Assembly: GCA_030424715.1 (NCBI GenBank)
Contig: JAUHWH010000001.1
Coordinates: forward strand, 496,001-560,000
Reading direction: 5' to 3'
Length of the DNA stretch: 64,000 nt
Source of the DNA: Bdellovibrionia bacterium
GTDB taxonomy: Bacteria; Bdellovibrionota; Bdellovibrionia; Bdellovibrionales; JAGQZY01
Part shown: positions 1 through 64,000 of the stretch, one piece after another
How the letters are laid out: each line of letters starts with the position of its first letter
Numbering within the stretch: the stretch's first letter is position 1
Notes under the pieces: model-generated
Seen by the model: the letters and a program-made list of their open reading frames with translations, nothing else
Database searches by the model: none
What the model was told of the DNA's origin: nothing
Program-made: the position numbers and the translations under genes

Positions 1-336
1 TTGGAATTCACCAGAGCCGATAAAGGCATCCACTTCTGGAAGCTCGGCAATAAGATCAGATTTGTATCGTTGCACGAGACAACCCGACACAACCAACTTT
101 TTGAGTTCGCCCGTTTCTTTTAGTTCGGCCGCATCAAGGATCTTTTGTACGGACTCTTGTTGAGCTTCGTCGATAAAGCTACATGTGTTGACTACAATCG
201 TGTCCGCTTCTTCGGCATTGTCTGTGAGTTTATAGCCGCGCTTTAGCATTTGCCCGAGCATCATCTCGGCATCCACTTTGTTTTTGGGGCACCCTAAACT
301 AATTAAATGTAAATTTTTTTGATTTTGTTCTTCCAT
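1..336 (-). CDS. rimO: RimO, ribosomal protein S12 methylthiotransferase (N-terminal part, truncated by window edge)
   Basis: The visible 112 residues are the N-terminal MTTase (UPF0004) domain. It has the family opening SLGCPKNKVDAE and three cysteines (C16, C52, C86) that in RimO/MiaB proteins bind the auxiliary [4Fe-4S] cluster. RimO is a radical-SAM enzyme that adds a methylthio group to an aspartate of ribosomal protein S12. The wording CPKN-VD favours RimO over the tRNA enzyme MiaB. The radical-SAM and TRAM domains lie outside the window. The ATG starts 3 bases after the lolA stop with no clear Shine-Dalgarno, so it is probably translationally coupled as the last visible gene of the rplU operon. 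Confidence 0.9.
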   Translation of the reverse strand, partial: MEEQNQKNLHLISLGCPKNKVDAEMMLGQMLKRGYKLTDNAEEADTIVVNTCSFIDEAQQESVQKILDAAELKETGELKKLVVSGCLVQRYKSDLIAELPEVDAFIGSGEFQ

Positions 337-339
337 AGG

Positions 340-1032
340 TCAATACACGATCAATTCAGCATCTTTCGGAGGCTTGTAGGCAAAAAGGTTGGCGTCTAAT
401 TTTTGATTAAAGTCTGATTTGGAAAACTCGTACACGGTTTCATTATCCATCTGATCCCAATAGCGCAACTGATGTATCGTTTTGTCCTGGGTCGTTACAA
501 CCAACTGGGCTCGCTTGAACTCTAAAGATTGTTTGTCCGGCTGGAGAAAAAAGGTGATCTGCCCCGGTTTTTCTTGCACGCCAGACACGCGAAAATATCT
601 GAGGACCCCACCACGGGTGAGCAACTGAATGAGGCCTTGGGACTTGGCTTGCTCCGATTTTAGAGAGGCCCGAAGGACTTGTACCTTGGCTTTTTCGAAA
701 CCCTCTGGCGGAGCACTTTCAATCCATAAATACTTTTTACCAGCGACAATCTTAGAGGCCTCTGGTTTGTGGATCTCCAGTCTCATCTGCCCATCATTCA
801 ACCAGATCTCGCCCTCAGAGCTTTTCTGACTGCCCAGCATGGCGAGAGTGATGGTCTTTTTTAGACGCAAATGGATTCCATGTTTTTTTTGATACTTCTG
901 GTCCACTTGTCGCAAAAGCAACATTTGAGGTTTTGATACTGAGTGGACAATAGTTTTATCCCCAGGACTGGCAAAAACCGAGGAACAAAAACAGAGTAAA
1001 AAGCTGACAACTAAAAGGACCGAACGAATCAT
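340..1032 (-). CDS. lolA: LolA-like outer-membrane lipoprotein carrier protein
   Basis: A 230-residue exported protein with a signal peptide (MIRSVLLVVSF, cleavage probably after SSVFA). It then shows the LolA/LolB beta-barrel pattern: an outer-membrane lipoprotein carrier-like core with GEIWL, MRLEI and KYLWIE strands, then repeated amphipathic strands to the C-terminus. LolA ferries lipoproteins across the periplasm from LolCDE to the outer membrane. The ATG used here gives a clean signal peptide. TTG codons at 1050 and 1047 lie nearer a GGGGG stretch and would add about six residues, so the start is uncertain. It lies between comF and rimO on the same strand with gaps of 22 and 3 bases. 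Confidence 0.72.
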   Translation of the reverse strand: MIRSVLLVVSFLLCFCSSVFASPGDKTIVHSVSKPQMLLLRQVDQKYQKKHGIHLRLKKTITLAMLGSQKSSEGEIWLNDGQMRLEIHKPEASKIVAGKKYLWIESAPPEGFEKAKVQVLRASLKSEQAKSQGLIQLLTRGGVLRYFRVSGVQEKPGQITFFLQPDKQSLEFKRAQLVVTTQDKTIHQLRYWDQMDNETVYEFSKSDFNQKLDANLFAYKPPKDAELIVY

Positions 1033-1054
1033 AATGCACCATAGCAACAACCCC

Positions 1055-1669
1055 CTACAAGCTCAAGCTTTTGCGGTAAAAGAGGCTCCAGACGGTCATT
1101 TTCGTTGGCTGACCGAGAGCCCGCCACGCCGCCAGAGCGGTCTGCCCTGACGTTACAATATCGTCAACAAAATCAACATCTTGGTACTTCGAAACCAACG
1201 GAGAAAAAGCCCGTTGCTGTCGCCCCCTGCGAGAGAGACGCGATTGTTTCGCCGTCCCCAGCTGCAACAGAGGCTGAACCGGTCGCAAATTGCTTTTTGC
1301 CAGGGCCCGCGCCATATCTGAGGCGTGGTCCGCAGGCCCTCGTGAGGGATAGAACAGAGGGCCCGAACCCATAATCGCCCCCCAACAAGGGGAGTATTTG
1401 AAAAACACCGAGTAGCTACCCGCGCCTTTTAAACTATAGACCAAAGAAGACAGCTGCCGATCGCCTGGGTGCCAGTCGATCAAATAGCAATGGCGAATGT
1501 TTTTATGAATCCGGCGCTCTTTGCGTTGAATTTTTACAACCCACAGCCTCTCGCAATCGGAACACAACCAATCCCAAAAACCCCAACTTCGACCACACGA
1601 AGCACAATGTCGAACGCACTGATGCCACTTTTTAAACATGCTCCTCAAGCCATGCAAAAATAGTAGCAT
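1055..1669 (-). CDS. ComF-family phosphoribosyltransferase-like protein
   Basis: About 204 residues. The N-terminus carries a double-CxxC zinc ribbon (CASCG and LCSDC, about residues 20-40). The C-terminal half is a type I phosphoribosyltransferase fold with the PRPP-loop motif VDFVDDIVTSGQTA near the end. ComF proteins are linked to DNA uptake in competent bacteria, but many ComF-like proteins have unknown roles. The ATG chosen lies just before a short hydrophobic stretch; an in-frame TTG at 1753 would add 28 residues without typical ComF character. The gene follows rlmH on the same strand. Nothing else for competence is seen nearby except pilT. Confidence 0.78.
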   Translation of the reverse strand: MLLFLHGLRSMFKKWHQCVRHCASCGRSWGFWDWLCSDCERLWVVKIQRKERRIHKNIRHCYLIDWHPGDRQLSSLVYSLKGAGSYSVFFKYSPCWGAIMGSGPLFYPSRGPADHASDMARALAKSNLRPVQPLLQLGTAKQSRLSRRGRQQRAFSPLVSKYQDVDFVDDIVTSGQTALAAWRALGQPTKMTVWSLFYRKSLSL

Positions 1670-1813
1670 CCAACGAGGCCACCCCTGGTCCCTGGGGCCC
1701 CCGAAGCTTCGTTTTTCGGCACTCGAGACCTCACACTTCGGAACCCCGCCCAAAGAGAGGCTCGGTCAACTCGACCTAGAAACAATTAAGAAGGTTTTCA
1801 CTCAAAATGAAGC

Positions 1814-2239
1814 TTAGTCATTATGGTAAGGGTGGTTGTGAATAATGGTGTAGGCCCGAAAAATTTGTTCGAACAACACCGTCAGCGCAACCTCTTGATT
1901 GAGGACAAATGGCGATAAAATCATCTGAAAATTAGCTCGTTCCCTAATGGCATCGCTCACCCCAAAAGGGCCTCCCACAACAAACACCAATTTTTTACAG
2001 CCGCCGTCTCGCAAATGCTGGATCTTTTTAGAAAAGGGGCGAGACCCTAAAGCCTCTCCTCGCTCATCGCAAAGCCACACCACGTCTTTAGGATTGAGGT
2101 TCTCCAAAAACCTTTGATCACTCTTAAGGTTTTTGAATTCCACTTTATCAAAGGGTAAAATTTTTTTTTGATACTGAGCGATTAAAGGCAGCGCCCAACT
2201 GTTACGACCCACCCGAGTCGTTCGCACTTCAAGCTCCAT
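1814..2239 (-). CDS. rlmH: RlmH, 23S rRNA pseudouridine-1915 N3-methyltransferase
   Basis: A 141-residue SPOUT-class methyltransferase. Family signatures are the SAM-knot segment VFVVGGPFGVSD and the C-terminal tail YTIIHNHPYHND, matching the usual GHPYH ending. RlmH methylates a pseudouridine in helix 69 of 23S rRNA on the assembled 70S ribosome. The length is slightly below the usual 155. The ATG overlaps the TGA of the nadD-rsfS gene by one base (TGATG), so the two are translationally coupled. In many bacteria rsfS and rlmH are neighbours, which supports both calls. Confidence 0.93.
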   Translation of the reverse strand: MELEVRTTRVGRNSWALPLIAQYQKKILPFDKVEFKNLKSDQRFLENLNPKDVVWLCDERGEALGSRPFSKKIQHLRDGGCKKLVFVVGGPFGVSDAIRERANFQMILSPFVLNQEVALTVLFEQIFRAYTIIHNHPYHND

Positions 2240-3237
2240 CAAATCTCAAGTTTTTTTCCGTCTGTCCAAAGACTCTCAAGATGATATTCGTGGCGAACAT
2301 AATCGTAAAAAATGTGAACGATCAAAGACCCATAATCGAGAATCACCCACCGGCCGTCTTCCCGGCCTTCAACACCATAAGGGGTAAGCCCATATTCTTC
2401 TTTGACCATCTCTTTAATATTATTTGCCAGTGAGAGCGCCTGCTTGGTGCTGGTGGCTGACGCAATCAGAGTGTAGTCGTAAAGCTTATCCAAACCAGTT
2501 AAATCGTAGCCAACCCCGTTGGTGGCACGTTCGTGAAGTATTTTACCAACAAATTGACACAACTCTAAAGAGTCAATTTTTTCGGGTTTCAGCCGAGGAT
2601 AAACGTTGTTTTCTAAAATGTATTTTTCCACGTCCATATCAACAAGGCTGTCCAGATTTTTACCGGCCTTTAGCTTTTTTCTAACTTGAGTGGACGAAAT
2701 GTCATCAGTCTTAATATTTACAAACTCAATCGTTCTCCCTGAGTCCAGCAAAGCAAAGCCACGATCGTAGGAATGCACATGTTTTTGCAGGCCTTGGGGC
2801 AGGTCCTCAACACCAAAGGGGCGCCGGTGAGGGGGGCGACTCACAACCAGCAAATTGGTCATTTTAATGATGTCTTCAAAAGACTTCCAGCGGTCGAACT
2901 CACTAAAACTATCAAGACCCATAACAAGATAAAGTTCTTCCGGGTCATAGTCTTGCTGATAACGTTGCAAAGTCTCGAAGCTGTATGAGGGGGCTGGGCT
3001 CATCACATCGGCTTCGTCCACAGTGATTTGGTTTTGATAGTCACGAACAGCAAGCTTGATCATCTTTAACCGGTCTTCTTTTGAAGCGGGAACACGATCC
3101 ACTTTTAGAGGGTTTTGACTTGTGGGAATCAACACAACTTTTGAAAAATCCATTTTTTCAACAAGGTGTTGTACACAGGCCATATGCCCACGATGAACAG
3201 GATCAAAACTTCCACCAAACAAAGCCACTTTATTCAT
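2239..3237 (-). CDS. nadD: NadD-RsfS fusion: nicotinate-nucleotide adenylyltransferase joined to ribosomal silencing factor
   Basis: One uninterrupted 332-residue frame. Residues 1-215 are NadD: the nucleotidyltransferase motif GGSFDPVHRGH (8-18), VMGLDSF (105-111) and ISSTQVR (180-186). It makes nicotinic acid adenine dinucleotide from NaMN and ATP. Residues 223-332 are a complete RsfS/Iojap (DUF143) domain, including DYTLIASATSTKQ, GRWVILDYGSLIVHIF and the terminal HYHLESLW-like segment (here EYHLESLW). RsfS binds ribosomal protein L14 and blocks subunit joining in stationary phase. The two are normally separate adjacent genes. The ATG has a GGAGATAA upstream and overlaps the end of obgE by 8 bases; a TTG 15 bases earlier is less likely. 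Confidence 0.93.
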   Translation of the reverse strand: MNKVALFGGSFDPVHRGHMACVQHLVEKMDFSKVVLIPTSQNPLKVDRVPASKEDRLKMIKLAVRDYQNQITVDEADVMSPAPSYSFETLQRYQQDYDPEELYLVMGLDSFSEFDRWKSFEDIIKMTNLLVVSRPPHRRPFGVEDLPQGLQKHVHSYDRGFALLDSGRTIEFVNIKTDDISSTQVRKKLKAGKNLDSLVDMDVEKYILENNVYPRLKPEKIDSLELCQFVGKILHERATNGVGYDLTGLDKLYDYTLIASATSTKQALSLANNIKEMVKEEYGLTPYGVEGREDGRWVILDYGSLIVHIFYDYVRHEYHLESLWTDGKKLEI

Positions 3238-4258
3238 TTGTATTATCTCCAAACACTCTTTTACTTAATTCTCGCAGCAATTCTTCTTTATTCATGTTAG
3301 CAACCGCTGAAAGTTTGATCACCTGAATTCCGTTCTCATTAAATTTATTCTCAAACGGGCCGATACGATCTTCTGTCGCCGCATCAATCTTGTTAAAAAC
3401 CACAATCTGTGGTCTTTCGCTTAAAGGCACGAAATCTTGTAAATCCTTAAGATCGCTATCGTATTTTTCCAGCTCTTTGTTAATTTTTACGAAGTCGTCC
3501 CAAAGATCGCGCTGTGAAAAATCGGAGGCATCAAGCATGTGAACAAAGACCTTGGTGCGCTCGATATGCTTAAGAAACTGCAATCCAAGACCAACACCTT
3601 CAGCCGCCCCTTCGATGAGACCAGGAATATCGGCAATCGTGAACGTCGAGGTCTCACCCAGTTTGACCACGCCAAGCTGGGGTTGAAGCGTTGTGAACGG
3701 ATAGTCGGCGATTTTGGGGCGCGCTGCGGTCAACATTGAAACCAATGTCGACTTCCCGGCATTGGGAAAACCCAACACTCCTACATCGGCAATGAGCTTT
3801 AGTTGAATTACGGCCTGAACTTCTTCGCCTTCTTCCCCGGGCTGAAACCGGGTGGGCGCTTGGTTCACACTGGTTTTATAATGGGTGTTTCCCTTGCCAC
3901 CACGGCCACCCCTCAAAAGAACATGCTCCCCATCCAGAATATCTAAAAGGAGCTCGCCACTTTCATTACGAACCACTGTCCCTGGAGGCACTTCAATGAC
4001 AAGATTGGGACCACTGGCACCGGTGCAATTGGAACCGCCACCGGGCAATCCATTTTTAGCATAAAACTGACGTCGCCCTTGTAGGTGTAAAAGAGTGTTC
4101 ATATGTGGGTTCACTTTAAAAACCACATCACCCCCTCGTCCACCGTCCCCTCCGTCGGGGCCACCACGAGGACTCATCGGGTCACTGGCAAAACTGGCAC
4201 AGCCAGGGCCACCCTTGCCAGATTTCAAATGCATTTTGACTTCGTCAATAAATCTCAT
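3230..4258 (-). CDS. obgE: ObgE/CgtA ribosome-associated GTPase
   Basis: 342 residues. The glycine-rich Obg fold fills residues 1-157 (many GG and PGG turns), followed by the G domain: G1 GFPNAGKST (163-171), G3 DIPG (210-213), G4 NKID (289-292). There is no long C-terminal OCT domain. Obg is an essential GTPase in 50S subunit maturation and stress response. The ATG used is preceded by GGAGAG at good spacing and gives the canonical start MRFIDEVK; a longer in-frame extension lacks a site. It sits in the usual rplU-rpmA-obgE order. Confidence 0.96.
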   Translation of the reverse strand: MRFIDEVKMHLKSGKGGPGCASFASDPMSPRGGPDGGDGGRGGDVVFKVNPHMNTLLHLQGRRQFYAKNGLPGGGSNCTGASGPNLVIEVPPGTVVRNESGELLLDILDGEHVLLRGGRGGKGNTHYKTSVNQAPTRFQPGEEGEEVQAVIQLKLIADVGVLGFPNAGKSTLVSMLTAARPKIADYPFTTLQPQLGVVKLGETSTFTIADIPGLIEGAAEGVGLGLQFLKHIERTKVFVHMLDASDFSQRDLWDDFVKINKELEKYDSDLKDLQDFVPLSERPQIVVFNKIDAATEDRIGPFENKFNENGIQVIKLSAVANMNKEELLRELSKRVFGDNTNE

Positions 4259-4342
4259 TTCTCTCCAATAAAAAAAGCCCTTCACCGGGAAGAGCTTCAT
4301 TACCAATCAACAGTTTTTCACCGATGAAAGCTTTAAGGTCTT

Positions 4343-4361
4343 CGTGGGAGTGCTTCCCACG
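4343..4361 (-). other. Perfect 7-bp hairpin between rpmA and obgE
   Basis: CGTGGGA, five-base loop, TCCCACG in the rpmA-obgE gap. It is followed on the minus strand by no long U run, so it is not a standard terminator. It may be an attenuator, RNase processing site or mRNA-stability element that lowers obgE output relative to the ribosomal proteins. Structure is seen; function is inferred. Confidence 0.4.
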
Positions 4362-4391
4362 GTGACCCGGCGATTATCGCAAGTGCCGTGA

Positions 4392-4652
4392 TTAAGCTGT
4401 CTTAGGATAAACAGAAATTTTTAGTTTCTTTTTGTCCACGCGCTCAAATTTGACCTGACCATCAATTTTAGAAAAAATCGTATGATCACGACCCATTCCA
4501 ACATTGTTACCGGGGAAAAACTCAGTGCCTCGTTGACGCACAATAATGGTACCGGCTGTGATGTTTTGCCCGCCGGCTCTTTTCACACCCAGTCTCTTAC
4601 TTTTACTGTCTCTTCCGTTCTTCGTACTACCGGCGGCTTTTTTCGATGCCAT
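4392..4652 (-). CDS. rpmA: 50S ribosomal protein L27
   Basis: 86 residues with the full L27 family sequence: [20 protein letters not shown], then [19 protein letters not shown] and the C-terminal VYPK. L27 sits near the peptidyl-transferase centre. The N-terminus has no extra cleavable leader of the kind found in Firmicutes. A strong GGGAG precedes the ATG. It lies 73 bases after rplU in the same direction. Confidence 0.98.
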
Positions 4653-4725
4653 GATAATCTCCCTTTCAAATCTCTTCGGCTTGGGTTTCTTTTCAGAAAC
4701 TCAAGCCCACGACTCACCGTCTGAG

Positions 4726-5196
4726 TTATGCTTTTTTCTTTGTTTTCTTTTTAGTCGTTTTTTTTGCGACTTTCTTTTTCGTTGTTTTTTTCTTTGTCGC
4801 GGCCTTCTTTTTAAAAGCCGTTTTCTTTGCTACAACCTTTTCGGCTGGGGCCTTGGTCTTGAGCTCAGCCGTTTCAGACTCACCATCCGGAGATGTAATC
4901 GCTTTCACAAAAAGCTGGGTGTATGACTGTCGGTGACCTTGCAGCTTTCGGTAGCCTTTGCGACGCTTCTTTTTAAAGACTAATATTTTTTTGTCTCGAT
5001 CTTCTTTCATGACCATCACAGTGACCTTGGCATTTGAAACAGTCGGCTCACCCACATGAGAAGCTTTACCTGAAACGAAGAGTACTTCGTCCATATCAAA
5101 TTCATCACCTTGCGCCTTCTTTAATAACTCAACATTAATAAGGTCGCCCGCTTTTACTTTATATTGTTTTCCACCTGTGCGGATTACGGCGTACAT
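4726..5196 (-). CDS. rplU: 50S ribosomal protein L21 with a lysine-rich C-terminal tail
   Basis: 156 residues. Residues 1-100 are a normal L21 (MYAVIRTGGKQYKVKAGD start, GYRKLQGHRQ near the end of the core). The last 50 or so residues are extra: an acidic link followed by a tail made almost only of K, A, T and V (KKK/KKTT repeats). L21 is usually about 103 residues. The tail is positively charged and probably disordered, so extra rRNA or DNA contact is possible but unproven. GGAGGA precedes the ATG. It is the first gene of the rplU operon. Confidence 0.96.
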   Translation of the reverse strand: MYAVIRTGGKQYKVKAGDLINVELLKKAQGDEFDMDEVLFVSGKASHVGEPTVSNAKVTVMVMKEDRDKKILVFKKKRRKGYRKLQGHRQSYTQLFVKAITSPDGESETAELKTKAPAEKVVAKKTAFKKKAATKKKTTKKKVAKKTTKKKTKKKA

Positions 5197-5273
5197 GAGT
5201 CCTCCAAAAATTCTTTCCTAAGCTCAATTGCCTGAACTTAATACACATGGACTTAACCATGAAATGACTCGAG

Positions 5274-5302
5274 AAGGTGTCATGCCGCGTAAGTTTTGTC
5301 AA
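5274..5302 (-). promoter_or_regulatory. Candidate promoter of the rplU operon
   Basis: On the minus strand a perfect -35 TTGACA is followed after 17 bases by a weak -10 CACCTT, about 80 bases before the rplU ATG. The long leader between them could hold regulation. The 264-base gap between rne and rplU holds no gene I can support; it has a GC hairpin near 5350 and this promoter. Confidence 0.45.
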
Positions 5303-5460
5303 TGATTTCAGCGCCTTATTCCAAAGTTTTTATCCCCGAAGGGCCCGCTGGAGCGGTTTTTAATAGGTCAGTGTTTCCGGCAGCTTATCTCTGACAAGCG
5401 GCCACAAATGAAACCTCGAAGCCCTGAATGGGTCCAAAACAGGCGATTTTAATGCCAAAA

Positions 5461-6978
5461 TCAAGAGGCCACGTCAAAACGATACTCCTCCCAATGCATT
5501 TTCGGGTCGGCTTTAAAAATAATGGAAACCCCTAAGTCTGTCTCGATCTGGTTGATGAGCTCACTTTCTTCACTGTACACCCAAGCCACCAGATCGCCGT
5601 GACAACGCACCACCCACGTTTGGGCACGACTGTTTTTTTGCACATGGCGATCCAGGTCTCGAAAGATGTCAGCAATAAGGGTCTCCCTGCGCTTCAGACG
5701 CCCTAGCCCTTCGCAATAAAAACAAGGTTCCGTCAGTGAGCGCAATAAGCTCGGACGCAGTCTTTTGCGAGTCAGTTCGACTAAACCCAAACCCGTCATT
5801 GAAATTACGGTCACCCGCACACTGTCGGCTTTGACCTCTGTTGTAAGGGCTTCCATAATTTTTTCGCGATGTTCTTCGATGGCCATATCAATAAAGTCCA
5901 CGACAATTATACCACCACAGTCTCGCACTCGAATTTGATGGGCTATCTCTTTTACGGCTTCCATGTTGGTTTTGAAGATAGTGTCTTCCAAATCTTTTTT
6001 ACCAACATATTTTCCCGTATTCACATCGATCACGACAAGGGCTTCGGTTTCATCAATGACCAAGTAGCCCCCAGAACGCAGCCAAACTTTTCGGTCAATA
6101 GCTTTGGCAACATCAAGAGACACCCCCTGCTTGTCGAACAAAGGTTCGTTTTCACTATAGAGCTTTAGGATATTCGAGAACTGAGGCATATACTGCGAGA
6201 CAAAGTCTTTGGCTTTCTCGTAGGATTCTTGGTTATCAATCCAGACTTCTTCAACGGAAGCGCTCAAGAAATCTCTAAGAACTCTCAACTCAAAATCAAC
6301 TTCCGAGTAAATCAAGCCAATGCCTTTTTCATTTTTAGCGGCTTTCTGTATTTCTCGCCAAATTTGAGTCAAATAACCGATGTCTGTCTGTAGTTCTTTT
6401 TCATCCATCCCTTCACCAGCGGTTCGGACAATCACTCCGCCCTCGATGGCCGTGCTCTCAATTTCTTTTTTCAACCGTTCTCTCTCAGCTTCGTTTTCAA
6501 TTTTACGAGAAATCCCGACATGAGTGAGCGTTGGCAAATAAACAATCTTACGACCGGCAAGCGAGATATGTGTGGTGATTCTTGCCCCTTTGGTTCCGAC
6601 GGGGTCCTTCGCCACTTGAACTAAAATCGATTGTCCTTGTTGCAGAAGTTCTTGGATTTTCGGTTTGTCTTCGTTTTCAATGATTTCTGGTAACTGCTCG
6701 TCTTCGCTATTTTCAGTGGCTTCAACACGTTTGTTTATAGAATCGTTTTCTTCTCGCACATCACCGACATAAAGAAAGGCAGCCCGCTCTAGACCAAGGT
6801 CCACAAAGGCGGCCTGCATACCCGGTAACACCCGAATCACTCGACCCTTATGAATCGTCCCGACCAAGGTTGGAGAGAGCTTGCGTTCTATCTTGAAATC
6901 AACGAGATTTCCACTTTCGAGGTGAGCCACCCGTGTTTCAAAGGCATTTACATTTATAAGTATTTGATTTTGCTGCAC
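5461..6978 (-). CDS. rng: Ribonuclease E/G family endoribonuclease
   Basis: About 505 residues, the size of RNase G. Order: S1-like RNA-binding part with KGRVIRVLPGMQAAFVDLGL, then the DNase I-like catalytic half with VVIDVNTGKYVG and IIVVDFIDM, whose aspartates bind Mg in this family. Then comes the zinc-link cysteine pair PCFYCEGLGR. There is no long RNase E scaffold tail. It cuts single-stranded AU-rich RNA in rRNA maturation and mRNA decay. I chose a GTG with AAAGGTG about 8 bases upstream, because the frame then begins QQNQILINVNAFETRVAHLE, close to the RNase G start; an in-frame extension upstream runs into the pilT leader and is less likely. It lies upstream of, and co-directional with, the rplU operon. 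Confidence 0.93.
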   Translation of the reverse strand: MQQNQILINVNAFETRVAHLESGNLVDFKIERKLSPTLVGTIHKGRVIRVLPGMQAAFVDLGLERAAFLYVGDVREENDSINKRVEATENSEDEQLPEIIENEDKPKIQELLQQGQSILVQVAKDPVGTKGARITTHISLAGRKIVYLPTLTHVGISRKIENEAERERLKKEIESTAIEGGVIVRTAGEGMDEKELQTDIGYLTQIWREIQKAAKNEKGIGLIYSEVDFELRVLRDFLSASVEEVWIDNQESYEKAKDFVSQYMPQFSNILKLYSENEPLFDKQGVSLDVAKAIDRKVWLRSGGYLVIDETEALVVIDVNTGKYVGKKDLEDTIFKTNMEAVKEIAHQIRVRDCGGIIVVDFIDMAIEEHREKIMEALTTEVKADSVRVTVISMTGLGLVELTRKRLRPSLLRSLTEPCFYCEGLGRLKRRETLIADIFRDLDRHVQKNSRAQTWVVRCHGDLVAWVYSEESELINQIETDLGVSIIFKADPKMHWEEYRFDVAS

Positions 6979-7082
6979 TTCTAAACACCTTTCTAACCGG
7001 TTCGACCATTTAACTTTAGCAGACAATACGCCGATTGTTAATTGAAGACAAACGAGCAATAAAAAATGGCAAAGGAGCCCCT

Positions 7083-8204
7083 GTGGCAAAACTGGATGAT
7101 CTTTTTAAAGTCATGGTAAAGCATGAAGCCTCAGATCTACACCTCACCTCTGGGTCCACCCCCTCTCTGCGAGTTCACGGAGACATTCAAAAACTCAACT
7201 ATCGTGAACTCAACGACACCGAGGTTCGCGCTTTAATTTATGAAATTCTAAACGACAAACAGATCAAATCGTTCGAAGCGAACCTGGAGCTCGATTGCTC
7301 CTACTCTCTAGAGGGGGTCGGTCGGTTCCGCTGCAATATCTTCATGCAACGATTGGGCGTCGGAGCCGTGTTTCGCCATATACCCTCTAAAATTCAATCC
7401 ATGAAAGACCTTAACCTTCCACCGGTTTTCAAAAGTATTTTGCAGGAGAAAAAAGGATTGGTTCTCGTCACCGGACCCACCGGTTCTGGTAAATCGACGA
7501 CTCTTGCGGCGATGGTCGACCACCTAAACTCTCACCATCAAGGTCACATTCTTACGATCGAAGACCCCATTGAATTTGTTCACACCAATAAAAAATCCAT
7601 TGTGAACCAAAGAGAAGTCGGCACACACACAAAGTCTTTTAAATTGGCACTAAAAGCGGCTCTGCGAGAAGACCCCGATACCATTCTCGTCGGCGAACTC
7701 CGAGACTTAGAAACAATTGCTCTTGCGATGACCGCCGCTGAAACAGGCCACTTGGTCTTTGGAACCTTACACACAATGAGTGCGGCAAAAACCGTGGATC
7801 GGATCATTGACTCCTTTCCCGAGGAGCAGCAGTCTCAAATTCGGGTGATGCTCTCCGAAAGTTTGAAAGCGGTGATCTCTCAGGTTCTCATTAAGAAGGT
7901 GGGGGGAGGTCGCGTCGCTGCTCACGAAATTATGATGAACATCAATGCCATCCAAAACCTCATTCGTGAAGGCAAAACCTTTCAAATAAAATCCACCATC
8001 CAAACATCTACAAGTGCTGGCATGCAAACTTTGGAAACCGCTGTCGAACGCTTGCTTTCCCTTGGTTCCATCGAAAAAGAGGAGGCCTTGCCCTATTTAT
8101 CGAAAAAGAAGATGGTGACAAGTAGTTCCGATGCCGGATCAGAAACATCCTTTGTCAAAAAACCGGTAGGGATGAGTCGCAGTACAATAAAAAAATCTTC
8201 GTGA
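7083..8204 (+). CDS. pilT: PilT, type IV pilus retraction ATPase
   Basis: 373 residues. Walker A GPTGSGKST is at 131-139, the Asp box follows, Walker B is EDPDTILVGELRD, and the His box is GTLHTMSAAKTVDRIIDSFP. The C-terminus carries the AHEIM motif typical of PilT and not PilB. PilT hexamers depolymerise pili, powering twitching motility and, in predatory bacteria, prey contact. The GTG start has AAAGGAG five bases upstream and gives the normal PilT opening. It is divergent from rne with 104 bases between them and abuts the next gene, which faces it. Confidence 0.95.
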   Translation: MAKLDDLFKVMVKHEASDLHLTSGSTPSLRVHGDIQKLNYRELNDTEVRALIYEILNDKQIKSFEANLELDCSYSLEGVGRFRCNIFMQRLGVGAVFRHIPSKIQSMKDLNLPPVFKSILQEKKGLVLVTGPTGSGKSTTLAAMVDHLNSHHQGHILTIEDPIEFVHTNKKSIVNQREVGTHTKSFKLALKAALREDPDTILVGELRDLETIALAMTAAETGHLVFGTLHTMSAAKTVDRIIDSFPEEQQSQIRVMLSESLKAVISQVLIKKVGGGRVAAHEIMMNINAIQNLIREGKTFQIKSTIQTSTSAGMQTLETAVERLLSLGSIEKEEALPYLSKKKMVTSSSDAGSETSFVKKPVGMSRSTIKKSS

Positions 8205-8615
8205 CTAAAACTCCCATCCATAGGCCACGGTAGAGGCCGGTGGAGGAAGAAGAATATCGGAAGCCAAAACTTCTTCAACGGGAAGGTCAAGAAACTGCGG
8301 TTGATACTCAAGCTTGGTTTCTCTGTAAAATTCATCGGGATTGGCCGCCGCCTGGTAAGTCATATAGACAGTGCCTATGATCACGCCTAAACCAAAACCG
8401 ATGGGAATATTCGTTAGCTTGTCTTGTGGTCGACCATAAAAACTCAGTGTCGACAAACCCAATACCGCGCCCGCGAGGCCCATATAGACAATGGTGGAAA
8501 TTTGCCGGCGGGGCCCATACTTCTCAACCATATTGGGCTGCTCATCGCCGCCCTCTTGGGCCCACAGATGGGGAGTCGAAAACAACAAGGAGACACAAAT
8601 AAGGATTCGTAACAT
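8205..8615 (-). CDS. Hypothetical small exported or membrane protein
   Basis: 136 residues with an N-terminal signal peptide (cleavage probably after HLWAQ or nearby). Two hydrophobic segments follow, around residues 40-60 and 70-90 (IVYMGLAGAVLGLST and IPIGFGLGVIIGTVYM), then a proline-rich C-terminus ending YGWEF. I recognise no family. The stop codon directly abuts the pilT stop, and the start is divergent from the nucleoside phosphorylase gene by 50 bases. The coding character is convincing (clean signal peptide, ATG, no good alternative frame), but the function is unknown. Confidence 0.72.
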   Translation of the reverse strand: MLRILICVSLLFSTPHLWAQEGGDEQPNMVEKYGPRRQISTIVYMGLAGAVLGLSTLSFYGRPQDKLTNIPIGFGLGVIIGTVYMTYQAAANPDEFYRETKLEYQPQFLDLPVEEVLASDILLPPPASTVAYGWEF

Positions 8616-8665
8616 ATCTTGTATTGTCTCTTGTTTAATCCATATTTGACAAGTAAAACTGGGTC

Positions 8666-9970
8666 ATGCTCGCGACCGAAGTCATAAAGAAAAAGAGAGA
8701 CGACACCGACGCCCTCACTCAACAAGAGATCGATTTTTTTATTCAGGGATATGCATCAGGTCAGATCCCTGATTACCAAATGGCATCGCTGTTGATGTCT
8801 ATTTTTCTGAACGGCATGACCAAAGAAGAGACCATTCATCTGACTCAAAGCATGCTCAACTCAGGCGAGAGAATTGACTTTGGAGAGCTATACCCGGTCG
8901 ATAAACACAGCACCGGCGGTGTTGGAGACAAAACGAGCTTGATCCTGGCCCCCATCGTTGCGGCCTGTGGAATACCGGTACCTATGATGTCGGGGCGCGG
9001 GCTGGGTCACACCGGTGGCACATTGGACAAACTCGAGTCCATCCCGGGATTCAATGTCAATTTGGACCTGGCGACCTTTCAGTCCATGGTTGAAAAAACC
9101 AATCTCAGCTTTATTGGACAAACTGCCAAAATATGCCCGGCCGATAAAAAAATTTACGGACTTCGAGATGTCACCGCAACCGTAGAATCACTTCCACTCA
9201 TTTGTGCCAGTATCATGTCGAAAAAAATTGCAGAAGGTATTAAGGGTCTAGTCCTCGATGTCAAAGTGGGGTCGGGGGCCTTTATGAAGACAATCGAGGC
9301 GGCGCGGGAGTTAGCCACGGGGTTGATCTCCATCGGACAGGGACAAGGGATAAAGACCTCGGCTCTGATCACAAATATGAACCAACCCCTGGGGCGCTTT
9401 GTCGGCAACGCCCTTGAGGTCGGTGAGTGTTTGAGCATCCTGCAACGACGGGACTTTTTAGGTCATGACTATCGATCATTCGCAGACACCGAGAGCCTTA
9501 GCCTCGGGTTGGCCGCCCACATGATCGCCAATGCGAAAAAGATCAATCTTACAGAAGCGAAGGTGCAAGCCCAAGAGGCCCTGGACTCAGGCGCCGCCTT
9601 CGAAAAATTCGCCGAAGTTTGCAAAACTCAAGATGGAGATCTTGATCAACTCCTGATGCCAAACCAACAGACGCCAGTCGCTGCCAAAAAAGACGGCTTT
9701 GTTTCTGCCTTCAATAGCGAATCCATTGGCCTTGCCGGTATCGAGCTGGGAGCTGGTCGAAAAGTGGCTTCGGATGTGGTCAATCCACTCCCCGGTATCG
9801 AAGTTTGTAAAAAGATCGGAGATTCTATCAAAGCCGGTGAAACCCTGTTTGTTATCCACCACACCTCGCAACCCTCGGGCATCAAAGAGGCTAAAAAACA
9901 CCTCTCATCCTGCTATTCCATTGAGACAAGTCCCTCAGAGACAACAAACCTCATTTTAGAGACTTTGTAG
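8666..9970 (+). CDS. Pyrimidine-nucleoside (thymidine) phosphorylase
   Basis: 434 residues, the size of DeoA/Pdp enzymes. Signatures are the VDKHSTGGVGDKTSL phosphate-binding segment, SGRGLGHTGGTLDKLE, and LVLDVKVGSGAFMK. It cleaves thymidine or uridine with phosphate to free base and pentose 1-phosphate. Sequence alone does not separate the thymidine-specific DeoA from the broader Pdp. The next gene, about 100 bases on, is purine nucleoside phosphorylase, so the pair covers both base classes. An energy or base source from degraded nucleic acids would suit a predator, but that is inference. Confidence 0.93.
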   Translation: MLATEVIKKKRDDTDALTQQEIDFFIQGYASGQIPDYQMASLLMSIFLNGMTKEETIHLTQSMLNSGERIDFGELYPVDKHSTGGVGDKTSLILAPIVAACGIPVPMMSGRGLGHTGGTLDKLESIPGFNVNLDLATFQSMVEKTNLSFIGQTAKICPADKKIYGLRDVTATVESLPLICASIMSKKIAEGIKGLVLDVKVGSGAFMKTIEAARELATGLISIGQGQGIKTSALITNMNQPLGRFVGNALEVGECLSILQRRDFLGHDYRSFADTESLSLGLAAHMIANAKKINLTEAKVQAQEALDSGAAFEKFAEVCKTQDGDLDQLLMPNQQTPVAAKKDGFVSAFNSESIGLAGIELGAGRKVASDVVNPLPGIEVCKKIGDSIKAGETLFVIHHTSQPSGIKEAKKHLSSCYSIETSPSETTNLILETL

Positions 9971-10073
9971 AGAAAACCATAAGCTATTGTTTTCAAACAA
10001 CTTTTACCACTAGACAGGACGTTAGTATTAAACCATAATTATTGATTGATAGTAACAATAGCAAGGCTACAGC

Positions 10074-10892
10074 GTGGATGTATTAGACAAACTTCAAGAA
10101 ACGACCCAATACATAAGAACCCAATCCCAGGTAAAGCCGCGAATCGGAATTGTTCTTGGCTCTGGTCTTGGCGCTTTCGTAAATCATATTCAAGTGGATT
10201 GTGAAATTCCCTTCGCAGAGATACCAAACTTTGTCGCCCCCTCAGTGGAGGGTCATAATGGGAGACTGGTGTTGGGTGAGCTCCACGGCGTTCCATTGGC
10301 CGTGATGCAGGGACGAGTGCATTATTACGAGGGGCACTCTATGGAACAGGTGGCCTACCCCATTCGAACAATGGCGATGTTGGGTATTGAAACTGTGATC
10401 CTAACCAATTCCGCCGGCGGCCTAAATCCCAAAATGAAGCCGGGCGATTTGATGGTCATTGAAGACCACATCAACCTCATGGGTGACAATCCTCTGATGG
10501 GTCCGAACATTAAAAACCTGGGGCCACGCTTCCCAGACATGACTGAAGCTTACGACAAACAATTGACGGCAAAAATGCTACAGCTTTTAGAATCCCAAAA
10601 CGTCCCCCACTGGAAGGGCGTTTATTGTGGCGTCAGCGGTCCAACCTACGAAACGCCATCAGAAGTCCGCTTTCTACAGATTATTGGGGGGCAAGCGGTT
10701 GGCATGAGTACGGTGCCAGAAAGCATTGCTGCCAACCACCTAGGACTGAGGGTCTGCGCTGTAAGCTGCATCACTAATCCCGCAGCCGGCATTCACACCA
10801 CAAAACTCACCCACGAAGAGGTCACGGAAATGGCAAATTCAGTGGAAAAACAATTTTGTGATTTTTTTGATGCCTTCATTAAAGAAATATAG
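10074..10892 (+). CDS. punA: Purine-nucleoside phosphorylase (trimeric PunA type)
   Basis: 272 residues. Motifs are IVLGSGLGAF, the VQGR-like VMQGRVHYYEGHSM loop, ILTNSAGGLN, and VGMSTVPESIAANHLGLRVCAVSCITNPAAG. These place it in the PNP/MTAP family, trimeric PNP branch, and not the DeoD hexamer. It splits inosine and guanosine with phosphate. GTG start with AAGG upstream. It ends just before a hairpin shared with the converging biotin-carrier gene. Confidence 0.93.
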   Translation: MDVLDKLQETTQYIRTQSQVKPRIGIVLGSGLGAFVNHIQVDCEIPFAEIPNFVAPSVEGHNGRLVLGELHGVPLAVMQGRVHYYEGHSMEQVAYPIRTMAMLGIETVILTNSAGGLNPKMKPGDLMVIEDHINLMGDNPLMGPNIKNLGPRFPDMTEAYDKQLTAKMLQLLESQNVPHWKGVYCGVSGPTYETPSEVRFLQIIGGQAVGMSTVPESIAANHLGLRVCAVSCITNPAAGIHTTKLTHEEVTEMANSVEKQFCDFFDAFIKEI

Positions 10893-10897
10893 CGCAC

Positions 10898-10912
10898 GGT
10901 GCTCTTAGCACC
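10898..10912. terminator. Hairpin between convergent punA and biotin-carrier genes
   Basis: GGTGCT-CTT-AGCACC, a perfect 6-bp stem immediately after the punA stop and before the facing gene's stop. The flanking U runs are weak on both strands, so it may be a modest bidirectional terminator. Confidence 0.5.
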
Positions 10913-10926
10913 CATAGCTTTTACTC

Positions 10927-11454
10927 CTATTTTTCGTATTGGATCAGAGTGGCGCCTGTTTCGACGTTGTCCCCAGCCGCGACAAGAAGTTTCTTGATCG
11001 TCGCTTCTCCGGTGGCCTTCATTTCATTTTCCATTTTCATGGCTTCCATTATAAGAAGAGGCGTTCCCTCTTCAACTTTATCGCCTTCTTTGACCAATAC
11101 TTTGGTGATTTTTCCAGGCATCCCGGAGGTTAGCCCCGAGTCTCCACCAATGGCCTTGCCAGACTTTAAGCTTTCATGGAGCAGCATCTCATCATTGAAA
11201 ATTTTAACTTTGCGATAAGAACCACGAGTAAAAACATCATAGTCCGTGCCACTGGCAACTGTGTCCACCAAATACGAGTGATTTTCAAACAGAAAGCTAA
11301 TCACGCCGTCGGCCTCTTCAAAGTCTTTATGAGAGATCACAAGCTTCTCTTCACTCTCGCTACCCGTCTCTTTAAGAGAAACTTCCCAGCTCGAGGCCGT
11401 TTTGTTAACAATCACCTGGTAACTTTTCTTTTTCAATTCCGCTTCAAATAACAT
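10927..11454 (-). CDS. Biotin carboxyl carrier protein of an acyl-CoA carboxylase
   Basis: 175 residues. The C-terminal 75 form a biotinyl/lipoyl domain with the biotinylation motif EAMKMENEM; biotin is attached to the middle lysine. Residues 1-100 resemble the linker/BT part of propionyl-CoA carboxylase alpha chains. Its ATG overlaps the TAA of the biotin carboxylase gene (TAATG), so the two are coupled. In propionyl-CoA carboxylase alpha subunits these parts are normally one chain; here they are separate. It carries CO2 from the carboxylase to the carboxyltransferase. Confidence 0.9.
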   Translation of the reverse strand: MLFEAELKKKSYQVIVNKTASSWEVSLKETGSESEEKLVISHKDFEEADGVISFLFENHSYLVDTVASGTDYDVFTRGSYRKVKIFNDEMLLHESLKSGKAIGGDSGLTSGMPGKITKVLVKEGDKVEEGTPLLIMEAMKMENEMKATGEATIKKLLVAAGDNVETGATLIQYEK

Positions 11455-12953
11455 TACATCCTCAATCCGGCATCTCGACCCGACAACTTCCAGGCGGACA
11501 TATCCTCGTATTTCTTTTCCACCGGATTTTTTTCCCGGTCTTTGTATGCTGAGATCGCGGCCGCAATCAAAAAGACGCGATCATCAACAAAGTTGAACAA
11601 ATCAGGCGACTCAACCTTTAGGTCTTTCTCACAGAACTGGGTGGTATACTCACCACTGAGAAATTTTTGGTTTTTCAATATCGATTTATGAAGAACGATA
11701 TTCGATTTCACCCCTGTCAAAGTGAACTCAATCAAGGCGCGATTCATTTTATCAATGGCTTCTTCCCTGGACTTACCCCAGGTAATCAGTTTCGCGATCA
11801 TCGGGTCGTAATATATCGGGATTTCATAGCCAGAAAAGACATAGGTATCGACCCGCACACGTGGTCCAGCAGGCGGTCGAAATCTTTTAATCTTGCCTGG
11901 TGAAGGAATAAACGTCTCGGGGTCTTCCGCGCAAATTCGACACTCAATCGCGTGACCGGTAATTTTAATATCTTCTTGTTTCCATGATAATTTTTCACCG
12001 GCCGCCACCAAAATTTGTTCACGTACTAGATCCACGCCAGTGATGGCCTCCGTAATGGGATGCTCCACTTGCAAACGAGTGTTCATCTCCATGAAGAAAA
12101 ATTCCTTGGTGTTGTTATCAAAAATAAACTCAAAGGTGCCCGCTCCCACGTATCCAATGGACGAGGCCGCTTTGACAGCGACCTCTCCCATTTTCGTTCT
12201 CACATCGTCTGGCACGGAAGGACTCGGCGCTTCTTCAATAATTTTTTGATGACGGCGTTGAATTGAGCACTCTCTTTCAAACAGATGCACGACGTTGCCG
12301 TGTTTGTCTCCAAAAACCTGAATTTCAATGTGTTTGGGTGATGTCACAAAACGTTCCATGTAGACAATATCGTTTTTAAAATAGTTGAGGCCCTCGGACC
12401 GTGCCGCTCGATAAGAACTCTCCAAGTCTTTTTTATCATGCACCACGCGCATGCCTTTACCGCCGCCTCCTGCGGTGGCTTTGATCATGACCGGATACCC
12501 GATTTTTTCTGCCACGTCGTGGGCCTTTTCAACGGTTTCTACAGGACCATCACTCCCCGGTACTGTGGGCACGCCCGCTTTTTTCATGAGCGATATGGCG
12601 GACAGTTTGTCACCCATGTCCACGATGTTCTGAGGTGACGGGCCGATAAACTCGATGCCCGACTCTTTTACCTTTTTAGCAAAGTCTGAGTTTTCACTCA
12701 TGAATCCGTAGCCGGGGTGAATGGCGTCGACCCCTGCATTTTTGGCCACGGTCAATATTTTCACGTCATCTAAATAAGATTGATTACTTGGCGCCGGCCC
12801 GATCATATAGGCTTCATCGGCCAACAAAACGTGCTGGCTGAAGCGGTCAGCCTCACTAAACACGGCAACCGATTTGATCCCCATATCGCGACAAGCTCGA
12901 ATGACTCGAACAGCGATCTCACCACGATTCGCAATTAATATTTTTTTAAACAT
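11454..12953 (-). CDS. Biotin carboxylase subunit of acyl-CoA carboxylase
   Basis: 499 residues: biotin carboxylase N-domain from MFKKILIANRGEIAVRVIRAC, an ATP-grasp domain with KATAGGGGKGMRVV and EMNTRLQVEHPITE, and a C-terminal biotin carboxylase domain. It carboxylates biotin with bicarbonate and ATP. It is close to AccC but sits with a dedicated carboxyltransferase, pointing to propionyl-CoA (or another short acyl-CoA) carboxylase. The exact substrate cannot be told from sequence. It overlaps the next gene and is 12 bases after the carboxyltransferase. Confidence 0.92.
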   Translation of the reverse strand: MFKKILIANRGEIAVRVIRACRDMGIKSVAVFSEADRFSQHVLLADEAYMIGPAPSNQSYLDDVKILTVAKNAGVDAIHPGYGFMSENSDFAKKVKESGIEFIGPSPQNIVDMGDKLSAISLMKKAGVPTVPGSDGPVETVEKAHDVAEKIGYPVMIKATAGGGGKGMRVVHDKKDLESSYRAARSEGLNYFKNDIVYMERFVTSPKHIEIQVFGDKHGNVVHLFERECSIQRRHQKIIEEAPSPSVPDDVRTKMGEVAVKAASSIGYVGAGTFEFIFDNNTKEFFFMEMNTRLQVEHPITEAITGVDLVREQILVAAGEKLSWKQEDIKITGHAIECRICAEDPETFIPSPGKIKRFRPPAGPRVRVDTYVFSGYEIPIYYDPMIAKLITWGKSREEAIDKMNRALIEFTLTGVKSNIVLHKSILKNQKFLSGEYTTQFCEKDLKVESPDLFNFVDDRVFLIAAAISAYKDREKNPVEKKYEDMSAWKLSGRDAGLRM

Positions 12954-12965
12954 CTACCATACTCC

Positions 12966-14519
12966 TTAGAGGGGAATGTTACCGTGCTTTTTCGGCGGAT
13001 TGCTGTCGCGTTTATTTTTCAACATCTCTAACGACTCACAAATGCGCTTTCGAGTTAAAGAAGGCTCAATCACTTCGTCGATATATCCCAATTCTGCAGC
13101 GACATAGGGATTGTTAAATTTATCTTCATAGTCTTTGGTCAGCTTCGCTCTCTCTTCAGTGGCATCGGAAGCTTTGTTAATGGCGTCTCTGAAGATAATA
13201 TTGACCGCGCCCTCCGCGCCCATGACAGCAATCTCAGCCGATGGGAAGGCCAAGTTCACATCGCCTCTCAGGTGCTTGGAGGACATTACGCAATAAGCTC
13301 CACCATAGTCTTTACGGGTAATCACTGTGATCTTCGGAACGGTGGCTTCGGCATAGGCATAAAGAAGTTTAGCGCCGTGAGTAATTATACCCTGCCATTC
13401 TTGGTCGGTACCGGGCAAAAACCCGGGCACATCGACAAAGTTCACCAAAGGAATATTAAAAGCGTCACAAAAGCGAATGAATCGTGCCGCTTTTTTACTG
13501 GCATCAATATTTAAACAGCCGGCGAGCACCTGCGGCTGGTTAGCCACAACGCCCACACTGCGGCCATTGAACCGAGCAAAGCCCACAATAATATTCGGAG
13601 CGTAGTTCTGGTGGACTTCGAGAAAATAGCTCTCGTCCACAACCTTTTTAATGAGTTCTTTCATGTCGTAAGGTTTTCGAGAATTGTCTGGTATGAAATT
13701 GGTTAGCTCATCCACCAAACGGTAGGGATCATCGCTCGTCTGCATTTTGGGTGGGTCGTCCATGTTGTTGCTCGGCAGAAAGTTCAACATCTCCCGAATC
13801 ATCAACAAGCAGTGTTTGTCATCTTCGGCTGCAAAATGAGCCACCCCAGATTTTTGAGAATGGGTCGATGCACCGCCGAGCTCCTCTTTCGTCACTTCTT
13901 CGTGGGTCACTGTCTTAATAACATCGGGGCCCGTAACAAACATATAGCTGGTGTCTTTAACCATAAAAATAAAATCAGTGATCGACGGGCTATAAACCGC
14001 GCCGCCGGCACTGGGTCCCATAATCGCACTGATCTGGGGCACCACCCCTGACGCCATAACGTTGTTAAGAAAAATATCGGCATAACCACCAAGGGCTTCC
14101 ACACCCTCTTGAATTCTAGCGCCCCCGGAGTCATTGAGCCCGATAATCGGCGCCCCATTTTTCATGGCCATCTCTTGCACTTTTAAGATTTTGTTGGCTT
14201 GGGTGCGAGACATGCTGCCACCAAAAACTGTGAAGTCTTGGCTGTATACATACACAAGCTTGCCGTTGATACGTCCAAATCCGGTTACAACACCATCGCC
14301 ATCGATCTTTTTTTCACCCATGTTAAAGTTTTGGCATCGGTGAGTAACAAACCGATCCAACTCGACAAAACTACCCGGATCGAGAAGAGTGTGAAGCCTC
14401 TCGCGTGCCGTTAAGCGGGTACCGCTTTTGTGCTTCTTGACTCGATCAACACCGCCGCCCTCAAAAGCCTTTTGGTTCTTTTTCTCTAACAGGTCCATTC
14501 GTTCTATGTTCGTTTCCAT
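12966..14519 (-). CDS. pccB: Acyl-CoA carboxylase carboxyltransferase subunit (propionyl-CoA carboxylase beta-like)
   Basis: 517 residues of the crotonase-like carboxyltransferase family, with an N half ([53 protein letters not shown]) and a C half ([48 protein letters not shown]). It transfers the carboxyl group from biotin to the acyl-CoA. An ATG with AGAAGGTG upstream was preferred over an in-frame extension reaching into asnS. It is first of three genes for one enzyme and starts 14 bases after the asnS stop. Confidence 0.92.
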
Positions 14520-14533
14520 AATTTCTTCACCTT

Positions 14534-15823
14534 CTAGGGATGGAGTCTTCCGTATAGTCTTGGGAAGGGTATTGTTTCTCGGACATGGTTCAAACCACAA
14601 ATCCAAGCCACCGTTCTTTCAATCCCCAGTCCAAAACCAGAATGGGGGAAACTTCCGTATCTTCTCAGATCTCGGTACCAAGAAAAATCATCCAGGTTGA
14701 GATCATGTTCTTTAATTTTACTTTCGATAACTTGTAGGCTTTCTTCGCGTTGCCCCCCACCAATGATTTCTCCGTAGCCCTCTGTCGCTAACAAGTCGCA
14801 GCTCAAACTGAATTGCTTATCTTCTGGTTCTTCTTTCATATAGAACGCTTTAATCGCTGTCGGAAAATGGTGGACAAAAACAGGCTTGTCAAATTGACTG
14901 CTGATGATCGTTTCATCTGTTCCACCGAAGTCGTCACCAATCACAAAATCTGGGTTTTCTTTTTTGATCATCTCGGCGGCTTCAGAATAATGCAGGCGAG
15001 GGAAACTTCCTTTGATCGGCTCAAGCTTCGATATGTCTCTTTCTAATATCTCTAATTCATGCTTTTTGTTTTTTAAGGTTCGCTGCACGATGTATTCTAC
15101 GAATTGCTCAGCTAGCTCCATATTGTCGTAAAGATCATTGAAAGCCACTTCGGGCTCCACCATCCAAAACTCAATGAGATGTCGCCGTGTTTTTGACTTT
15201 TCAGCACGGAACGTGGGACCGAAACAATAGACTTTGCCAAGAGCAGCCGCCGTGGCTTCCATATACAACTGCCCGCTCTGTGACAGATAAGCTTTGTCGT
15301 CAAAGTACTTTGTGGAAAACAATGTGGATGTTCCCTCACAAGCATTGGGCGTGAAAATCGGAGCGTCCGTACATGTAAACCCACGATCATCAAAAAAAGA
15401 TCGTATGGCGTTGATGATTTCAGAGCGTACGCGCATGACAGCGTGTTGCTTTTTTGAACGTAACCAAAGGTGGCGATGATTCATTAAAAAATCCACGCCA
15501 TGCTCTTTCGGCGTGATGGGATAGTCCTGTGAGGTTGCAATAACTTCGAAAGTCTTGGCCGACAGTTCGTAGCCCCCGGGACTTCGAGGCTCGGCTTTAA
15601 CCGTTCCGGTCACTTTCACACATGTTTCTTGGGTCAATTCTGGGAACTTATCGAAGGCTTCATCTTCACAGTCGCCGTTAAAGAAAATACATTGGCACAA
15701 ACCAGTACCATCTCTCAAAATCAAAAACTTGATCTTCTTGGAGCCGCGAGTGTTGTAAACCCAGCCCTTTAATTCGACCGTCTCTCCAACGTACTTATGG
15801 AGTTCATCTATATAGTAACGCAA
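14534..15823 (-). CDS. asnS: Asparaginyl-tRNA synthetase
   Basis: About 429 residues, class IIb. An OB-fold anticodon-binding domain ([29 protein letters not shown]) is followed by catalytic motifs 2 ([21 protein letters not shown]) and 3 ([21 protein letters not shown]). The HLxEFxMVE pattern and the order suit AsnRS. It charges tRNA-Asn directly. The TTG start at 15823 has GGGGTG five bases upstream. Another TTG 24 bases earlier has no site, so the start is an inference. Being co-directional and close to the carboxylase genes may mean shared transcription. Confidence 0.93.
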
Positions 15824-15915
15824 AACTGCACCCCGTTTAAATGGCAAGGGGGCACAATAGCGAATGCTATACAGTTAAAGCAAGAAAAGGCCACCGCCTT
15901 ATAAGCGGCGTATAA

Positions 15916-17208
15916 TTAGGGCCTTCCGTCGGAAGTGAGTATTTCCAGGGCAGTTGGTAAGTATAGAGAACCCCTAGCCTTTACCCGAAACGGGCCCGGT
16001 CTCACGCCCCCGACCAACGCGGCCTTGATTTCGGCATATGACGCGGCGGGCTTAATAGACCACAAAAGCGCCGCGGCCGCGGCGACATGGGGCGTGGCCA
16101 TACTTGTACCATTGATCGTCGCCATTCCGTCCAACTTACCATCTTTATCGAACTCCGGAGGATATGTGCTTGTGATTGCGGCTCCGGGTGCCATAAAGTC
16201 AACGAGGTCACCGAAGTTAGAAAAACCGGCCATCAATTCATAGGGCTCTAGTTTTTTTGTGACGGTATTGAACTTTTCGGAATAGGACGTGGCTCCCACA
16301 GTGATCATATTGTCGATCCTAAATGCCGCGGGGTATTCGGGGATTTCAAAGAGATTATTACCACTGTTCCCAGCCGCCGTTACAAAAAGAATATTTTTAT
16401 CGGCTAAGGCTTCAATTTCCCCTTTTAAAAGGATAGAGCAAGTAGATCCTCCCCAGCTGGCATTGATAACACTCACCTTTTGAGAAGCGGCATAGCGAAT
16501 GGAGCGAATCGCCGCATCCACAGTCCCCCCGCCACCATTGCTTAAAAAAGCGATGGGTAATATTTTGACATTCGGTGCGACCCCAAGAACGTCCCCAGCG
16601 CCATGCTGAGCCGCGATCACTCCTGAAACGTGGGTACCGTGGCCCGTGTAGTCCACCACCTCGCCAGAATCGTTCACGAAGTCATACCCTTTGATGTCGT
16701 CAATCAGGCCGTTGCCATCATCGTCCAACCCGTTAAGAGTCTCAGCCTCGTTCACAGCGATGGCATTGATCAACTGAGGATGTGCAATATCGACGCCCGA
16801 GTCGATGACTGCCACCTTGATTTTGGTATTCTTATCCACCTCGCCCCACACTTGAGCCGCACCGATGAGGTCAACCCCCCAATTCGGATAACCACTCCAA
16901 CCCGAACTTTCGGTAACAACACTTTGCTCAACCCGAATTGTGTAGTGGGGCTCTGATGTTAAAATTTCATCTCTGTGGGAGGCTATAAAGTTATTAATAA
17001 AGGCTTCGTCGTTTTCAGCCCGTTCAATAGTGACATCCCCGTTTTTCCAGTGCACTAAATATTCGCCATTCAGACTGGCTCCATCGCACTCCTCTCGTTC
17101 GGCTTTGATAAAAGTGCTTTCGTCGGTGCTCGGGTTATTGTCCCGATTATCGCAAGCAACAACAAAAAAAAGTAACAGGAAGACCCGAAGGGTTTTGACT
17201 ACATCCAT
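15916..17208 (-). CDS. Subtilisin-like (S8) serine protease lipoprotein
   Basis: 430 residues. A lipoprotein signal ends at C19 with Asp20 after it (LLLFFVVAC-D); Asp at +2 is an inner-membrane retention signal in E. coli, and whether that rule holds here is unknown. A short propeptide-like region runs to about residue 105, then the S8 catalytic domain: Asp136 (VAVIDSGVD), His190 (GHGTHVSG), oxyanion Asn in AAGNSG, Ser369 (NGTSMATPH). All triad residues are present, so it should be active in the envelope. ATG with AGAGAGG upstream. Substrate unknown. Confidence 0.92.
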   Translation of the reverse strand: MDVVKTLRVFLLLFFVVACDNRDNNPSTDESTFIKAEREECDGASLNGEYLVHWKNGDVTIERAENDEAFINNFIASHRDEILTSEPHYTIRVEQSVVTESSGWSGYPNWGVDLIGAAQVWGEVDKNTKIKVAVIDSGVDIAHPQLINAIAVNEAETLNGLDDDGNGLIDDIKGYDFVNDSGEVVDYTGHGTHVSGVIAAQHGAGDVLGVAPNVKILPIAFLSNGGGGTVDAAIRSIRYAASQKVSVINASWGGSTCSILLKGEIEALADKNILFVTAAGNSGNNLFEIPEYPAAFRIDNMITVGATSYSEKFNTVTKKLEPYELMAGFSNFGDLVDFMAPGAAITSTYPPEFDKDGKLDGMATINGTSMATPHVAAAAALLWSIKPAASYAEIKAALVGGVRPGPFRVKARGSLYLPTALEILTSDGRP

Positions 17209-17222
17209 GTAAAGCCTCTCTA

Positions 17223-17251
17223 ACCACATCCGTGTGGTCTAAGACTCTATA
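17223..17251 (-). promoter_or_regulatory. Possible promoter -10 and hairpin in the protease leader
   Basis: On the minus strand TATAGA is followed about seven bases later by the hairpin ACCACA-CGGA-TGTGGT, which ends four bases before the AGAGAGG ribosome site. If TATAGA is the -10, the hairpin sits at the very 5' end of the mRNA and could protect the transcript or serve as an operator. No convincing -35 is visible. The rest of the 199-base gap to the VWA gene shows no other feature. Confidence 0.35.
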
Positions 17252-17406
17252 GTAAAACAATTTTGCCAATGGAAAGGTCCAGCTTCTGTAAGCAGCCACA
17301 TAAGGGGCTCTCAGCCCGACGGAACAACATAATCTCGATATTGGTCTCACCTTCAGCGGTCAAAAATGGCCAACCCTGCTTTGGGCGAGCTCAACCAAAA
17401 GCCGGC

Positions 17407-18240
17407 TTAGGACAAAGGGAGACAGTTCCCCATGACTAGCAACTCGTAAAGAAAGCGCTGCAGCCGTTGGACGTAAGAGGACGCGCACACATCAATTTGC
17501 TGTCCGTAAAAAATATCATTGAATTCACTAATCGCCGTGAGGTGAGGACTGTTCCAGCGACTGGTCTCCCAAATGTTCCCTGGTATTTTCACGGATTTAA
17601 AATCGGGGGTGCAGCCCCTATCAATTGTCATGGCGGGATGAAAATTATGAACAATGTTGGCCGTTGCAAAGGGAGTGCCTCCTAAAATGGAGCGGATCTG
17701 GGACGCGGCATCTTCCGGCGAATAGAGTTCATAGCCGGGGGCTGCATCAGTAAACAACACAGTCCCGACCACCTCTGAGTCGACAATCTGGTCGCGGTTG
17801 TGACGTAACGATTCGACGACACTGCTATAGGTGATTTCTTTGCCACCAGAGGGGAGTGATAACGGATCGCCTCCATCGGATAGAGTTGGAAAAACAGTTT
17901 CGTGCGGAAACCCGATTCGCTGTTGGATCAGTTGCGGGGCTCCGGGGTCGACCATCGACAACCAGGGATCACCCCCTGGCTCAGCCCAAGGAGTGAAGTG
18001 ATCCGCTTGCCCCACTCCTTCGTACCCAATATTACCTACGGCCACTTGAATGTCACAAGTGGCGGCTTCCATGGTGGTGCGAACGATATTCCCAATCTCT
18101 GCTAACTTGACGCGATGTCGAGCCATCGAGCCGCTTAAATCAAGCAATACAAGCAACGACGCTTGCCCTCGCCCCGCTGGCTCCCCACTGACGACAACGC
18201 TTGTAAAAACAATGGCAGCAATTAAAAGTCTGTTTTTCAT
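17407..18240 (-). CDS. Exported von Willebrand factor A domain protein
   Basis: 277 residues. Signal peptide, then a VWA fold starting at LLVLLDLSGSMARHR, which holds the MIDAS motif DxSxS. A later TVLFTDAAPG strand provides the third metal-ligand region. The size is little more than one VWA domain, with cysteines in the C-terminal third that may form disulfides. VWA domains bind metal and protein partners outside the cytoplasm; the partner is unknown. ATG preferred over an adjacent GTG. It lies upstream of the protease gene on the same strand with 198 bases between. Confidence 0.85.
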   Translation of the reverse strand: MKNRLLIAAIVFTSVVVSGEPAGRGQASLLVLLDLSGSMARHRVKLAEIGNIVRTTMEAATCDIQVAVGNIGYEGVGQADHFTPWAEPGGDPWLSMVDPGAPQLIQQRIGFPHETVFPTLSDGGDPLSLPSGGKEITYSSVVESLRHNRDQIVDSEVVGTVLFTDAAPGYELYSPEDAASQIRSILGGTPFATANIVHNFHPAMTIDRGCTPDFKSVKIPGNIWETSRWNSPHLTAISEFNDIFYGQQIDVCASSYVQRLQRFLYELLVMGNCLPLS

Positions 18241-18406
18241 CACATCTCATCCTCGTTGGAGTTCCATTTTCTAATTCAAAAAATCTATAAAAGCGAGTTT
18301 CCGAGCTCTTGGTGAAAGGACTACAATTAGAAGGAACTCGTCTAGCGCAGATAAGACCTCCTCCGTAGTTTTGAAGTCTGGCGCCCATTTAGGGGCTCAA
18401 TAAAAC

Positions 18407-18430
18407 CTGTCAATTTTTTTGACAGCTGTC
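18407..18430. promoter_or_regulatory. Overlapping palindromes in a 402-base divergent intergenic region
   Basis: CTGTCAA-TTTTT-TTGACAG overlaps the perfect palindrome GACAGCTGTC. This lies between the VWA gene (minus) and the transglycosylase-like gene (plus). The inner TTGACA could serve as a -35 in either direction, but no good -10 sits at 17 bases. It looks like an operator for a dimeric regulator. I see no gene or other structure in the rest of this 402-base gap (18241-18642). Confidence 0.4.
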
Positions 18431-18642
18431 GAGGCACTCAGGGGCAAGCCCTTAGTATGATTCAATAATTCTTTCTGATCCCGCTGTAATCAATGGTTTA
18501 GAGGTGTCTCAGGTTGGAACACTCTTTGTATTGTAATGAGACAGACGGAACCACTCTGTTCGAGTCAGGACAGACTGAGAATCCGTGGAAAACATTGAAG
18601 TGCTCGTAAAAGTCAGTTGAATGTAAACGGTAAGGAAACAAC

Positions 18643-19956
18643 ATGAATCGAACGTTATCCATTAGAAACATCACCCTGCTTGCAGTTTTCACGGTGATCG
18701 TGGTGGCGAGTCCTTTGCTTTTCGCACAGGTGACGTCCCCGACCCTCATTCGTGTCGACCAAAGTCAGTTGCCTCTATATAATGAGTCCAATCAGAATAT
18801 TGTAAACACCCGACTTGCCGAAGGGTCGGTCATTCGCCTACCAAACCCCGTTTTAGAAAACATTGTGTACGACGAAAACGGTGAGGTTGCCATGGCCGAA
18901 ACTCTTTTGGTTTGGCACACCTTGGCCGCAGACAACAAAAAGCTTCTGCCTCGTATGGTTGGTGGAAAATTGGCATACCCCGTAAAAGTCTTGTTGGCTT
19001 CCGACTCTGGTTTTGATGTCGAATCCAGAGAAGCACTTGGGTATGTGACTTTGGGGCAGCTGACTAAACCAAATGCCTTCAACACTGTCCGCGCGGCGGC
19101 TGATGCTATTCCTATTGTTGTCCCAAAAAAAGATTCCGAAGCATCAGCCCTCCTCGATGAAGTGACACAAACAACTCTGGACGAAGCCATTACCGAACAG
19201 GCTGAAGAAGGGGTTGTCGATATTGAAACCACCAGTCCTGAAAGCTCATTGAGACCCGTCATCCGCCCCGAAACTATGGCGAGACCATTGACCGCCGCCC
19301 CCTCTGCCAACTCACAATTTGTTTGTGAAAACAATTACTCCAGAAACTATGCCCGTACCAATTGCTTCACCCAAAAGGGGATGACGTTAGTAGAAAAAGC
19401 CGAACATATCATGGGCGACCTTGAAGCCGTAAACCAACTCCGCGGCCCACGCTCACCGATCGACCCTCGTTTTAGTCTTTGTATCGCCAGAAGGGAATCC
19501 AATCTGGCTCCCAATGCAGACAGCGGCCGAGGAGACTGGGGCTTGTTTCAAATTCGCGACACCACAGGAGAAGACGTACTAAAAAACTATGGAATGGTCA
19601 CTCCGGGATTCCAGCAATATGATAAGAAAAACGAATACCGCGCTCTTAAGAGAGCCATGGTTAAAAGCCCTATGGCCCAAGCGGATCTCCACCAATCCGT
19701 GGTGATCGAAAAGGCTCGCATCATCGACTTTGTGAAGGGCACTAATATTAGACAGCGTCTCGGTAACGGTTCAATGCGGGTGCAGGACTACCAAATGCTT
19801 GCCGATTACTACAACGCTTCATCGGCAAGAAGAGCCTATTCTAGAGCCATTGCCTCTTGCTATCGAGCCATGCTCTCCGTTGCTGACGAATATGGCCGAA
19901 TTCGCAGTGGGCAAAAAGGCAATCTTAAAGCGGCACTAGACAAAGCCACTCACTAG
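18643..19956 (+). CDS. Exported lytic-transglycosylase-like (lysozyme-fold) protein
   Basis: 437 residues with a signal peptide (to about residue 29). A middle region of about 190 residues has no family I know, partly acidic and low in structure. From about residue 270 there is a lysozyme-like domain: RFSLCIARRESNLAPNADSGRGDWGLFQI, in which Glu285 fits the catalytic glutamate of soluble lytic transglycosylases (ES-x-P-x-A-xS-xG-x-GLFQI). It probably cleaves peptidoglycan glycan strands in the periplasm or outside. Cysteines at about 228, 241 and 280 may pair. ATG with AAGGA upstream. A small secreted protein follows 16 bases later. Confidence 0.82.
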   Translation: MNRTLSIRNITLLAVFTVIVVASPLLFAQVTSPTLIRVDQSQLPLYNESNQNIVNTRLAEGSVIRLPNPVLENIVYDENGEVAMAETLLVWHTLAADNKKLLPRMVGGKLAYPVKVLLASDSGFDVESREALGYVTLGQLTKPNAFNTVRAAADAIPIVVPKKDSEASALLDEVTQTTLDEAITEQAEEGVVDIETTSPESSLRPVIRPETMARPLTAAPSANSQFVCENNYSRNYARTNCFTQKGMTLVEKAEHIMGDLEAVNQLRGPRSPIDPRFSLCIARRESNLAPNADSGRGDWGLFQIRDTTGEDVLKNYGMVTPGFQQYDKKNEYRALKRAMVKSPMAQADLHQSVVIEKARIIDFVKGTNIRQRLGNGSMRVQDYQMLADYYNASSARRAYSRAIASCYRAMLSVADEYGRIRSGQKGNLKAALDKATH

Positions 19957-19972
19957 ATCAGGAGCTTCTATT

Positions 19973-20494
19973 ATGAAAGCACGTATATTATTCACACTCA
20001 TTTTTTGCATCTCGGCCCTGGCCAGCGCTCGTGGAGCCAGTTCTGAGGAAACGTCTCGTTGGATTTCTTGCTATAACTCCGACAGCAACCAGCTTGTTTT
20101 TCTTGAGCTTGGCACCAAGGTCTCTGTCGAAAAATGCTCAGGAGCAACAGTCTTTCAAGGAGCCATTGGTCATAAACTGATTGAAAATGTCAGTATCGAC
20201 AAAGAGCAATTCTCTGAAAACCGAGCCGGCACAAAAAAAACAATCTTACTGAATGATGGCCGACGGCTTCTCGTTTCGCAGTGGAGCCACCTCGGGAAAA
20301 GCAACCGCATCATCGTTCTCGAGCCCAGTCTTAAAAATAAAGTGGTCAAAAAACATTGTGTGATTGAAAACTGGGCCGATGCTTTCGCAGCTCGCTTCGA
20401 TAAGAAGTCGAACTCTTTAAAAATTCGTGTCACAACACCAAAGGACAAAGCGGCCTCTGCGTTCAAAAAACAGTGGAAAACTTGTGCTCTGTAG
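19973..20494 (+). CDS. Small secreted protein of unknown function
   Basis: 173 residues with a signal peptide ending near ASARGAS. The mature part is basic, has four cysteines (WISCYN, EKCSG, KHCVIE, KTCAL) that could form two disulfides, and is predicted mostly beta from its alternating pattern. No family recognised. It is co-transcribed with the transglycosylase-like gene (16-base gap, GGAG upstream), so it could be a partner or inhibitor of that enzyme; this is inference from position only. Confidence 0.72.
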   Translation: MKARILFTLIFCISALASARGASSEETSRWISCYNSDSNQLVFLELGTKVSVEKCSGATVFQGAIGHKLIENVSIDKEQFSENRAGTKKTILLNDGRRLLVSQWSHLGKSNRIIVLEPSLKNKVVKKHCVIENWADAFAARFDKKSNSLKIRVTTPKDKAASAFKKQWKTCAL

Positions 20495-20530
20495 GCCTCC
20501 TTTTTGGGCCGACTTATAAGAGGTTCCCAC

Positions 20531-20565
20531 GATTCTCGTTCCCTTTTCTTATGGTAACGAGAATC
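20531..20565. terminator. Hairpin between convergent genes
   Basis: GATTCTCGTT and AACGAGAATC form a perfect 10-bp stem around a 15-base loop that can extend by a few pairs. It lies in the 97-base gap where the secreted-protein gene and the hydrolase gene converge, so it probably ends transcripts from one or both sides. There is no clear U run directly after the stem. Confidence 0.55.
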
Positions 20566-20591
20566 TCGACCAACGAGCTTTAGTTCACGTT

Positions 20592-21467
20592 TTATTTCTT
20601 ATTTTGCTCTATAAAATTTTGAATTTTGAGGTTTACCATTTCCGGAAAGTCCAACTGAGTGCAGTGGGACCCATAGGGCACAGGATACAACTCACTGGTG
20701 GTGATGAGTTCATGCATCCGCTCTTGCTCCTCCATCGGAGTCAGTGCGTCCTTAGAACCGCAAATAATCAAAGTTGGAATTTTTATTTTACTAAGAATGC
20801 TTTCACCATCAAACGAGACCATATCCTCAAAAAATGTAAGGAACACCCGAAGATCAATCGCAGAGACTCCGCGGGCATAGATCTCGATATCTTTAAGCGC
20901 TGTCTTCGACAAGTTGAAACCGCCGGTTAGAGCGCTAAGAGGCACCAAAAGGGGATTCGTTACCCCTTTTTCCCATAGCATCGACACAAACCCTGGCGCT
21001 TGGTTGTAGATCTTTTTAGCTTGGTTAATCAGCTCAACGAGATCATCAGCGGCAATGAGGTGATTAAAGGGATTCCGGTACAGGCCATTCACAAAACTCA
21101 TGGTTCCAAACAGCCGAGGTTGGATGGAATACGCATGCAATAAGACCTGACACCCAAAACTATGGCCGACAAAATCTACCTTTTTAAGGTCATTCTGCTC
21201 ACAGAAGCTGATCAGATCTCTCGCCAATGAATCGATCAACAAGCTTTCTTTGTTGTCAGGAATGGGTGTTTTATGATGTCCACGATAGTCAAACATCGAA
21301 ACCTGCTTCATTTTTGCAAAGTACCGAATCTGGGGCGACCAATGATTGAAGAGGCAACCGATGCCATAACAAAAAATCATCGGTGCACCCTGGCCTCGAG
21401 ACTCGTAGTAAATAGAGGCGTCATCAAAGCTCTTAAAATATCCGGTTTTTTTAATTATTGAATCCAT
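20592..21467 (-). CDS. Alpha/beta-fold hydrolase
   Basis: 291 residues of the abhydrolase_1 family. The nucleophile elbow is VGHSFGC (serine in the middle), the oxyanion region precedes it at MIFCYGIGC, and the late acid and histidine are at CGSKDALTP and GSHCTQLDFPE. Likely an esterase or similar enzyme with unknown substrate; no signal peptide, so cytosolic. Its ATG lies inside the end of the FHA gene (17-base overlap); a second ATG 9 bases earlier is also possible. The tight overlap suggests co-translation with the FHA protein. Confidence 0.88.
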   Translation of the reverse strand: MDSIIKKTGYFKSFDDASIYYESRGQGAPMIFCYGIGCLFNHWSPQIRYFAKMKQVSMFDYRGHHKTPIPDNKESLLIDSLARDLISFCEQNDLKKVDFVGHSFGCQVLLHAYSIQPRLFGTMSFVNGLYRNPFNHLIAADDLVELINQAKKIYNQAPGFVSMLWEKGVTNPLLVPLSALTGGFNLSKTALKDIEIYARGVSAIDLRVFLTFFEDMVSFDGESILSKIKIPTLIICGSKDALTPMEEQERMHELITTSELYPVPYGSHCTQLDFPEMVNLKIQNFIEQNKK

Positions 21468-22140
21468 GACCCTCATTGATTTCAATGATAATTTTACTCT
21501 CACCAAAGGAGATCACATCACCAGGTACGAGCTGCTTTTCTTTAACACTCTCTTGGTTGATCTTCACCACGGCTTCATTTTCAGTATAAAAATAGGCATA
21601 TTTCCCTTTAAGGCGGATTTCGAAGGTTTCTTCTGGAGCTTCTTTGTCGAAAAGGCAAATATCGGCCGAGTTTTTCCCGGCGATGCGAGGACCATAAAAA
21701 ATATCCCAAAATTCTCCATATTGTAACCCCTGGATCACTTTTAAACGCACCTCCGGCCGCACCTCAGAGAGTAAACACTTAGAATTCTTTATTTTTTTAT
21801 AGCGAGACCCCAGCCAAGACTGGACTTTGTTGGAGAATTCGTAATCCCCCATCCCGGGCAGCCGACAGCGAAATTGAATGTTTCCAAGGCGAATCAAATC
21901 TCCGTCTTTGAGGGCGGATTTTTGCTCTCGCTGCCCGTTGATCCACACGCCGTTGCGAGAGCCATTATCAATAATGGACCAGCCCTCACTCTCGGAATAT
22001 TTGAAAAACGCGTGAATTGCCGATAGTTTAACATCTTCAAAGACCCGCTGAGCACCTTTGCGCCCGATGCTGGTCGCTTCATTGAGAGTTAGTTTTTCAC
22101 CCTTGTAGGGCCCATCGATAATATCTAGATAAAGGCGCAT
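21451..22140 (-). CDS. FHA-domain protein (two FHA-like domains)
   Basis: 229 residues. The first FHA domain (about 1-95) is complete: SIGRKG, the LSAIHAFF segment in place of the usual SRxH, DNGSRNGVWING and DGDLIRLG. FHA domains bind phosphothreonine peptides. A second, more degenerate FHA-like fold fills about 125-225 (GPRIAGKNSADICLFD, PGDVISFGESKIII). The canonical SRxH is altered in domain 1 (SAIH), so phosphopeptide binding there may be weakened. No kinase gene is seen in the window. Overlaps the hydrolase gene that follows. Confidence 0.88.
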   Translation of the reverse strand: MRLYLDIIDGPYKGEKLTLNEATSIGRKGAQRVFEDVKLSAIHAFFKYSESEGWSIIDNGSRNGVWINGQREQKSALKDGDLIRLGNIQFRCRLPGMGDYEFSNKVQSWLGSRYKKIKNSKCLLSEVRPEVRLKVIQGLQYGEFWDIFYGPRIAGKNSADICLFDKEAPEETFEIRLKGKYAYFYTENEAVVKINQESVKEKQLVPGDVISFGESKIIIEINEGHGFNN

Positions 22141-22205
22141 AGTCCATTTTTGGGGATTCCCCTTTGTAAATCAAGAGCTTAGCCCCCTTTAGTCTGGTTT
22201 TTCTC

Positions 22206-22234
22206 TTGTGGCCACTCGACCTATATGCTACACC
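22206..22234 (+). promoter_or_regulatory. Candidate rpsF promoter
   Basis: TTGTGG, 17-base spacer, TACACC. Both boxes are imperfect, but the spacing is ideal and a start near 22241 would give a leader of about 58 bases holding the stem-loop described next. Confidence 0.4.
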
Positions 22235-22254
22235 CTGCATACATTTTAAGCCTT

Positions 22255-22299
22255 ACTCACATACAAAAAGTGTGTGGGTTTATAACCGAAAGGAAAACC
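22255..22299 (+). promoter_or_regulatory. Structured rpsF leader, candidate S6(:S18) autoregulatory RNA
   Basis: A 10-bp stem (two G-U pairs) closes an AAAAA loop: 22255-22264 with 22270-22279. An alternative stem GGUUU/AAACC (22277-22281 with 22295-22299) encloses ACCGAAAGGA, which holds the ribosome site and an ACCG sequence. The two stems share bases 22277-22279, so they cannot form together. Known rpsF leaders bind the S6:S18 complex through a conserved CCG. The match here is suggestive, not proven. Confidence 0.45.
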
Positions 22300-22725
22300 A
22301 TGTTGGAACTCAGCCAAACCACCGTCACTCGTCCCTATGAAGCGATCGTCATGATGCACTCCGATTCTTCTGAACAGGATCAAAAAGACCTCTTTAGAAA
22401 GAATAAGGCCATTATCGAAAGTTTTTCAGGTGAACTCAACCATATCGACAGCTGGGGCAAACGGAAGTTAGCCAACCCAATCGAGAAAAACACGCGCGCG
22501 GTTTATTTCCATACCACTTTTACAGCCTCTCCCGATGCCATCCACGAGCTTGAGCGAACCATGAAGATTAACGACAAAGTGTTACGTGTTGTCCACACTC
22601 GTTTGTCTGACAAAATGAGTCTGCAAAAACATGTGGAAAGCTTTAAAGAGCGCCTTGCTGACACTCTTCAAAAAGAAAAAGAAAAAGAAGCCAAGTTTAA
22701 AGCTCGTAAAGCAGCACGAAAGTAA
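22300..22725 (+). CDS. rpsF: 30S ribosomal protein S6
   Basis: 141 residues with the S6 pattern: RPYEAIVMMHSDSSEQDQKD start, WGKRKLANPIEKNTRAVYFHTTF, and an ERTMKINDKVLRVVH helix. A basic, charged C-terminal tail (KEKEKEAKFKARKAARK) extends the family core. The ATG has AAGGA upstream. S6 binds S18 on the platform of the 30S subunit. The usual next gene, rpsR, is not here: the following gene starts directly after the stop. Confidence 0.96.
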   Translation: MLELSQTTVTRPYEAIVMMHSDSSEQDQKDLFRKNKAIIESFSGELNHIDSWGKRKLANPIEKNTRAVYFHTTFTASPDAIHELERTMKINDKVLRVVHTRLSDKMSLQKHVESFKERLADTLQKEKEKEAKFKARKAARK

Positions 22726-23622
22726 TTGGGCGTTGATTTGAAGCGAAACGACTGGAGTCGACTCGCGTTCACCTCGATGATGGGACTCGCGCTTTCTTAT
22801 GCCTTTGTTTTTTTGGCAGCGCTACCCATTCGTTACATGAGGCTAACGTTTGGTCGCAAAACATTTACCACTGTCTCTGTTCTTTCAGCAGGGGTCCTAT
22901 TCGCTACTGGTCTGTGGCAATGGGCTCTTGTATATAGTTCCATCTCACTATTGATTGGGCTCTATATCGAACTCGAAGATCGCCATTTTTCAATTTTCCA
23001 ATCCTCCAGTGTTTCTGTACTAGCAACCCTTGGCCTGATTGGCGCATCCTTGGTCAGTTACTCGCAACTCTCTGCCGTGTCTTTACAAAGACTTTTGGCT
23101 GACCGGGTGACTCCCCTTATGGAGCAATTGCAACAAGTGCCGAGATTTAAAGAGGCCTCGGTGGACAGCATTCTCTGGTTTCTGCCCTCAGGTATCATTG
23201 TAACGATGATGGTCGTTCTTTTTGTGTCACTCACTCTCAATCGAACGCCCACCACAAAAAAACAGCAGTTTGAAATGCGTATGTTCCGGTTGCCTGATTG
23301 GTTTATCTGGGTCTTTCTCGCGGCGTTAGGCGGCACCTTTATAAAAACGTCGGTACCCGCCGTGTCGATGGTTGGTCTTAATCTACTGACGGTTGTTCTT
23401 GCGGCCTACTTTTTTCAAGGGTTGGCGGTCTTTACTTATTTTCTTGATCGTTTGGCAATCTTCGGCTTTTGGCGATTGCTCGCTTATTTCATCGTATTTT
23501 TTCAAATGTTCTTATTTATCAGCGGCCTTGGGATTTTGGACTATTGGTTTGATTTCCGTCCACAGGGCTTAACAAATTCAAATAATAAAAAAATAAAAAA
23601 AATTAAGAGGAGTACAAAATGA
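22726..23622 (+). CDS. DUF2232-like multi-pass membrane protein
   Basis: 298 residues with about seven or eight hydrophobic segments and a basic tail (NNKKIKKIKRSTK). DUF2232 (YybS-like) proteins often lie between rpsF/rpsR and rplI in delta-proteobacteria-like genomes, which supports the call; function is unknown. The start used is TTG immediately after the rpsF stop, with GAAAG upstream; a TTG four codons later is possible. The last four bases overlap rplI (ATGA), so it is coupled to ribosomal protein expression. Confidence 0.7.
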   Translation: MGVDLKRNDWSRLAFTSMMGLALSYAFVFLAALPIRYMRLTFGRKTFTTVSVLSAGVLFATGLWQWALVYSSISLLIGLYIELEDRHFSIFQSSSVSVLATLGLIGASLVSYSQLSAVSLQRLLADRVTPLMEQLQQVPRFKEASVDSILWFLPSGIIVTMMVVLFVSLTLNRTPTTKKQQFEMRMFRLPDWFIWVFLAALGGTFIKTSVPAVSMVGLNLLTVVLAAYFFQGLAVFTYFLDRLAIFGFWRLLAYFIVFFQMFLFISGLGILDYWFDFRPQGLTNSNNKKIKKIKRSTK

Positions 23623-24077
23623 AGGTCATACTTAAACAAGACATTAAAGACTTAGGCAAAGTTGGCGAAATGGTTAACGTCGCCAATGGTTTCGCACGTA
23701 ACTTTTTATTCCCTAGAAAGTTAGCTGCAGAGGCCACAGAAAAAAGAGTTAAAGAATTCGAACACTGGAAGCGTGTTGCCGAATCTCGCCAGAAAAAGGC
23801 GGTCGCCGACCGCAAAGCCACCCTTGATAAAATAGCGGGTCTGCAGCTCGTGTTTCGACTCAATGCCGGAGATGAAGACAAGCTTTTTGGCTCGGTCACA
23901 AATAAAGACATCTCTGATGAGCTCGAGAAGCAGGGCCATATTGTGGACAAAAGAGATATCTCTCTCCCTGAACCCATTAAAATTTTAGGTCAGCATAAGG
24001 CCGTCATCAAAATGGGTGAAGGCCTTGAGCAAGAGGTTGTCGTCACTGTCGAAAGACTTAACGACGCATCTGAATAA
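23619..24077 (+). CDS. rplI: 50S ribosomal protein L9
   Basis: 152 residues: the N-terminal L9 domain MKVILKQDIKDLGKVGEMV and GFARNFLFPRKLA, a long connecting helix, and a C-terminal domain with LFGSVTNKDISDEL. L9 is a stalk protein of the 50S subunit. AAGAGGAG precedes the ATG, which overlaps the stop of the membrane-protein gene. The 3' end overlaps a facing small gene by 20 bases. Confidence 0.97.
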   Translation: MKVILKQDIKDLGKVGEMVNVANGFARNFLFPRKLAAEATEKRVKEFEHWKRVAESRQKKAVADRKATLDKIAGLQLVFRLNAGDEDKLFGSVTNKDISDELEKQGHIVDKRDISLPEPIKILGQHKAVIKMGEGLEQEVVVTVERLNDASE

Positions 24078-24270
24078 AGGGGTTCTCACCGGAGGCAACT
24101 TCGGTGAAAATCTTTTGCATGATTTCTACAAGAACTTCTCTGAAGTCCTCGAGATTAATATCTTGGGGGCTTTTCCCGGTCTCTTGGACCCACTCGCTCA
24201 AAATGGCTTTTACTTTTTCTGGCTCTAGCCCTGTTCCTTGGGCAACTTGCTTGATTAGAGTTTCTTCCAT
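24058..24270 (-). CDS. Small acidic protein, unknown function
   Basis: 70 residues, predicted nearly all helical: MEETLIKQVAQGTGLEPEKV, KAILSEWVQETGKSPQDI, FREVLVEIMQKIF. No family recognised. I accept it because the ribosome site is strong (GGGAGG six bases before ATG) and the composition is protein-like. Its 3' end overlaps rplI by 20 bases in the opposite direction, an unusual arrangement for a spurious frame with such a good start site. Confidence 0.65.
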   Translation of the reverse strand: MEETLIKQVAQGTGLEPEKVKAILSEWVQETGKSPQDINLEDFREVLVEIMQKIFTEVASGENPFIQMRR

Positions 24271-24342
24271 GAAACCCTCCCTTCTTGTGACCATTCAACC
24301 AGAGGCAATAATCTCTTGTGAAGAACTTCTAGAAAACTTGAC

Positions 24343-25368
24343 CTAAGGTCTAGAGGTCGAGGGCTTTCGCCCCAAAAGCCCCTTGCGAGGAGGGTTTTTG
24401 AAGATTCTTTTGAATTCTAAACTGGCTGCTGGAGAATAACTCTGCAAGTTTAAGGGTATCGCCTGATTGATCTCGTCGCCGAGAGCCTCGATAAGCGGCA
24501 GTATTTGCAGGCGCCCATTTGAAAAGGTATCAAACTTTTCTGAATTCAAACTTAACGGCTGTAAAACTTTCTGCTGTAAAAAATCGTCGATCCACAGATA
24601 CGAGTTTATAGACCGATAATCGAATTTTTCGATGACATTCATTTTAAGACCAAACCGGGCACCCAAAATACCCCAACACCCATTGGGCACGTCATCTCCA
24701 ATTTCGCACCAAACTTTTAGTCGCAGCCGGTTCTGCTTACCAAGCAAAGTATTAAAGTTTTCATTGTTTAATTCAACTTGTCGGCCCCAGTCCAAAGCCA
24801 TTTTCACACCCTCACGAAAGCCCGCTCGAAAAGCCTGTTTGTGGGTGCCCGTGACGACTGTTTCGGTCGCAAAGTTATCGACTAAACAATAATCAGCAAT
24901 GAAACAATAGTCGGTTTGATCGTCGTCTGAGAGGGCACTCTCGTGACTTCTCAACTCTTGAGCCAATCGCCTCGGCCAGAGCTTGAGGCCACCATTGCCA
25001 TAAGTCAGTCCATTGAGCCTATTCAGCGACGACCAGGACAAAACCCAATGATCTTCAACTTCAGAAAGATCCACCATCTGGTCCAATCTTTCTGGCAATA
25101 GTCGGTTGTCACCATCGATTAAAAAGAAGTACGAAGTCGACGCCCTTTTGGCACACACCTTGAGAGCTCTATCAAAACCAACCACGCCTTCCACCTTTTT
25201 CGCTTTAGGCAAAAGTTGCTTGATCTGCGTCCAATGATCCCATCGATTCGGTTCATCGTAGCAAACATAAAACACATCGAACTCATGCAGCAGTTTTGAC
25301 AATGAGACTCGAGGCGCCAGTTCCCGAAGACTTTGATTTTTAACAAACAAGCGGTGCAAGAGTGTCAT
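24343..25368 (-). CDS. Glycosyltransferase-like (GT-A fold) protein
   Basis: 341 residues. A GT-A-like N half runs to a DxD-type motif in FFLIDGDNRLLPERLD (about 80-95), followed by GLTYGNGGLKLWPRR, a sequence seen in some sugar-transferase-like families. The C half is of unknown type. There are no membrane segments, so it is probably cytosolic. Its ATG overlaps the stop of the preceding glycosyltransferase (ATGA). Sugar donor and acceptor are not predictable. It is the last of four glycosyltransferase genes in a minus-strand run that begins right after dnaB. Confidence 0.65.
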   Translation of the reverse strand: MTLLHRLFVKNQSLRELAPRVSLSKLLHEFDVFYVCYDEPNRWDHWTQIKQLLPKAKKVEGVVGFDRALKVCAKRASTSYFFLIDGDNRLLPERLDQMVDLSEVEDHWVLSWSSLNRLNGLTYGNGGLKLWPRRLAQELRSHESALSDDDQTDYCFIADYCLVDNFATETVVTGTHKQAFRAGFREGVKMALDWGRQVELNNENFNTLLGKQNRLRLKVWCEIGDDVPNGCWGILGARFGLKMNVIEKFDYRSINSYLWIDDFLQQKVLQPLSLNSEKFDTFSNGRLQILPLIEALGDEINQAIPLNLQSYSPAASLEFKRIFKNPPRKGLLGRKPSTSRP

Positions 25369-26129
25369 GATGAGAGCCTCGAGCGCTTAAACCGCCCCAC
25401 TGCATTGGCAATCCATCCCAGCATAAAAAACGCCATGATGGCGGGAAAAAATAGAATGGGTCCCGAAAAATACCCGCCGATTTCGGGTGATTGCGTGGAC
25501 CGAGACAATCGATAAAACCCTCGATTGAAGTTTTGTACCCAAGCGCGCTTAAAGAACCCAGGAACACTTAGGCGGTTTTTGTGAGTCACATAGAGATCAT
25601 CTATCAGAGCCACACCGCAGCCATGATGGTGGGCTCGATTTAAAAACTCTAGCTCTTCAGCCCCCCAGCCAATGGCTTCCGAAAAACCACCTAACCTTTC
25701 GTAGGTGGCTCGCTCTATCAATAAAGCTCCCCCCAGCAATCGGTCTGCCGCTCTTAGGTCCTTAGCTTTAGTCTTTCCCACACCTGAAAGAACCCAATGA
25801 TTCTGAACAAAATTATAGACATGACCCAAAAACTGGGAACCCGTGTTACGGTACAGCCCCCCCATGACCTTAATTTCTGAGGGACTGGTCGATACAATGT
25901 TGAGTAACCGAATAATATCGCGCTCGCTTAGCTCGCAATCACGATCTTTGAAAAATATCCAACGCCCTTTCGCAACGCGGGCACCGGCGTTTCTCATAGC
26001 AGAAGCATTCGCTCGGAACACTGGACCTATTTTCTCGACTCGTTCTGAATAGCGAAGCTGTGGAATGGCGCTTTCGGAGTGAGCCACAGTTTGCCTATGG
26101 TCACCGGTTTCAACTATGCTTAACAGCAC
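25365..26129 (-). CDS. Family 2 glycosyltransferase with C-terminal membrane segment
   Basis: About 254 residues. The GT2 core includes the donor-site stretch RNAGARVAKGRWIFFKDRDCEL, in which the DxD is KDRD-like, and the acceptor-side GGFSEAIGWGAEELEF, typical of GT2 enzymes. The N-terminal strand is short compared with the family. A hydrophobic segment near the end (FFPAIMAFFMLGWIANAVG) anchors it to the inner membrane. The GTG start used has AGGAG five bases upstream; an earlier GTG is two codons away. It overlaps the previous gene by 20 bases. Confidence 0.82.
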   Translation of the reverse strand: MLLSIVETGDHRQTVAHSESAIPQLRYSERVEKIGPVFRANASAMRNAGARVAKGRWIFFKDRDCELSERDIIRLLNIVSTSPSEIKVMGGLYRNTGSQFLGHVYNFVQNHWVLSGVGKTKAKDLRAADRLLGGALLIERATYERLGGFSEAIGWGAEELEFLNRAHHHGCGVALIDDLYVTHKNRLSVPGFFKRAWVQNFNRGFYRLSRSTQSPEIGGYFSGPILFFPAIMAFFMLGWIANAVGRFKRSRLSS

Positions 26130-26835
26130 CGTCACTCCTAAATTTCATCGCGAGTAGCACCTTAAGAAAGGAAATGCCATCAAACAAAACCGACAACTTC
26201 GAAGAGCCGATACGTCGATCATACTGAATGGAAAGTGGTTTGATATTGGTTTTTTTCTTAATCATTTTCAAAGTCAGCTGAATTGAAAAATTAAGTCCTT
26301 GTTCAGAGATTGAAATGACATCCGCTAGATGGCGGCGGTGGAAAAAGCGATAGCCACTACAAACGTCGTCCAGGCTTGAACCAAAAAACAGCTTTGCCAA
26401 AACGACATAAACCCAATTACCAAACCCCCGAGTCACGCTCATACCATTTTCAGAGAACCGCCTCTGCCCCATGATAAAGTCCGACTCGCCCTTATTAATC
26501 TCTTCTATAAAAAGCGTGATGTCCTCGGGACGATAACTGTTATCGATATCAAAAAAGCCAATCCACTCTCCCTTCGTGGCTCGGAAACCAGCTTTTAAGG
26601 CTTTGCCGTATCCTCTTTCGCCCCCACCGGTTTTAACGATCTTTAACCCAGTAAAACCCTCTAGCTTTCGAAGCGAGCCGTCGGTGGATTGGTCATCAAC
26701 AACGATCAGTTCGTACTCTTTGATGGTCCGCTGTTTCTTGAGTCCATCGAGACAGTTTAAAGTTCTGGAGATAACCGTTGGAATGGCATCTTGCTCGTTA
26801 TAGCAAGGCATGACAATCGAAAGCAGATCCACCAT
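26110..26835 (-). CDS. Family 2 glycosyltransferase (dolichyl-phosphate-mannose-synthase-like)
   Basis: 241 residues. LLSIVMPCYNEQDAIPTVI opens the GT2 fold; YELIVVDDQSTDGS and the metal-binding GFFDIDNSYRPEDI follow, with GYRFFHRRHL further on. The order and GRRxSxx-type C-terminal QYDRRIGSSKL resemble polyprenyl-phosphate sugar transferases. It probably moves a sugar from a nucleotide donor to a lipid carrier or polymer at the membrane. ATG with GGAGAGG upstream. Envelope glycan assembly is an inference from family and neighbours. Confidence 0.86.
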   Translation of the reverse strand: MVDLLSIVMPCYNEQDAIPTVISRTLNCLDGLKKQRTIKEYELIVVDDQSTDGSLRKLEGFTGLKIVKTGGGERGYGKALKAGFRATKGEWIGFFDIDNSYRPEDITLFIEEINKGESDFIMGQRRFSENGMSVTRGFGNWVYVVLAKLFFGSSLDDVCSGYRFFHRRHLADVISISEQGLNFSIQLTLKMIKKKTNIKPLSIQYDRRIGSSKLSVLFDGISFLKVLLAMKFRSDGAVKHS

Positions 26836-26937
26836 TCCTCTCCGTTGTAAGTTTATTATCGAAGCCGTCATCATAGAAAAATCTAATGCTCAAAGCAACG
26901 GAAAAGGCCTCTGGGAGCCCTTCTGAATAGAGAGAAC

Positions 26938-27909
26938 CTATGAAGCTCGGCCCGCCTTAACCACTAGTCTTTCATAATTCTTTTTAAAAACCAGAAACTT
27001 AACGGCTCCCACGGCTTCTCCCACGCCGTAAAATAAGAGACTCAATGCCAAAAAGCGACACCGGGGAATAACCAAGCACAGCGCCGTCAGCAGGCTAAAC
27101 AGCCCTGGCCAGCCGATGACGATCCCGACACAACAAATGCAAAAAAATAGCGGCAAAAATTTTACACTGGGCACCCCTCCTCTATTCATCAGAAAAACAT
27201 AGGACTGTGCTCGACCGTATCCCATCATTTTCTGATACCAGTTGAAAGAGTGCCGAGGCAGCCTGTGTCTGACAGAAAAAGACGGATCGTAAATCACCTT
27301 TCCCCGTTTTCGCAACCGTACGCATAGGTCCAGGTCCTCCCCAACTCGATCATAGAATGGGTGAAATCCACCAACGGCAAGAGCCAACGAACGGTTCAAA
27401 ATCATATTGTTCGTGGGTACATGAACAACCTCCGATTTCCGTTCAGACTTGGAGCCCATCGGAAAACGGTTCGCGAGATCTCTAGCAAAAATGGACCAGT
27501 CCGAAGACCCATAGTAATCAGAGCGACCGCCAATAGCGGCGATATTGTCTAAGCGACAACTCAGCGCCCTCTCAACCCCTTGAGCCCACCCTCGCTTTAA
27601 TGTTGTGTCGGCATCCACAAACACGATCCAAGGCGTTTTCGACAGTGCAAGGGCCTGTTGCCTCGCCAACCCCATGTGGTTTTGGTTCCGACGGACCAAT
27701 TGAACCTTTGTGGACTTTTGACTTTTGCTCCAAGTTCTCACGAGATCAGGAGATCCGTCGGTCGACTCGTTATCAATAAAGAGAATGTTCCAGATCAATC
27801 CACCATTGTCGCGAAGCTCTGATTCGAAAGAATAAAGAAGGTCCTTAAGATTGGCCTGCTCGTTATGGAAGACCACCACCACGGTGGCAAGAGCCGACGA
27901 CTTCGACAC
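26938..27909 (-). CDS. Family 2 glycosyltransferase with C-terminal transmembrane region
   Basis: 323 residues. GT2 signatures: ATVVVVFHNEQANL, ILFIDNESTDGS, IVFVDADTTL (DxD) and FYDRVGEDLDLCVRLRKRG. The last 90 residues carry two or three hydrophobic segments. The GTG start overlaps the dnaB stop (TAGTG) with AGGA upstream, so it must be co-translated with dnaB in part. The acceptor is unknown. The 102-base gap to the next glycosyltransferase shows nothing. Confidence 0.87.
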   Translation of the reverse strand: MSKSSALATVVVVFHNEQANLKDLLYSFESELRDNGGLIWNILFIDNESTDGSPDLVRTWSKSQKSTKVQLVRRNQNHMGLARQQALALSKTPWIVFVDADTTLKRGWAQGVERALSCRLDNIAAIGGRSDYYGSSDWSIFARDLANRFPMGSKSERKSEVVHVPTNNMILNRSLALAVGGFHPFYDRVGEDLDLCVRLRKRGKVIYDPSFSVRHRLPRHSFNWYQKMMGYGRAQSYVFLMNRGGVPSVKFLPLFFCICCVGIVIGWPGLFSLLTALCLVIPRCRFLALSLLFYGVGEAVGAVKFLVFKKNYERLVVKAGRAS

Positions 27910-29330
27910 TAACGTCCTGCTTGCGGCGCAAAGTTTCTAGGCTTGCCTCCACCGTGAATCGGCGTGGGGGGCGGGGGCGTGGGGCCCTGAGGTGTTGCGT
28001 TGTCCTGCCACGGCGTGAAGCGACCGTACTGGGCTTCCCACCGGAGCTTTAATTCACCCACCGGTCCGTTTCTGTGTTTACGAATCAACAGATCCGCTTG
28101 TCCTTTGATTTCTGGGTTATCAGGTTCGTAATACTCTTCGCGATAAAGCATCATAATCAAATCCGCGTCTTGCTCAATAGAACCAGATTCTCGAAGATCC
28201 GAAAGGACTGGCTTCCTCGAGTCGCCTGTTCGCCCCTCAACGCCTCGGTTCAGCTGGGCGAGAGCTATGACCGGCACTTCCAGTTCTTTGGCTATGGCTT
28301 TCAAGCTCCTTGAGATCTCAGCAACCTCGCGCTCTCGGCTCTCAATACGAGTTCGTAGTTTCATGATCTGAAGATAATCCACAAGAATCATGTCTAACCC
28401 GTGCTGTTGTTTGAGACGTCGTGCTTTTGAACGAATTTCTTGGGGGGAAATACCACTGGTATCATCAATATAAAGATTAGCTTCGCCGAGCTTTGAAGCT
28501 TTATCGATCAGCCGAGGCCAATCATTGTCTTTAATCCGTCCCACACGAAGATCTGACATATTAACCCGAGCTTCCGTGGCCAGCATCCTCATCATCAACT
28601 GCTCTTTCCCCATCTCCACTGAGAAAAAAGCCACGTGTTTTTTGTTGTGCAGAGCCGCATTCAAAGCCACGTTCAAGCTAAAAGCTGTTTTCCCCATAGA
28701 CGGTCGCGCAGCAATAATGACCATATCTCCAGATTGAAAACCAGCCGTGATTTTATCCAAGTGCCCAAAACCAGAGGCGACACCGGTGATGTCTTCTTTT
28801 TTCTGCGACAGCTCTGTAAGCTTATCAATACTGACTTTAATGAGCTCAGCAGCTCCCACAAGTCCGCCAGACACCTCTCGTTTTTGTCCGATACCAAAAA
28901 TTTTACCCTCGGCTTCGTCGATAAAAGCATCCACGTTTTCATAGTCTTGATCAAAAGCACGCCCGATAATTTCGGTACACGAGCTAATCATTTCGCGGGT
29001 TAATGATTTTTCTTTTACAATCTTGGCGTACTGTTGAATATTTATCGCCGTCGGCCCGGCATTCATAATTTCAGCGAGAACGGCGGCTCCGCCCAGTTGT
29101 TCCAACTCTTTCCGGGACGTCAATTCATTGGAAACAGTTACGATGTCTATCGGCTCTCTACGATTGTGAAGGTCGAGCATGACTTGATAGAGCTTCTGGT
29201 GGGTGAGTTTATAAAAATCCCCCGGCAGCAGTATGTCAGATACGATTTCAAAGGCTTCCGGCTCGACCATGAGGCCACCAAGAATCGATTTCTCGGCGTC
29301 GGTGTTGCTCGGCGGCTTTCTCATGTCCAT
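27909..29330 (-). CDS. dnaB: Replicative DNA helicase DnaB
   Basis: 473 residues. N-terminal DnaB domain (PSNTDAEKSILGGLM start), linker, then the RecA-like helicase domain with Walker A ARPSMGKTA (208-216), DLRESGSIEQDAD and RKHRNGPVGEL. It is the hexameric 5'-3' helicase at the replication fork. The C-terminus ends in a proline-rich tail. Directly downstream and overlapping is a glycosyltransferase. A GGGGGA stretch lies upstream of the ATG. Confidence 0.97.
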   Translation of the reverse strand: MDMRKPPSNTDAEKSILGGLMVEPEAFEIVSDILLPGDFYKLTHQKLYQVMLDLHNRREPIDIVTVSNELTSRKELEQLGGAAVLAEIMNAGPTAINIQQYAKIVKEKSLTREMISSCTEIIGRAFDQDYENVDAFIDEAEGKIFGIGQKREVSGGLVGAAELIKVSIDKLTELSQKKEDITGVASGFGHLDKITAGFQSGDMVIIAARPSMGKTAFSLNVALNAALHNKKHVAFFSVEMGKEQLMMRMLATEARVNMSDLRVGRIKDNDWPRLIDKASKLGEANLYIDDTSGISPQEIRSKARRLKQQHGLDMILVDYLQIMKLRTRIESREREVAEISRSLKAIAKELEVPVIALAQLNRGVEGRTGDSRKPVLSDLRESGSIEQDADLIMMLYREEYYEPDNPEIKGQADLLIRKHRNGPVGELKLRWEAQYGRFTPWQDNATPQGPTPPPPTPIHGGGKPRNFAPQAGR

Positions 29331-29419
29331 AGAAATCCCCCAAATGACTCGAATATTAAAAGTTAAAACGAGCCTTTTCGAGAAGAGATTCTAAGGATGT
29401 GCTCGCTGATGCCTTTGTG

Positions 29420-29719
29420 CTAGTGGTGCTTCTTAATTTCGATTTTGTAAGTATCGATTTTCTTTTTCAAGGTATTTCTGTTGATACCGAGCATCTTAGC
29501 GGCTTTTACTTGATTTCCGTTGTATTGACGCAGCGATAACTCAATAAGGGGTTTTTCAACCTGTTCGATGATTATTTTGTGCAGGCCATTCAATTCAACG
29601 TCAGCTTGTTTCTGCTGTTCAAACAACAAGGAGAGCTTACTTTTAACTAAGTGCTCCAAACTCGTTGATTGTAAGTTCGTAACGTACAGATGATCTCTTT
29701 GAGTCTCAAAATTTTCCAT
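29420..29719 (-). CDS. Fis-family DNA-binding protein
   Basis: 99 residues, the size of enterobacterial Fis (98). The C-terminal 40 contain the Fis helix-turn-helix: a QVEKPLIELSLRQYNGNQVK helix-loop with AAKMLGINRNTLKKKI. The region before it matches Fis dimer-helix placement. Fis-type proteins bend DNA at promoters, recombination sites and origins. ATG with GGGAGTG upstream chosen; a longer in-frame extension looks like non-coding leader with a hydrophobic stretch. It is divergent from ftsK over about 226 bases with no other gene. Confidence 0.86.
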   Translation of the reverse strand: MENFETQRDHLYVTNLQSTSLEHLVKSKLSLLFEQQKQADVELNGLHKIIIEQVEKPLIELSLRQYNGNQVKAAKMLGINRNTLKKKIDTYKIEIKKHH

Positions 29720-29945
29720 GTCACTCCCAATATTTACAAGCGGAAGGAATAGATATGCCGGTAAAAACAGAAATGCAAACGATGTTCTCCGCAACATAAA
29801 AAAAAAAGAGCTTGCCAAAAAGAAACTGATTTCGGAATCCCGTCATTAGACGAGCGACCGAGAGACGCTAGACCCCCACTGGGTCCAAGGTCGAGAGCGG
29901 GCCTTAATCACTGCAATTTACCTCAAAAAAACGTAAACTTTAGTT

Positions 29946-32273
29946 ATGGTTTTACATCGTTTCAAAGATCTACGCACCGACATCGTTTCTGTCATCTGGC
30001 TGTCACTCAGTCTTTTCTTGGCACTTTCACTTTACAGCTACAATCCACGCGACCCCTCATGGAATTCGCTCGGTCAATCGGCCCACCCAGCCAATTGGTG
30101 CGGGTACTTCGGAAGCTTCTCGGCCGACTTTCTGTATCAATTTTTTGGAATCAGCTCGTGGGTGTTTGTGGTTTTTCTATTTTATATGGGCTATCGCGTT
30201 TTAAGGTCGGAAGCCCGTGGTCAAAAAACTAAAAAGCAGTTGTGGCTGGTCCTTCTCCTCATAAGTTCGGCGTCCTTTTTTGAAATTTATTTCAGTCATC
30301 TCAAGTTTTATCAAAACCATGTGAGTGTTGGGGGCACAATTGGCGCCTTTCTTTCGATGAGCCTGACAAAAGTTCTCAACCAATACGGCGCCACCCTCTT
30401 TCTAGGGACCTTTCTGGTCATCGGATTGATCTCGGTCACCGACTGGACTCTGCAGGGCGGGCTCAATGGAACTTTGAAATGGCTCCACATTTTATCCAGA
30501 AAACTACTTGCTGGATTTTTCTCCCTAACGTCTCAGCTCAGAGGACTTCGGTTACCAAAACCACAGAATCCTATAAAATCATTTAAGCCGACAAAAATCC
30601 CCACCATCTTTAACAATGACCCTGCACCATTCAGTGCTGAAAAAGAAGAACCCAAAGAATTTGTCTACGAAGAAGAGGTCGCCACTGAACCGGTGACCAG
30701 CAAAGCTCCAAAAAGACGAAAAGTTCAACTCAAACACCACGTGGAACGAAAAATTGCCAATTGGAAACTACCAGAAATTAAAATGTTAGAAGACCCTCCG
30801 GCATCTCGCTACCGCGTGGATCAAGCCGAGGTTCAAAACAAGTCAAACATCCTCGTCGACAAACTTTCGCAGTTTTCAGTGAAGGGAGAGGTGAAAGGCG
30901 CCAAACCAGGGCCGGCGGTCACCATGTTTGAATTCAAGCCCAACGCAGACGTAAAGATCAGTAAAATTACTGAACTGGCTGACGATCTGTCGTTGGCCCT
31001 AAGCAGTGAATCGGTACGTATTATTGCCCCCATCCCTGGGCGTGATGTTGTTGGTATTGAAACCTCGAACTCCAAAAGGGAAACTGTTTATCTCAAAGAC
31101 ATCATTGCCAACGACCAGTTTTGGTCTGAAGAGGTCAAACTACCCATGGCTCTGGGGCGAGAAGCCAACGGCACCCCGAAAGTGGTGGACCTGCGGCGCA
31201 TGCCCCACCTGTTGGTCGCAGGCACTACCGGATCGGGGAAATCAGTTTTTGTCGTATGTGCTTTAACAGCTTTACTTTTCCGTCACTCGCCAAAAACTTT
31301 GAGACTGATTCTTATTGACCCGAAACAGGTGGATCTTTCAACTTTTAATGACATCCCCCACCTTTTGATGCCGACGATCTGCGAACCCAAGAAAGCTGTC
31401 GGCTCTTTAAAATGGGCCGTCAAAGAAATGGAGAAACGCTACCGCTCAATGTCGAAGTTCGGCTCAAGGGGACTTGAGGCTTTTAATGACAAAGTCGGAG
31501 AATTCGACAAAGACAAAGTGGATCAACACGAGGCTTTCAATACCGAGCTAGAGGCTCAGAACCGCCATAACGAAACTTACTATTTCGAACCACAACCTTA
31601 TATTGTTATAGTTGTTGAAGAGTTTGGTGACCTTATGAGCGTCGACAAAGCCAATGTGGAGCAACTCGTTGTACGACTCGCACAAATGGCCCGAGCCAGT
31701 GGTATCCACCTGATTTTGGCCATGCAGTCGCCGCGAAAAGACGTGGTCACTGGACTTATTAAAACAAATATTCCGGGGCGCATCAGCTTCAAAGTGGCGA
31801 GTAAAATGGATTCTCGCATTATCTTAGACGAAGCCGGAGCCGAGCGGCTTTTGGCTCGAGGCGATATGCTCTTTCTAGCACCGGGCGTTGCTAAGCCAAC
31901 CCGGCATCACGGCCCTTGGGTCACGGAAGATGAAATCAGTTCGGTGATGTCCTATTGGTCAAATCAAGGCGAACCCGACTACAACGAAACCGCCATGAAA
32001 ATGAGTACCAGTGCTTCATCATCATCGTCCGGAGGCGACGCCTTCGGCGACGACGGCGACGACGAGTATGATGATCGCTACGATGAAATTCTTTCATGGG
32101 CCTCTTCAATGAAAGAGGTGAGCGCATCTCTCATCCAAAGGAAGTTTCGCCTTGGGTATCCGCGCGCGGCACGCTTGATTGAAACCCTTGAGCGCGAGGG
32201 TGTCGTCGGCCCAGCGAATGGTTCGAAACCGAGACAGGTCTTAGTCGCCTCTTATCAAGAGCCCGCTCAGTAA
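29946..32273 (+). CDS. ftsK: DNA translocase FtsK
   Basis: 775 residues. Four N-terminal membrane segments (about 14-30, 70-84, 99-115, 150-167) anchor it at the septum. A short linker (about 200-290) is followed by the motor with Walker A AGTTGSGKS (425-433) and IDPKQVDLSTFNDIPHL. The gamma winged-helix domain at the end (YDEILSWASSMKEVSASLIQ to the C-terminus) reads orienting sequences. Before gamma is a low-complexity serine/glycine/aspartate stretch (SASSSSSGG and DGDDEYDD). It pumps chromosome termini during division. The linker is short compared with E. coli FtsK. Confidence 0.96.
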   Translation: MVLHRFKDLRTDIVSVIWLSLSLFLALSLYSYNPRDPSWNSLGQSAHPANWCGYFGSFSADFLYQFFGISSWVFVVFLFYMGYRVLRSEARGQKTKKQLWLVLLLISSASFFEIYFSHLKFYQNHVSVGGTIGAFLSMSLTKVLNQYGATLFLGTFLVIGLISVTDWTLQGGLNGTLKWLHILSRKLLAGFFSLTSQLRGLRLPKPQNPIKSFKPTKIPTIFNNDPAPFSAEKEEPKEFVYEEEVATEPVTSKAPKRRKVQLKHHVERKIANWKLPEIKMLEDPPASRYRVDQAEVQNKSNILVDKLSQFSVKGEVKGAKPGPAVTMFEFKPNADVKISKITELADDLSLALSSESVRIIAPIPGRDVVGIETSNSKRETVYLKDIIANDQFWSEEVKLPMALGREANGTPKVVDLRRMPHLLVAGTTGSGKSVFVVCALTALLFRHSPKTLRLILIDPKQVDLSTFNDIPHLLMPTICEPKKAVGSLKWAVKEMEKRYRSMSKFGSRGLEAFNDKVGEFDKDKVDQHEAFNTELEAQNRHNETYYFEPQPYIVIVVEEFGDLMSVDKANVEQLVVRLAQMARASGIHLILAMQSPRKDVVTGLIKTNIPGRISFKVASKMDSRIILDEAGAERLLARGDMLFLAPGVAKPTRHHGPWVTEDEISSVMSYWSNQGEPDYNETAMKMSTSASSSSSGGDAFGDDGDDEYDDRYDEILSWASSMKEVSASLIQRKFRLGYPRAARLIETLEREGVVGPANGSKPRQVLVASYQEPAQ

Positions 32274-32321
32274 GCCACGTTCGGGGTTGCCGTTGGTGAC
32301 CTTCTAAGGTAAATTGCTCCC

Positions 32322-32501
32322 ATGCTGGTTCGGGTGATTATTCTATTATTTTCAAGTGTCTTTCTTTCTTTTTGTGGAGTGAAAGGCAAACCCTTGCCGC
32401 CCGAAGTTCCGCGCGAGATTGGCATTGGACAACCCCAATATAAAGGCGTCGACCAAGAACTCAAAGAGGCTAAGAAAAAGAAGTCAAAGGAACGACAGTG
32501 A
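32322..32501 (+). CDS. Short LptM-like lipoprotein
   Basis: 59 residues, too short for ordinary gene finders. MLVRVIILLFSSVFLSFCGVK is a lipoprotein signal with the cysteine at residue 18, then KGKPLPPEVPREIGIG and a lysine-rich tail. In E. coli the LptM (YifL) lipoprotein has a similar CG-x-KG-PLxxP start and also lies directly upstream of dapF. LptM helps LptD assembly in the outer membrane. Here the stop codon overlaps the dapF start (GTGA). The family match is good, but short lipoproteins converge easily. Confidence 0.68.
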   Translation: MLVRVIILLFSSVFLSFCGVKGKPLPPEVPREIGIGQPQYKGVDQELKEAKKKKSKERQ

Positions 32502-33298
32502 AACTTCCCTTCCATAAAATGGTAGGTGCTGGAAACGACTTTGTGTTTGTCCGCGAGGAACACATTCCAGAAACTGCCGACCCGGCCAAATTGACTGCCT
32601 TCTTGTGTGGGCGACAAGAAGGCATCGGCGCTGATGGCCTCGCCGTCTTTGGCGTCGTTGACCTCGAACAGCGGCGATTTCGCTGGGACTTTTACAACAG
32701 TGACGGGTCTTCGGCCGAAATGTGCGGCAACGCCGCTCGCTGCGCGGTGGTTTATCTTGCCGAAGTTTTTGACATTACCGATTGCACTGTCGAGACCCAG
32801 GCAGGACCCGTCTCCGGAAAAATTATCGACGGCGGGGCCTCGGTCTCTTGGGAGCTTCGGTCAAATCAAATGAAAAGCTGCACTGTCGACCTTGAAAACT
32901 TTAAGTCTTTCCAAGGATATTTCATGGATACCGGTGTTCCCCACTTTGTAATTTTTAACACATCGGTAGAGGCCACTGAACAAGATTGTCTAGAAATACA
33001 AAAGCACCCTCAGTTCGGTGCCGCCCAAACGAACGTGACTTTTCTCGAAACTGTCGATGGAAAAAATCAAACCAAAACTTTTGAACGGGGCGTCCGAACA
33101 TTCACTTTGGCTTGCGGGACGGGCGTCATTGCCAGTGCTCTTGTTTTGGAAAACGAAGAGCCGCAAGATCTCTACCAGCTGGTCGCCCCAGGCGGAAAAC
33201 TGCAAGTCATTATAAAACAAAAATCGGTCACCCTGATTGGACCTGCCCGAAGCACTTTTGCTGGAACCTTTATTTTGAAGGAAGGAAACTATGTTTAA
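32498..33298 (+). CDS. dapF: Diaminopimelate epimerase
   Basis: 266 residues. The catalytic cysteines are at 76 (EMCGNAARC) and 206 (TLACGTG), acting as the two-base pair that interconverts LL- and meso-diaminopimelate. The opening MKLPFHKMVGAGNDFVF is typical. Start GTG overlaps the lipoprotein stop. It is first of the dapF-dapA-dapB run that supplies lysine and peptidoglycan precursor. Confidence 0.96.
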   Translation: MKLPFHKMVGAGNDFVFVREEHIPETADPAKLTAFLCGRQEGIGADGLAVFGVVDLEQRRFRWDFYNSDGSSAEMCGNAARCAVVYLAEVFDITDCTVETQAGPVSGKIIDGGASVSWELRSNQMKSCTVDLENFKSFQGYFMDTGVPHFVIFNTSVEATEQDCLEIQKHPQFGAAQTNVTFLETVDGKNQTKTFERGVRTFTLACGTGVIASALVLENEEPQDLYQLVAPGGKLQVIIKQKSVTLIGPARSTFAGTFILKEGNYV

Positions 33299-34166
33299 AG
33301 GCGTTTTCACAGCCCTCATCACACCTTTTATGAATGGCGACATTGACTGGGAGTCACTGGCTCAACTGATTGACCTGCAACTCAAGGGCAACATCCAGGG
33401 TTTGGTTGTCTGCGGCACCACCGGAGAAAGCGCGACCCTCACTGAAGAGGAGCAATTTAAGATCTTGGATTTCGTCTGTGACCGGGTTGCTAATAAAATT
33501 CCGATACTTTTCGGCTCCGGCACCAACAACACCTCGAAAACCATTGAACTCAGCAAAAAAGCTTGTGAACGGGATATCGCTGGTGTCTTGGTCGTCGTCC
33601 CATACTATAACAAACCCACTCAACAAGGTTTAATTGCCCATTTCTCAGCAGTGGCCGACAACGTGAATAAACCCGTCGTCCTGTACAACGTACCCGGTCG
33701 CACCGTTACGTCGCTGGCACCAGAATCGGTGGTCACCCTAGCTCAACACCCCAACATCGTGGGGATCAAAGAGGCTGATGCCGATCTCAATAACTTTTCG
33801 AAATACAAACATCGCATACCAGACGACTTTTCGTTACTCAGTGGCGACGATGAAAGCTGCATCAACTTTTGTTTGTTGGGTGGTCACGGAGTGATTAGTG
33901 TCTGCTCCCATGTCGCACCCCAAAAAATGGTGGAATGGGTGACCCGAGCTCTTGAAAAAGAAGAGAGCGTGCGAGATGAGTTTCGACAACAGCAACGGTG
34001 GATATCGAGTCTTTATATCTCCTCAAACCCTGTTCCTGTAAAATATGCTCTCTCTAAAAGAAGCATTATCGGCGGCGATGAAGTTAGGCTGCCTTTGGTC
34101 ACAATGGACGATACTTTGAAGGCCCAACAAGATCTGGCTTTTCAAGATTTTAAGGAGCTCTCTTGA
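33291..34166 (+). CDS. dapA: 4-hydroxy-tetrahydrodipicolinate synthase
   Basis: 291 residues, a class I aldolase barrel. GTTGESATLTEEE, the YNVPGRT loop (catalytic Tyr) and IVGIKEADADL carrying the Schiff-base lysine. It condenses pyruvate and aspartate semialdehyde. It overlaps dapF by 8 bases with AAGGAAACT before the ATG. Standard length, nothing missing. Confidence 0.96.
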   Translation: MFKGVFTALITPFMNGDIDWESLAQLIDLQLKGNIQGLVVCGTTGESATLTEEEQFKILDFVCDRVANKIPILFGSGTNNTSKTIELSKKACERDIAGVLVVVPYYNKPTQQGLIAHFSAVADNVNKPVVLYNVPGRTVTSLAPESVVTLAQHPNIVGIKEADADLNNFSKYKHRIPDDFSLLSGDDESCINFCLLGGHGVISVCSHVAPQKMVEWVTRALEKEESVRDEFRQQQRWISSLYISSNPVPVKYALSKRSIIGGDEVRLPLVTMDDTLKAQQDLAFQDFKELS

Positions 34167-34840
34167 ATCCCGCCGTTTTTGTTTTTGGTGAAAGCGGTCG
34201 CATGGGTCAAGAGGTCAAAAAGATCGTGGAAGGCTCTTCCCACCTGGATTATGTGGGCGGTTTCAGCGCCGATAAAACCGACCTCAAGCCAAGTCGTTCG
34301 CCAGATATCATCATTGATTTTTCTTTACCGGCGACCCTTTCTAAGCTCTGCACTTTTGCCGAGCAAGAATCCGCCTGCGTGCTTTCTGGCACCACCGGAT
34401 TCCAAGACTCTGATTTCCAAAAGTTAAAGGACCTTGGTCAAAGGGTCCCCACCTTTTGGTCGGCCAACATGAGCTTTGGGGTCTACCTAATGTGTCAATT
34501 GACCGAAACCCTGGCCCGCTATGATCGCTTTTACCAATTTCAGGTCGAAGAAACCCACCATATCCATAAGGTGGATAAACCCAGCGGGACAGCGATCATC
34601 GTGGAAAATGCGGCGAAACAGTCAACAGACACCCTAAGACCCACAATTTCTCACAGAGAAGGTGAAGTGTTTGGGATCCACCGGTTTATCGCTTCATCGG
34701 TCAACGAGCAGCTTGAAATTCGGCACGAGGCCCACAACAGAGCTTTGTTTGCTCAGGGCGCTGTTGATATCTCTCAGTGGCTTTTCAAAAAAGACCCTGG
34801 TTTCTATGGGATGGACGATTTTTTCAAGACCTTCGAATAG
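34163..34840 (+). CDS. dapB: 4-hydroxy-tetrahydrodipicolinate reductase
   Basis: 225 residues, shorter than the usual 240-270. FVFGESGRMGQEVKK is the NAD(P)-binding loop, with Glu-Ser in place of the usual Gly-Ala-x-Gly pattern; EETHHIHKVDKPSGTA holds the catalytic His and Lys. It reduces the DapA product with NAD(P)H. The start is TTG, sharing TTGA with the dapA stop and preceded by AAGGAG. Cofactor preference cannot be told. Confidence 0.93.
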   Translation: MNPAVFVFGESGRMGQEVKKIVEGSSHLDYVGGFSADKTDLKPSRSPDIIIDFSLPATLSKLCTFAEQESACVLSGTTGFQDSDFQKLKDLGQRVPTFWSANMSFGVYLMCQLTETLARYDRFYQFQVEETHHIHKVDKPSGTAIIVENAAKQSTDTLRPTISHREGEVFGIHRFIASSVNEQLEIRHEAHNRALFAQGAVDISQWLFKKDPGFYGMDDFFKTFE

Positions 34841-34953
34841 GGGATGTCGACCCCCGTATTTTCTCCCTGATATGCGTTTCTGAATATGAATTTAGTTGAA
34901 CAACCCCCACCACCTGTGGAATACAGAGGCCACACAAATATTAAGGAGAAACC

Positions 34954-35595
34954 ATGAAGTTTTTTATCGACTCTGCGGATATCGAAGAAATCAAACAAGC
35001 CAACAAAAGAGGTTGGGTTGACGGCGTAACAACCAATCCCTCATTGGTCGCTAAAACAGGTCGCTCTAACAAAGATGTCATCACCGATATTTGTGCCGAG
35101 GTGAATGGTCCAATCAGTGCCGAGGTCATCAGCCTTGATTCCGAAGGTATGTACAAAGAAGGGCTAGAACTTGCGAAAATCCACGACAATGTTGTAGTAA
35201 AGATTCCCATGTGCGAAGAGGGCCTTATCGCTGTGCGTCGCTTAAAGGCTGACAATATCCCCACCAATGTGACTTTGGTCTTTTCTCCCCTTCAAGCTTT
35301 AATGGTCGCCAAGGCTGGAGCCGTTATGGTTTCTCCCTTCGTTGGTCGCCTTGATGATATCTCCACTCCAGGAATGGAGCTTATCTCTCAGATCCAAACG
35401 ATCTTTCAAAACTACCAACTACAAACAGAAATCTTAGTGGCCAGCATCCGCCACCCAGTCCACATTCTTGATTCTGCACTTATTGGCGCAGACATTGTGA
35501 CCGTTCCGTACAAAGTCATGCAAGGCCTGACTAAGCACCCTCTTACCGACAAAGGCATCGAGAAGTTCCTAGAGGACGCTAAGAACATTGGCTAG
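34954..35595 (+). CDS. Transaldolase / fructose-6-phosphate aldolase-like protein
   Basis: 213 residues, the small TalC/FSA class. [15 protein letters not shown] and [14 protein letters not shown] start the barrel, [12 protein letters not shown] carries the Schiff-base lysine, and the C-terminus has [15 protein letters not shown]. It may act in the non-oxidative pentose-phosphate route (transaldolase) or as an FSA; short transaldolases of this type are usually true transaldolases, but the choice is open. GGAG upstream of ATG. Confidence 0.9.
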
Positions 35596-36046
35596 GCACT
35601 TTGCGTATCCAAGTTGGGTAGGCTGCCTACTCATGGTATTGGTTAACATAAGCTGTTCAACCATGACCCGTGGACTTCAAACTGAAGATATTAGGCGTTC
35701 ACTAAAGGACGTCCGTAAATCAATTTATTACGCGCTCAAAAGTGATGTGAAACGAAAAAGTGAAAATGGTCGAACCTACTTTTCGAAATACCATCGCCCA
35801 GGTGAAGACCTTAAGATCTCTGCTTACAAACATCCCGAACGCGCGCAAGTCGCCCTCACTATCCTTGGCGACAGGCGTCCCTATAACGTCCGCGTGGTCT
35901 ACCGAATTGAACGACTCAGTGGCGGTAAATACAAGTTCGATCGTTATGACAATGGCCTAGCGGCCAAGTACCTTAAGAAGGTAGAAGAGTACCTCGCCTC
36001 CCGTCCTGAAGAACGGGATATCATTGACGATTTTAGACCCTACTAA
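35588..36046 (+). CDS. Putative lipoprotein or exported protein, unknown function
   Basis: 152 residues. The N-terminus is a signal-like hydrophobic stretch ending in a cysteine ([10 protein letters not shown]), with an atypical lipobox (Asn at -3), so lipid attachment is uncertain. The mature part is rich in basic residues and alternating beta strands ([21 protein letters not shown]). No family recognised. The TTG start overlaps the preceding gene by 8 bases; no better start exists. Its link to the aldolase is only positional. Confidence 0.6.
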
Positions 36047-36100
36047 ATAGACTATTATATAAGGATATCAATTAGGGTCTCTAAACCATGGATGGGTTAA

Positions 36101-38185
36101 GTGCGTAACATTGGATTGTTCGAATATTTGATCAACTTTATGTTTCAAAAGCTGATGTGGATCGCTCTCATCGGTGGCACCTTGGCGATCAACCCTGGCC
36201 GCATCTCAAAAGACCAAAAAGCTGTTTTTACCGGCGACACCTATGAAATTAAGCTTAGCGAATTTTCTCCAGCCTTTGCGGCTTTTGAAGACGAGTTTCT
36301 TTTTGATGACAGTCCGGGACTCCCGCTCCAGTCAGGATTGAGTGAACAGACCTTTGCTTCTTTTATTCGACCGACCACAGACAAGGCCGAACCGAAGGTC
36401 ACCTTAGTCAAAAGTCGCAAAACCCAAGCCAAAAAATCGCAACGCTTTTTTGGTAGTTTTGATGGCGAGAGTTCGTTGCAAAACACACAAGCGACTCAAA
36501 AACATCGATCCACTACAATCAGTAGCAAACCTTTGGCGGCTCCTAAAAAGGAGCTTTCCACCCTTAATGCGGTTGAGGAACTAAAATTTGGATCCTTGGT
36601 CGCCATGGTCAATCCAAACAAACCCAAAAAGGCTTTGGCCTGGCCAACTCTACAAAACCCTCCGCCATTCCAAAGAAATGCAAATTCCAAAAACAACTCT
36701 CACCAAAATGATATCAATGGGATGGATGACGACAAAAAATCCGCTCCGACCTTTGAGACATACAAAGTCACCGGGGGCATTCAACTAAAACAAGGATTGG
36801 CCTTTGTTGGATCAATGGAATTGAGCTGGGTGGTCGGAGATTATGAATTGCAACGAGGCTCCATTGACACTCGCGATGCCACTTTTGCGATTGAAGTTAG
36901 TAAATTGGTTGGCGATATTGTTGTGTCTCTCTATAACAGTGACGGTTATTTGATCGGAGAAGGGTTTTTGGATCTCACCACCGCTCGCACCGAGGGTAAC
37001 GAAATCCACCAAAAAATTAATGTCCACCCCATCGACTGGGATACGGCTGGAATAGTTGTCGACTCCGGATCCTTGGGAACAGGGGGTCTTCGACCGGTTG
37101 AGGGAGCTGAAGTGGCTCTGTATGCCTTTAACGACGCCACGAAAACAAACAAGCTCGGTAAGTTTAGCTTCTACAACTGGAAAAAAACCAACTCGAAAAC
37201 CCTGGCCATTGCTTCAAAAGATGGATTTAGAGATTCTCTATTTGTGTTGGATTCAAACACAACAGCTTCGGTACTGCTTTTTAGCGAAACCTACCTCGAA
37301 GACTATTTCGCCTATTTACAAAATCAGGGAATCTACGACACTGAAACCAGAGGAACTGTCTACGGCAAGATTCAAGGACTACCCGATGTTTCCGGATACT
37401 CCGTTCACCTCGGCAAGGCGAAGCCTGTCTATTTTATGACCGCTGGTCTAGCAAGTATTGAGATGACAGCGACATCCACAAACGGACAATTTTCATTTGT
37501 TGGCCTGCAAGACGGCGATTACGACCTCTCAATTGAAAAAAACGGTGAAGTGATTGATCAAAGGGTTGTCGTGGTCGAGCAAGGCAAACTCTCCCCTGTC
37601 ATCGTTGACCTTGGCAAAGTTTCAAAGCAAATCCAGTTCTTCGACCCAATGAACCCTGACCGAGCACTCTCACAACTTGAGCTCAGCTTTTTTGATGGCG
37701 TGGTCTCGAAATCCGTCGACACAGAAAATTCTGTCAAACAAGCAGTCAACAAGGGCTTTGACGTCAGCGTGATGGAGTTCGCAACGGATGTTGAGGTCAA
37801 CCGTACTCTTCTTTCCCGCCACAAGGGTCTGCAGAAGGTCCCTCTAATCAACGATAAGCGACTTCTCGATTTGGCAACCCAGGCTGGCTTTAGTATCAGT
37901 GACGGACTGGTTGTGGGTTTTGTAAAATCCGAAGTACCCTACCGGGTGGGGCTGGTGGAACATCCTCCACAAAAAGTCATTTACTTTGATAAGATGGGAC
38001 AAATGATTGAGGAAGACACCATGAATAGTGTCGCCTATGGCTACGTTCTAGCGGGTTTCCCAGCCGGTTTAAGCTCCCTTTATGTTGAGACGCTTGAGGA
38101 TTCAACCATCCTGGGGACGGACCTTATCTACAGCAACCATGAGAGTGTTTCAGTCTCTCACCTTGAAGTTCTGTCGATACAGTAA
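36101..38185 (+). CDS. Large exported protein with repeated beta-sandwich domains
   Basis: 694 residues. A hydrophobic start (FMFQKLMWIALIGGTLAINP) can serve as a signal or anchor. Residues 40-210 are low-complexity and probably disordered. The rest is beta-rich, with segments like TNGQFSFVGLQDGDYDLSIEKNG that match the carboxypeptidase-regulatory or Cna-B type fold. Surface or periplasmic location is likely. The GTG start is uncertain, since an ATG 39 bases later lacks a ribosome site. A TATATA sequence about 50 bases upstream is a possible -10. I recognise no closer family. Confidence 0.75.
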   Translation: MRNIGLFEYLINFMFQKLMWIALIGGTLAINPGRISKDQKAVFTGDTYEIKLSEFSPAFAAFEDEFLFDDSPGLPLQSGLSEQTFASFIRPTTDKAEPKVTLVKSRKTQAKKSQRFFGSFDGESSLQNTQATQKHRSTTISSKPLAAPKKELSTLNAVEELKFGSLVAMVNPNKPKKALAWPTLQNPPPFQRNANSKNNSHQNDINGMDDDKKSAPTFETYKVTGGIQLKQGLAFVGSMELSWVVGDYELQRGSIDTRDATFAIEVSKLVGDIVVSLYNSDGYLIGEGFLDLTTARTEGNEIHQKINVHPIDWDTAGIVVDSGSLGTGGLRPVEGAEVALYAFNDATKTNKLGKFSFYNWKKTNSKTLAIASKDGFRDSLFVLDSNTTASVLLFSETYLEDYFAYLQNQGIYDTETRGTVYGKIQGLPDVSGYSVHLGKAKPVYFMTAGLASIEMTATSTNGQFSFVGLQDGDYDLSIEKNGEVIDQRVVVVEQGKLSPVIVDLGKVSKQIQFFDPMNPDRALSQLELSFFDGVVSKSVDTENSVKQAVNKGFDVSVMEFATDVEVNRTLLSRHKGLQKVPLINDKRLLDLATQAGFSISDGLVVGFVKSEVPYRVGLVEHPPQKVIYFDKMGQMIEEDTMNSVAYGYVLAGFPAGLSSLYVETLEDSTILGTDLIYSNHESVSVSHLEVLSIQ

Positions 38186-38189
38186 GATA

Positions 38190-38408
38190 TCAACTGGATA
38201 TTTTTTGATCAAACAGTGAGATCTGGACATATTGATCCGGATCTTTTTCAGAAGATTCCCCCCCGGGAGGCGCATCGGGCGTGCGTTTGCCTTTAAATTC
38301 ACTCGCCTGAGCTTGTTTGATAAGGTTTTTTACAAAGGCCCGTTTCACATCGTCCGATGCTTCTGGTCTAAAGCCTAAATCTTCCATAATTTCAGCCATC
38401 TTTTTCAT
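38190..38408 (-). CDS. Small conserved-looking protein, unknown function
   Basis: 72 residues: helical N half (MKKMAEIMEDLGFRPEASDD, VKRAFVKNLIKQAQ), then a flexible Pro/Gly/Ser region and a short DQYVQISLFDQ tail. The ribosome site AGAGAGG precedes ATG. The stop lies four bases from the stop of the facing 694-residue gene. The DNA-protein-like charge pattern is suggestive of a nucleic-acid partner, but this is inference. Confidence 0.6.
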   Translation of the reverse strand: MKKMAEIMEDLGFRPEASDDVKRAFVKNLIKQAQASEFKGKRTPDAPPGGESSEKDPDQYVQISLFDQKISS

Positions 38409-38647
38409 CTTCGCCTCTCTCTTTCTTTATTTTCGGACAATCTGGGCTGAAACTTGATGATAAATAATGATGACTACTGCGGATGGAATCCTTTATCGAG
38501 GAGTCGCCAACTTGTTGGTCGCCTCTCTCAATTAGAAACATGTTCGAAGCGTCATGGTTACAACAAATTCCGAAAAATAGAAAAGAAGACCTTGGGATGT
38601 TTTGGGTGAAACTCAAGTCGTGATGGTGGGCCGAATACCGGACCCAT

Positions 38648-38683
38648 AAAAAAAGCAGAGCCCCGTGGAACCGGACACTCTGC
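38648..38683 (-). terminator. Intrinsic terminator of the sdh operon
   Basis: On the minus strand GCAGAG pairs with CTCTGC, with an inner CCG/CGG pair in the loop, followed by seven T. It lies 28 bases after the sdhB stop and is a good intrinsic terminator. The rest of the 302-base gap down to the small gene at 38408 shows no gene I can support. Confidence 0.85.
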
Positions 38684-38710
38684 ATATTTCATTTCTACCT
38701 CGACCTCAAC

Positions 38711-39457
38711 CTAACGTTCGGAGGTCGAAGCTTTTAGAAACTCTCGATTCATCAGAGCAATATTTTCAAGAGAGATCTCTTTGGGACAAGCCATTTCGCA
38801 AGCCCCGGTATTCGTACAGTTTCCAAAGCCCATGTCATCCATCGTTCTCACCATATTCAAAACCCGCTTCTCTCGTTCTGGCTGGCCTTGCGGCAAGAGT
38901 GCATATTGGGCGACTTTCGCTCCAGTGAACAGCATCGCCGATGAATTCTGACAGGCTGCCACACAGGCTCCGCAGCCGATGCATGCGGCGGCCATGAATG
39001 AACGGTCGGCTTCGGCTTTACCCACTGGAATCGAGTGCGCATCTGGCGCATTGCCCGTATCGACAGAGATATAGCCGCCTGCCTCTTGAATGCGATCGAA
39101 GGCGGAGCGATCGACCTTTAGATCTTTAACAACCGGAAATGACTTGGCTCTGAATGGCTCTATCGTGATGGTGTCACCATCTTTAAAGCTACGCATATGG
39201 AGCTGGCATGTGGTGACGCCCCTCTGTGGGCCGTGGGCCGCTCCATTAATCACCATTGAACACATCCCACAAATACCCTCTCGGCAATCATGATCAAATT
39301 CAATCACATCAATATCTTTTTTAACCAATTGTTGATTCACAACGTCCATCATTTCGAGAAATGACATATCTTCAGAAATATCAGTGGCCTCGAACTCAAA
39401 AAAACCACCCGTGTCGTTCGCGTTCTTTTGTCTCCAGATTCGTAACTTCAAATTCAT
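38711..39457 (-). CDS. sdhB: Succinate dehydrogenase / fumarate reductase iron-sulfur subunit
   Basis: 248 residues. Ferredoxin-like part with [16 protein letters not shown] (2Fe-2S cysteines), then [17 protein letters not shown] and [12 protein letters not shown] for the 4Fe-4S and 3Fe-4S clusters. It passes electrons between SdhA and the membrane quinone site. The gap to sdhA is 9 bases. The length suits the SdhB type paired with a single large SdhC. Confidence 0.95.
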
Positions 39458-39466
39458 AGTTAACCT

Positions 39467-41374
39467 CTACTTGTAGCTTCGGGTTGCGAGTTTCACATGT
39501 TCAAAAGTAAGCTCTTCTTTGTGAAGTTTGGCCGTATCACCGCTGTACTCCCAAGCCGCAACATACGAAAAGTTTTCGTCATCCCGCTTTGCTTCGTGTT
39601 CCGGAGTCTGGTGCTCTTCTCTGAAGTGACCGCCACATGATTCCTCTCGATTGAGAGCATCTTGTGCCATCAAAGATCCTAACTCTAAGAAGTCGGCCAC
39701 CCGATTGGCTTTTTCCAATTCGTGATTGATGTATTTGTTATCGCCAGTCACTTTAACATCGGTCCAAAAACTCTTCTTTAAATCGCCAATTTTTTGAATG
39801 GCATCGCTCAAGCCTTGTCTATTGCGAGACATGCCGACGTTTTCCCACATGATGTGGCCTAACTCGCGATGAAACTCATCCACAGTTTTGCTACCCTTGG
39901 CTCCCAAAATTCGATCAATTTGAGCGGTCGATTCTTGCACAGCCTGCTCGAACTCTGGCATTTCAGTCGAAACGGGGTCGAGTGTTTGAGAGGCCAAATA
40001 GTTTCCAACGGTGTTAGGTAAAATAAAGTACCCATCGGAAAGACCCTGCATCAGAGCCGAAGCCCCAAGACGGTTCGCACCGTGATCAGAGAAGTTGGCT
40101 TCTCCGCCAACAAAAAGGCCATCCAAGTTACTCATTAAGTTGTAGTCGACCCAGAGCCCCCCCATTGTGTAATGCACAGCGGGATAAATTTTCATTGGAA
40201 CCTTATAAGGGTTCTCGCCGGTGATTTGTTCGTACATTTGAAAGAGGTTGCCGTATTTTTCGGAAATCGTATCCTGCCCATCCCGTTTGATGGCATCTGC
40301 AAAATCTAAGTATACCGCAACGCCGGTCTTTCCAACACCACGTCCCTCATCCACTCTGAACTTGGCTTGGCGAGAGGCCACGTCTCTCGGAACAAGGTTA
40401 CCAAAGCTCGGATAGATCCTTTCTAAGTAATAATCTCGTTCGGCCTCAGGAATATCATTAGGCGCTCTCTTGTCACCTTTCTCTTTCGGCACCCACACCC
40501 GTCCATCATTACGCAAAGACTCCGACATGAGAGTCAGTTTGGATTGATGATCACCGGAGACAGGAATACAGGTCGGATGAATTTGGGTGAAACAAGGGTT
40601 TGCAAAAAAGGCGCCCTTTTTGTGACATCGCCAAGAGGCCGTCACATTGGAGTTCATCGCATTCGTTGATAGAAAATAGACGTTACCATAACCACCAGTG
40701 CACAGGACCACTACGTCAGCCGCGTGCTTATCGATCTTACCAGAGATAATATCGCGAGTGATGATTCCACGGGCTTGACCGTTAACCATGACCAGGTCGA
40801 GCATTTCATGCCGGGTATGCATCTTCACCGTACCGGCATCCACCTGCCGCATCAGCGCTGAGTATGCCCCCAACAAGAGCTGCTGACCGGTTTGCCCACG
40901 CGCATAGAACGTACGAGACACCTGCGCCCCACCAAAAGAACGGTTGGTTAGCATGCCACCATACTCCCGAGCAAAAGGAACCCCTTGGGCCACACAATGA
41001 TCAATAATCAAATTCGAATTTTGCGCCAATCGGTAGACATTCGATTCTCGTGATCGAAAGTCTCCGCCTTTTACCGTGTCGTAAAAAAGACGATAGATCG
41101 AGTCACCATCGTTGGGGTAGTTTTTTGCTGCGTTGATCCCACCTTGAGCGGCAATGGAATGGGCCCGGCGTGCAGAATCTTGAATACAAAAACTTTCGAC
41201 ATTATAGCCCATTTCACCCAAAGATGCCGCAGCAGCGCCACCAGCCAATCCGGTACCAACAACAATGACCTTGAATTTTCTGCGATTGGCAGGGTTTACT
41301 AATTGCATCTTGAATTTGTGGTTTTCCCACATTTTATCAATAGGCTCGTTGGGTTCATTTGATTGCAAAGACAT
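39467..41374 (-). CDS. sdhA: Succinate dehydrogenase / fumarate reductase flavoprotein subunit
   Basis: 635 residues. FAD fold [17 protein letters not shown], the covalent-FAD His in [34 protein letters not shown] and the substrate site HPTCIPVSG. It oxidises succinate to fumarate or the reverse. An ATG with GAGG upstream was chosen over an adjacent GTG. The three-gene set lacks a separate SdhD, in line with the five-helix one-subunit anchor. Confidence 0.96.
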
Positions 41375-41382
41375 CACTCACC

Positions 41383-42039
41383 TCACATGAAAAAGAAGAT
41401 ATAAAGGGGTTGAGACAAAAAACCACCAGCAACAACAAGGGCATAAACGAAACCGGCTTTCTTGATCACCGGGGTGTACCGGGGGTGGTTCAGACCTAAG
41501 CTCTGAAAAACTGACGAGGCTCCGTGGCTTAAATGAAAACCCAACAAGATCAGGCAAATCACATAACCAACGACATACAGAGGGTCAGAAAAGACCTCTA
41601 GGGTCAGCCGATGGAGGTCTCGCATGGTCTCGCCTCCGTACTCTACCAAGTATTCAGGTCCATATTTAAATGTCATCAGGTGGGTGATAATAAAGACCAA
41701 AATGATGGAGCCATGAAGAGCCATAAAACTAGAGGCTAAGCTAGAGCGCTTTGCCGGGTTGGCAGCCACTGCATATTTCTTAGGCTTCGCTTTTTTGTTC
41801 TCTATCGTTAATATAATTCCCAACGCCACATGGACGACAAGACACAAGATTAAAAATGCCTCCGTTCCGTACAACAAGGGTTTATTACTAACAATGGCAT
41901 GCCCGTATCGATTAAACGTCTCAGGCCCAGCAAAAATCAGCATGTTTCCAGCCATATGCCCCGCCACAAAGAGAGTCCAACCCGCACCGGCGAGACCCAT
42001 TAAGTATTTTTTTCCTATTGAAGAACCAACGAAACTCAA
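41383..42039 (-). CDS. sdhC: Succinate dehydrogenase / fumarate reductase cytochrome b subunit
   Basis: 218 residues, five membrane helices. Conserved histidines in the helices (VAGHMAGN, VVHVALG, LHGSIILVFIITHLM, GFHLSHGASS) can bind two haems b, as in class B/diheme Sdh-Frd. The TTG start has AGAGG upstream and gives SFVGSSIGKKYLMGLAG, the usual SdhC opening; an earlier TTG adds seven residues. It lies first in the operon, 8 bases before sdhA. Confidence 0.92.
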   Translation of the reverse strand: MSFVGSSIGKKYLMGLAGAGWTLFVAGHMAGNMLIFAGPETFNRYGHAIVSNKPLLYGTEAFLILCLVVHVALGIILTIENKKAKPKKYAVAANPAKRSSLASSFMALHGSIILVFIITHLMTFKYGPEYLVEYGGETMRDLHRLTLEVFSDPLYVVGYVICLILLGFHLSHGASSVFQSLGLNHPRYTPVIKKAGFVYALVVAGGFLSQPLYIFFFM

Positions 42040-42263
42040 TTTCCACCTCTGCTTACACAACGTGTTATTTTTTTGATCGAACCGTCCCTTCTGCCCAACA
42101 AATCACGGAGTGATGTTGGATGAAAATCAGAGAGAACGATCGTGCCCTAATTTAAAACTAAATGAGAATAAATACGACAAAATAATAGATTTTATACGGC
42201 GAATCTCCTTTACAAGTTTCCCTTATTTTAGCAAAAGAAGAGAATTCAAAATAAGGGGAAGCT

Positions 42264-43040
42264 ATGCGAATTTTTGTATGTATCAAACAGGTGCCTGATA
42301 CAGAAACCCGAATAAAACTCACATCCGACTCTCAAGGGATCGATCCCACAGGTGTTAAATGGGTGATAAACCCTTACGATGAATTTGCCATCGAAGAGGC
42401 CATACGATTTAAAGAAGCCAACGACGACGTTCAAGTCACCGCCATCACCGTCGGCCCTAAAGCTCGGGTCAACAACGCCCTTTTGACGGCAATGGCCATG
42501 GGAGTCGATGACTCCTTGCTGGTCAATACGGACGCGGCTCTCGATGCTTTAACAACAGCACAAGCCTTGGCCAACGCAATCAAAGCCGAAGGTGAGTTTG
42601 GGCTGGTTCTTGCCGGTAAACTCGCTATTGATGGCAACGTCTCGGCAGTACCACTGATGCTCGCTGAACTCCTTGGCATTCCCCACGCCTCCGTGGTCAA
42701 TAGCACAGAATACTCTGACGGCTTCGTAACGGCCGGACGAGAAATAGAGGGCGGCACCACTGAAAAATTTAAACTGCGGCTACCCGCAATGATCACTGCC
42801 AACAAAGGTCTTAATAAACCCCGCTTTGCCAGCCTTCCCGGAATCATGAAAGCCAAGAAGAAACCCATAAAAGAAGTCAGTCTTGATGACCTCGGTATTA
42901 AAACTGAATCCATTAAGGTTAAATTCACGAACTTTGAGTTACCCGCGGAAAAACCAGCCTGCAAAATGCTCGGCGGTAGCCCTGAAGATCAAGTCAACGA
43001 ACTGGTTAAACTCCTTCAAGAAGAAGCAAAGGTACTGTAG
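42264..43040 (+). CDS. etfB: Electron transfer flavoprotein beta subunit
   Basis: 258 residues with the EtfB opening MRIFVCIKQVPDTETRI, KWVINPYDEFAIEEAIR and the AMP/FAD-binding region LVLAGKLAIDGNVSAVPLMLAEL. It pairs with EtfA to carry electrons from acyl-CoA dehydrogenases to the quinone pool. AAGGGGA precedes ATG. It is divergent from the sdh operon over about 220 bases. Confidence 0.95.
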   Translation: MRIFVCIKQVPDTETRIKLTSDSQGIDPTGVKWVINPYDEFAIEEAIRFKEANDDVQVTAITVGPKARVNNALLTAMAMGVDDSLLVNTDAALDALTTAQALANAIKAEGEFGLVLAGKLAIDGNVSAVPLMLAELLGIPHASVVNSTEYSDGFVTAGREIEGGTTEKFKLRLPAMITANKGLNKPRFASLPGIMKAKKKPIKEVSLDDLGIKTESIKVKFTNFELPAEKPACKMLGGSPEDQVNELVKLLQEEAKVL

Positions 43041-43046
43041 GTCCAT

Positions 43047-43994
43047 ATGAACGCGCTCGTATTTATCGAATATAAAGACAATAAGATTAAAAAAAGCTCC
43101 CTCGAATGCCTCTCCGCCGTCAAGGGAGACAGTCACACCATCCAGACATGTGCTATTGGCGCTGGTTCTGACCAGCTCACCGCGGCTCTCGGTGCCTGGG
43201 GCGTCACTAAACATTATTCTTGCACCGACGTAGACACTTACAATCCCGAACTCTACAAGAACTTTGTCGCGAAAGTGATCGAGCAAACCAAACCGGACGT
43301 TATTGTAGCCACCTCAAATAATGTCGGTCGAGATATCTTCCCGCGCGTCGCGGCCCAATTCAGCATGGCTTATATGAGCGATATTACGGAAGTCGAAATG
43401 GACTCTGACCTCGAAGTGAAGCGTCCCCTCTACGCGGGAAAATGCACCGCTCAAGTGACTTTCACTGACGACTCTGGCAAAATTCTTTTGCTTCGCCCCA
43501 ATCAGATCTCGGTTGTTGAGGCCTCAGAAAGTGTGACCACCGAGAACATTGCGATTGCAGCCGGAGCTCCTTCGGGTCAATCCGAAACCCTTTCCGTTGA
43601 AAAGGGAGAATCTGAAAAACTGGACCTCACTGAAGCAGAAACCATCGTCTCTGGCGGTCGTGGACTTAAAGAAGCTGAAAACTTTAAACTCTTGCACGAT
43701 CTCGCCGCCCCTTTAAACGCAACTGTAGGAGCCTCCCGAGCCGTTGTGGATCTCGGTTGGGTTCCCCATTCTTTACAAGTGGGGCAAACGGGTAAAACAG
43801 TGGCTCCTAGTCTTTACTTCGCAATTGGTATTTCTGGAGCGATTCAACATCTCGCCGGAATGAGTGGTAGTAAAAATGTTGTCGCGATTAACAAAGATGA
43901 AAAGGCACCGATATTTCAAAAGTCCACATATGGTCTGGTCGGTGATCTCTTTGAAATCGTTCCGGTGCTCACGGAAAAACTCAAGTCGCTTTGA
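43047..43994 (+). CDS. etfA: Electron transfer flavoprotein alpha subunit
   Basis: 315 residues. The C-terminal FAD domain has SGGRGLKEAENF, GASRAVVDLGWVPHSLQVGQTGKTVAPSLY-type signatures and IQHLAGMSGSKNVVAINKD. The N-terminal half is the usual EtfA fold. It starts six bases after etfB. Together with the carboxylase and Sdh genes it fits fatty-acid and propionate catabolism. Confidence 0.96.
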   Translation: MNALVFIEYKDNKIKKSSLECLSAVKGDSHTIQTCAIGAGSDQLTAALGAWGVTKHYSCTDVDTYNPELYKNFVAKVIEQTKPDVIVATSNNVGRDIFPRVAAQFSMAYMSDITEVEMDSDLEVKRPLYAGKCTAQVTFTDDSGKILLLRPNQISVVEASESVTTENIAIAAGAPSGQSETLSVEKGESEKLDLTEAETIVSGGRGLKEAENFKLLHDLAAPLNATVGASRAVVDLGWVPHSLQVGQTGKTVAPSLYFAIGISGAIQHLAGMSGSKNVVAINKDEKAPIFQKSTYGLVGDLFEIVPVLTEKLKSL

Positions 43995-44039
43995 CGCTTG
44001 TGAAACCACAACCCAATCCCATGCAAGTTGATTCTGTTG

Positions 44040-44699
44040 ATGCTTAACAGAATCTTTATCCCCTATGCACTTTATTTTATCTATAAGCTCCTTCTGTGGA
44101 GTTGGCGGGTGAGAGTTTTTGAGTCCGAAGCGGTTCAAAAAATGATGGCCACGAAAAGCAGTTTCGCCATCGGCCACTGGCATGGCGATGAGCTGGGTAT
44201 TTTGCACCTTTTAAAACCTTATCATGTGGCCTGTATCGTATCGACCAGTAAAGATGGAGACATCATGAACAAGGCCATTCGATTATTGGGGGGGGAGACC
44301 GTCCGCGGCTCATCCACAAGGGGGGGCACCCAGGCCCTCAAAGGAATCTTGAGCCTGAAATCGAAAGGGTGGCGCCCCAGCGTTGCCGTTGACGGCCCCA
44401 AGGGCCCGATCTATAAGGTCAAGCCGGGAGTTCTGCAAATCTCACGTCTCACTAACCTTCCCATCGTCCCAATTTCATTTCATTCTAGCCGGCACTTCAT
44501 CTTTAAAAAGTCTTGGAATCAATCAAAGCTTCCTCTGCCGTTTGCACGGGTCACGGTTTACTGGGGAGAGCCAATGCCCGCATTGTCTCGTGATGAGGAT
44601 CCCAAAAACCCAGAACTTGCCCAGTTGCTGGAGCAACGTATCAACGATACCAAAAAAATGGCCGCCCAGCTGGCGGCTAACACCAGCAAACGAGACTAA
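44040..44699 (+). CDS. DUF374-family lysophospholipid acyltransferase-like protein
   Basis: 219 residues. IGHWHGDELG matches the WHG motif of DUF374 acyltransferases, and SVAVDGPKGPIYKVKPGVLQISRLTNLPIVPI is the second conserved block. A hydrophobic N-terminus probably anchors it to the inner membrane. Members of this family acylate lipid A or other lipids; the target here is not known. There is no strong ribosome site at the ATG. Confidence 0.86.
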   Translation: MLNRIFIPYALYFIYKLLLWSWRVRVFESEAVQKMMATKSSFAIGHWHGDELGILHLLKPYHVACIVSTSKDGDIMNKAIRLLGGETVRGSSTRGGTQALKGILSLKSKGWRPSVAVDGPKGPIYKVKPGVLQISRLTNLPIVPISFHSSRHFIFKKSWNQSKLPLPFARVTVYWGEPMPALSRDEDPKNPELAQLLEQRINDTKKMAAQLAANTSKRD

Positions 44700-44798
44700 A
44701 AAGACAGAAATTCAGTTCAATTTGTGGTACATATCACCATTGGCTTTGGGTCGATTAAAACTACCGGTAAAGCTTCTGCGACCCTAAGGAGTTATTAT

Positions 44799-45755
44799 AT
44801 GAAAGTTGTCATTCAATGCGCTGTTTTTCTGTTCATGATTTCCGTGGTTGCAACACCAGCAGATGCTCGAGTTCTAGAAAAGATTTATGGGGTCGTTAAC
44901 GGTGAAACGATCACCCTGACAGAAATTCGGAGCTATCAAAAAAAGCTTAAAGAAGGTGGGTTTTTAAACGACCTTCTGTTCTCTGATCCTGCGGAACGCC
45001 AGAAGGCTCTCGAAGAACGTGAGTATCTCTTAAAGCTCCTCGTTGATGAGAAGATCATGGATTACGAGGTCAAAAAAAATGGACTTCTGGTGACAGAAGA
45101 ACGGGTTGAAAAAGAAATCGGAACAATCGCAAAACGTCAGAATCTAAGCACCAAACAATTGCGCCAAACGCTGACTTCACAAGGTGTCAACTACGCGGAG
45201 TACAGAGATTTCGTAAAAAAGAGTATTGAGCGCAGACAACTGGTCGAGCGAGAGATCACGAGCAAAATCAAAATCTCCGAACAAGACATCGTCAGCCACT
45301 ACTTGTCTAAAAACAATACGAGCAAGACTCAAATTTTTGAGTTTAATATAGCCCACGTGCTCCTCCCCGAAAAAGCAAACGAAAAGGCGAAGGAAGCCCT
45401 CGCGAAACTCAACAGTGGAACTTCTTTTGAAAAAGTCGTCGAAACCTACAGCGTGGACGACGATTCGAAAACCAAGGGCGGCCAGTTCGGCGCCTTCAAG
45501 TCTGGTGAAATGATTGCCTCTATAGAAAAAGCCATTGCGCCTTTAAAAATCGGCGAATCTTCGTCAATTGTTAAAACGCCAATGGGGCTTCATATTTTCA
45601 AGGTGCTCGACAAAAAATTAGTGAAAGACCCAGCTATCGAAAGACAGAAACAAGCGATATATCAACAGCTTTTTGGACAGGCCTTTAAAGAACAATTAAC
45701 GTTCTGGCTCATTCAAAAAAGAAAAGACGCGATTATTCAAATTAACAAATCATGA
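44799..45755 (+). CDS. SurA-like periplasmic peptidyl-prolyl isomerase
   Basis: 318 residues: signal peptide (cleavage near ADARV), SurA N-domain (VLEKIYGVVNGETITLTEI), and a parvulin domain about residues 190-290 (FNIAHVLLPEKANEKAKEAL, SDDDSKTKGGQFGAF-like segment, VKTPMGLHIFKV). It has one rotamase domain where E. coli SurA has two. Likely outer-membrane protein chaperone. AAGGAG precedes the ATG. The order surA-like then pdxA matches E. coli. Confidence 0.87.
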   Translation: MKVVIQCAVFLFMISVVATPADARVLEKIYGVVNGETITLTEIRSYQKKLKEGGFLNDLLFSDPAERQKALEEREYLLKLLVDEKIMDYEVKKNGLLVTEERVEKEIGTIAKRQNLSTKQLRQTLTSQGVNYAEYRDFVKKSIERRQLVEREITSKIKISEQDIVSHYLSKNNTSKTQIFEFNIAHVLLPEKANEKAKEALAKLNSGTSFEKVVETYSVDDDSKTKGGQFGAFKSGEMIASIEKAIAPLKIGESSSIVKTPMGLHIFKVLDKKLVKDPAIERQKQAIYQQLFGQAFKEQLTFWLIQKRKDAIIQINKS

Positions 45756-46732
45756 AGAAATTAAAAAGAATTGCTATCACCACAGGTGACAGTGATGGCA
45801 TAGGCACTGAAATTACATCAAAAGCACTGGCCCGCGTAAAACCCACGCGAGGTGTACAGTTTTATATGTGGCGTGGATCCTCTATGCATCGCCGTGAATT
45901 GAAATTGATCGACCGCTATTTTAAACGGATCACCGTGCGATCGTGGCCAGAAGCCCTGCGCGCCCATACTGTCGACTACTACAAAACAATCGTGGATATC
46001 GAAAGCCCTCTGCCCCCTTGCCGGTGGGTGGAGACGATGGCCCACGCCGGTCAATCCGGTGCGATTGACGGTTTAGTCACCGCTCCACTCTCCAAAACCT
46101 CTATTAAAAGAGCGGGAATGAGAGATAATGGTCACACCGGTATCCTAAAAAGGGTCACAAAATCCAAAGAAGTTTTTATGTGCTTTTTGGGCAAAGACTT
46201 TAACGTAACTCTCCTCACTGGCCACACCTCCATTAAAAAGGCCTACAACCAAATCACTCCAGAGCTTCTCGAACGATGCACCTTGCTCACGAGAGATATG
46301 GTGCATCGGTTGCCAACCAAAAAGCAATCGAAACCCATAGGTCTTGTCGCGTGCAATCCCCACGCGGGAGAAGATGGACTCATAGATCTAAAAGAAAATG
46401 AAGTCTATCGACCTTTTATAAAAAAAATGAGGCGGCGAAAAATTAATTTGTCCGACCCTCTCATTCCAGATGTTTGTTTCCAATCTCGTGAAAGAAAGAA
46501 ATACAGTTTTTACATCGCAAGTTATCATGACCAGGGCCTCATCCCGTTCAAAATGGTTCATGGACCGGAAAGTGGCGTGCAATATTCTCTGGGCCTCCCT
46601 TTCATTAGAACGAGCGTTGACCACGGGACTGCGAAAGATATTTTTGGAAAGAATAAGGCGAATAGTGGATCCATGGAAAAGGCTATTGCCATTGCAATTA
46701 AACTCGTTAACAACAAACCAATAGTGTGGTGA
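45752..46732 (+). CDS. pdxA: 4-hydroxythreonine-4-phosphate dehydrogenase
   Basis: 326 residues. Metal-binding histidines are kept in LLTGHTSIKKAY, ACNPHAGEDG and ASYHDQGLIPFK, and the C-terminus ends with LPFIRTSVDHGTAKDIFGK. The usual opening ITPGDPAGIGPEI reads ITTGDSDGIGTEI here, and NGHTGIL replaces the usual GHTE. Pyridoxal phosphate synthesis is the expected role. It overlaps surA by four bases. Confidence 0.85.
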   Translation: MKKLKRIAITTGDSDGIGTEITSKALARVKPTRGVQFYMWRGSSMHRRELKLIDRYFKRITVRSWPEALRAHTVDYYKTIVDIESPLPPCRWVETMAHAGQSGAIDGLVTAPLSKTSIKRAGMRDNGHTGILKRVTKSKEVFMCFLGKDFNVTLLTGHTSIKKAYNQITPELLERCTLLTRDMVHRLPTKKQSKPIGLVACNPHAGEDGLIDLKENEVYRPFIKKMRRRKINLSDPLIPDVCFQSRERKKYSFYIASYHDQGLIPFKMVHGPESGVQYSLGLPFIRTSVDHGTAKDIFGKNKANSGSMEKAIAIAIKLVNNKPIVW

Positions 46733-46735
46733 CCA

Positions 46736-48097
46736 ATGTTTAAAAATCATATCTTTAGAGAATACGATATCCGCGGCGTCTACGAGACCGACTTCGACAA
46801 TAGCTTTGCAAAAAGGCTTGGCAAGGCCTACGCCAGCTTTCTGAAACGAGAGCAGGGTGAAATCCCGACAGTGTCCGTCGGGTACGATGCCAGGCTTTCG
46901 AGTCCCGCCATTGCCGAAAGTCTCATTCAAGGTTTTGTTGAATCAGGTGTAAAAGTATACAACCTAGGGCTGATTACCACACCCATGTCTTATTTCTCGA
47001 TGTTTCAGATGAACCTCAACGGCGGCATTATGGTCACTGGCTCGCACAACCCTCCGGAATACAACGGGTTTAAATTATCAATGGGGAGAACCACAATATT
47101 CGGAGAACAGATCCAGGTTCTCAAGGGTTTCCTTGAAAAAGAAGACTTTTTGACAGGCAATGGAAGTGTCGAGCCCTATGACATCTCAGACGAATATGTA
47201 AAACGTTACCAGGACGAATTTTCTAGTATGAAAGATATAAAGGTTGTCCTTGATTGCGGGAACGGCGCGGCCGGCGCAATCGTACGTCGCTTGTATGAAG
47301 GTGTCGGGGTAAAACCTCAAATATTATTCGAAGAACCAGATGGCCGCTTTCCTAATCACCACCCTGACCCAACGGTTGAAGAGAACACTGTGGATCTCAA
47401 GAAAGCGGTGATTGATTCAGGCGCTAAAATTGGAATTGGTTTTGATGGTGATGCCGATCGGATTGGTATCGTCGATGAAAATGGCCGATTTATTTTGGGG
47501 GATGAAATCATGATGATCGTGGCTCGGGATATCTTGTCCACGCAACCCGGTGCTAAAATTATTGGTGACGTGAAGTGTTCGGATCGACTTTATCAAGACA
47601 TCGAAAAACATGGGGGCGAGGCGATTATGTGGAAAACCGGGCATAGCCTCATCAAAAATAAGATCAAGGCCGAAAAATCCCCTTTTGGAGGCGAGCTTAG
47701 CGGTCACATCTTTTTCTCCGACCGTAACTATGGCTATGACGATGCCCCCTATGCTGGCCTCCGTCTGATCGAGATCCTAGGAAAAACCGGTAAAAGCATC
47801 GACCAACTTCTTGAAGGTGTTCCAGCGAGCTTCAGTACCCCTGAAATTCGCTTAGAAACATCGGAGGAAAACAAAGTCACTCTCGTCAAAAAGCTACAAG
47901 AACATTTCAGTCACCCCGAACCCGGAGTGTCTGTTAATATTATTGATGGAGTTCGGGTGAGTTACCCTGAGGGCTGGGCCCTGGTCCGTTCCTCTAACAC
48001 TCAACCCGTCATTACTCTTCGTTTTGAGTCTCACACTGAAGAGGGGCTCCAGAAGATTCAGACCGAGATGATGGAGTTAGTGAACCCCCTTTTATGA
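46736..48097 (+). CDS. Phosphomannomutase / phosphoglucomutase
   Basis: 453 residues. FREYDIRGVYE opening, phosphoserine loop VTGSHNPPEYNGFK, metal loop FDGDADRIG and the sugar-binding GELSGHIFF. It isomerises hexose 1- and 6-phosphates for LPS, exopolysaccharide or nucleotide-sugar synthesis. AlgC/ManB-type. Three bases from pdxA; its stop overlaps the uvrA ATG. Confidence 0.93.
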   Translation: MFKNHIFREYDIRGVYETDFDNSFAKRLGKAYASFLKREQGEIPTVSVGYDARLSSPAIAESLIQGFVESGVKVYNLGLITTPMSYFSMFQMNLNGGIMVTGSHNPPEYNGFKLSMGRTTIFGEQIQVLKGFLEKEDFLTGNGSVEPYDISDEYVKRYQDEFSSMKDIKVVLDCGNGAAGAIVRRLYEGVGVKPQILFEEPDGRFPNHHPDPTVEENTVDLKKAVIDSGAKIGIGFDGDADRIGIVDENGRFILGDEIMMIVARDILSTQPGAKIIGDVKCSDRLYQDIEKHGGEAIMWKTGHSLIKNKIKAEKSPFGGELSGHIFFSDRNYGYDDAPYAGLRLIEILGKTGKSIDQLLEGVPASFSTPEIRLETSEENKVTLVKKLQEHFSHPEPGVSVNIIDGVRVSYPEGWALVRSSNTQPVITLRFESHTEEGLQKIQTEMMELVNPLL

Positions 48098-50673
48098 ACA
48101 ATACAATCTCGGTACGCGGAGCACGTGAACATAATTTAAAGGGTATTAATGTTGAGATTGAAAAAAACAAGCTCACAGTAATCACCGGATTGTCTGGTAG
48201 CGGTAAGTCGAGCCTCGCATTTGACACAATATACGCTGAAGGCCAACGACGGTTTATCGATAGCCTCTCCACCTACGCCCGAAATTTTTTGTTACAACTC
48301 AACAAACCCGATGTCGATGCGATCCATGGTCTTTGCCCGTCTATTGCAATCGATCAAAAAACCATTGGTCACAGTCCACGCTCCACTGTTGGAACGATTA
48401 CCGAAGTTTATGATTACCTTCGCCTGCTCTTTGCTAAAGTGGGAACTCCCACATGCCCAAAACATGATATTCCAGTGGAGGGACAGGCCCTCAATCAGAT
48501 TCAAAGTGATATCGAAAAAGATTTTAAGGATCAAAAAATTATTCTTCTCGCGCCGGTTGCGAAGGGCAAAAAAGGTGAATTCAAAAAAGAAATCGAAGAC
48601 TGGGTTAAGGCTGGCTTTCTATCAGCCAAGGTCGACGGACGATGGGTTTATCTCGATAGCCTAGAAGGTTTAAAAAAGAACAATCGGCACGATATTGATA
48701 TTGTTATCGATAAACTCAATTTGAAAAAGATTGATCAAAATACGAAACACAGAATTGCCCAAGCGGTATCAACAGCCGTGACTTTGACTGATGGCCTACT
48801 AACCATCGAATCCAAGGGGGGCGATCGAAGAAACTTTTCGACCCGCTTCGCTTGTCCAGAGTGTGGATACTCGTTTAGCAATATTGACCCCCTCCTTTTC
48901 AGTTTTAATAATCCTAAAGGGGCTTGTGAAAGTTGCAATGGCCTTGGAACTCAAGACATCTATGAGTATGAAGTCTCCGAACATATTGCCGGAGTCGGCG
49001 AGAGCAAAAGTATTGAGTACAAGATCGATTCTGAAAACCCTGATTTCGAATGGAAAGACACGAGCCGCTGTGAAGACTGTGATGGTTCCGGACTGAAAGA
49101 AACGGCTCTGCACGTTTTTTTTGAAGGGAAAACCATTCATGATCTCAGCCGAGCATCCATTACTTCTTTAGTCAGTTTTTTTGACGATGTCGCGTCTTCG
49201 AAAAAGCGAGGCGAAATCGCGGAACAGATCATTCCCGAAATTACCACTCGCCTTAATTACCTAGAAAAAGTCGGCGCAGGCTATCTTTCACTCTCTCGGC
49301 GATCAAAAACCCTTTCCGGTGGCGAGGCTCAAAGAATTCGATTGGCATCACAGGTGGGCACGCCCCTTGTGGGAGTCCTCTACGTTCTCGACGAGCCGAG
49401 TATCGGCCTGCACCCTCGAGATCATCAAAATGTACTATCGGTCCTCAACGAAATAAAAGCTCGTGGCAACACAATCATTGTTGTCGAACACGACGAAGAC
49501 ACAATCAAGGCCGCTGATCAGGTGATAGATATTGGCCCCAAGGCTGGACGTCTCGGTGGAGAGCTTATCTTTTCTGGTACTTATAAAAATCTCAAAAAGT
49601 CGAAAGGCTTAACCGGTGATTATCTCTCTGGTCGCAAAAGCATCCCCACCCCAAGCACCCGGCGCGAAGCGGGCGATCAGTTTTTAACTATCACTCAAGC
49701 CAGCGGCAACAATTTGAAAAACATTGATGTCAAACTTCCTCTTAATACTCTCATCGGCGTCACGGGTGTTTCCGGCAGTGGAAAGAGCACGCTGATCATT
49801 GACACTCTTTTTAAGAGTGTTGCCAATAAGTTCTTAAAACGGTCGTTCCTTCCCTCACCCCACAAAGAGATTACCGGAGTCGAACACCTCGACAACTTAA
49901 TCCAAATTGATCAGAAACCCATCGGTCGAACACCCCGTTCTTGCCCAGCGACCTACGTTGGCGTATTTCCACTGATTCGCTCTCTTTTTACTCAGCTCCC
50001 CGAATCGAAAATACGAGGGTACGAGGCTGGACGGTTCAGCTTCAATGTCAAAGGAGGACGTTGTGAAGCCTGCCAAGGAGCGGGTGTTTCTAAGATTCAA
50101 ATGCAGTTTCTCTCCGACGTCTATGTCCGCTGTGATGTTTGCCAGGGGCGACGATACAACCCAGAGACTCTTTTAATTAAATACAAAGGCAAAACAATTC
50201 ACGACGTGCTGTCGATGCCCGTTGAGGAAGCCTATGAATTTTTCGAAAACCACCCGCCCATAAAACGAAAGCTGGAAACGCTAATGAAAGTGGGCTTGGA
50301 CTATATTACTCTAGGACAAAACTCGACGACCCTATCGGGTGGCGAGGCCCAGAGAGTTAAGTTAAGTCGTGAACTCTCAAAAAAGGTTCGCGGACACACC
50401 CTATACATCCTGGATGAACCCACCACCGGTTTGCACATTCACGATGTGGCCAAACTTATCGAATTACTCGGAGAGTTGGTGGATCGAGGCAATACTGTCG
50501 TCGTTGTCGAACACAATCTCGATATCATCAAATCTTGCGACCATTTGGTTGATTTGGGCCCTGAAGGCGGGGATGACGGGGGACAATTGGTATTTTCGGG
50601 TAAAACTGATGACATTCTTAACTGCAAAGAAAGTGTCACCGGCCAATATCTGAAAATAAATATGAATCACTAA
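48094..50673 (+). CDS. uvrA: UvrA, excinuclease ABC subunit A, with a shortened insertion domain
   Basis: 859 residues, about 80 shorter than E. coli UvrA (940). Present: Walker A GLSGSGKSS (32-40), the UvrB-binding region (about 115-250, CPKHDIPVEGQ start), zinc cysteines C254, C257, C278 and C281, ABC signature LSGGEAQRIRLAS, second Walker A GVSGSGKST, and the last zinc module (CEACQGAG, CDVCQGRRYN). Between C281 and the next cysteine pair (C326, C329) there are about 45 residues, where E. coli has about 125. That is the insertion domain, so most of it is missing here. Overlaps the mutase stop by four bases. Confidence 0.93.
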   Translation: MNNTISVRGAREHNLKGINVEIEKNKLTVITGLSGSGKSSLAFDTIYAEGQRRFIDSLSTYARNFLLQLNKPDVDAIHGLCPSIAIDQKTIGHSPRSTVGTITEVYDYLRLLFAKVGTPTCPKHDIPVEGQALNQIQSDIEKDFKDQKIILLAPVAKGKKGEFKKEIEDWVKAGFLSAKVDGRWVYLDSLEGLKKNNRHDIDIVIDKLNLKKIDQNTKHRIAQAVSTAVTLTDGLLTIESKGGDRRNFSTRFACPECGYSFSNIDPLLFSFNNPKGACESCNGLGTQDIYEYEVSEHIAGVGESKSIEYKIDSENPDFEWKDTSRCEDCDGSGLKETALHVFFEGKTIHDLSRASITSLVSFFDDVASSKKRGEIAEQIIPEITTRLNYLEKVGAGYLSLSRRSKTLSGGEAQRIRLASQVGTPLVGVLYVLDEPSIGLHPRDHQNVLSVLNEIKARGNTIIVVEHDEDTIKAADQVIDIGPKAGRLGGELIFSGTYKNLKKSKGLTGDYLSGRKSIPTPSTRREAGDQFLTITQASGNNLKNIDVKLPLNTLIGVTGVSGSGKSTLIIDTLFKSVANKFLKRSFLPSPHKEITGVEHLDNLIQIDQKPIGRTPRSCPATYVGVFPLIRSLFTQLPESKIRGYEAGRFSFNVKGGRCEACQGAGVSKIQMQFLSDVYVRCDVCQGRRYNPETLLIKYKGKTIHDVLSMPVEEAYEFFENHPPIKRKLETLMKVGLDYITLGQNSTTLSGGEAQRVKLSRELSKKVRGHTLYILDEPTTGLHIHDVAKLIELLGELVDRGNTVVVVEHNLDIIKSCDHLVDLGPEGGDDGGQLVFSGKTDDILNCKESVTGQYLKINMNH

Positions 50674-50687
50674 CTGGAGTGGACGAA

Positions 50688-51995
50688 ATGAAAGACCTTT
50701 TTCAACAACATATTCTCGAAAAGACACAACAAGCTCTGGCAATTCTCGATTCACAAAAATTAGACTGCCTCTATATCGAAAGTGGTTTTCCAGAGAACTA
50801 TTACCTCGATGACCAGCCGATGCTTTTCAAATCTAACCCCCATTTTCTTTATTTCTGCCCTGATGATGGACAAGGACATATTTTGAAGATCGAGGCGGGC
50901 CAAGCCAAACCCAAGCTCTATTTTTACCAACCTAATGACTTTTGGCATGAAGTCTCCAGCTTAACGGACAGTTTTTGGCAAGATTCTTTTGATATTCATG
51001 TTTTCAATGAATCTCAGAAGATCTGGCCCGAGATCGCTAATAAGGGACGGCGCATGGCCGTGATATCACCAAACCCAGGTCATGCTGTTGAACAGGGTTG
51101 TGATCCGGCTTCGAATGCTGTTATTCAACAACTCAACTGGTATCGGTCCAGTAAGACGGCTTATGAAATAGAGTGCATTCGAGAGGCCAATAAAAGAGCC
51201 GCTACGGGGCATAAGAAGGCAAAAGCTCTTTTCTTAGAGGGTGCTTCAGAAATAGCTATTTTCAAAGAATTTATGAACCAAACGGGGGCTCGAGAAGCGG
51301 ACCTTCCCTACAACAGCATTGTCGCCTTCGATGAAAACGCCTCGATTCTCCATTACCAAACCCCCAAACAGAAAACACCCCACGCTACTTTTCTTATTGA
51401 TGCCGGCGCTCGATACAAGGGTTACTGCTCTGACATCACTCGAACACATGTTAATGATAACGCCCACCCTGTGTTTGCAGCACTCCTTACTTCCCTCGAT
51501 CTAATCCAAAAAGACCTCTGCCAAGAGGTTGCCGTAGGAGTCGAGTATGTCGAGCTGCAAAGAAAAGCTTTTTCGAAAATAGCAGATCTACTCATTGAAA
51601 CGAAAGTGGCTTTTGGCTCGGCCGAGGAACTTGTAGCTAAGAATATTCCATTTACTTTTTATCCCCATGGTCTGGGGCATCCCATTGGATTGCAAGTTCA
51701 CGACGTGGGAGGAAAGCAGCTCAACCCTCAAGGTGACATCTGCCAACAGCCCTCGGACTTTCCCTTTTTAAGAACGCTTCGGACAATTAAAGAAAACGAT
51801 GTTGTTACGATCGAACCCGGTCTGTACTTTATTCCGATGCTCCTCGAAAACTTAAAAGTCGATCCTCACTGCAACAAGTTGCTCAACTGGAAGCTCGTTG
51901 AAGAGCTCCTGCCTTTCGGGGGCATTCGAATTGAAGATAATGTGGTGGCTCGTTCCGCTGGACCAGAGAACCTCACCCGACAATTTTTAAGTTAA
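50688..51995 (+). CDS. pepQ: M24 metallopeptidase, Xaa-Pro dipeptidase (PepQ-like)
   Basis: 435 residues. Metal ligands visible: Asp in IDAGARYKGY, Asp in CSDITRTHV, His in YPHGLGHPIG, Glu in TIEPGLYF and Glu in GGIRIEDNVV. The HGLGH and loop around PQGD resemble PepQ prolidases, though dipeptide specificity is not proved. ATG with GGAG upstream; a GTG nine bases earlier is weaker. Its stop codon TAA shares the palindrome TTAA with the facing gene. Confidence 0.9.
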   Translation: MKDLFQQHILEKTQQALAILDSQKLDCLYIESGFPENYYLDDQPMLFKSNPHFLYFCPDDGQGHILKIEAGQAKPKLYFYQPNDFWHEVSSLTDSFWQDSFDIHVFNESQKIWPEIANKGRRMAVISPNPGHAVEQGCDPASNAVIQQLNWYRSSKTAYEIECIREANKRAATGHKKAKALFLEGASEIAIFKEFMNQTGAREADLPYNSIVAFDENASILHYQTPKQKTPHATFLIDAGARYKGYCSDITRTHVNDNAHPVFAALLTSLDLIQKDLCQEVAVGVEYVELQRKAFSKIADLLIETKVAFGSAEELVAKNIPFTFYPHGLGHPIGLQVHDVGGKQLNPQGDICQQPSDFPFLRTLRTIKENDVVTIEPGLYFIPMLLENLKVDPHCNKLLNWKLVEELLPFGGIRIEDNVVARSAGPENLTRQFLS

Positions 51996-54124
51996 GCCGC
52001 TTTTTTTTCTTTATGGCTGTGGAGAGCGAATTCCCAGTTCAGGGTGTTTCGAATGAAGAACTCTATAAATTTGATTTTTTGGTTGCGAGGCAAGTAAAGC
52101 TGACTGGGCCCATCTTCTTCTGTGTGTCGTTTCGCCTGTTTTAGGCTCAAACTGCATCCCGTTTTTAGATACCTAACAAATCTCTTGTTTCTTGGGAGGT
52201 AAATAAAAGCGTCAAAATTGACGGGAGTCTCTGGGGGGATAACCTTGATATCAACGAGATACATATCTTTTTTATCGGAGTCCGATAAGGTCGGCACGAT
52301 CACTTCTCTCTCGACAAAAGCGACATTAAGAAGTTTGCCCGAGCTATCCTCATGGGTGATGTTAAAATCTGAAAACTGTTCTACTACTTCAAGGTAGTTT
52401 TCCACAGAGATATCCATTGAGTATTGTAAGCTGACATCTGCAAAAAGATTCTCACCTTGCAAGGATTGAATAAGTACCGTTCTAAAATCAGTAATCTCGT
52501 CAGGGACAAATTCTTGCTTAAAGCTGTTCGAAATAAGAAGGCATCCCTTGTAGGTTCCCATATCGATAGTAAAGACCTTGATCTTCTCTACATCGTAGGC
52601 TCTTGCTTCTTCCGCCTCATAGGCATTTAGAGAACCCTCTAGAGCCTTTTTACAGCAGGTCTTCAGAATATTAACCTTTTTGTCGTTCTCCTGGGATTCT
52701 TGTGCTTTCGCCTTCTGATCTGCCTCTTTTTTTACCTGTTCAGCATCCGCTACTTTTATAGCGCCGAAATCGCCCTCTTCCTGGTCTTTTTTAGCCTTAT
52801 TCGGCTTGTCGGTCGACTCCGGAGAGGTGGGATCCTTCGGCTTGGTACTGCTCTTTTCTTTGGGCTTTTTTGCCTCATTACTGTCTGCGTCGGTTCCATT
52901 TCTATTTGAATCCTTCTTAGACATTTTATCCGCCTGATTGGGCTCATTAGGATCTTTGCTTTTCTTTGAATCTTTCGAAGTCTCGTTATTCGACGCCGCT
53001 GACTTTTGATCTCGTCGTTTCTTGGCATTATCGCCATCACCCCTATTTTTAAGTTTTTCATCTGACTGCGATTGCGGTTTAGTTCGCTTTTTCGCACTCA
53101 AACCCTCTTTACCCATGGAATTATTTCCTTCATCAGAAGTAGGGCTTCCGCTGTTCGTGGATTTGGACTTTTTGCTCCCAAGGGCGCTGTTTGAATCTCC
53201 GTTACTCTGGTTACTATGACTGTTCAACGCCTGGTCGTAACTGTCGTTTTTATTCTTTAAGCTATCCGCCGAAGCGTCGAACTTTCCACCGACGTGATTC
53301 ATGGAACTATTGTTGTCGTCAGCTTCCGCGGATGACAAACCTCCTAAGCTATTGCCTTTACCCTTTAAATTTGCGCTTTTCGAGTCAGCTCCACCTGGAT
53401 AGGCTATATTTGAACCGTCTCTTGGCTGGTTTGTTTGATCCGAGTCTTTACGGCTATCGCCACCTTCGTTAGAAGAACTTTCTGAGTCGTCACCCAGCCC
53501 TCTAGTATCCGAGGTATTAATGTGGTTAACGCCTGTTTTTTTGTACTTTGTCGCATCACCAGACTTCACGACATTCATATTTAACTCTTTCGACGCCGCT
53601 TCAGGGTTGTCGAGTGCCTTATAAAGGTCATTGAGAACATTGCTCTTTGAGTTTTTGTATTTATCCTCTGCCCCGCCTTTAAGGAAAACTGAGTCTTTTA
53701 ACTTTTGTTTCTCCTTCTCGTCTTTTGATTGATTTAGTTTCTTAATCTCGTCCTCTTGAATTTTACGGAGATTGATAATCTTCATCCACAAATTGTGGGC
53801 CGTGATCACCCCTGAGATCTTTAAATCCGATTTGGTTCCCGAAAGGGCCTTCCTTGTTCTCAAGTCTTGATTCTCTCCAAAGGCCAAGACCGGGACGTTC
53901 AACGCCATTCTGAAAATTTTAGGGAACTGAGCCACACTTTTATGGGGAAAACCGACACTCAAGCCAACGAGATCAGGTTTATCTTCGATAGATTTTTCTA
54001 AAAAGTCTTTTAGATCAGTAAAGTAGGTCACCTTCGCCGGTCGCGACTCGTTCACTCTCTCAGAGACGTTTTTTAAAAGCTTTTCATCGAAGCCTAGAAT
54101 ATGAACTTTTACAATGTCATCCAT
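51992..54124 (-). CDS. Pseudo-receiver protein with long disordered linker and C-terminal domain, unknown function
   Basis: 710 residues. Residues 1-115 fold like a response-regulator receiver (VHILGFDEKLLKNV start, DLVGLSVGFP where the phosphoacceptor Asp would be, here Ser), so it is probably not phosphorylated. About 120-165 is a charged helix. About 160-480 is a Ser/Asn/Asp/Lys-rich stretch with no repeat I can fix, surely disordered. The last 230 residues are folded, ending with VNFDAFIYLPRNKRFVRYLKTG, a motif I have seen in Bdellovibrio-like regulatory proteins, but I name no family. ATG chosen; weak ribosome site. It faces pepQ, sharing the TTAA stop palindrome, and lies downstream of the atp terminator. 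Confidence 0.8.
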   Translation of the reverse strand: MDDIVKVHILGFDEKLLKNVSERVNESRPAKVTYFTDLKDFLEKSIEDKPDLVGLSVGFPHKSVAQFPKIFRMALNVPVLAFGENQDLRTRKALSGTKSDLKISGVITAHNLWMKIINLRKIQEDEIKKLNQSKDEKEKQKLKDSVFLKGGAEDKYKNSKSNVLNDLYKALDNPEAASKELNMNVVKSGDATKYKKTGVNHINTSDTRGLGDDSESSSNEGGDSRKDSDQTNQPRDGSNIAYPGGADSKSANLKGKGNSLGGLSSAEADDNNSSMNHVGGKFDASADSLKNKNDSYDQALNSHSNQSNGDSNSALGSKKSKSTNSGSPTSDEGNNSMGKEGLSAKKRTKPQSQSDEKLKNRGDGDNAKKRRDQKSAASNNETSKDSKKSKDPNEPNQADKMSKKDSNRNGTDADSNEAKKPKEKSSTKPKDPTSPESTDKPNKAKKDQEEGDFGAIKVADAEQVKKEADQKAKAQESQENDKKVNILKTCCKKALEGSLNAYEAEEARAYDVEKIKVFTIDMGTYKGCLLISNSFKQEFVPDEITDFRTVLIQSLQGENLFADVSLQYSMDISVENYLEVVEQFSDFNITHEDSSGKLLNVAFVEREVIVPTLSDSDKKDMYLVDIKVIPPETPVNFDAFIYLPRNKRFVRYLKTGCSLSLKQAKRHTEEDGPSQLYLPRNQKIKFIEFFIRNTLNWEFALHSHKEKKAA

Positions 54125-54180
54125 CGAATTCTTATCGGTAAACAATGGAGAGAAATTAAGGATTTATGACGTCTCCACAA

Positions 54181-54210
54181 AAAAAAACACGGACGATGGT
54201 CCGTGTTTTT
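54181..54210 (-). terminator. Intrinsic terminator after atpE
   Basis: A perfect 13-bp stem (GTCCGTG core plus six A-T pairs) closes on the loop GATG, with A and T runs on both sides. On the minus strand it ends the atp transcript 25 bases after the atpE stop. It should also work from the plus strand. Confidence 0.9.
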
Positions 54211-54234
54211 TCTATCAAAATGATGGGTTTGGAC

Positions 54235-54591
54235 TTATGCGCCCAAAACACCTTGGATTGTACCAACAACACCATTGGCTACCAACCAAGTCAAAATGAC
54301 CAAGAACTCCATAAGAGCCAAAGATAGGATCAAAGGAACTAGCATTTTTCCACTAGCCGCAGGATTTCTGGCAATACCGTCAAGTGCAGCTGAAGCCGCT
54401 CGACCTTGGCCTCCACCCACTCCAAATGCCGCAAGCCCTACACCCAGAACAGTGCCTAGTCCCATAAGACCTAGAAAATTGGCATCACTGATAGACCCTA
54501 AAACAAAGTGAGCTCCTTCGCCTTCAGCAAAAGCTTGGCTTGAAAAAAGCAGAATCGTAACCATCGTCGCAACTTTATTAATTAATTTCAT
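54235..54591 (-). CDS. atpE: ATP synthase subunit c
   Basis: 118 residues: a signal-like N-terminal stretch (to about residue 22, ending SQAFA), then the two c-ring helices joined by a polar loop with RNP (GIARNPAASGK). The ion carboxylate is Glu in LALMEFLVIL. The Gln of helix 1 is present (GGGQGR), but Glu is followed by Phe and not Ser/Thr, so the sodium-binding set is incomplete and the ring is probably proton-specific. Most c subunits are 70-90 residues, so the leader is an extra feature. It is the last gene of the atp cluster. Confidence 0.95.
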   Translation of the reverse strand: MKLINKVATMVTILLFSSQAFAEGEGAHFVLGSISDANFLGLMGLGTVLGVGLAAFGVGGGQGRAASAALDGIARNPAASGKMLVPLILSLALMEFLVILTWLVANGVVGTIQGVLGA

Positions 54592-54607
54592 GAAATTTCT
54601 CCTTTAT

Positions 54608-55330
54608 TTAATGATCATCGCTTGGTTGAGCCATCATAACGTAGGTCATCGACAGCAGTGTAAAAATGAAAGCTTGTAAAAAACAAACCAGTAAACCCAG
54701 TGTGTAAAAAACAACAGGGACAAAGTAAACCCATGGTGCAGGTAACAGTTCTAAAAATGCACCGACTACAGCATGGTCACCAGTCAAGTTACCGGCGAGG
54801 CGGAGACCAAGGCTCAATGGTCGTGCCAGATGTGACATAAACTCAATGACGATCATCAAGGGCCACAAGAGAATAAAAGACATGGGCAGATGACCCGTGA
54901 AGTCTTCATAGTATTTCCAACCCTTTTTGGAAATTCCAATATAGTTGTAATAAATAAATGAAAAAATACCGATCGAAAACGTGGTATTGAGGTTATCCGT
55001 CGCCGGTGTCATCCCCGGAAGCAAACCCACCAAATTGTTTACAAAAATAAAGAGAAACATAGAAGCAAAGAATGGAACATACTCTTTGTTCCCTTTACCA
55101 ATCACAGTCTCAATCAAGTTTACTATAAACTCTGTTATGACTTCGAAAAGTCCTTTGACTGAAACTTGACCGGCCGGGATAATAGCCCGTTCTCCGGTGC
55201 CTAGCGCCGCTCGTCCTGCCATTGAAAAAAGAATAAGGCCACCGGTCACCACCATCGCCGTTGCAACATGGGTGTTCGTGTGGTCGACACCCGGAAGCAT
55301 TTGAGTCCAATTAAAATGAGCTGCTGACAA
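54608..55330 (-). CDS. atpB: ATP synthase subunit a
   Basis: 240 residues. The essential arginine lies in LSLGLRLAGNLTGDH, with further membrane helices before and after (LPMSFILLWPLMIVIEF, YTLGLLVCFLQAFIFTLLSMTYV). It forms the half-channels next to the c ring. The start is TTG, 9 bases after the atpI stop. No F1 genes are seen in the window, so Fo and F1 genes are split in this genome, as in several delta-proteobacteria-like groups. Confidence 0.95.
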   Translation of the reverse strand: MSAAHFNWTQMLPGVDHTNTHVATAMVVTGGLILFSMAGRAALGTGERAIIPAGQVSVKGLFEVITEFIVNLIETVIGKGNKEYVPFFASMFLFIFVNNLVGLLPGMTPATDNLNTTFSIGIFSFIYYNYIGISKKGWKYYEDFTGHLPMSFILLWPLMIVIEFMSHLARPLSLGLRLAGNLTGDHAVVGAFLELLPAPWVYFVPVVFYTLGLLVCFLQAFIFTLLSMTYVMMAQPSDDH

Positions 55331-55339
55331 CCTAAATTC

Positions 55340-55699
55340 CTATTCTTTGTATCTCAAGGCCCATATTAGCGCTCCCAAAATGAGAGGCGCAATTCCCAGC
55401 GGGAAACCCAAAGAATCGATCTTTGAATCTCCAATCACCAAGTAAACTAAGTAACCTAAAAGAGGCCACTTGAATACAATGACAGCCGTTAACAACGCAA
55501 TATTTTTTTTCAAAAAAAACAAATAAACAGCCAAGGTTAAGGTCAAAAGGACCGCTGTGACTAATCCTACGGAAAGGGCGTAACTCTGCCACTGTGGAGG
55601 GTTTAGGACGCGAAGCATCAGAGCGCTAAAAAGTAGGGTAACTGCCGAATAATAGAGGAAAAAACTCTTTGTCTCTCTAAGAACTTCTCTGAGCAACAT
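55340..55699 (-). CDS. AtpI-like membrane protein
   Basis: 119 residues with four hydrophobic segments and a YLVYLVIGDSK region. Length and position between a small membrane gene and atpB fit AtpI (subunit I), which helps c-ring assembly or Mg uptake. Sequence identity is low, so the family call rests mainly on position and topology. Its start overlaps the end of the upstream gene by 23 bases. Confidence 0.72.
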   Translation of the reverse strand: MLLREVLRETKSFFLYYSAVTLLFSALMLRVLNPPQWQSYALSVGLVTAVLLTLTLAVYLFFLKKNIALLTAVIVFKWPLLGYLVYLVIGDSKIDSLGFPLGIAPLILGALIWALRYKE

Positions 55700-55895
55700 A
55701 TAGAACTCTCACAGTCCACAGAATTAAAACAAATATCAATAGAAAGGCCAAAACGGTGTTCTGCTCTAGAGCCATCGAGTCTGCCAAAGGTTCATGTCCG
55801 AAGTAAGCCGCCAAGCCAAGTCCATTTAGCTCAGCAGCAAGACCCAACGCGCGAGTGACTTTCACGAAATCAGTTCGAATCGATAGGGTTACCAT
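55677..55895 (-). CDS. AtpZ-like small membrane protein
   Basis: 72 residues with two hydrophobic segments ([17 protein letters not shown] and [20 protein letters not shown]), the topology of AtpZ/AtpI-family assembly factors. It lies between gyrA and atpI; its ATG is 26 bases inside the gyrA end. An ATG two codons earlier is possible. Position argues for AtpZ, sequence is weak. Confidence 0.65.
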
Positions 55896-58338
55896 GTTCA
55901 TCACTGTCTTCGTCGTGAATGAGGGCAACTCCCGTTACGTATTCATCAGATTTCAAAGAAATTAGCCTAACACCCTGAGTGTTCCGACCCATTTTCGAAA
56001 CTCCATCACAGGACATTCGAATGGTCTGGCCTTGATCAGTCGCCACCACGATGTCATCCGTATCGAGAACCGCGCGAGCTGTGACGACATCACCAAGTTT
56101 ATCCACTGATTTTTGGGTGATAATACCTGAGCCACCCCGTCCCTGAGTACGGTACTCCTCAACTGGTACACGCTTACCGTAACCGCCACGAGTACAGATC
56201 AACAGGTCGAGTTTAGAATCCTTCGGTAAGACCTCAAGTCCCACCACGTGGTCCTCTTTACCGAGAGTGATGGCTTTCACTCCACGAGCTGTGCGGCCCA
56301 TGGCTCTAACATCACCTTCGTCAAACCGTATGGATTGACCTTTTTCGGTGACGGTTAAAAAGTTGCACTTCCCATCACTAATTTTCGCTTGCAACAACTC
56401 ATCATCGAGATCGGTCGTTAAGGCGATAATACCAGAAGGACGCGGGCGAGCGAACGCACTCAAAGGAGTCTTTTTAATAATTCCGTTTTTGGTGATCATA
56501 ACAACAAAACGATCGTCCTGAAATTCCGTGACAGCTAATACAGCCTGCACCTTCTCTTTGTTTATATCAATAACATTGACGACAGCCTTACCTTTTGAAG
56601 TTCGACTTCCTAGTGGGAGTTTGTGAACCTTCGTCCAATAAACTTTGCCTTTGTCGGTGAAGACTAAAAGCGTTGTCTTGGTCTCGGCAACAAAGATATT
56701 TGTCACATAGTCTTCTTCACGGGTTCCGGCTCCTTTGACCCCTTTACCACCCCTCTTCTGCTGTTTGTACTGTTCTATGGGGATCCGCTTGATGTAACCA
56801 TTCTGGGTAAGGGTCACGACCATCGTTTCTTGGGCGATAAGGTCTTCGTCGTCAATTTCTTCATCCGCTGCGGAAATTTGAGTTCGGCGAGGGTTACCAT
56901 ATTTCGTTTTGATCTCAATAAGTTCTTCTTTGATGATACTGAATATCTTACCGACATCTTGAAGCACATCTCTTAACCACTCAATTTTTTCTCGAAGCTC
57001 TTTCAATTCATCGATAATTTTTTGCTTTTCTAGACCTGTTAAACGAGCCAACTTCATATCGAGGATCGCTTGTGCTTGCCTTTCTGTGAACTGGAACTTG
57101 TCCATCAATGCGACACGGGCTTCAGCAGTTTCTTTAGCCGCACGAATCGTCGCCACTATGGCATCAATGTTGTCCAGGGCCTTTTGCAACCCATCCAAAA
57201 TATGAGCTCTGGCTTCCGCCTTCTTAAGCTCGAACAAACATCTTTTTGTTACAATATCTTTTCTATGAACGATAAAGGCTTGTAATGCGCTCTTCAGATC
57301 AAACATTTTCGGTTGATTACGAGCATCGAGTGCCAACAATCGAATTCCGAAGCTCACTTGCATTTGGGTGTATTTGTACAAGCGATTAAGGATAACATTC
57401 GCATTTTCATTTCGTTTCAGAATAATAACAATCTGCATTCCTTCGCGACTGGATTCATCTCGAATATCCGAGATTCCTTCGACCCGTTTGTCGCGGACGA
57501 GGTCGGCGATACTCTCAATCAGTCGAGCCTTGTTAACTTGATAAGGCAGTTCTGTTATATGAATCTCTTCTCGATCATTTTTCTTTTGCACAATTTCTGA
57601 AACAGCTTTGATCTGTATGATTCCGTGGCCCTTTTTGTAAGCCTTCAGAATACCTTGGCGCCCAGAGATAATACCCGCTGTTGGAAAGTCTGGCCCAGGA
57701 ATAATTTCGATGAGTTCGTCTTCTGACATTTCCGGGTTATCAATCAAAGACACGCAACCATCGATCACCTCACCCAGGTTATGGGGCGGGATATTGGTCG
57801 CCATACCCACTGCAATTCCGGACGAACCATTGACCAACAAGTTTGGAAATTTAGCGGGTAACACCGATGGAATCATTAAAGAATCATCGTAGTTCGGTTG
57901 AAAAGGAACTGTCTCTTTTTCGATGTCTTCTAACAGGGCCTCTGCGAGCCTCGTCATGCGCACTTCGGTATAACGTTGAGCCGCGGGGCTATCACCATCG
58001 ATAGACCCAAAGTTCCCTTGTCCATCCACCAAAGGATAACGAAGAGAGAAGTCCTGTGCCATTCGAACCATTGTGTCGTAGGCCGCAGTATCGCCATGGG
58101 GATGGTATTTACCAATCACATCACCAACGACACGGGCTGATTTTTTATAAGGCTTATCATGGGTGTTCCGCAAATCATGCATGGCATACAGGATACGACG
58201 ATGCACAGGCTTAAGCCCGTCTCTGATATCTGGTAAAGCCCGCCCCACTATCACACTCATGGAGTATTGTAGGTAGGCCTCTTTCATTTCTTTGTTGATA
58301 TCTATTTGCGTGATATTTTCTTTAAATTCTTCGCTCAT
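55870..58338 (-). CDS. gyrA: DNA gyrase subunit A
   Basis: 822 residues. Catalytic Tyr123 in [10 protein letters not shown]; the quinolone region reads [11 protein letters not shown], with Thr84 where E. coli has Ser83. The C-terminal beta-pinwheel holds the GyrA-box [10 protein letters not shown]. It cuts and rejoins DNA to add negative supercoils with GyrB. It starts 8 bases after gyrB ends. Confidence 0.97.
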
Positions 58339-58346
58339 TTTTATAC

Positions 58347-61928
<3,582 letters not shown>

Positions 61929-61932
<4 letters not shown>

Positions 61933-63047
61933 ATACGCATGGGCATAATGACACAGGTGTAATCGACGTCATTTTCGGGACGAATGAGTCCGGGCGAAAG
62001 TTGACTATCCAGTTCGAGGCTCAATCTATCGTCACTGAAACTATTGAGAATATCCAAAATATACTTTGCATTAAAGCCTATTTTTAAGTCTTCCCCAGTG
62101 TAATCCACATCAATTTCTTCTTTAGCATCTCCCAACTCAGGGTTGTTCGAGCTAATTTCCATTTTTCCTTTAGCCAAGGCGATGGTGACACCCTTTGATT
62201 TTTGATTTGATAACAAAGACACACGCTTTATGGAGCTCAAAAGAGATTCCCTGTTAATCGACGCCGTTTTCTTCAAATTCAGTGGAATAAGCTGTTGATA
62301 GTTGGGATATTTGCCTTCGATCAATCTTACCATCAGCACTGTGGTTCCCGTTTTAACAATCAACTGCGACCCTTCGACGGCCATTTGGATAGGTTGGTCG
62401 CTAAAATCAATGATCTTCTTAACCTCAGCAAGTCCCTTGCGAGGGATGATAACGCCGGCATTGATAATATTTGCCGTTTCATCGTCAGTGAATCGATCCA
62501 CCAAGCTAAGGCGATGTCCATCGGTGGCAACCATTCGAAACTGGGTGCGTCCTTCCACAGTATTTTTTTCGAAATACACTCCGTTCAAGTGGTACCTCGT
62601 CTCGTCATTGGAAACGCTGTAGATGGTTCTTTCGATCATATCCAGAAGAACTTCGGGATTCACTTCAATAAAATCATTGGTCTTAAATGTGGGAAACACT
62701 GGGTATTCCTCAGGTGAGATTCCCACAATGTTAAACACAGATTTATTTTGTTTAATTTGCAACCGGTTATTACTTTTCGTTTCTAGTCCAATGGGACCTT
62801 CGCTAAGTTCTCGAACGATATCAAAAAGGTTTTTAGCATTTACCGCGATTTTACCTTCCGTTTCAATTTGGACAGTGGCTTGATCGGTGAGACTGACTTC
62901 AAGGTCTGTCGCAAAAACTTGCAAATGTCCCTCTTCTGCCTGAAGGAGAATGTTGATCAAAATTGGCATGGTGTTTCGTTTTTCTACGATGTTTTGAGTT
63001 TTGCTCAGCAATGCAACCAAATCTTTTTTATCCACTTTGATTTTCAT
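61929..63047 (-). CDS. dnaN: DNA polymerase III beta sliding clamp
   Basis: 372 residues, three clamp domains. MKIKVDKKDLVALLSK start, TDLEVSL, ATDGHRLSL, and the C-terminal VIMPMRI, all typical of DnaN. AAGGGGAG precedes the ATG. It is transcribed from the oriC side of the dnaA-dnaN gap. Confidence 0.97.
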
Positions 63048-63139
63048 AATGCTCCCCTTTGGATTCCAAGTTTTTTGCCGAGCTAAGTTCTAATGGCTTC
63101 TTGAAAGTTAAAACTAGGAAATACTACCCAGCCCATTGA

Positions 63140-63411
63140 ACATTGTCTCTGACAAAATTATTTTATTTTTTGGCCCCTTTAAATAACTACCTCTGTTAAT
63201 AATTAAACTAGTAGTAGTAGTAGGCCCTGTTCAAACCGCTGTTATTATCCTAAGTCACTAAAAATTCAATCGATTCGCTGTGGATTAATCTTGTTAAAAG
63301 TCGACCTCAAACTTGAGAGATTTTGTGGATAAAAATTATCCCGCTTTTATTCAACAAATTAGCCACATGGTTTTCCACAAGCGATATTCACACCCCTGTG
63401 ATATTGTGGAT
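63140..63411. other. Candidate replication origin (oriC) in the dnaA-dnaN gap
   Basis: From left to right: an AT-rich stretch (63150-63208), five TAG repeats (63209-63223), a GC cluster GGCCC, and DnaA boxes. A perfect TTATCCACA (minus strand) is at 63324-63332; one-mismatch boxes are at 63279-63287 (TAATCCACA, minus strand), 63371-63379 (TTTTCCACA) and at the end of dnaA 63405-63413 (GAATCCACA is two off). The order of AT-rich, trio, GC cluster and boxes matches the known bacterial unwinding element. A second part of the origin may lie on the other side of dnaA, outside the window. Confidence 0.72.
63209..63223 (+). repeat. (TAG)5 run, candidate DnaA-trio
   Basis: Five perfect TAG repeats. 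DnaA-trio elements read 3'-GAT-5' away from a DnaA box, on the strand whose 5'-3' sequence is TAG; the boxes here lie 3' of the run on the plus strand, as required. In known origins DnaA forms a filament on such a strand to open the duplex. Confidence 0.6.
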
Positions 63412-64000
63412 TCTGCTCTGTAAGTCTTCGAAATCCTTCTTTAAATCAGAATTTTTAACCAGTTCTCTTTCGATTTTCCGCAACGCGTTTAAAACTGTCG
63501 TATGATCCCTTCCACCGAAGGCTCGACCTATCTCAACCAACGATTTATCGAGATGTTTTTTGATCAAATACATACTGAGTTGCCGCGCCAGAAGAAGTGG
63601 TTTGCTACGGTTTTTAGACTTTAAATCGACAACCCTGACTTTAAAATGTTCGGCAGCAAGTTTCTGAATATCCTCGATGGTCATCGTGGTAGTTTCATCA
63701 TGGACAGCCAGTACTTTTTTGGTGAGGTCTAAATTGATTTGCAGACCCTGGAGTTCAGAGAACATTTTGACTTTATTTAAATTCCCTTCGAGCTCTCGAA
63801 TGGATCGTTTTGAAATCTTAGCGATATATGTCGCGACCTCATTTGAAATAGGAATCATTCTTTTTTCGGCTTTATAACGAAGAATGGCGAGTCGAGTTTC
63901 AAATTCGGGCATCTGAATGTCGGCGATCAAACCCCACTCCAAGCGAGTGCGAATTCGATCTTCTAAACCTTTGATATCTTTAGGCATTCGGTCGCTAGCA
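63388..64000 (-). CDS. dnaA: Chromosomal replication initiator DnaA (C-terminal part, truncated by window edge)
   Basis: About 203 residues are visible. They hold the end of the AAA+ domain and domain IV with the DnaA box-binding signature GRAFGGRDHTTVLNALRKIE. The reading frame continues to the window edge, so the N-terminus is outside. Together with dnaN and the gap it defines the origin region. Confidence 0.96.
   Translation of the reverse strand, partial: ASDRMPKDIKGLEDRIRTRLEWGLIADIQMPEFETRLAILRYKAEKRMIPISNEVATYIAKISKRSIRELEGNLNKVKMFSELQGLQINLDLTKKVLAVHDETTTMTIEDIQKLAAEHFKVRVVDLKSKNRSKPLLLARQLSMYLIKKHLDKSLVEIGRAFGGRDHTTVLNALRKIERELVKNSDLKKDFEDLQSRIHNITGV

Follow-up and report, generated by a model that had tools for sequence, protein, structure and literature searches.

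A predicted S6:S18-type rpsF leader upstream of an operon that lacks rpsR in the order Bdellovibrionales

The stretch of Bdellovibrionia DNA analyzed here (64,000 nucleotides, hereafter the window) contains, directly upstream of the ribosomal protein S6 gene rpsF, an RNA leader that, judging from its sequence, fold, and conservation, appears to be an S6:S18 rpsF leader, a kind already known from Escherichia coli. Very probably, it mediates autorepression of the rpsF-DUF2232-rplI operon by the S6:S18 heterodimer, with S18 provided in trans. The leader is ordinary in kind and well supported; the twist lies in the gene arrangement. As the original prediction had pointed out, rpsR, which encodes S18, is missing from the operon: rpsF, DUF2232, and rplI are consecutive, and the only S18 match in the genome is located on another contig.

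The leader occupies positions 22251 to 22293, immediately 5′ of the rpsF ATG (22300), and overlaps the ribosome site. From 5′ to 3′, it consists of CCUU, ACUCACAUAC, AAAAA, GUGUGUGGGU, UUAUAACCGA, and AAGG (Table 1). The basal helix H1, in which CCUU pairs with the Shine-Dalgarno core AAGG, closes the hairpin H2 and leaves UUAUAACCGA as a bulge. Thus, according to both the fold and the covariation described below, a basal stem and a hairpin flank a CCG-containing bulge, and the Shine-Dalgarno sequence lies inside the basal stem. The original prediction, which covered positions 22255 to 22299, had proposed the 10-bp hairpin and had noted the CCG; the CCG is present, and the hairpin, which has an AAAAA loop, is real, being both stable and covarying. 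The 5′ strand of H1 begins 4 bases upstream of that interval, and the decisive pairing, that of the basal helix, is therefore located just outside it.

Table 1. Features of the rpsF leader and operon in the window.
Feature	Position	Strand	Basis or remark
Promoter-like pair TTG...TGCTA	22206-22230	+	Upstream of leader; predicted from sequence
H1 5′ strand CCUU	22251-22254	+	Fold; match of held-out model R1; same place as E. coli CCUU
H2 hairpin 5′ arm ACUCACAUAC	22255-22264	+	Fold; H2 pairs covary in relatives
H2 loop AAAAA	22265-22269	+	Letters
H2 hairpin 3′ arm GUGUGUGGGU	22270-22279	+	Fold; covariation
Bulge UUAUAACCGA	22280-22289	+	10 nt; ends in ACCGA
CCG in bulge	22286-22288	+	Predicted S18 contact
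H1 3′ strand AAGG (Shine-Dalgarno core)	22290-22293	+	Six bases 5′ of ATG
rpsF, ribosomal protein S6	22300-22725	+	PF01250, E 4.2e-26
DUF2232 membrane protein, next operon gene	22726-23622	+	PF09991, E 1.7e-18
rplI, ribosomal protein L9	23619-24077	+	PF01281 and PF03948

The last 4 bases of the DUF2232 gene are also the first 4 of rplI. The same neighbors recur in relatives: 87 of the order's rpsF loci have 2.2 kb or more of downstream sequence, and rplI follows rpsF in all 87 and DUF2232 in 81 of them. A pattern modeled on the promoter-like pair, TTG-N16-24-TGNTA, precedes 100 of 118 rpsF leaders from the order, compared with 4.9 on average and 12 at most in 200 single-base shuffles; the pattern was picked after the sequences had been read. 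An N-terminal extension of S6 from the ATG at 22225 was considered and rejected, since this ATG is inside the promoter-like box and since the open frame starts within the leader in many relatives.

To describe the fold, we calculated the energies of the individual helices and of regions of different length. The 10 pairs of H2 yield −12.6 kcal/mol, and H1 and H2 alone yield −14.3 kcal/mol. None of 200 dinucleotide shuffles of region 22255 to 22302 was as stable (z −3.2); the corresponding numbers were 2 of 200 for region 22225 to 22302 (z −2.5) and 7 of 200 for region 22240 to 22310 (z −2.1). The minimum-energy structure of the latter region contains H1 and H2 as well as a further outer stem, on which no conclusion rests. 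The pair probability of H1 is 0.45 to 0.48; therefore, the basal helix is poised rather than locked. In the window, H1 comprises 4 bp, and a fifth pair, which is formed in 69 of the 90 aligned rows described below, is G-A.

Of 140 genomes analyzed from the order, 132 gave an S6 match, and one rpsF locus was taken from each. The list for dereplication was drawn up without leaders longer than 70 nt, the window, its genus-mate, L145, and 13 loci lacking anchors. Two of the resulting 68 dereplicated leaders (L114 and L124) were dropped by choice, as their anchors seemed doubtful. The remaining 66 were aligned with MAFFT blind to structure (alignment A1), and a covariance model, R1, was built that thus contains neither the window nor its genus-mate. 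Since leaders were anchored on [CT]CTT at the 5′ strand and on CC...GG toward the 3′ end, conservation of H1 in A1 is partly built in, while H2 is free of this bias save for a preference at its first bases. Alignment A2 was obtained by fitting sequences to R1 and comprises 95 matches or 90 distinct rows, including the window; counts over these rows omit unmatched loci and a second batch of 33 loci.

R1 recognized the leader with a score of 46.3 bits (E 4.9e-11) when the window was searched. In the whole 3.13-Mb genome, the leader was again the best match (E 2.4e-9), followed by matches of 18.4 (E 0.30), 16.3, and 14.8 bits. At E ≤ 0.01, R1 matched 114 of the order's 132 rpsF loci (95 of 99 and, in the second batch, 19 of 33); these come from 52 of the 62 genera in which S6 was matched. 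These 114 loci include the 66 seed leaders and 48 of 66 non-seed loci, some of the latter being near-copies of seed rows.

Pairing in both alignments was compared to that in shuffled controls. In A1, 90.4% of cells were paired, and 129 cells were changed on both sides compared to 39.2 in shuffled alignments (a level reached in 0 of 500); when the partners were slid by one to three columns, pairing fell to 43 to 68%. In A2, 92.1% of cells were paired, with 145 changed on both sides versus 42.0 in shuffled alignments. Covariation across relatives, which had been suggested as a check on the original prediction, is thus strong. It comes almost wholly from H2. H1, which is paired in 95.3% of cells in A2, hardly varies, since the same bases serve as the ribosome site. 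In the window, H2 is closed by A-U; across the 90 rows, this pair is G-C in 82, A-U in 5 (including the window), and unpaired in 3. The bulge varies from 8 to 12 nt in length but always contains CC (90 of 90 rows), as CCG in 78 rows and as CCA in 12.

No match to R1 at E ≤ 0.01 was found in 18 of the 132 rpsF loci of the order, and 10 of the 62 genera were matchless. Eleven of these loci (L114, L130, L133, L136, and L138 to L144) come from genomes of 2.0 Mb or less, although other genomes that small do match; among the 11, the leader may have been lost in some and altered in others. Evidently, the leader is dispensable or changed in some lineages. The unmatched loci count in favor of a rival view, in which the structure is a relic, unregulated since rpsR left the operon and serving only for presentation of the ribosome site or mRNA stability. 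We consider this unlikely. R1 matches persist in most genera, the hairpin covaries, and the unpaired CC stays, while a merely open ribosome site would need neither the hairpin nor the CC.

We also compared the leader with the Rfam model of the known leader, RF02893 (RpsF_leader; gathering score of 37 bits). As a control, the E. coli leader was recognized with 110.1 bits. No match was found in the window at the gathering score, and a search with Rfam at E ≤ 10 over positions 22000 to 22500 returned nothing from RF02893; a PrrB_RsmZ match on the minus strand (22296-22398, E 2) was taken as chance. RF02893 did not match any of 20 loci from relatives either. At the level of whole genomes, it was above the cut-off in 0 of 39 genomes and in 1 of 14 control genomes. 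Sub-threshold matches at E ≤ 1 occurred in 10 of the 39 genomes, none of them at an rpsF place, and the window’s genome contained none at E ≤ 1. The original prediction had proposed a search with this model and had named the lack of a match, combined with absent S6 binding, among its refutations. There is no match, yet covariation is strong; the model criterion would have misfired, and the RF02893 model is too narrow for this clade. Supported by strong covariation, the known range of the S6:S18 leader now includes a clade that escapes Rfam’s model.

In the reverse comparison, R1 aligned to the E. coli leader in the same register but weakly, with 11.8 bits (E 0.61, or 0.0023 in a 301-base search). 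The two leaders are similar in layout: as in the E. coli rpsF 5′ UTR, a CCUU/AAGG basal helix holds the Shine-Dalgarno sequence, and an apical hairpin is followed by a 3′ bulge with CCG shortly 5′ of AAGG, directly before the rpsF start. In contrast to E. coli, the hairpin in the window is a plain 10-bp helix without an inner bulge, the bulge is 10 rather than 12 nt long, the basal helix contains 4 rather than 7 bp, and the operon lacks both rpsR and priB. PMC4647458 describes an approximately fourfold repression of E. coli rpsF at the level of translation by the S6:S18 pair and by neither protein alone, an essential CC pair in the leader, and a putative Shine-Dalgarno sequence within its basal helix. 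The S6S18CBM motif (Matelska et al. 2013) and the Bacillus subtilis leader (Fu et al. 2014) are considered here as presented in PMC10931766 and PMC4647458. The presence of rpsR in the same operon is usual in most taxonomic groups but not defining. Overall, the architecture, the R1 match, and the covariation support the original assignment to the S6:S18-type rpsF leaders.

By analogy with the work on E. coli and B. subtilis, the leader is predicted to be bound by the S6:S18 heterodimer, with repression of rpsF translation as the outcome. Whenever synthesis of S6 and S18 outpaces their uptake into ribosomes, the free heterodimer would bind the leader, with S18 gripping the CC(G) of the bulge. 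Binding would stabilize H1 and hide the Shine-Dalgarno sequence, and translation of rpsF would stop. Translational coupling could extend the stop to DUF2232 and rplI. With rpsR located elsewhere in the genome, S18 would join the repressor in trans, and the leader would tune the production of S6 (and L9) to the amount of S18.

The location of rpsR was examined throughout the order. None of the 132 loci showed S18 after rpsF; the sequence following rpsF spans 2.2 kb or more in 87 of them. Unlike the usual context of the S6S18CBM motif, rpsR was thus not found near rpsF in this order. In the window’s genome, where the sole S18 match is on a different contig from rpsF, each of the two genes is more than 100 kb away from contig ends, and rpsR is arranged head to head with an rpmB-like gene (L28, named from its translation). 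A search with R1 of 31 rpsR loci revealed no convincing leader; the best match, in L198 (14.7 bits, E 0.061), and another in L008 (10.3 bits, E 1.2) were taken as chance. In 12 of the 31 rpsR loci, a CTTG(T/A)TGGCAA box is closely followed by a TATCGTATA-like box, for example, upstream of rpsR in L001 (minus strand), L015, L192, and L200. These boxes are probably the rpsR promoter.

The absence of S18 from all 132 loci could mean that the leader senses S6 alone, one of the two effectors that the original prediction had put forward, the other being S18 made elsewhere. We regard sensing of S6 alone as improbable. In E. coli, neither protein represses by itself, and recognition of the cytosines is expected to involve K60 and R63 of S18 (both according to PMC4647458). 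The genome still encodes S18, and, in an alignment, this protein agrees with that of E. coli at the contact and interface positions K60, R63, Y23, and K24, with R61 replaced by K. A motif built on the contact residues was present in 24 of 31 S18 proteins of the order, as counted with a single regular expression that itself requires lysine and arginine. Since both the CC of the bulge, retained in every aligned row, and the S18 residues that read it are kept, the S6:S18 heterodimer with S18 acting in trans is favored over S6 alone. Of the two original effectors, S18 made elsewhere is therefore the better option.

The retention of the leader although the genes for the two proteins that it presumably senses are apart raises the question of whether an autoregulator has turned into a cross-locus balancer. 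We lean toward the idea that the leader of this order is a trans-sensor, kept to measure S18 made elsewhere and balancing S6 and L9 against it.

The original prediction also included a second stem, GGUUU (22277-22281) paired with AAACC (22295-22299), and proposed that this stem and the 10-bp hairpin are exclusive states chosen by S6 alone or S18. As letters, the second stem exists: its strands are complementary, three of its bases (22277-22279) also belong to the hairpin, and both ACCG and the ribosome site lie within it. Its column pairs in A2 are also slightly above the shuffled level, with 44.7% of cells paired versus 41.9% (a level reached by 12 of 500 shuffles), 30 cells with changes on both sides versus 22.9 (10 of 500), and a covariation score of 0.111 versus 0.094 (26 of 500). 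However, fewer than half of its cells pair, and sliding the partners by −3 or −2 columns increases pairing to 61.6 or 53.1%, respectively. A gap is present at one or more of its five pairs in 74 of 90 rows, and a 5-pair stem is found at this place in only 16 of 90 distinct rows, while H1 and H2 score far higher on the same rows (see above). At −2.4 kcal/mol, the stem falls 10 kcal/mol short of the hairpin in stability, and its pair probability is 0.003 to 0.004. We therefore rejected the GGUUU/AAACC stem as a working switch, being weak, improbable, and poorly conserved in relatives. The conserved fold is a single bulged structure with the Shine-Dalgarno core in the 3′ strand of H1, and a choice between two exclusive stems is very improbable.

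Beyond the order, 30 other genomes of the phylum were analyzed, and 12 of their 30 rpsF loci matched R1 at E ≤ 0.01. In a sister family of the same class, S18 is located within ~0.4 kb after S6 and the leader is present in three of three genomes (R1 E ≤ 1.9e-8). In 7 of the 30 genomes, S6 and S18 are encoded in one open frame. In the other 20, S18 is near rpsF in 12 and was not found in the locus in 8, where it is on another contig. Since these eight genomes also split the two genes, separation of S6 and S18 is not confined to the window’s order. Among the separated loci outside the order (L159, L163 to L165, L167, L168, L175, and L177), R1 matches L175 and L167 and gives no match in L163, L164, and L177.

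The fused genes belong to genomes recorded as Bacteriovoracaceae, Halobacteriovoraceae, or similar. Both Pfam domains were above the cut-off in seven of seven fused proteins tested (L172 to L174, L176, and L178 to L180, with the S6 match near locus position 1500). When 115 Bacteriovoracia genomes were searched, 105 matched; a full-length fused frame was present in 97, stop-free in 96, and the fused S6-S18 polypeptide (loci L201 to L310 and the seven above) is ~200 amino acids long. By title, no paper among the matches listed in our literature searches deals with fused S6-S18, and the matching titles for Bdellovibrio and rpsF concern other subjects. Of 80 Bacteriovoracia loci, 3 with too little upstream DNA were omitted from the analysis of upstream regions. 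In the remaining 77, a CC.GGAG-like stretch before the start was found in 68, a CUCGCUC...GGGC-like hairpin in 66, and both in 59, according to patterns written after the upstream regions had been read. Judged by eye and by these patterns, most fused genes appear to be preceded by a leader that resembles the one described here in layout but differs in its basal helix. Applied to seven fusion loci, R1 scored three (17.1 to 18.3 bits, one of them at E ≤ 0.01) and gave no score for four.

Thus, S6 and S18 genes are adjacent, separated, or fused within one phylum, with leaders of apparently the same layout on all three arrangements, a set that could serve as a natural experiment to learn what the S6:S18 regulator detects. 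The heterodimer model could be tested directly in Bacteriovoracia, where fused S6-S18 follows a leader of comparable layout. In five genomes of the same family (G180, G181, G185, G278, and G296), S6 and S18 were found as two separate pieces rather than in one frame; the two may have split again after fusion, may never have been fused, or may appear separate through assembly errors.

Follow-up and report, generated by a model that had tools for sequence, protein, structure and literature searches.

A Bdellovibrionales protein family combining a pseudo-receiver, a CheX-like domain and a Bd1817-type domain in one chain

The DNA analysed here (the window) is a 64,000 nt stretch of a Bdellovibrionia genome, and a gene on its minus strand (positions 51992–54124, start codon ATG) encodes a 710 aa protein that our analysis shows, or at least strongly supports, to be this genome's member of an undescribed, usually single-copy family of the Bdellovibrionales. 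From the N-terminus onwards the protein consists of a pseudo-receiver, a disordered linker, a CheX-like domain, a domain of the type found at the N-terminus of Bd1817, and a basic tail ending in alanine, an architecture that its relatives share. Taken on its own, this anatomical description is in our judgement very probably correct. Each part, or its fold, is already known. What appears to be undescribed in the papers searched is their combination, its confinement to a single order, a short linker motif, the tail and the parallel with an operon set out below. According to the original prediction, it would be refuted if the protein as a whole clearly matched a known family; scans of Pfam and NCBIfam with all 710 aa gave no match. 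The family is unnamed in both and runs through an order of predatory and related bacteria. A description of the family was not found in the limited selection of papers that was searched, and the gene-number prefixes searched for were not found in papers on Bdellovibrio hub proteins, RomR and c-di-GMP.

The predicted open reading frame is real. Sixty whole genomes from the Bdellovibrionales were searched, and 46 of them gave a pairwise match (E≤1e-3) with an uninterrupted frame, which argues against a chance frame; the diagnostic middle domain is present in 42 of the 60. A search of genome contigs with the single protein returned no relative, but an alignment-based search did find relatives, with matches in records of Bdellovibrio, Bdellovibrionaceae, Pseudobdellovibrionaceae and other Bdellovibrionota. 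When 192 genomes were drawn from the phylum, 40 matches were obtained at E≤1e-4, all of them within the order (40 of the 54 genomes sampled there) and none among the 138 genomes of other orders. The protein had been proposed to be phylum-specific: lineage restriction was upheld, but the family is confined to the order and its last domain occurs phylum-wide. Members are mostly present as one copy per genome. Because at least 15 genomes of the order have no detectable copy, the protein is not essential throughout the order.

The pseudo-receiver occupies residues 1–128 (53741–54124, minus strand). AlphaFold2 modelled the N-terminus as a (beta-alpha)5 receiver fold with a pLDDT of 91, and a Foldseek search with this model matched 259 PDB chains at E≤0.001, the top matches being receivers and the best the receiver of PmrA (E 8e-6, prob 1.00). 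The N-terminal family profile likewise matched receivers in the PDB (best 2zay, E 2.9e-5) and the FrzS pseudo-receiver (2gkg/2nt4, E ~0.002). No score above the Pfam PF00072 cut-off was obtained, with no match for the 710 aa protein and E 7.6e-4 for the best family member. The original claim of a receiver-like N-terminus with Ser in place of the phosphoacceptor Asp was borne out by residue counts as well: Ser56 lies at the phospho-Asp position and is followed four residues later by Pro60, as in receivers. Relatives were aligned in two sets, of 22 and 21 rows. Position 56 is Asp in none of these rows, being Ser in 20 of the 22 in one set and Ser, Ala, Thr, Cys, Pro or Gly in the other. The acidic pair after beta1 (positions 11–14) and the conserved Lys after beta5 (positions 104–110) are absent family-wide, the beta5-alpha5 loop reads [ST]GP, and Glu84 replaces the receiver Thr/Ser in 34 of 37 family rows. 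This is a true receiver fold in which all phosphorylation residues have been replaced by other conserved ones. Around what was the active site, residues 59–61, 84 and 108–110 rank with the best conserved of the pseudo-receiver, and this conservation suggests that the pocket has been kept for a role other than phosphotransfer.

The linker spans residues 129–479 (52688–53740, minus strand), about 350 residues or 333 aa by profile boundaries, in agreement with the low-complexity run of about 320 residues (Ser, Asn, Lys, Asp) noted previously. By composition the 333 aa are 16% K, 15% S, 11% D and 11% N, with ILVFWYMC together reaching only 11%. Family linkers (40 members) range from 85 to 517 aa and are rich in S, G, N, Q, T, K and D, with ILVFWYMC at no more than 27%. 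About 20 residues past the receiver end there is a short conserved motif, VFLKG in the 710 aa protein (residues 146–150; 53675–53689, minus strand), with the consensus [IV]x[IVL][KRS][GS]. Because this pattern was chosen post hoc from the alignment, the contrast in position is the better evidence: within the first 90 residues of the linker it is present in 25 of 40 members, where shuffling gives 2.1 (maximum 8 in 1000 shuffles), whereas in the remaining linker it is present in 1 of 32, with 1.7 expected, which is chance level. A low-complexity chain of up to 517 aa could itself be the active part of a condensate-forming or storage protein whose folded ends merely cap it. We regard this as improbable: across a six-fold range of linker lengths, with 85 aa the shortest, the family retains the two folded ends, the motif close to the receiver and the tail.

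The tail of the 710 aa protein reads EKKAA (51995–52009, minus strand), the family consensus being K-x-A-[AS]. Counted with the pattern [KR].{0,2}A[ASGEN]?, which was defined post hoc, such an ending is found in 33 of 42 family proteins, some of them closely related, and in 6 of 358 other long ORFs from the same loci. A K-x-A-[AS] tail resembles C-degrons recognised by ClpX, such as those of MuA and ssrA, and tmRNA tags in the Bdellovibrionales mostly end in LAA or MAA. The conserved basic, Ala-ending tail is reminiscent of a ClpXP-type C-degron and is put forward as a candidate for one from its sequence.

The C-terminal 230 residues had been described as folded but of unknown kind. The first part of that description agrees with the AlphaFold2 model of the last 231 residues, which contains two folded domains at a mean pLDDT of 84; the second does not hold, as these are a domain of CheX/CheC fold (CTD1) and a counterpart of the Bd1817 N-terminal domain (CTD2). 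CTD1 covers residues 480–608 (52301–52687, minus strand). Compared by VIA, it matched CheX (1squ) with Z 9.2 over 116 residues at an rmsd of 3.3, as well as 6vpw, and matched CheC, FliM and FliY at Z 5–7; all rows above Z 3 were CheX, CheC, FliM or FliY. Foldseek gave E 2e-3 with prob 1.00 and no match below 1e-3. At the sequence level hhalign against CheX was weak (probability 5.5%, P 0.007), an HMM search returned one CheX at E 0.0013, and a Pfam scan of CTD1 gave no match. The fold is common to the CheX, CheC and FliY phosphatases and the FliM middle domain, from which CTD1 differs in lacking the ExxN phosphatase motif and a sequence-family match and in being fused to receiver-like and Bd1817-type domains. 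No conserved ExxN was found in the matching helix across 39 family rows, whereas Glu104 and Asn107 are invariant (11 of 11) in the CheX of Bdellovibrionales relatives. The modelled structure thus strongly supports a CheX/CheC fold for residues 480–608, predicted to be catalytically dead, with homology that rests on the fold.

A CheX fold without ExxN, in an order many of whose genomes encode CheY and an active-type CheX, would also suit an anti-phosphatase or decoy, in which the dead domain binds and protects CheY~P or the pseudo-receiver blocks CheX. No CheX was detectable in the window genome or in nine other genomes having the family (among the ten are G000, G001, G003 and G005), and because these ten have the protein and no detectable CheX, CheX is not an obligatory partner. 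This counts against a decoy, which in addition leaves the last domain unexplained, and we think such a role unlikely. Co-occurrence of the family with CheX or FliM was uninformative.

CTD2 covers residues 619–700 (52025–52270, minus strand) and shares homology with the domain at the N-terminus of Bd1817, the unconventional HD-GYP protein of B. bacteriovorus (PDB 3TM8/3TMB/3TMC/3TMD). The CTD2 profile matched residues 22–92 of 3tm8 at E 1.8e-14, and VIA aligned CTD2 with 3tmd at Z 9.9 and an rmsd of 2.1 over 81 residues. The strand FIYLPRNKRFVRYLKTG, which had been singled out in the original prediction, corresponds to residues 640–656 (52157–52207, minus strand) and forms the hairpin core of CTD2; within it Asn646 and Tyr652 are invariant in the family alignment (40 of 40 members). 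A likeness of CTD2 to the RNA polymerase beta subunit (VIA Z 3–4.6) was set aside, being far below that to Bd1817. In Bd1817 the HD-GYP domain comes after the N-terminal domain, whereas in the 710 aa protein CTD2 follows the CheX-like domain and ends the chain, and Pfam and domain scans found no HD-GYP motifs or HD domain. The role of Bd1817 has been stated to remain unknown (PMC4159591).

The main rival to the reading that we prefer is a scaffold for polarity or motility like RomR or FrzS, in which pseudo-receiver and tether would take the protein to a cell pole to recruit regulators of pili, gliding or flagella, with no link to HD-GYP enzymes. The general build is shared with FrzS of Myxococcus xanthus, which has a dead receiver, and with RomR of the same species, in which a receiver is followed by a long linker; the RomR receiver keeps its Asp, unlike that of the 710 aa protein. 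The match of the N-terminal profile to FrzS fits such a scaffold, but ordinary receivers score as well. FliM, a motor part that has the CheC fold, occurs in 54 of the 60 genomes of the order, and this too would suit it. The C-terminus, however, matches CheX and the Bd1817 domain and not a coiled coil. FrzS and RomR have other C-termini; the comparison with them covered the receivers. We consider a scaffold of this type doubtful.

It had been suggested that the C-terminal domain be sought in fusion with other modules, and it was found heading HD-GYP domains across the phylum. The Bd1817-type domain occurs in 154 of the 192 phylum genomes, usually preceding HD_5 (HD-GYP), and proteins that carry both are of two sizes: about 310 aa (the domain and HD) and 440–480 aa (a receiver-like part, the domain and HD). 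Genomes without any copy of the domain (G007, G035 and G056) are also without the 710 aa family. By following the Bd1817-type domain, not CheX, we first reached a recurrent operon of the Bdellovibrionota in which the 440–480 aa gene adjoins cheX, mostly together with cheY, at 13 of the loci read (L032–L035, L039–L041, L067, L068 and L110–L113). Overall, a cheX gene is found no more than 2 kb away from 28 of the 111 copies of the domain outside the family, and these come from 27 of 40 genomes. The receiver-like part of the operon's HD-GYP protein seems to have degenerated in part, and Pfam has no entry for the Bd1817-type domain. The gene order implies that the 710 aa protein fuses, in the same order, CheY-like, CheX-like and Bd1817-type parts that elsewhere lie in neighbouring genes. 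The operon differs from it in having separate genes, an active-type CheX and an HD-GYP domain, whereas the single chain has dead receiver-like and CheX-like parts and no HD-GYP. What emerges is an HD-GYP-associated domain that is unnamed, occurs phylum-wide and has a solved structure, together with a cheY–cheX operon that recurs; both are open to direct test.

That the protein is a regulator or scaffold, as had been supposed, is judged likely. Our preferred reading is a non-catalytic signalling adaptor that would couple CheY/CheX-type signalling to HD-GYP enzymes, to which we give somewhat less than an even chance, inferring the coupling from the domains and their operon counterparts. The 710 aa protein would bind rather than catalyse: its pseudo-active site and CheX-like domain may pair with each other, or with the CheY-like and CheX-like proteins of the cell, independently of phosphorylation, and CTD2 may pair with the same domain in HD-GYP proteins, so that chemotaxis-type signalling would act on these cyclic dinucleotide enzymes. 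The tether would set local concentration, and the tail would set lifetime through ClpXP-type proteolysis. A fuller version, in which a chemotaxis-type module (CheY, CheX and the HD-GYP-heading domain) has been fused and stripped of phosphotransfer to give a phosphorylation-independent switch or adaptor controlling HD-GYP enzymes, tuned by tether length and C-degron, is more tentative still. The window genome encodes two HD-GYP proteins with a Bd1817-type domain, of 481 aa (L132, 3199–4644) and 306 aa (L133, 2842–3762), which are candidate partners. For Bdellovibrio, the family provides a proposed link between CheY/CheX signalling and HD-GYP enzymes that can be tested.

The gene lies downstream of, and co-directional with, dnaN-recF-gyrB-gyrA-atpI-atpB-atpE, and its stop codon and that of a convergent aminopeptidase P-like gene overlap. 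Its place beside the atp genes, remarked on in the original prediction, holds here and in several families of the order (f1, f4, f7 and f10), in which the order gyrB-gyrA-(atpI)-atpB-atpE-gene is kept. In Bdellovibrio-type genomes, as in others, the family gene lies elsewhere, and the position therefore says little about function. The gap between atpE and the gene contains a hairpin with A and T runs (54180–54211, -21.3 kcal/mol, z -3.8) that is terminator-like in both directions, and because this strong hairpin separates the two, the gene is probably outside the atp transcript. A consensus scan missed the hairpin; pairing between its T and A runs is the probable cause. The conserved order after atpE could point to an accessory part of ATP synthase, but the hairpin, the other location in Bdellovibrio-type genomes and the signalling folds of the domains all make this highly improbable. 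Away from the gyrA-atp place no conserved partner gene was found beside family members. The neighbours there are unrelated in function (aminotransferase class V, GDPD, TatD, flagellin and subtilase), and we therefore set operon partners aside as clues to the role of the protein. A promoter scan for the gene returned 5 sites against 3.8 expected, which is unconvincing. An in-frame TTG at 54145 would allow a 7 aa extension of the reading frame.

Divergent shorter paralogues of 336–487 aa were also identified (L043, 1519–2901; L045, 1358–2368; L037, 542–1888; L038, 642–2105; L042, 1511–2839), some of them without a detectable CheX-like domain. The single-contig 3.0 Mb genome G034, of genus g16 (our label for Bdellovibrio-type relatives), represents a natural deletion for comparison, in which no copy of the family was detectable and the cheY–cheX–HD-GYP operon is present.
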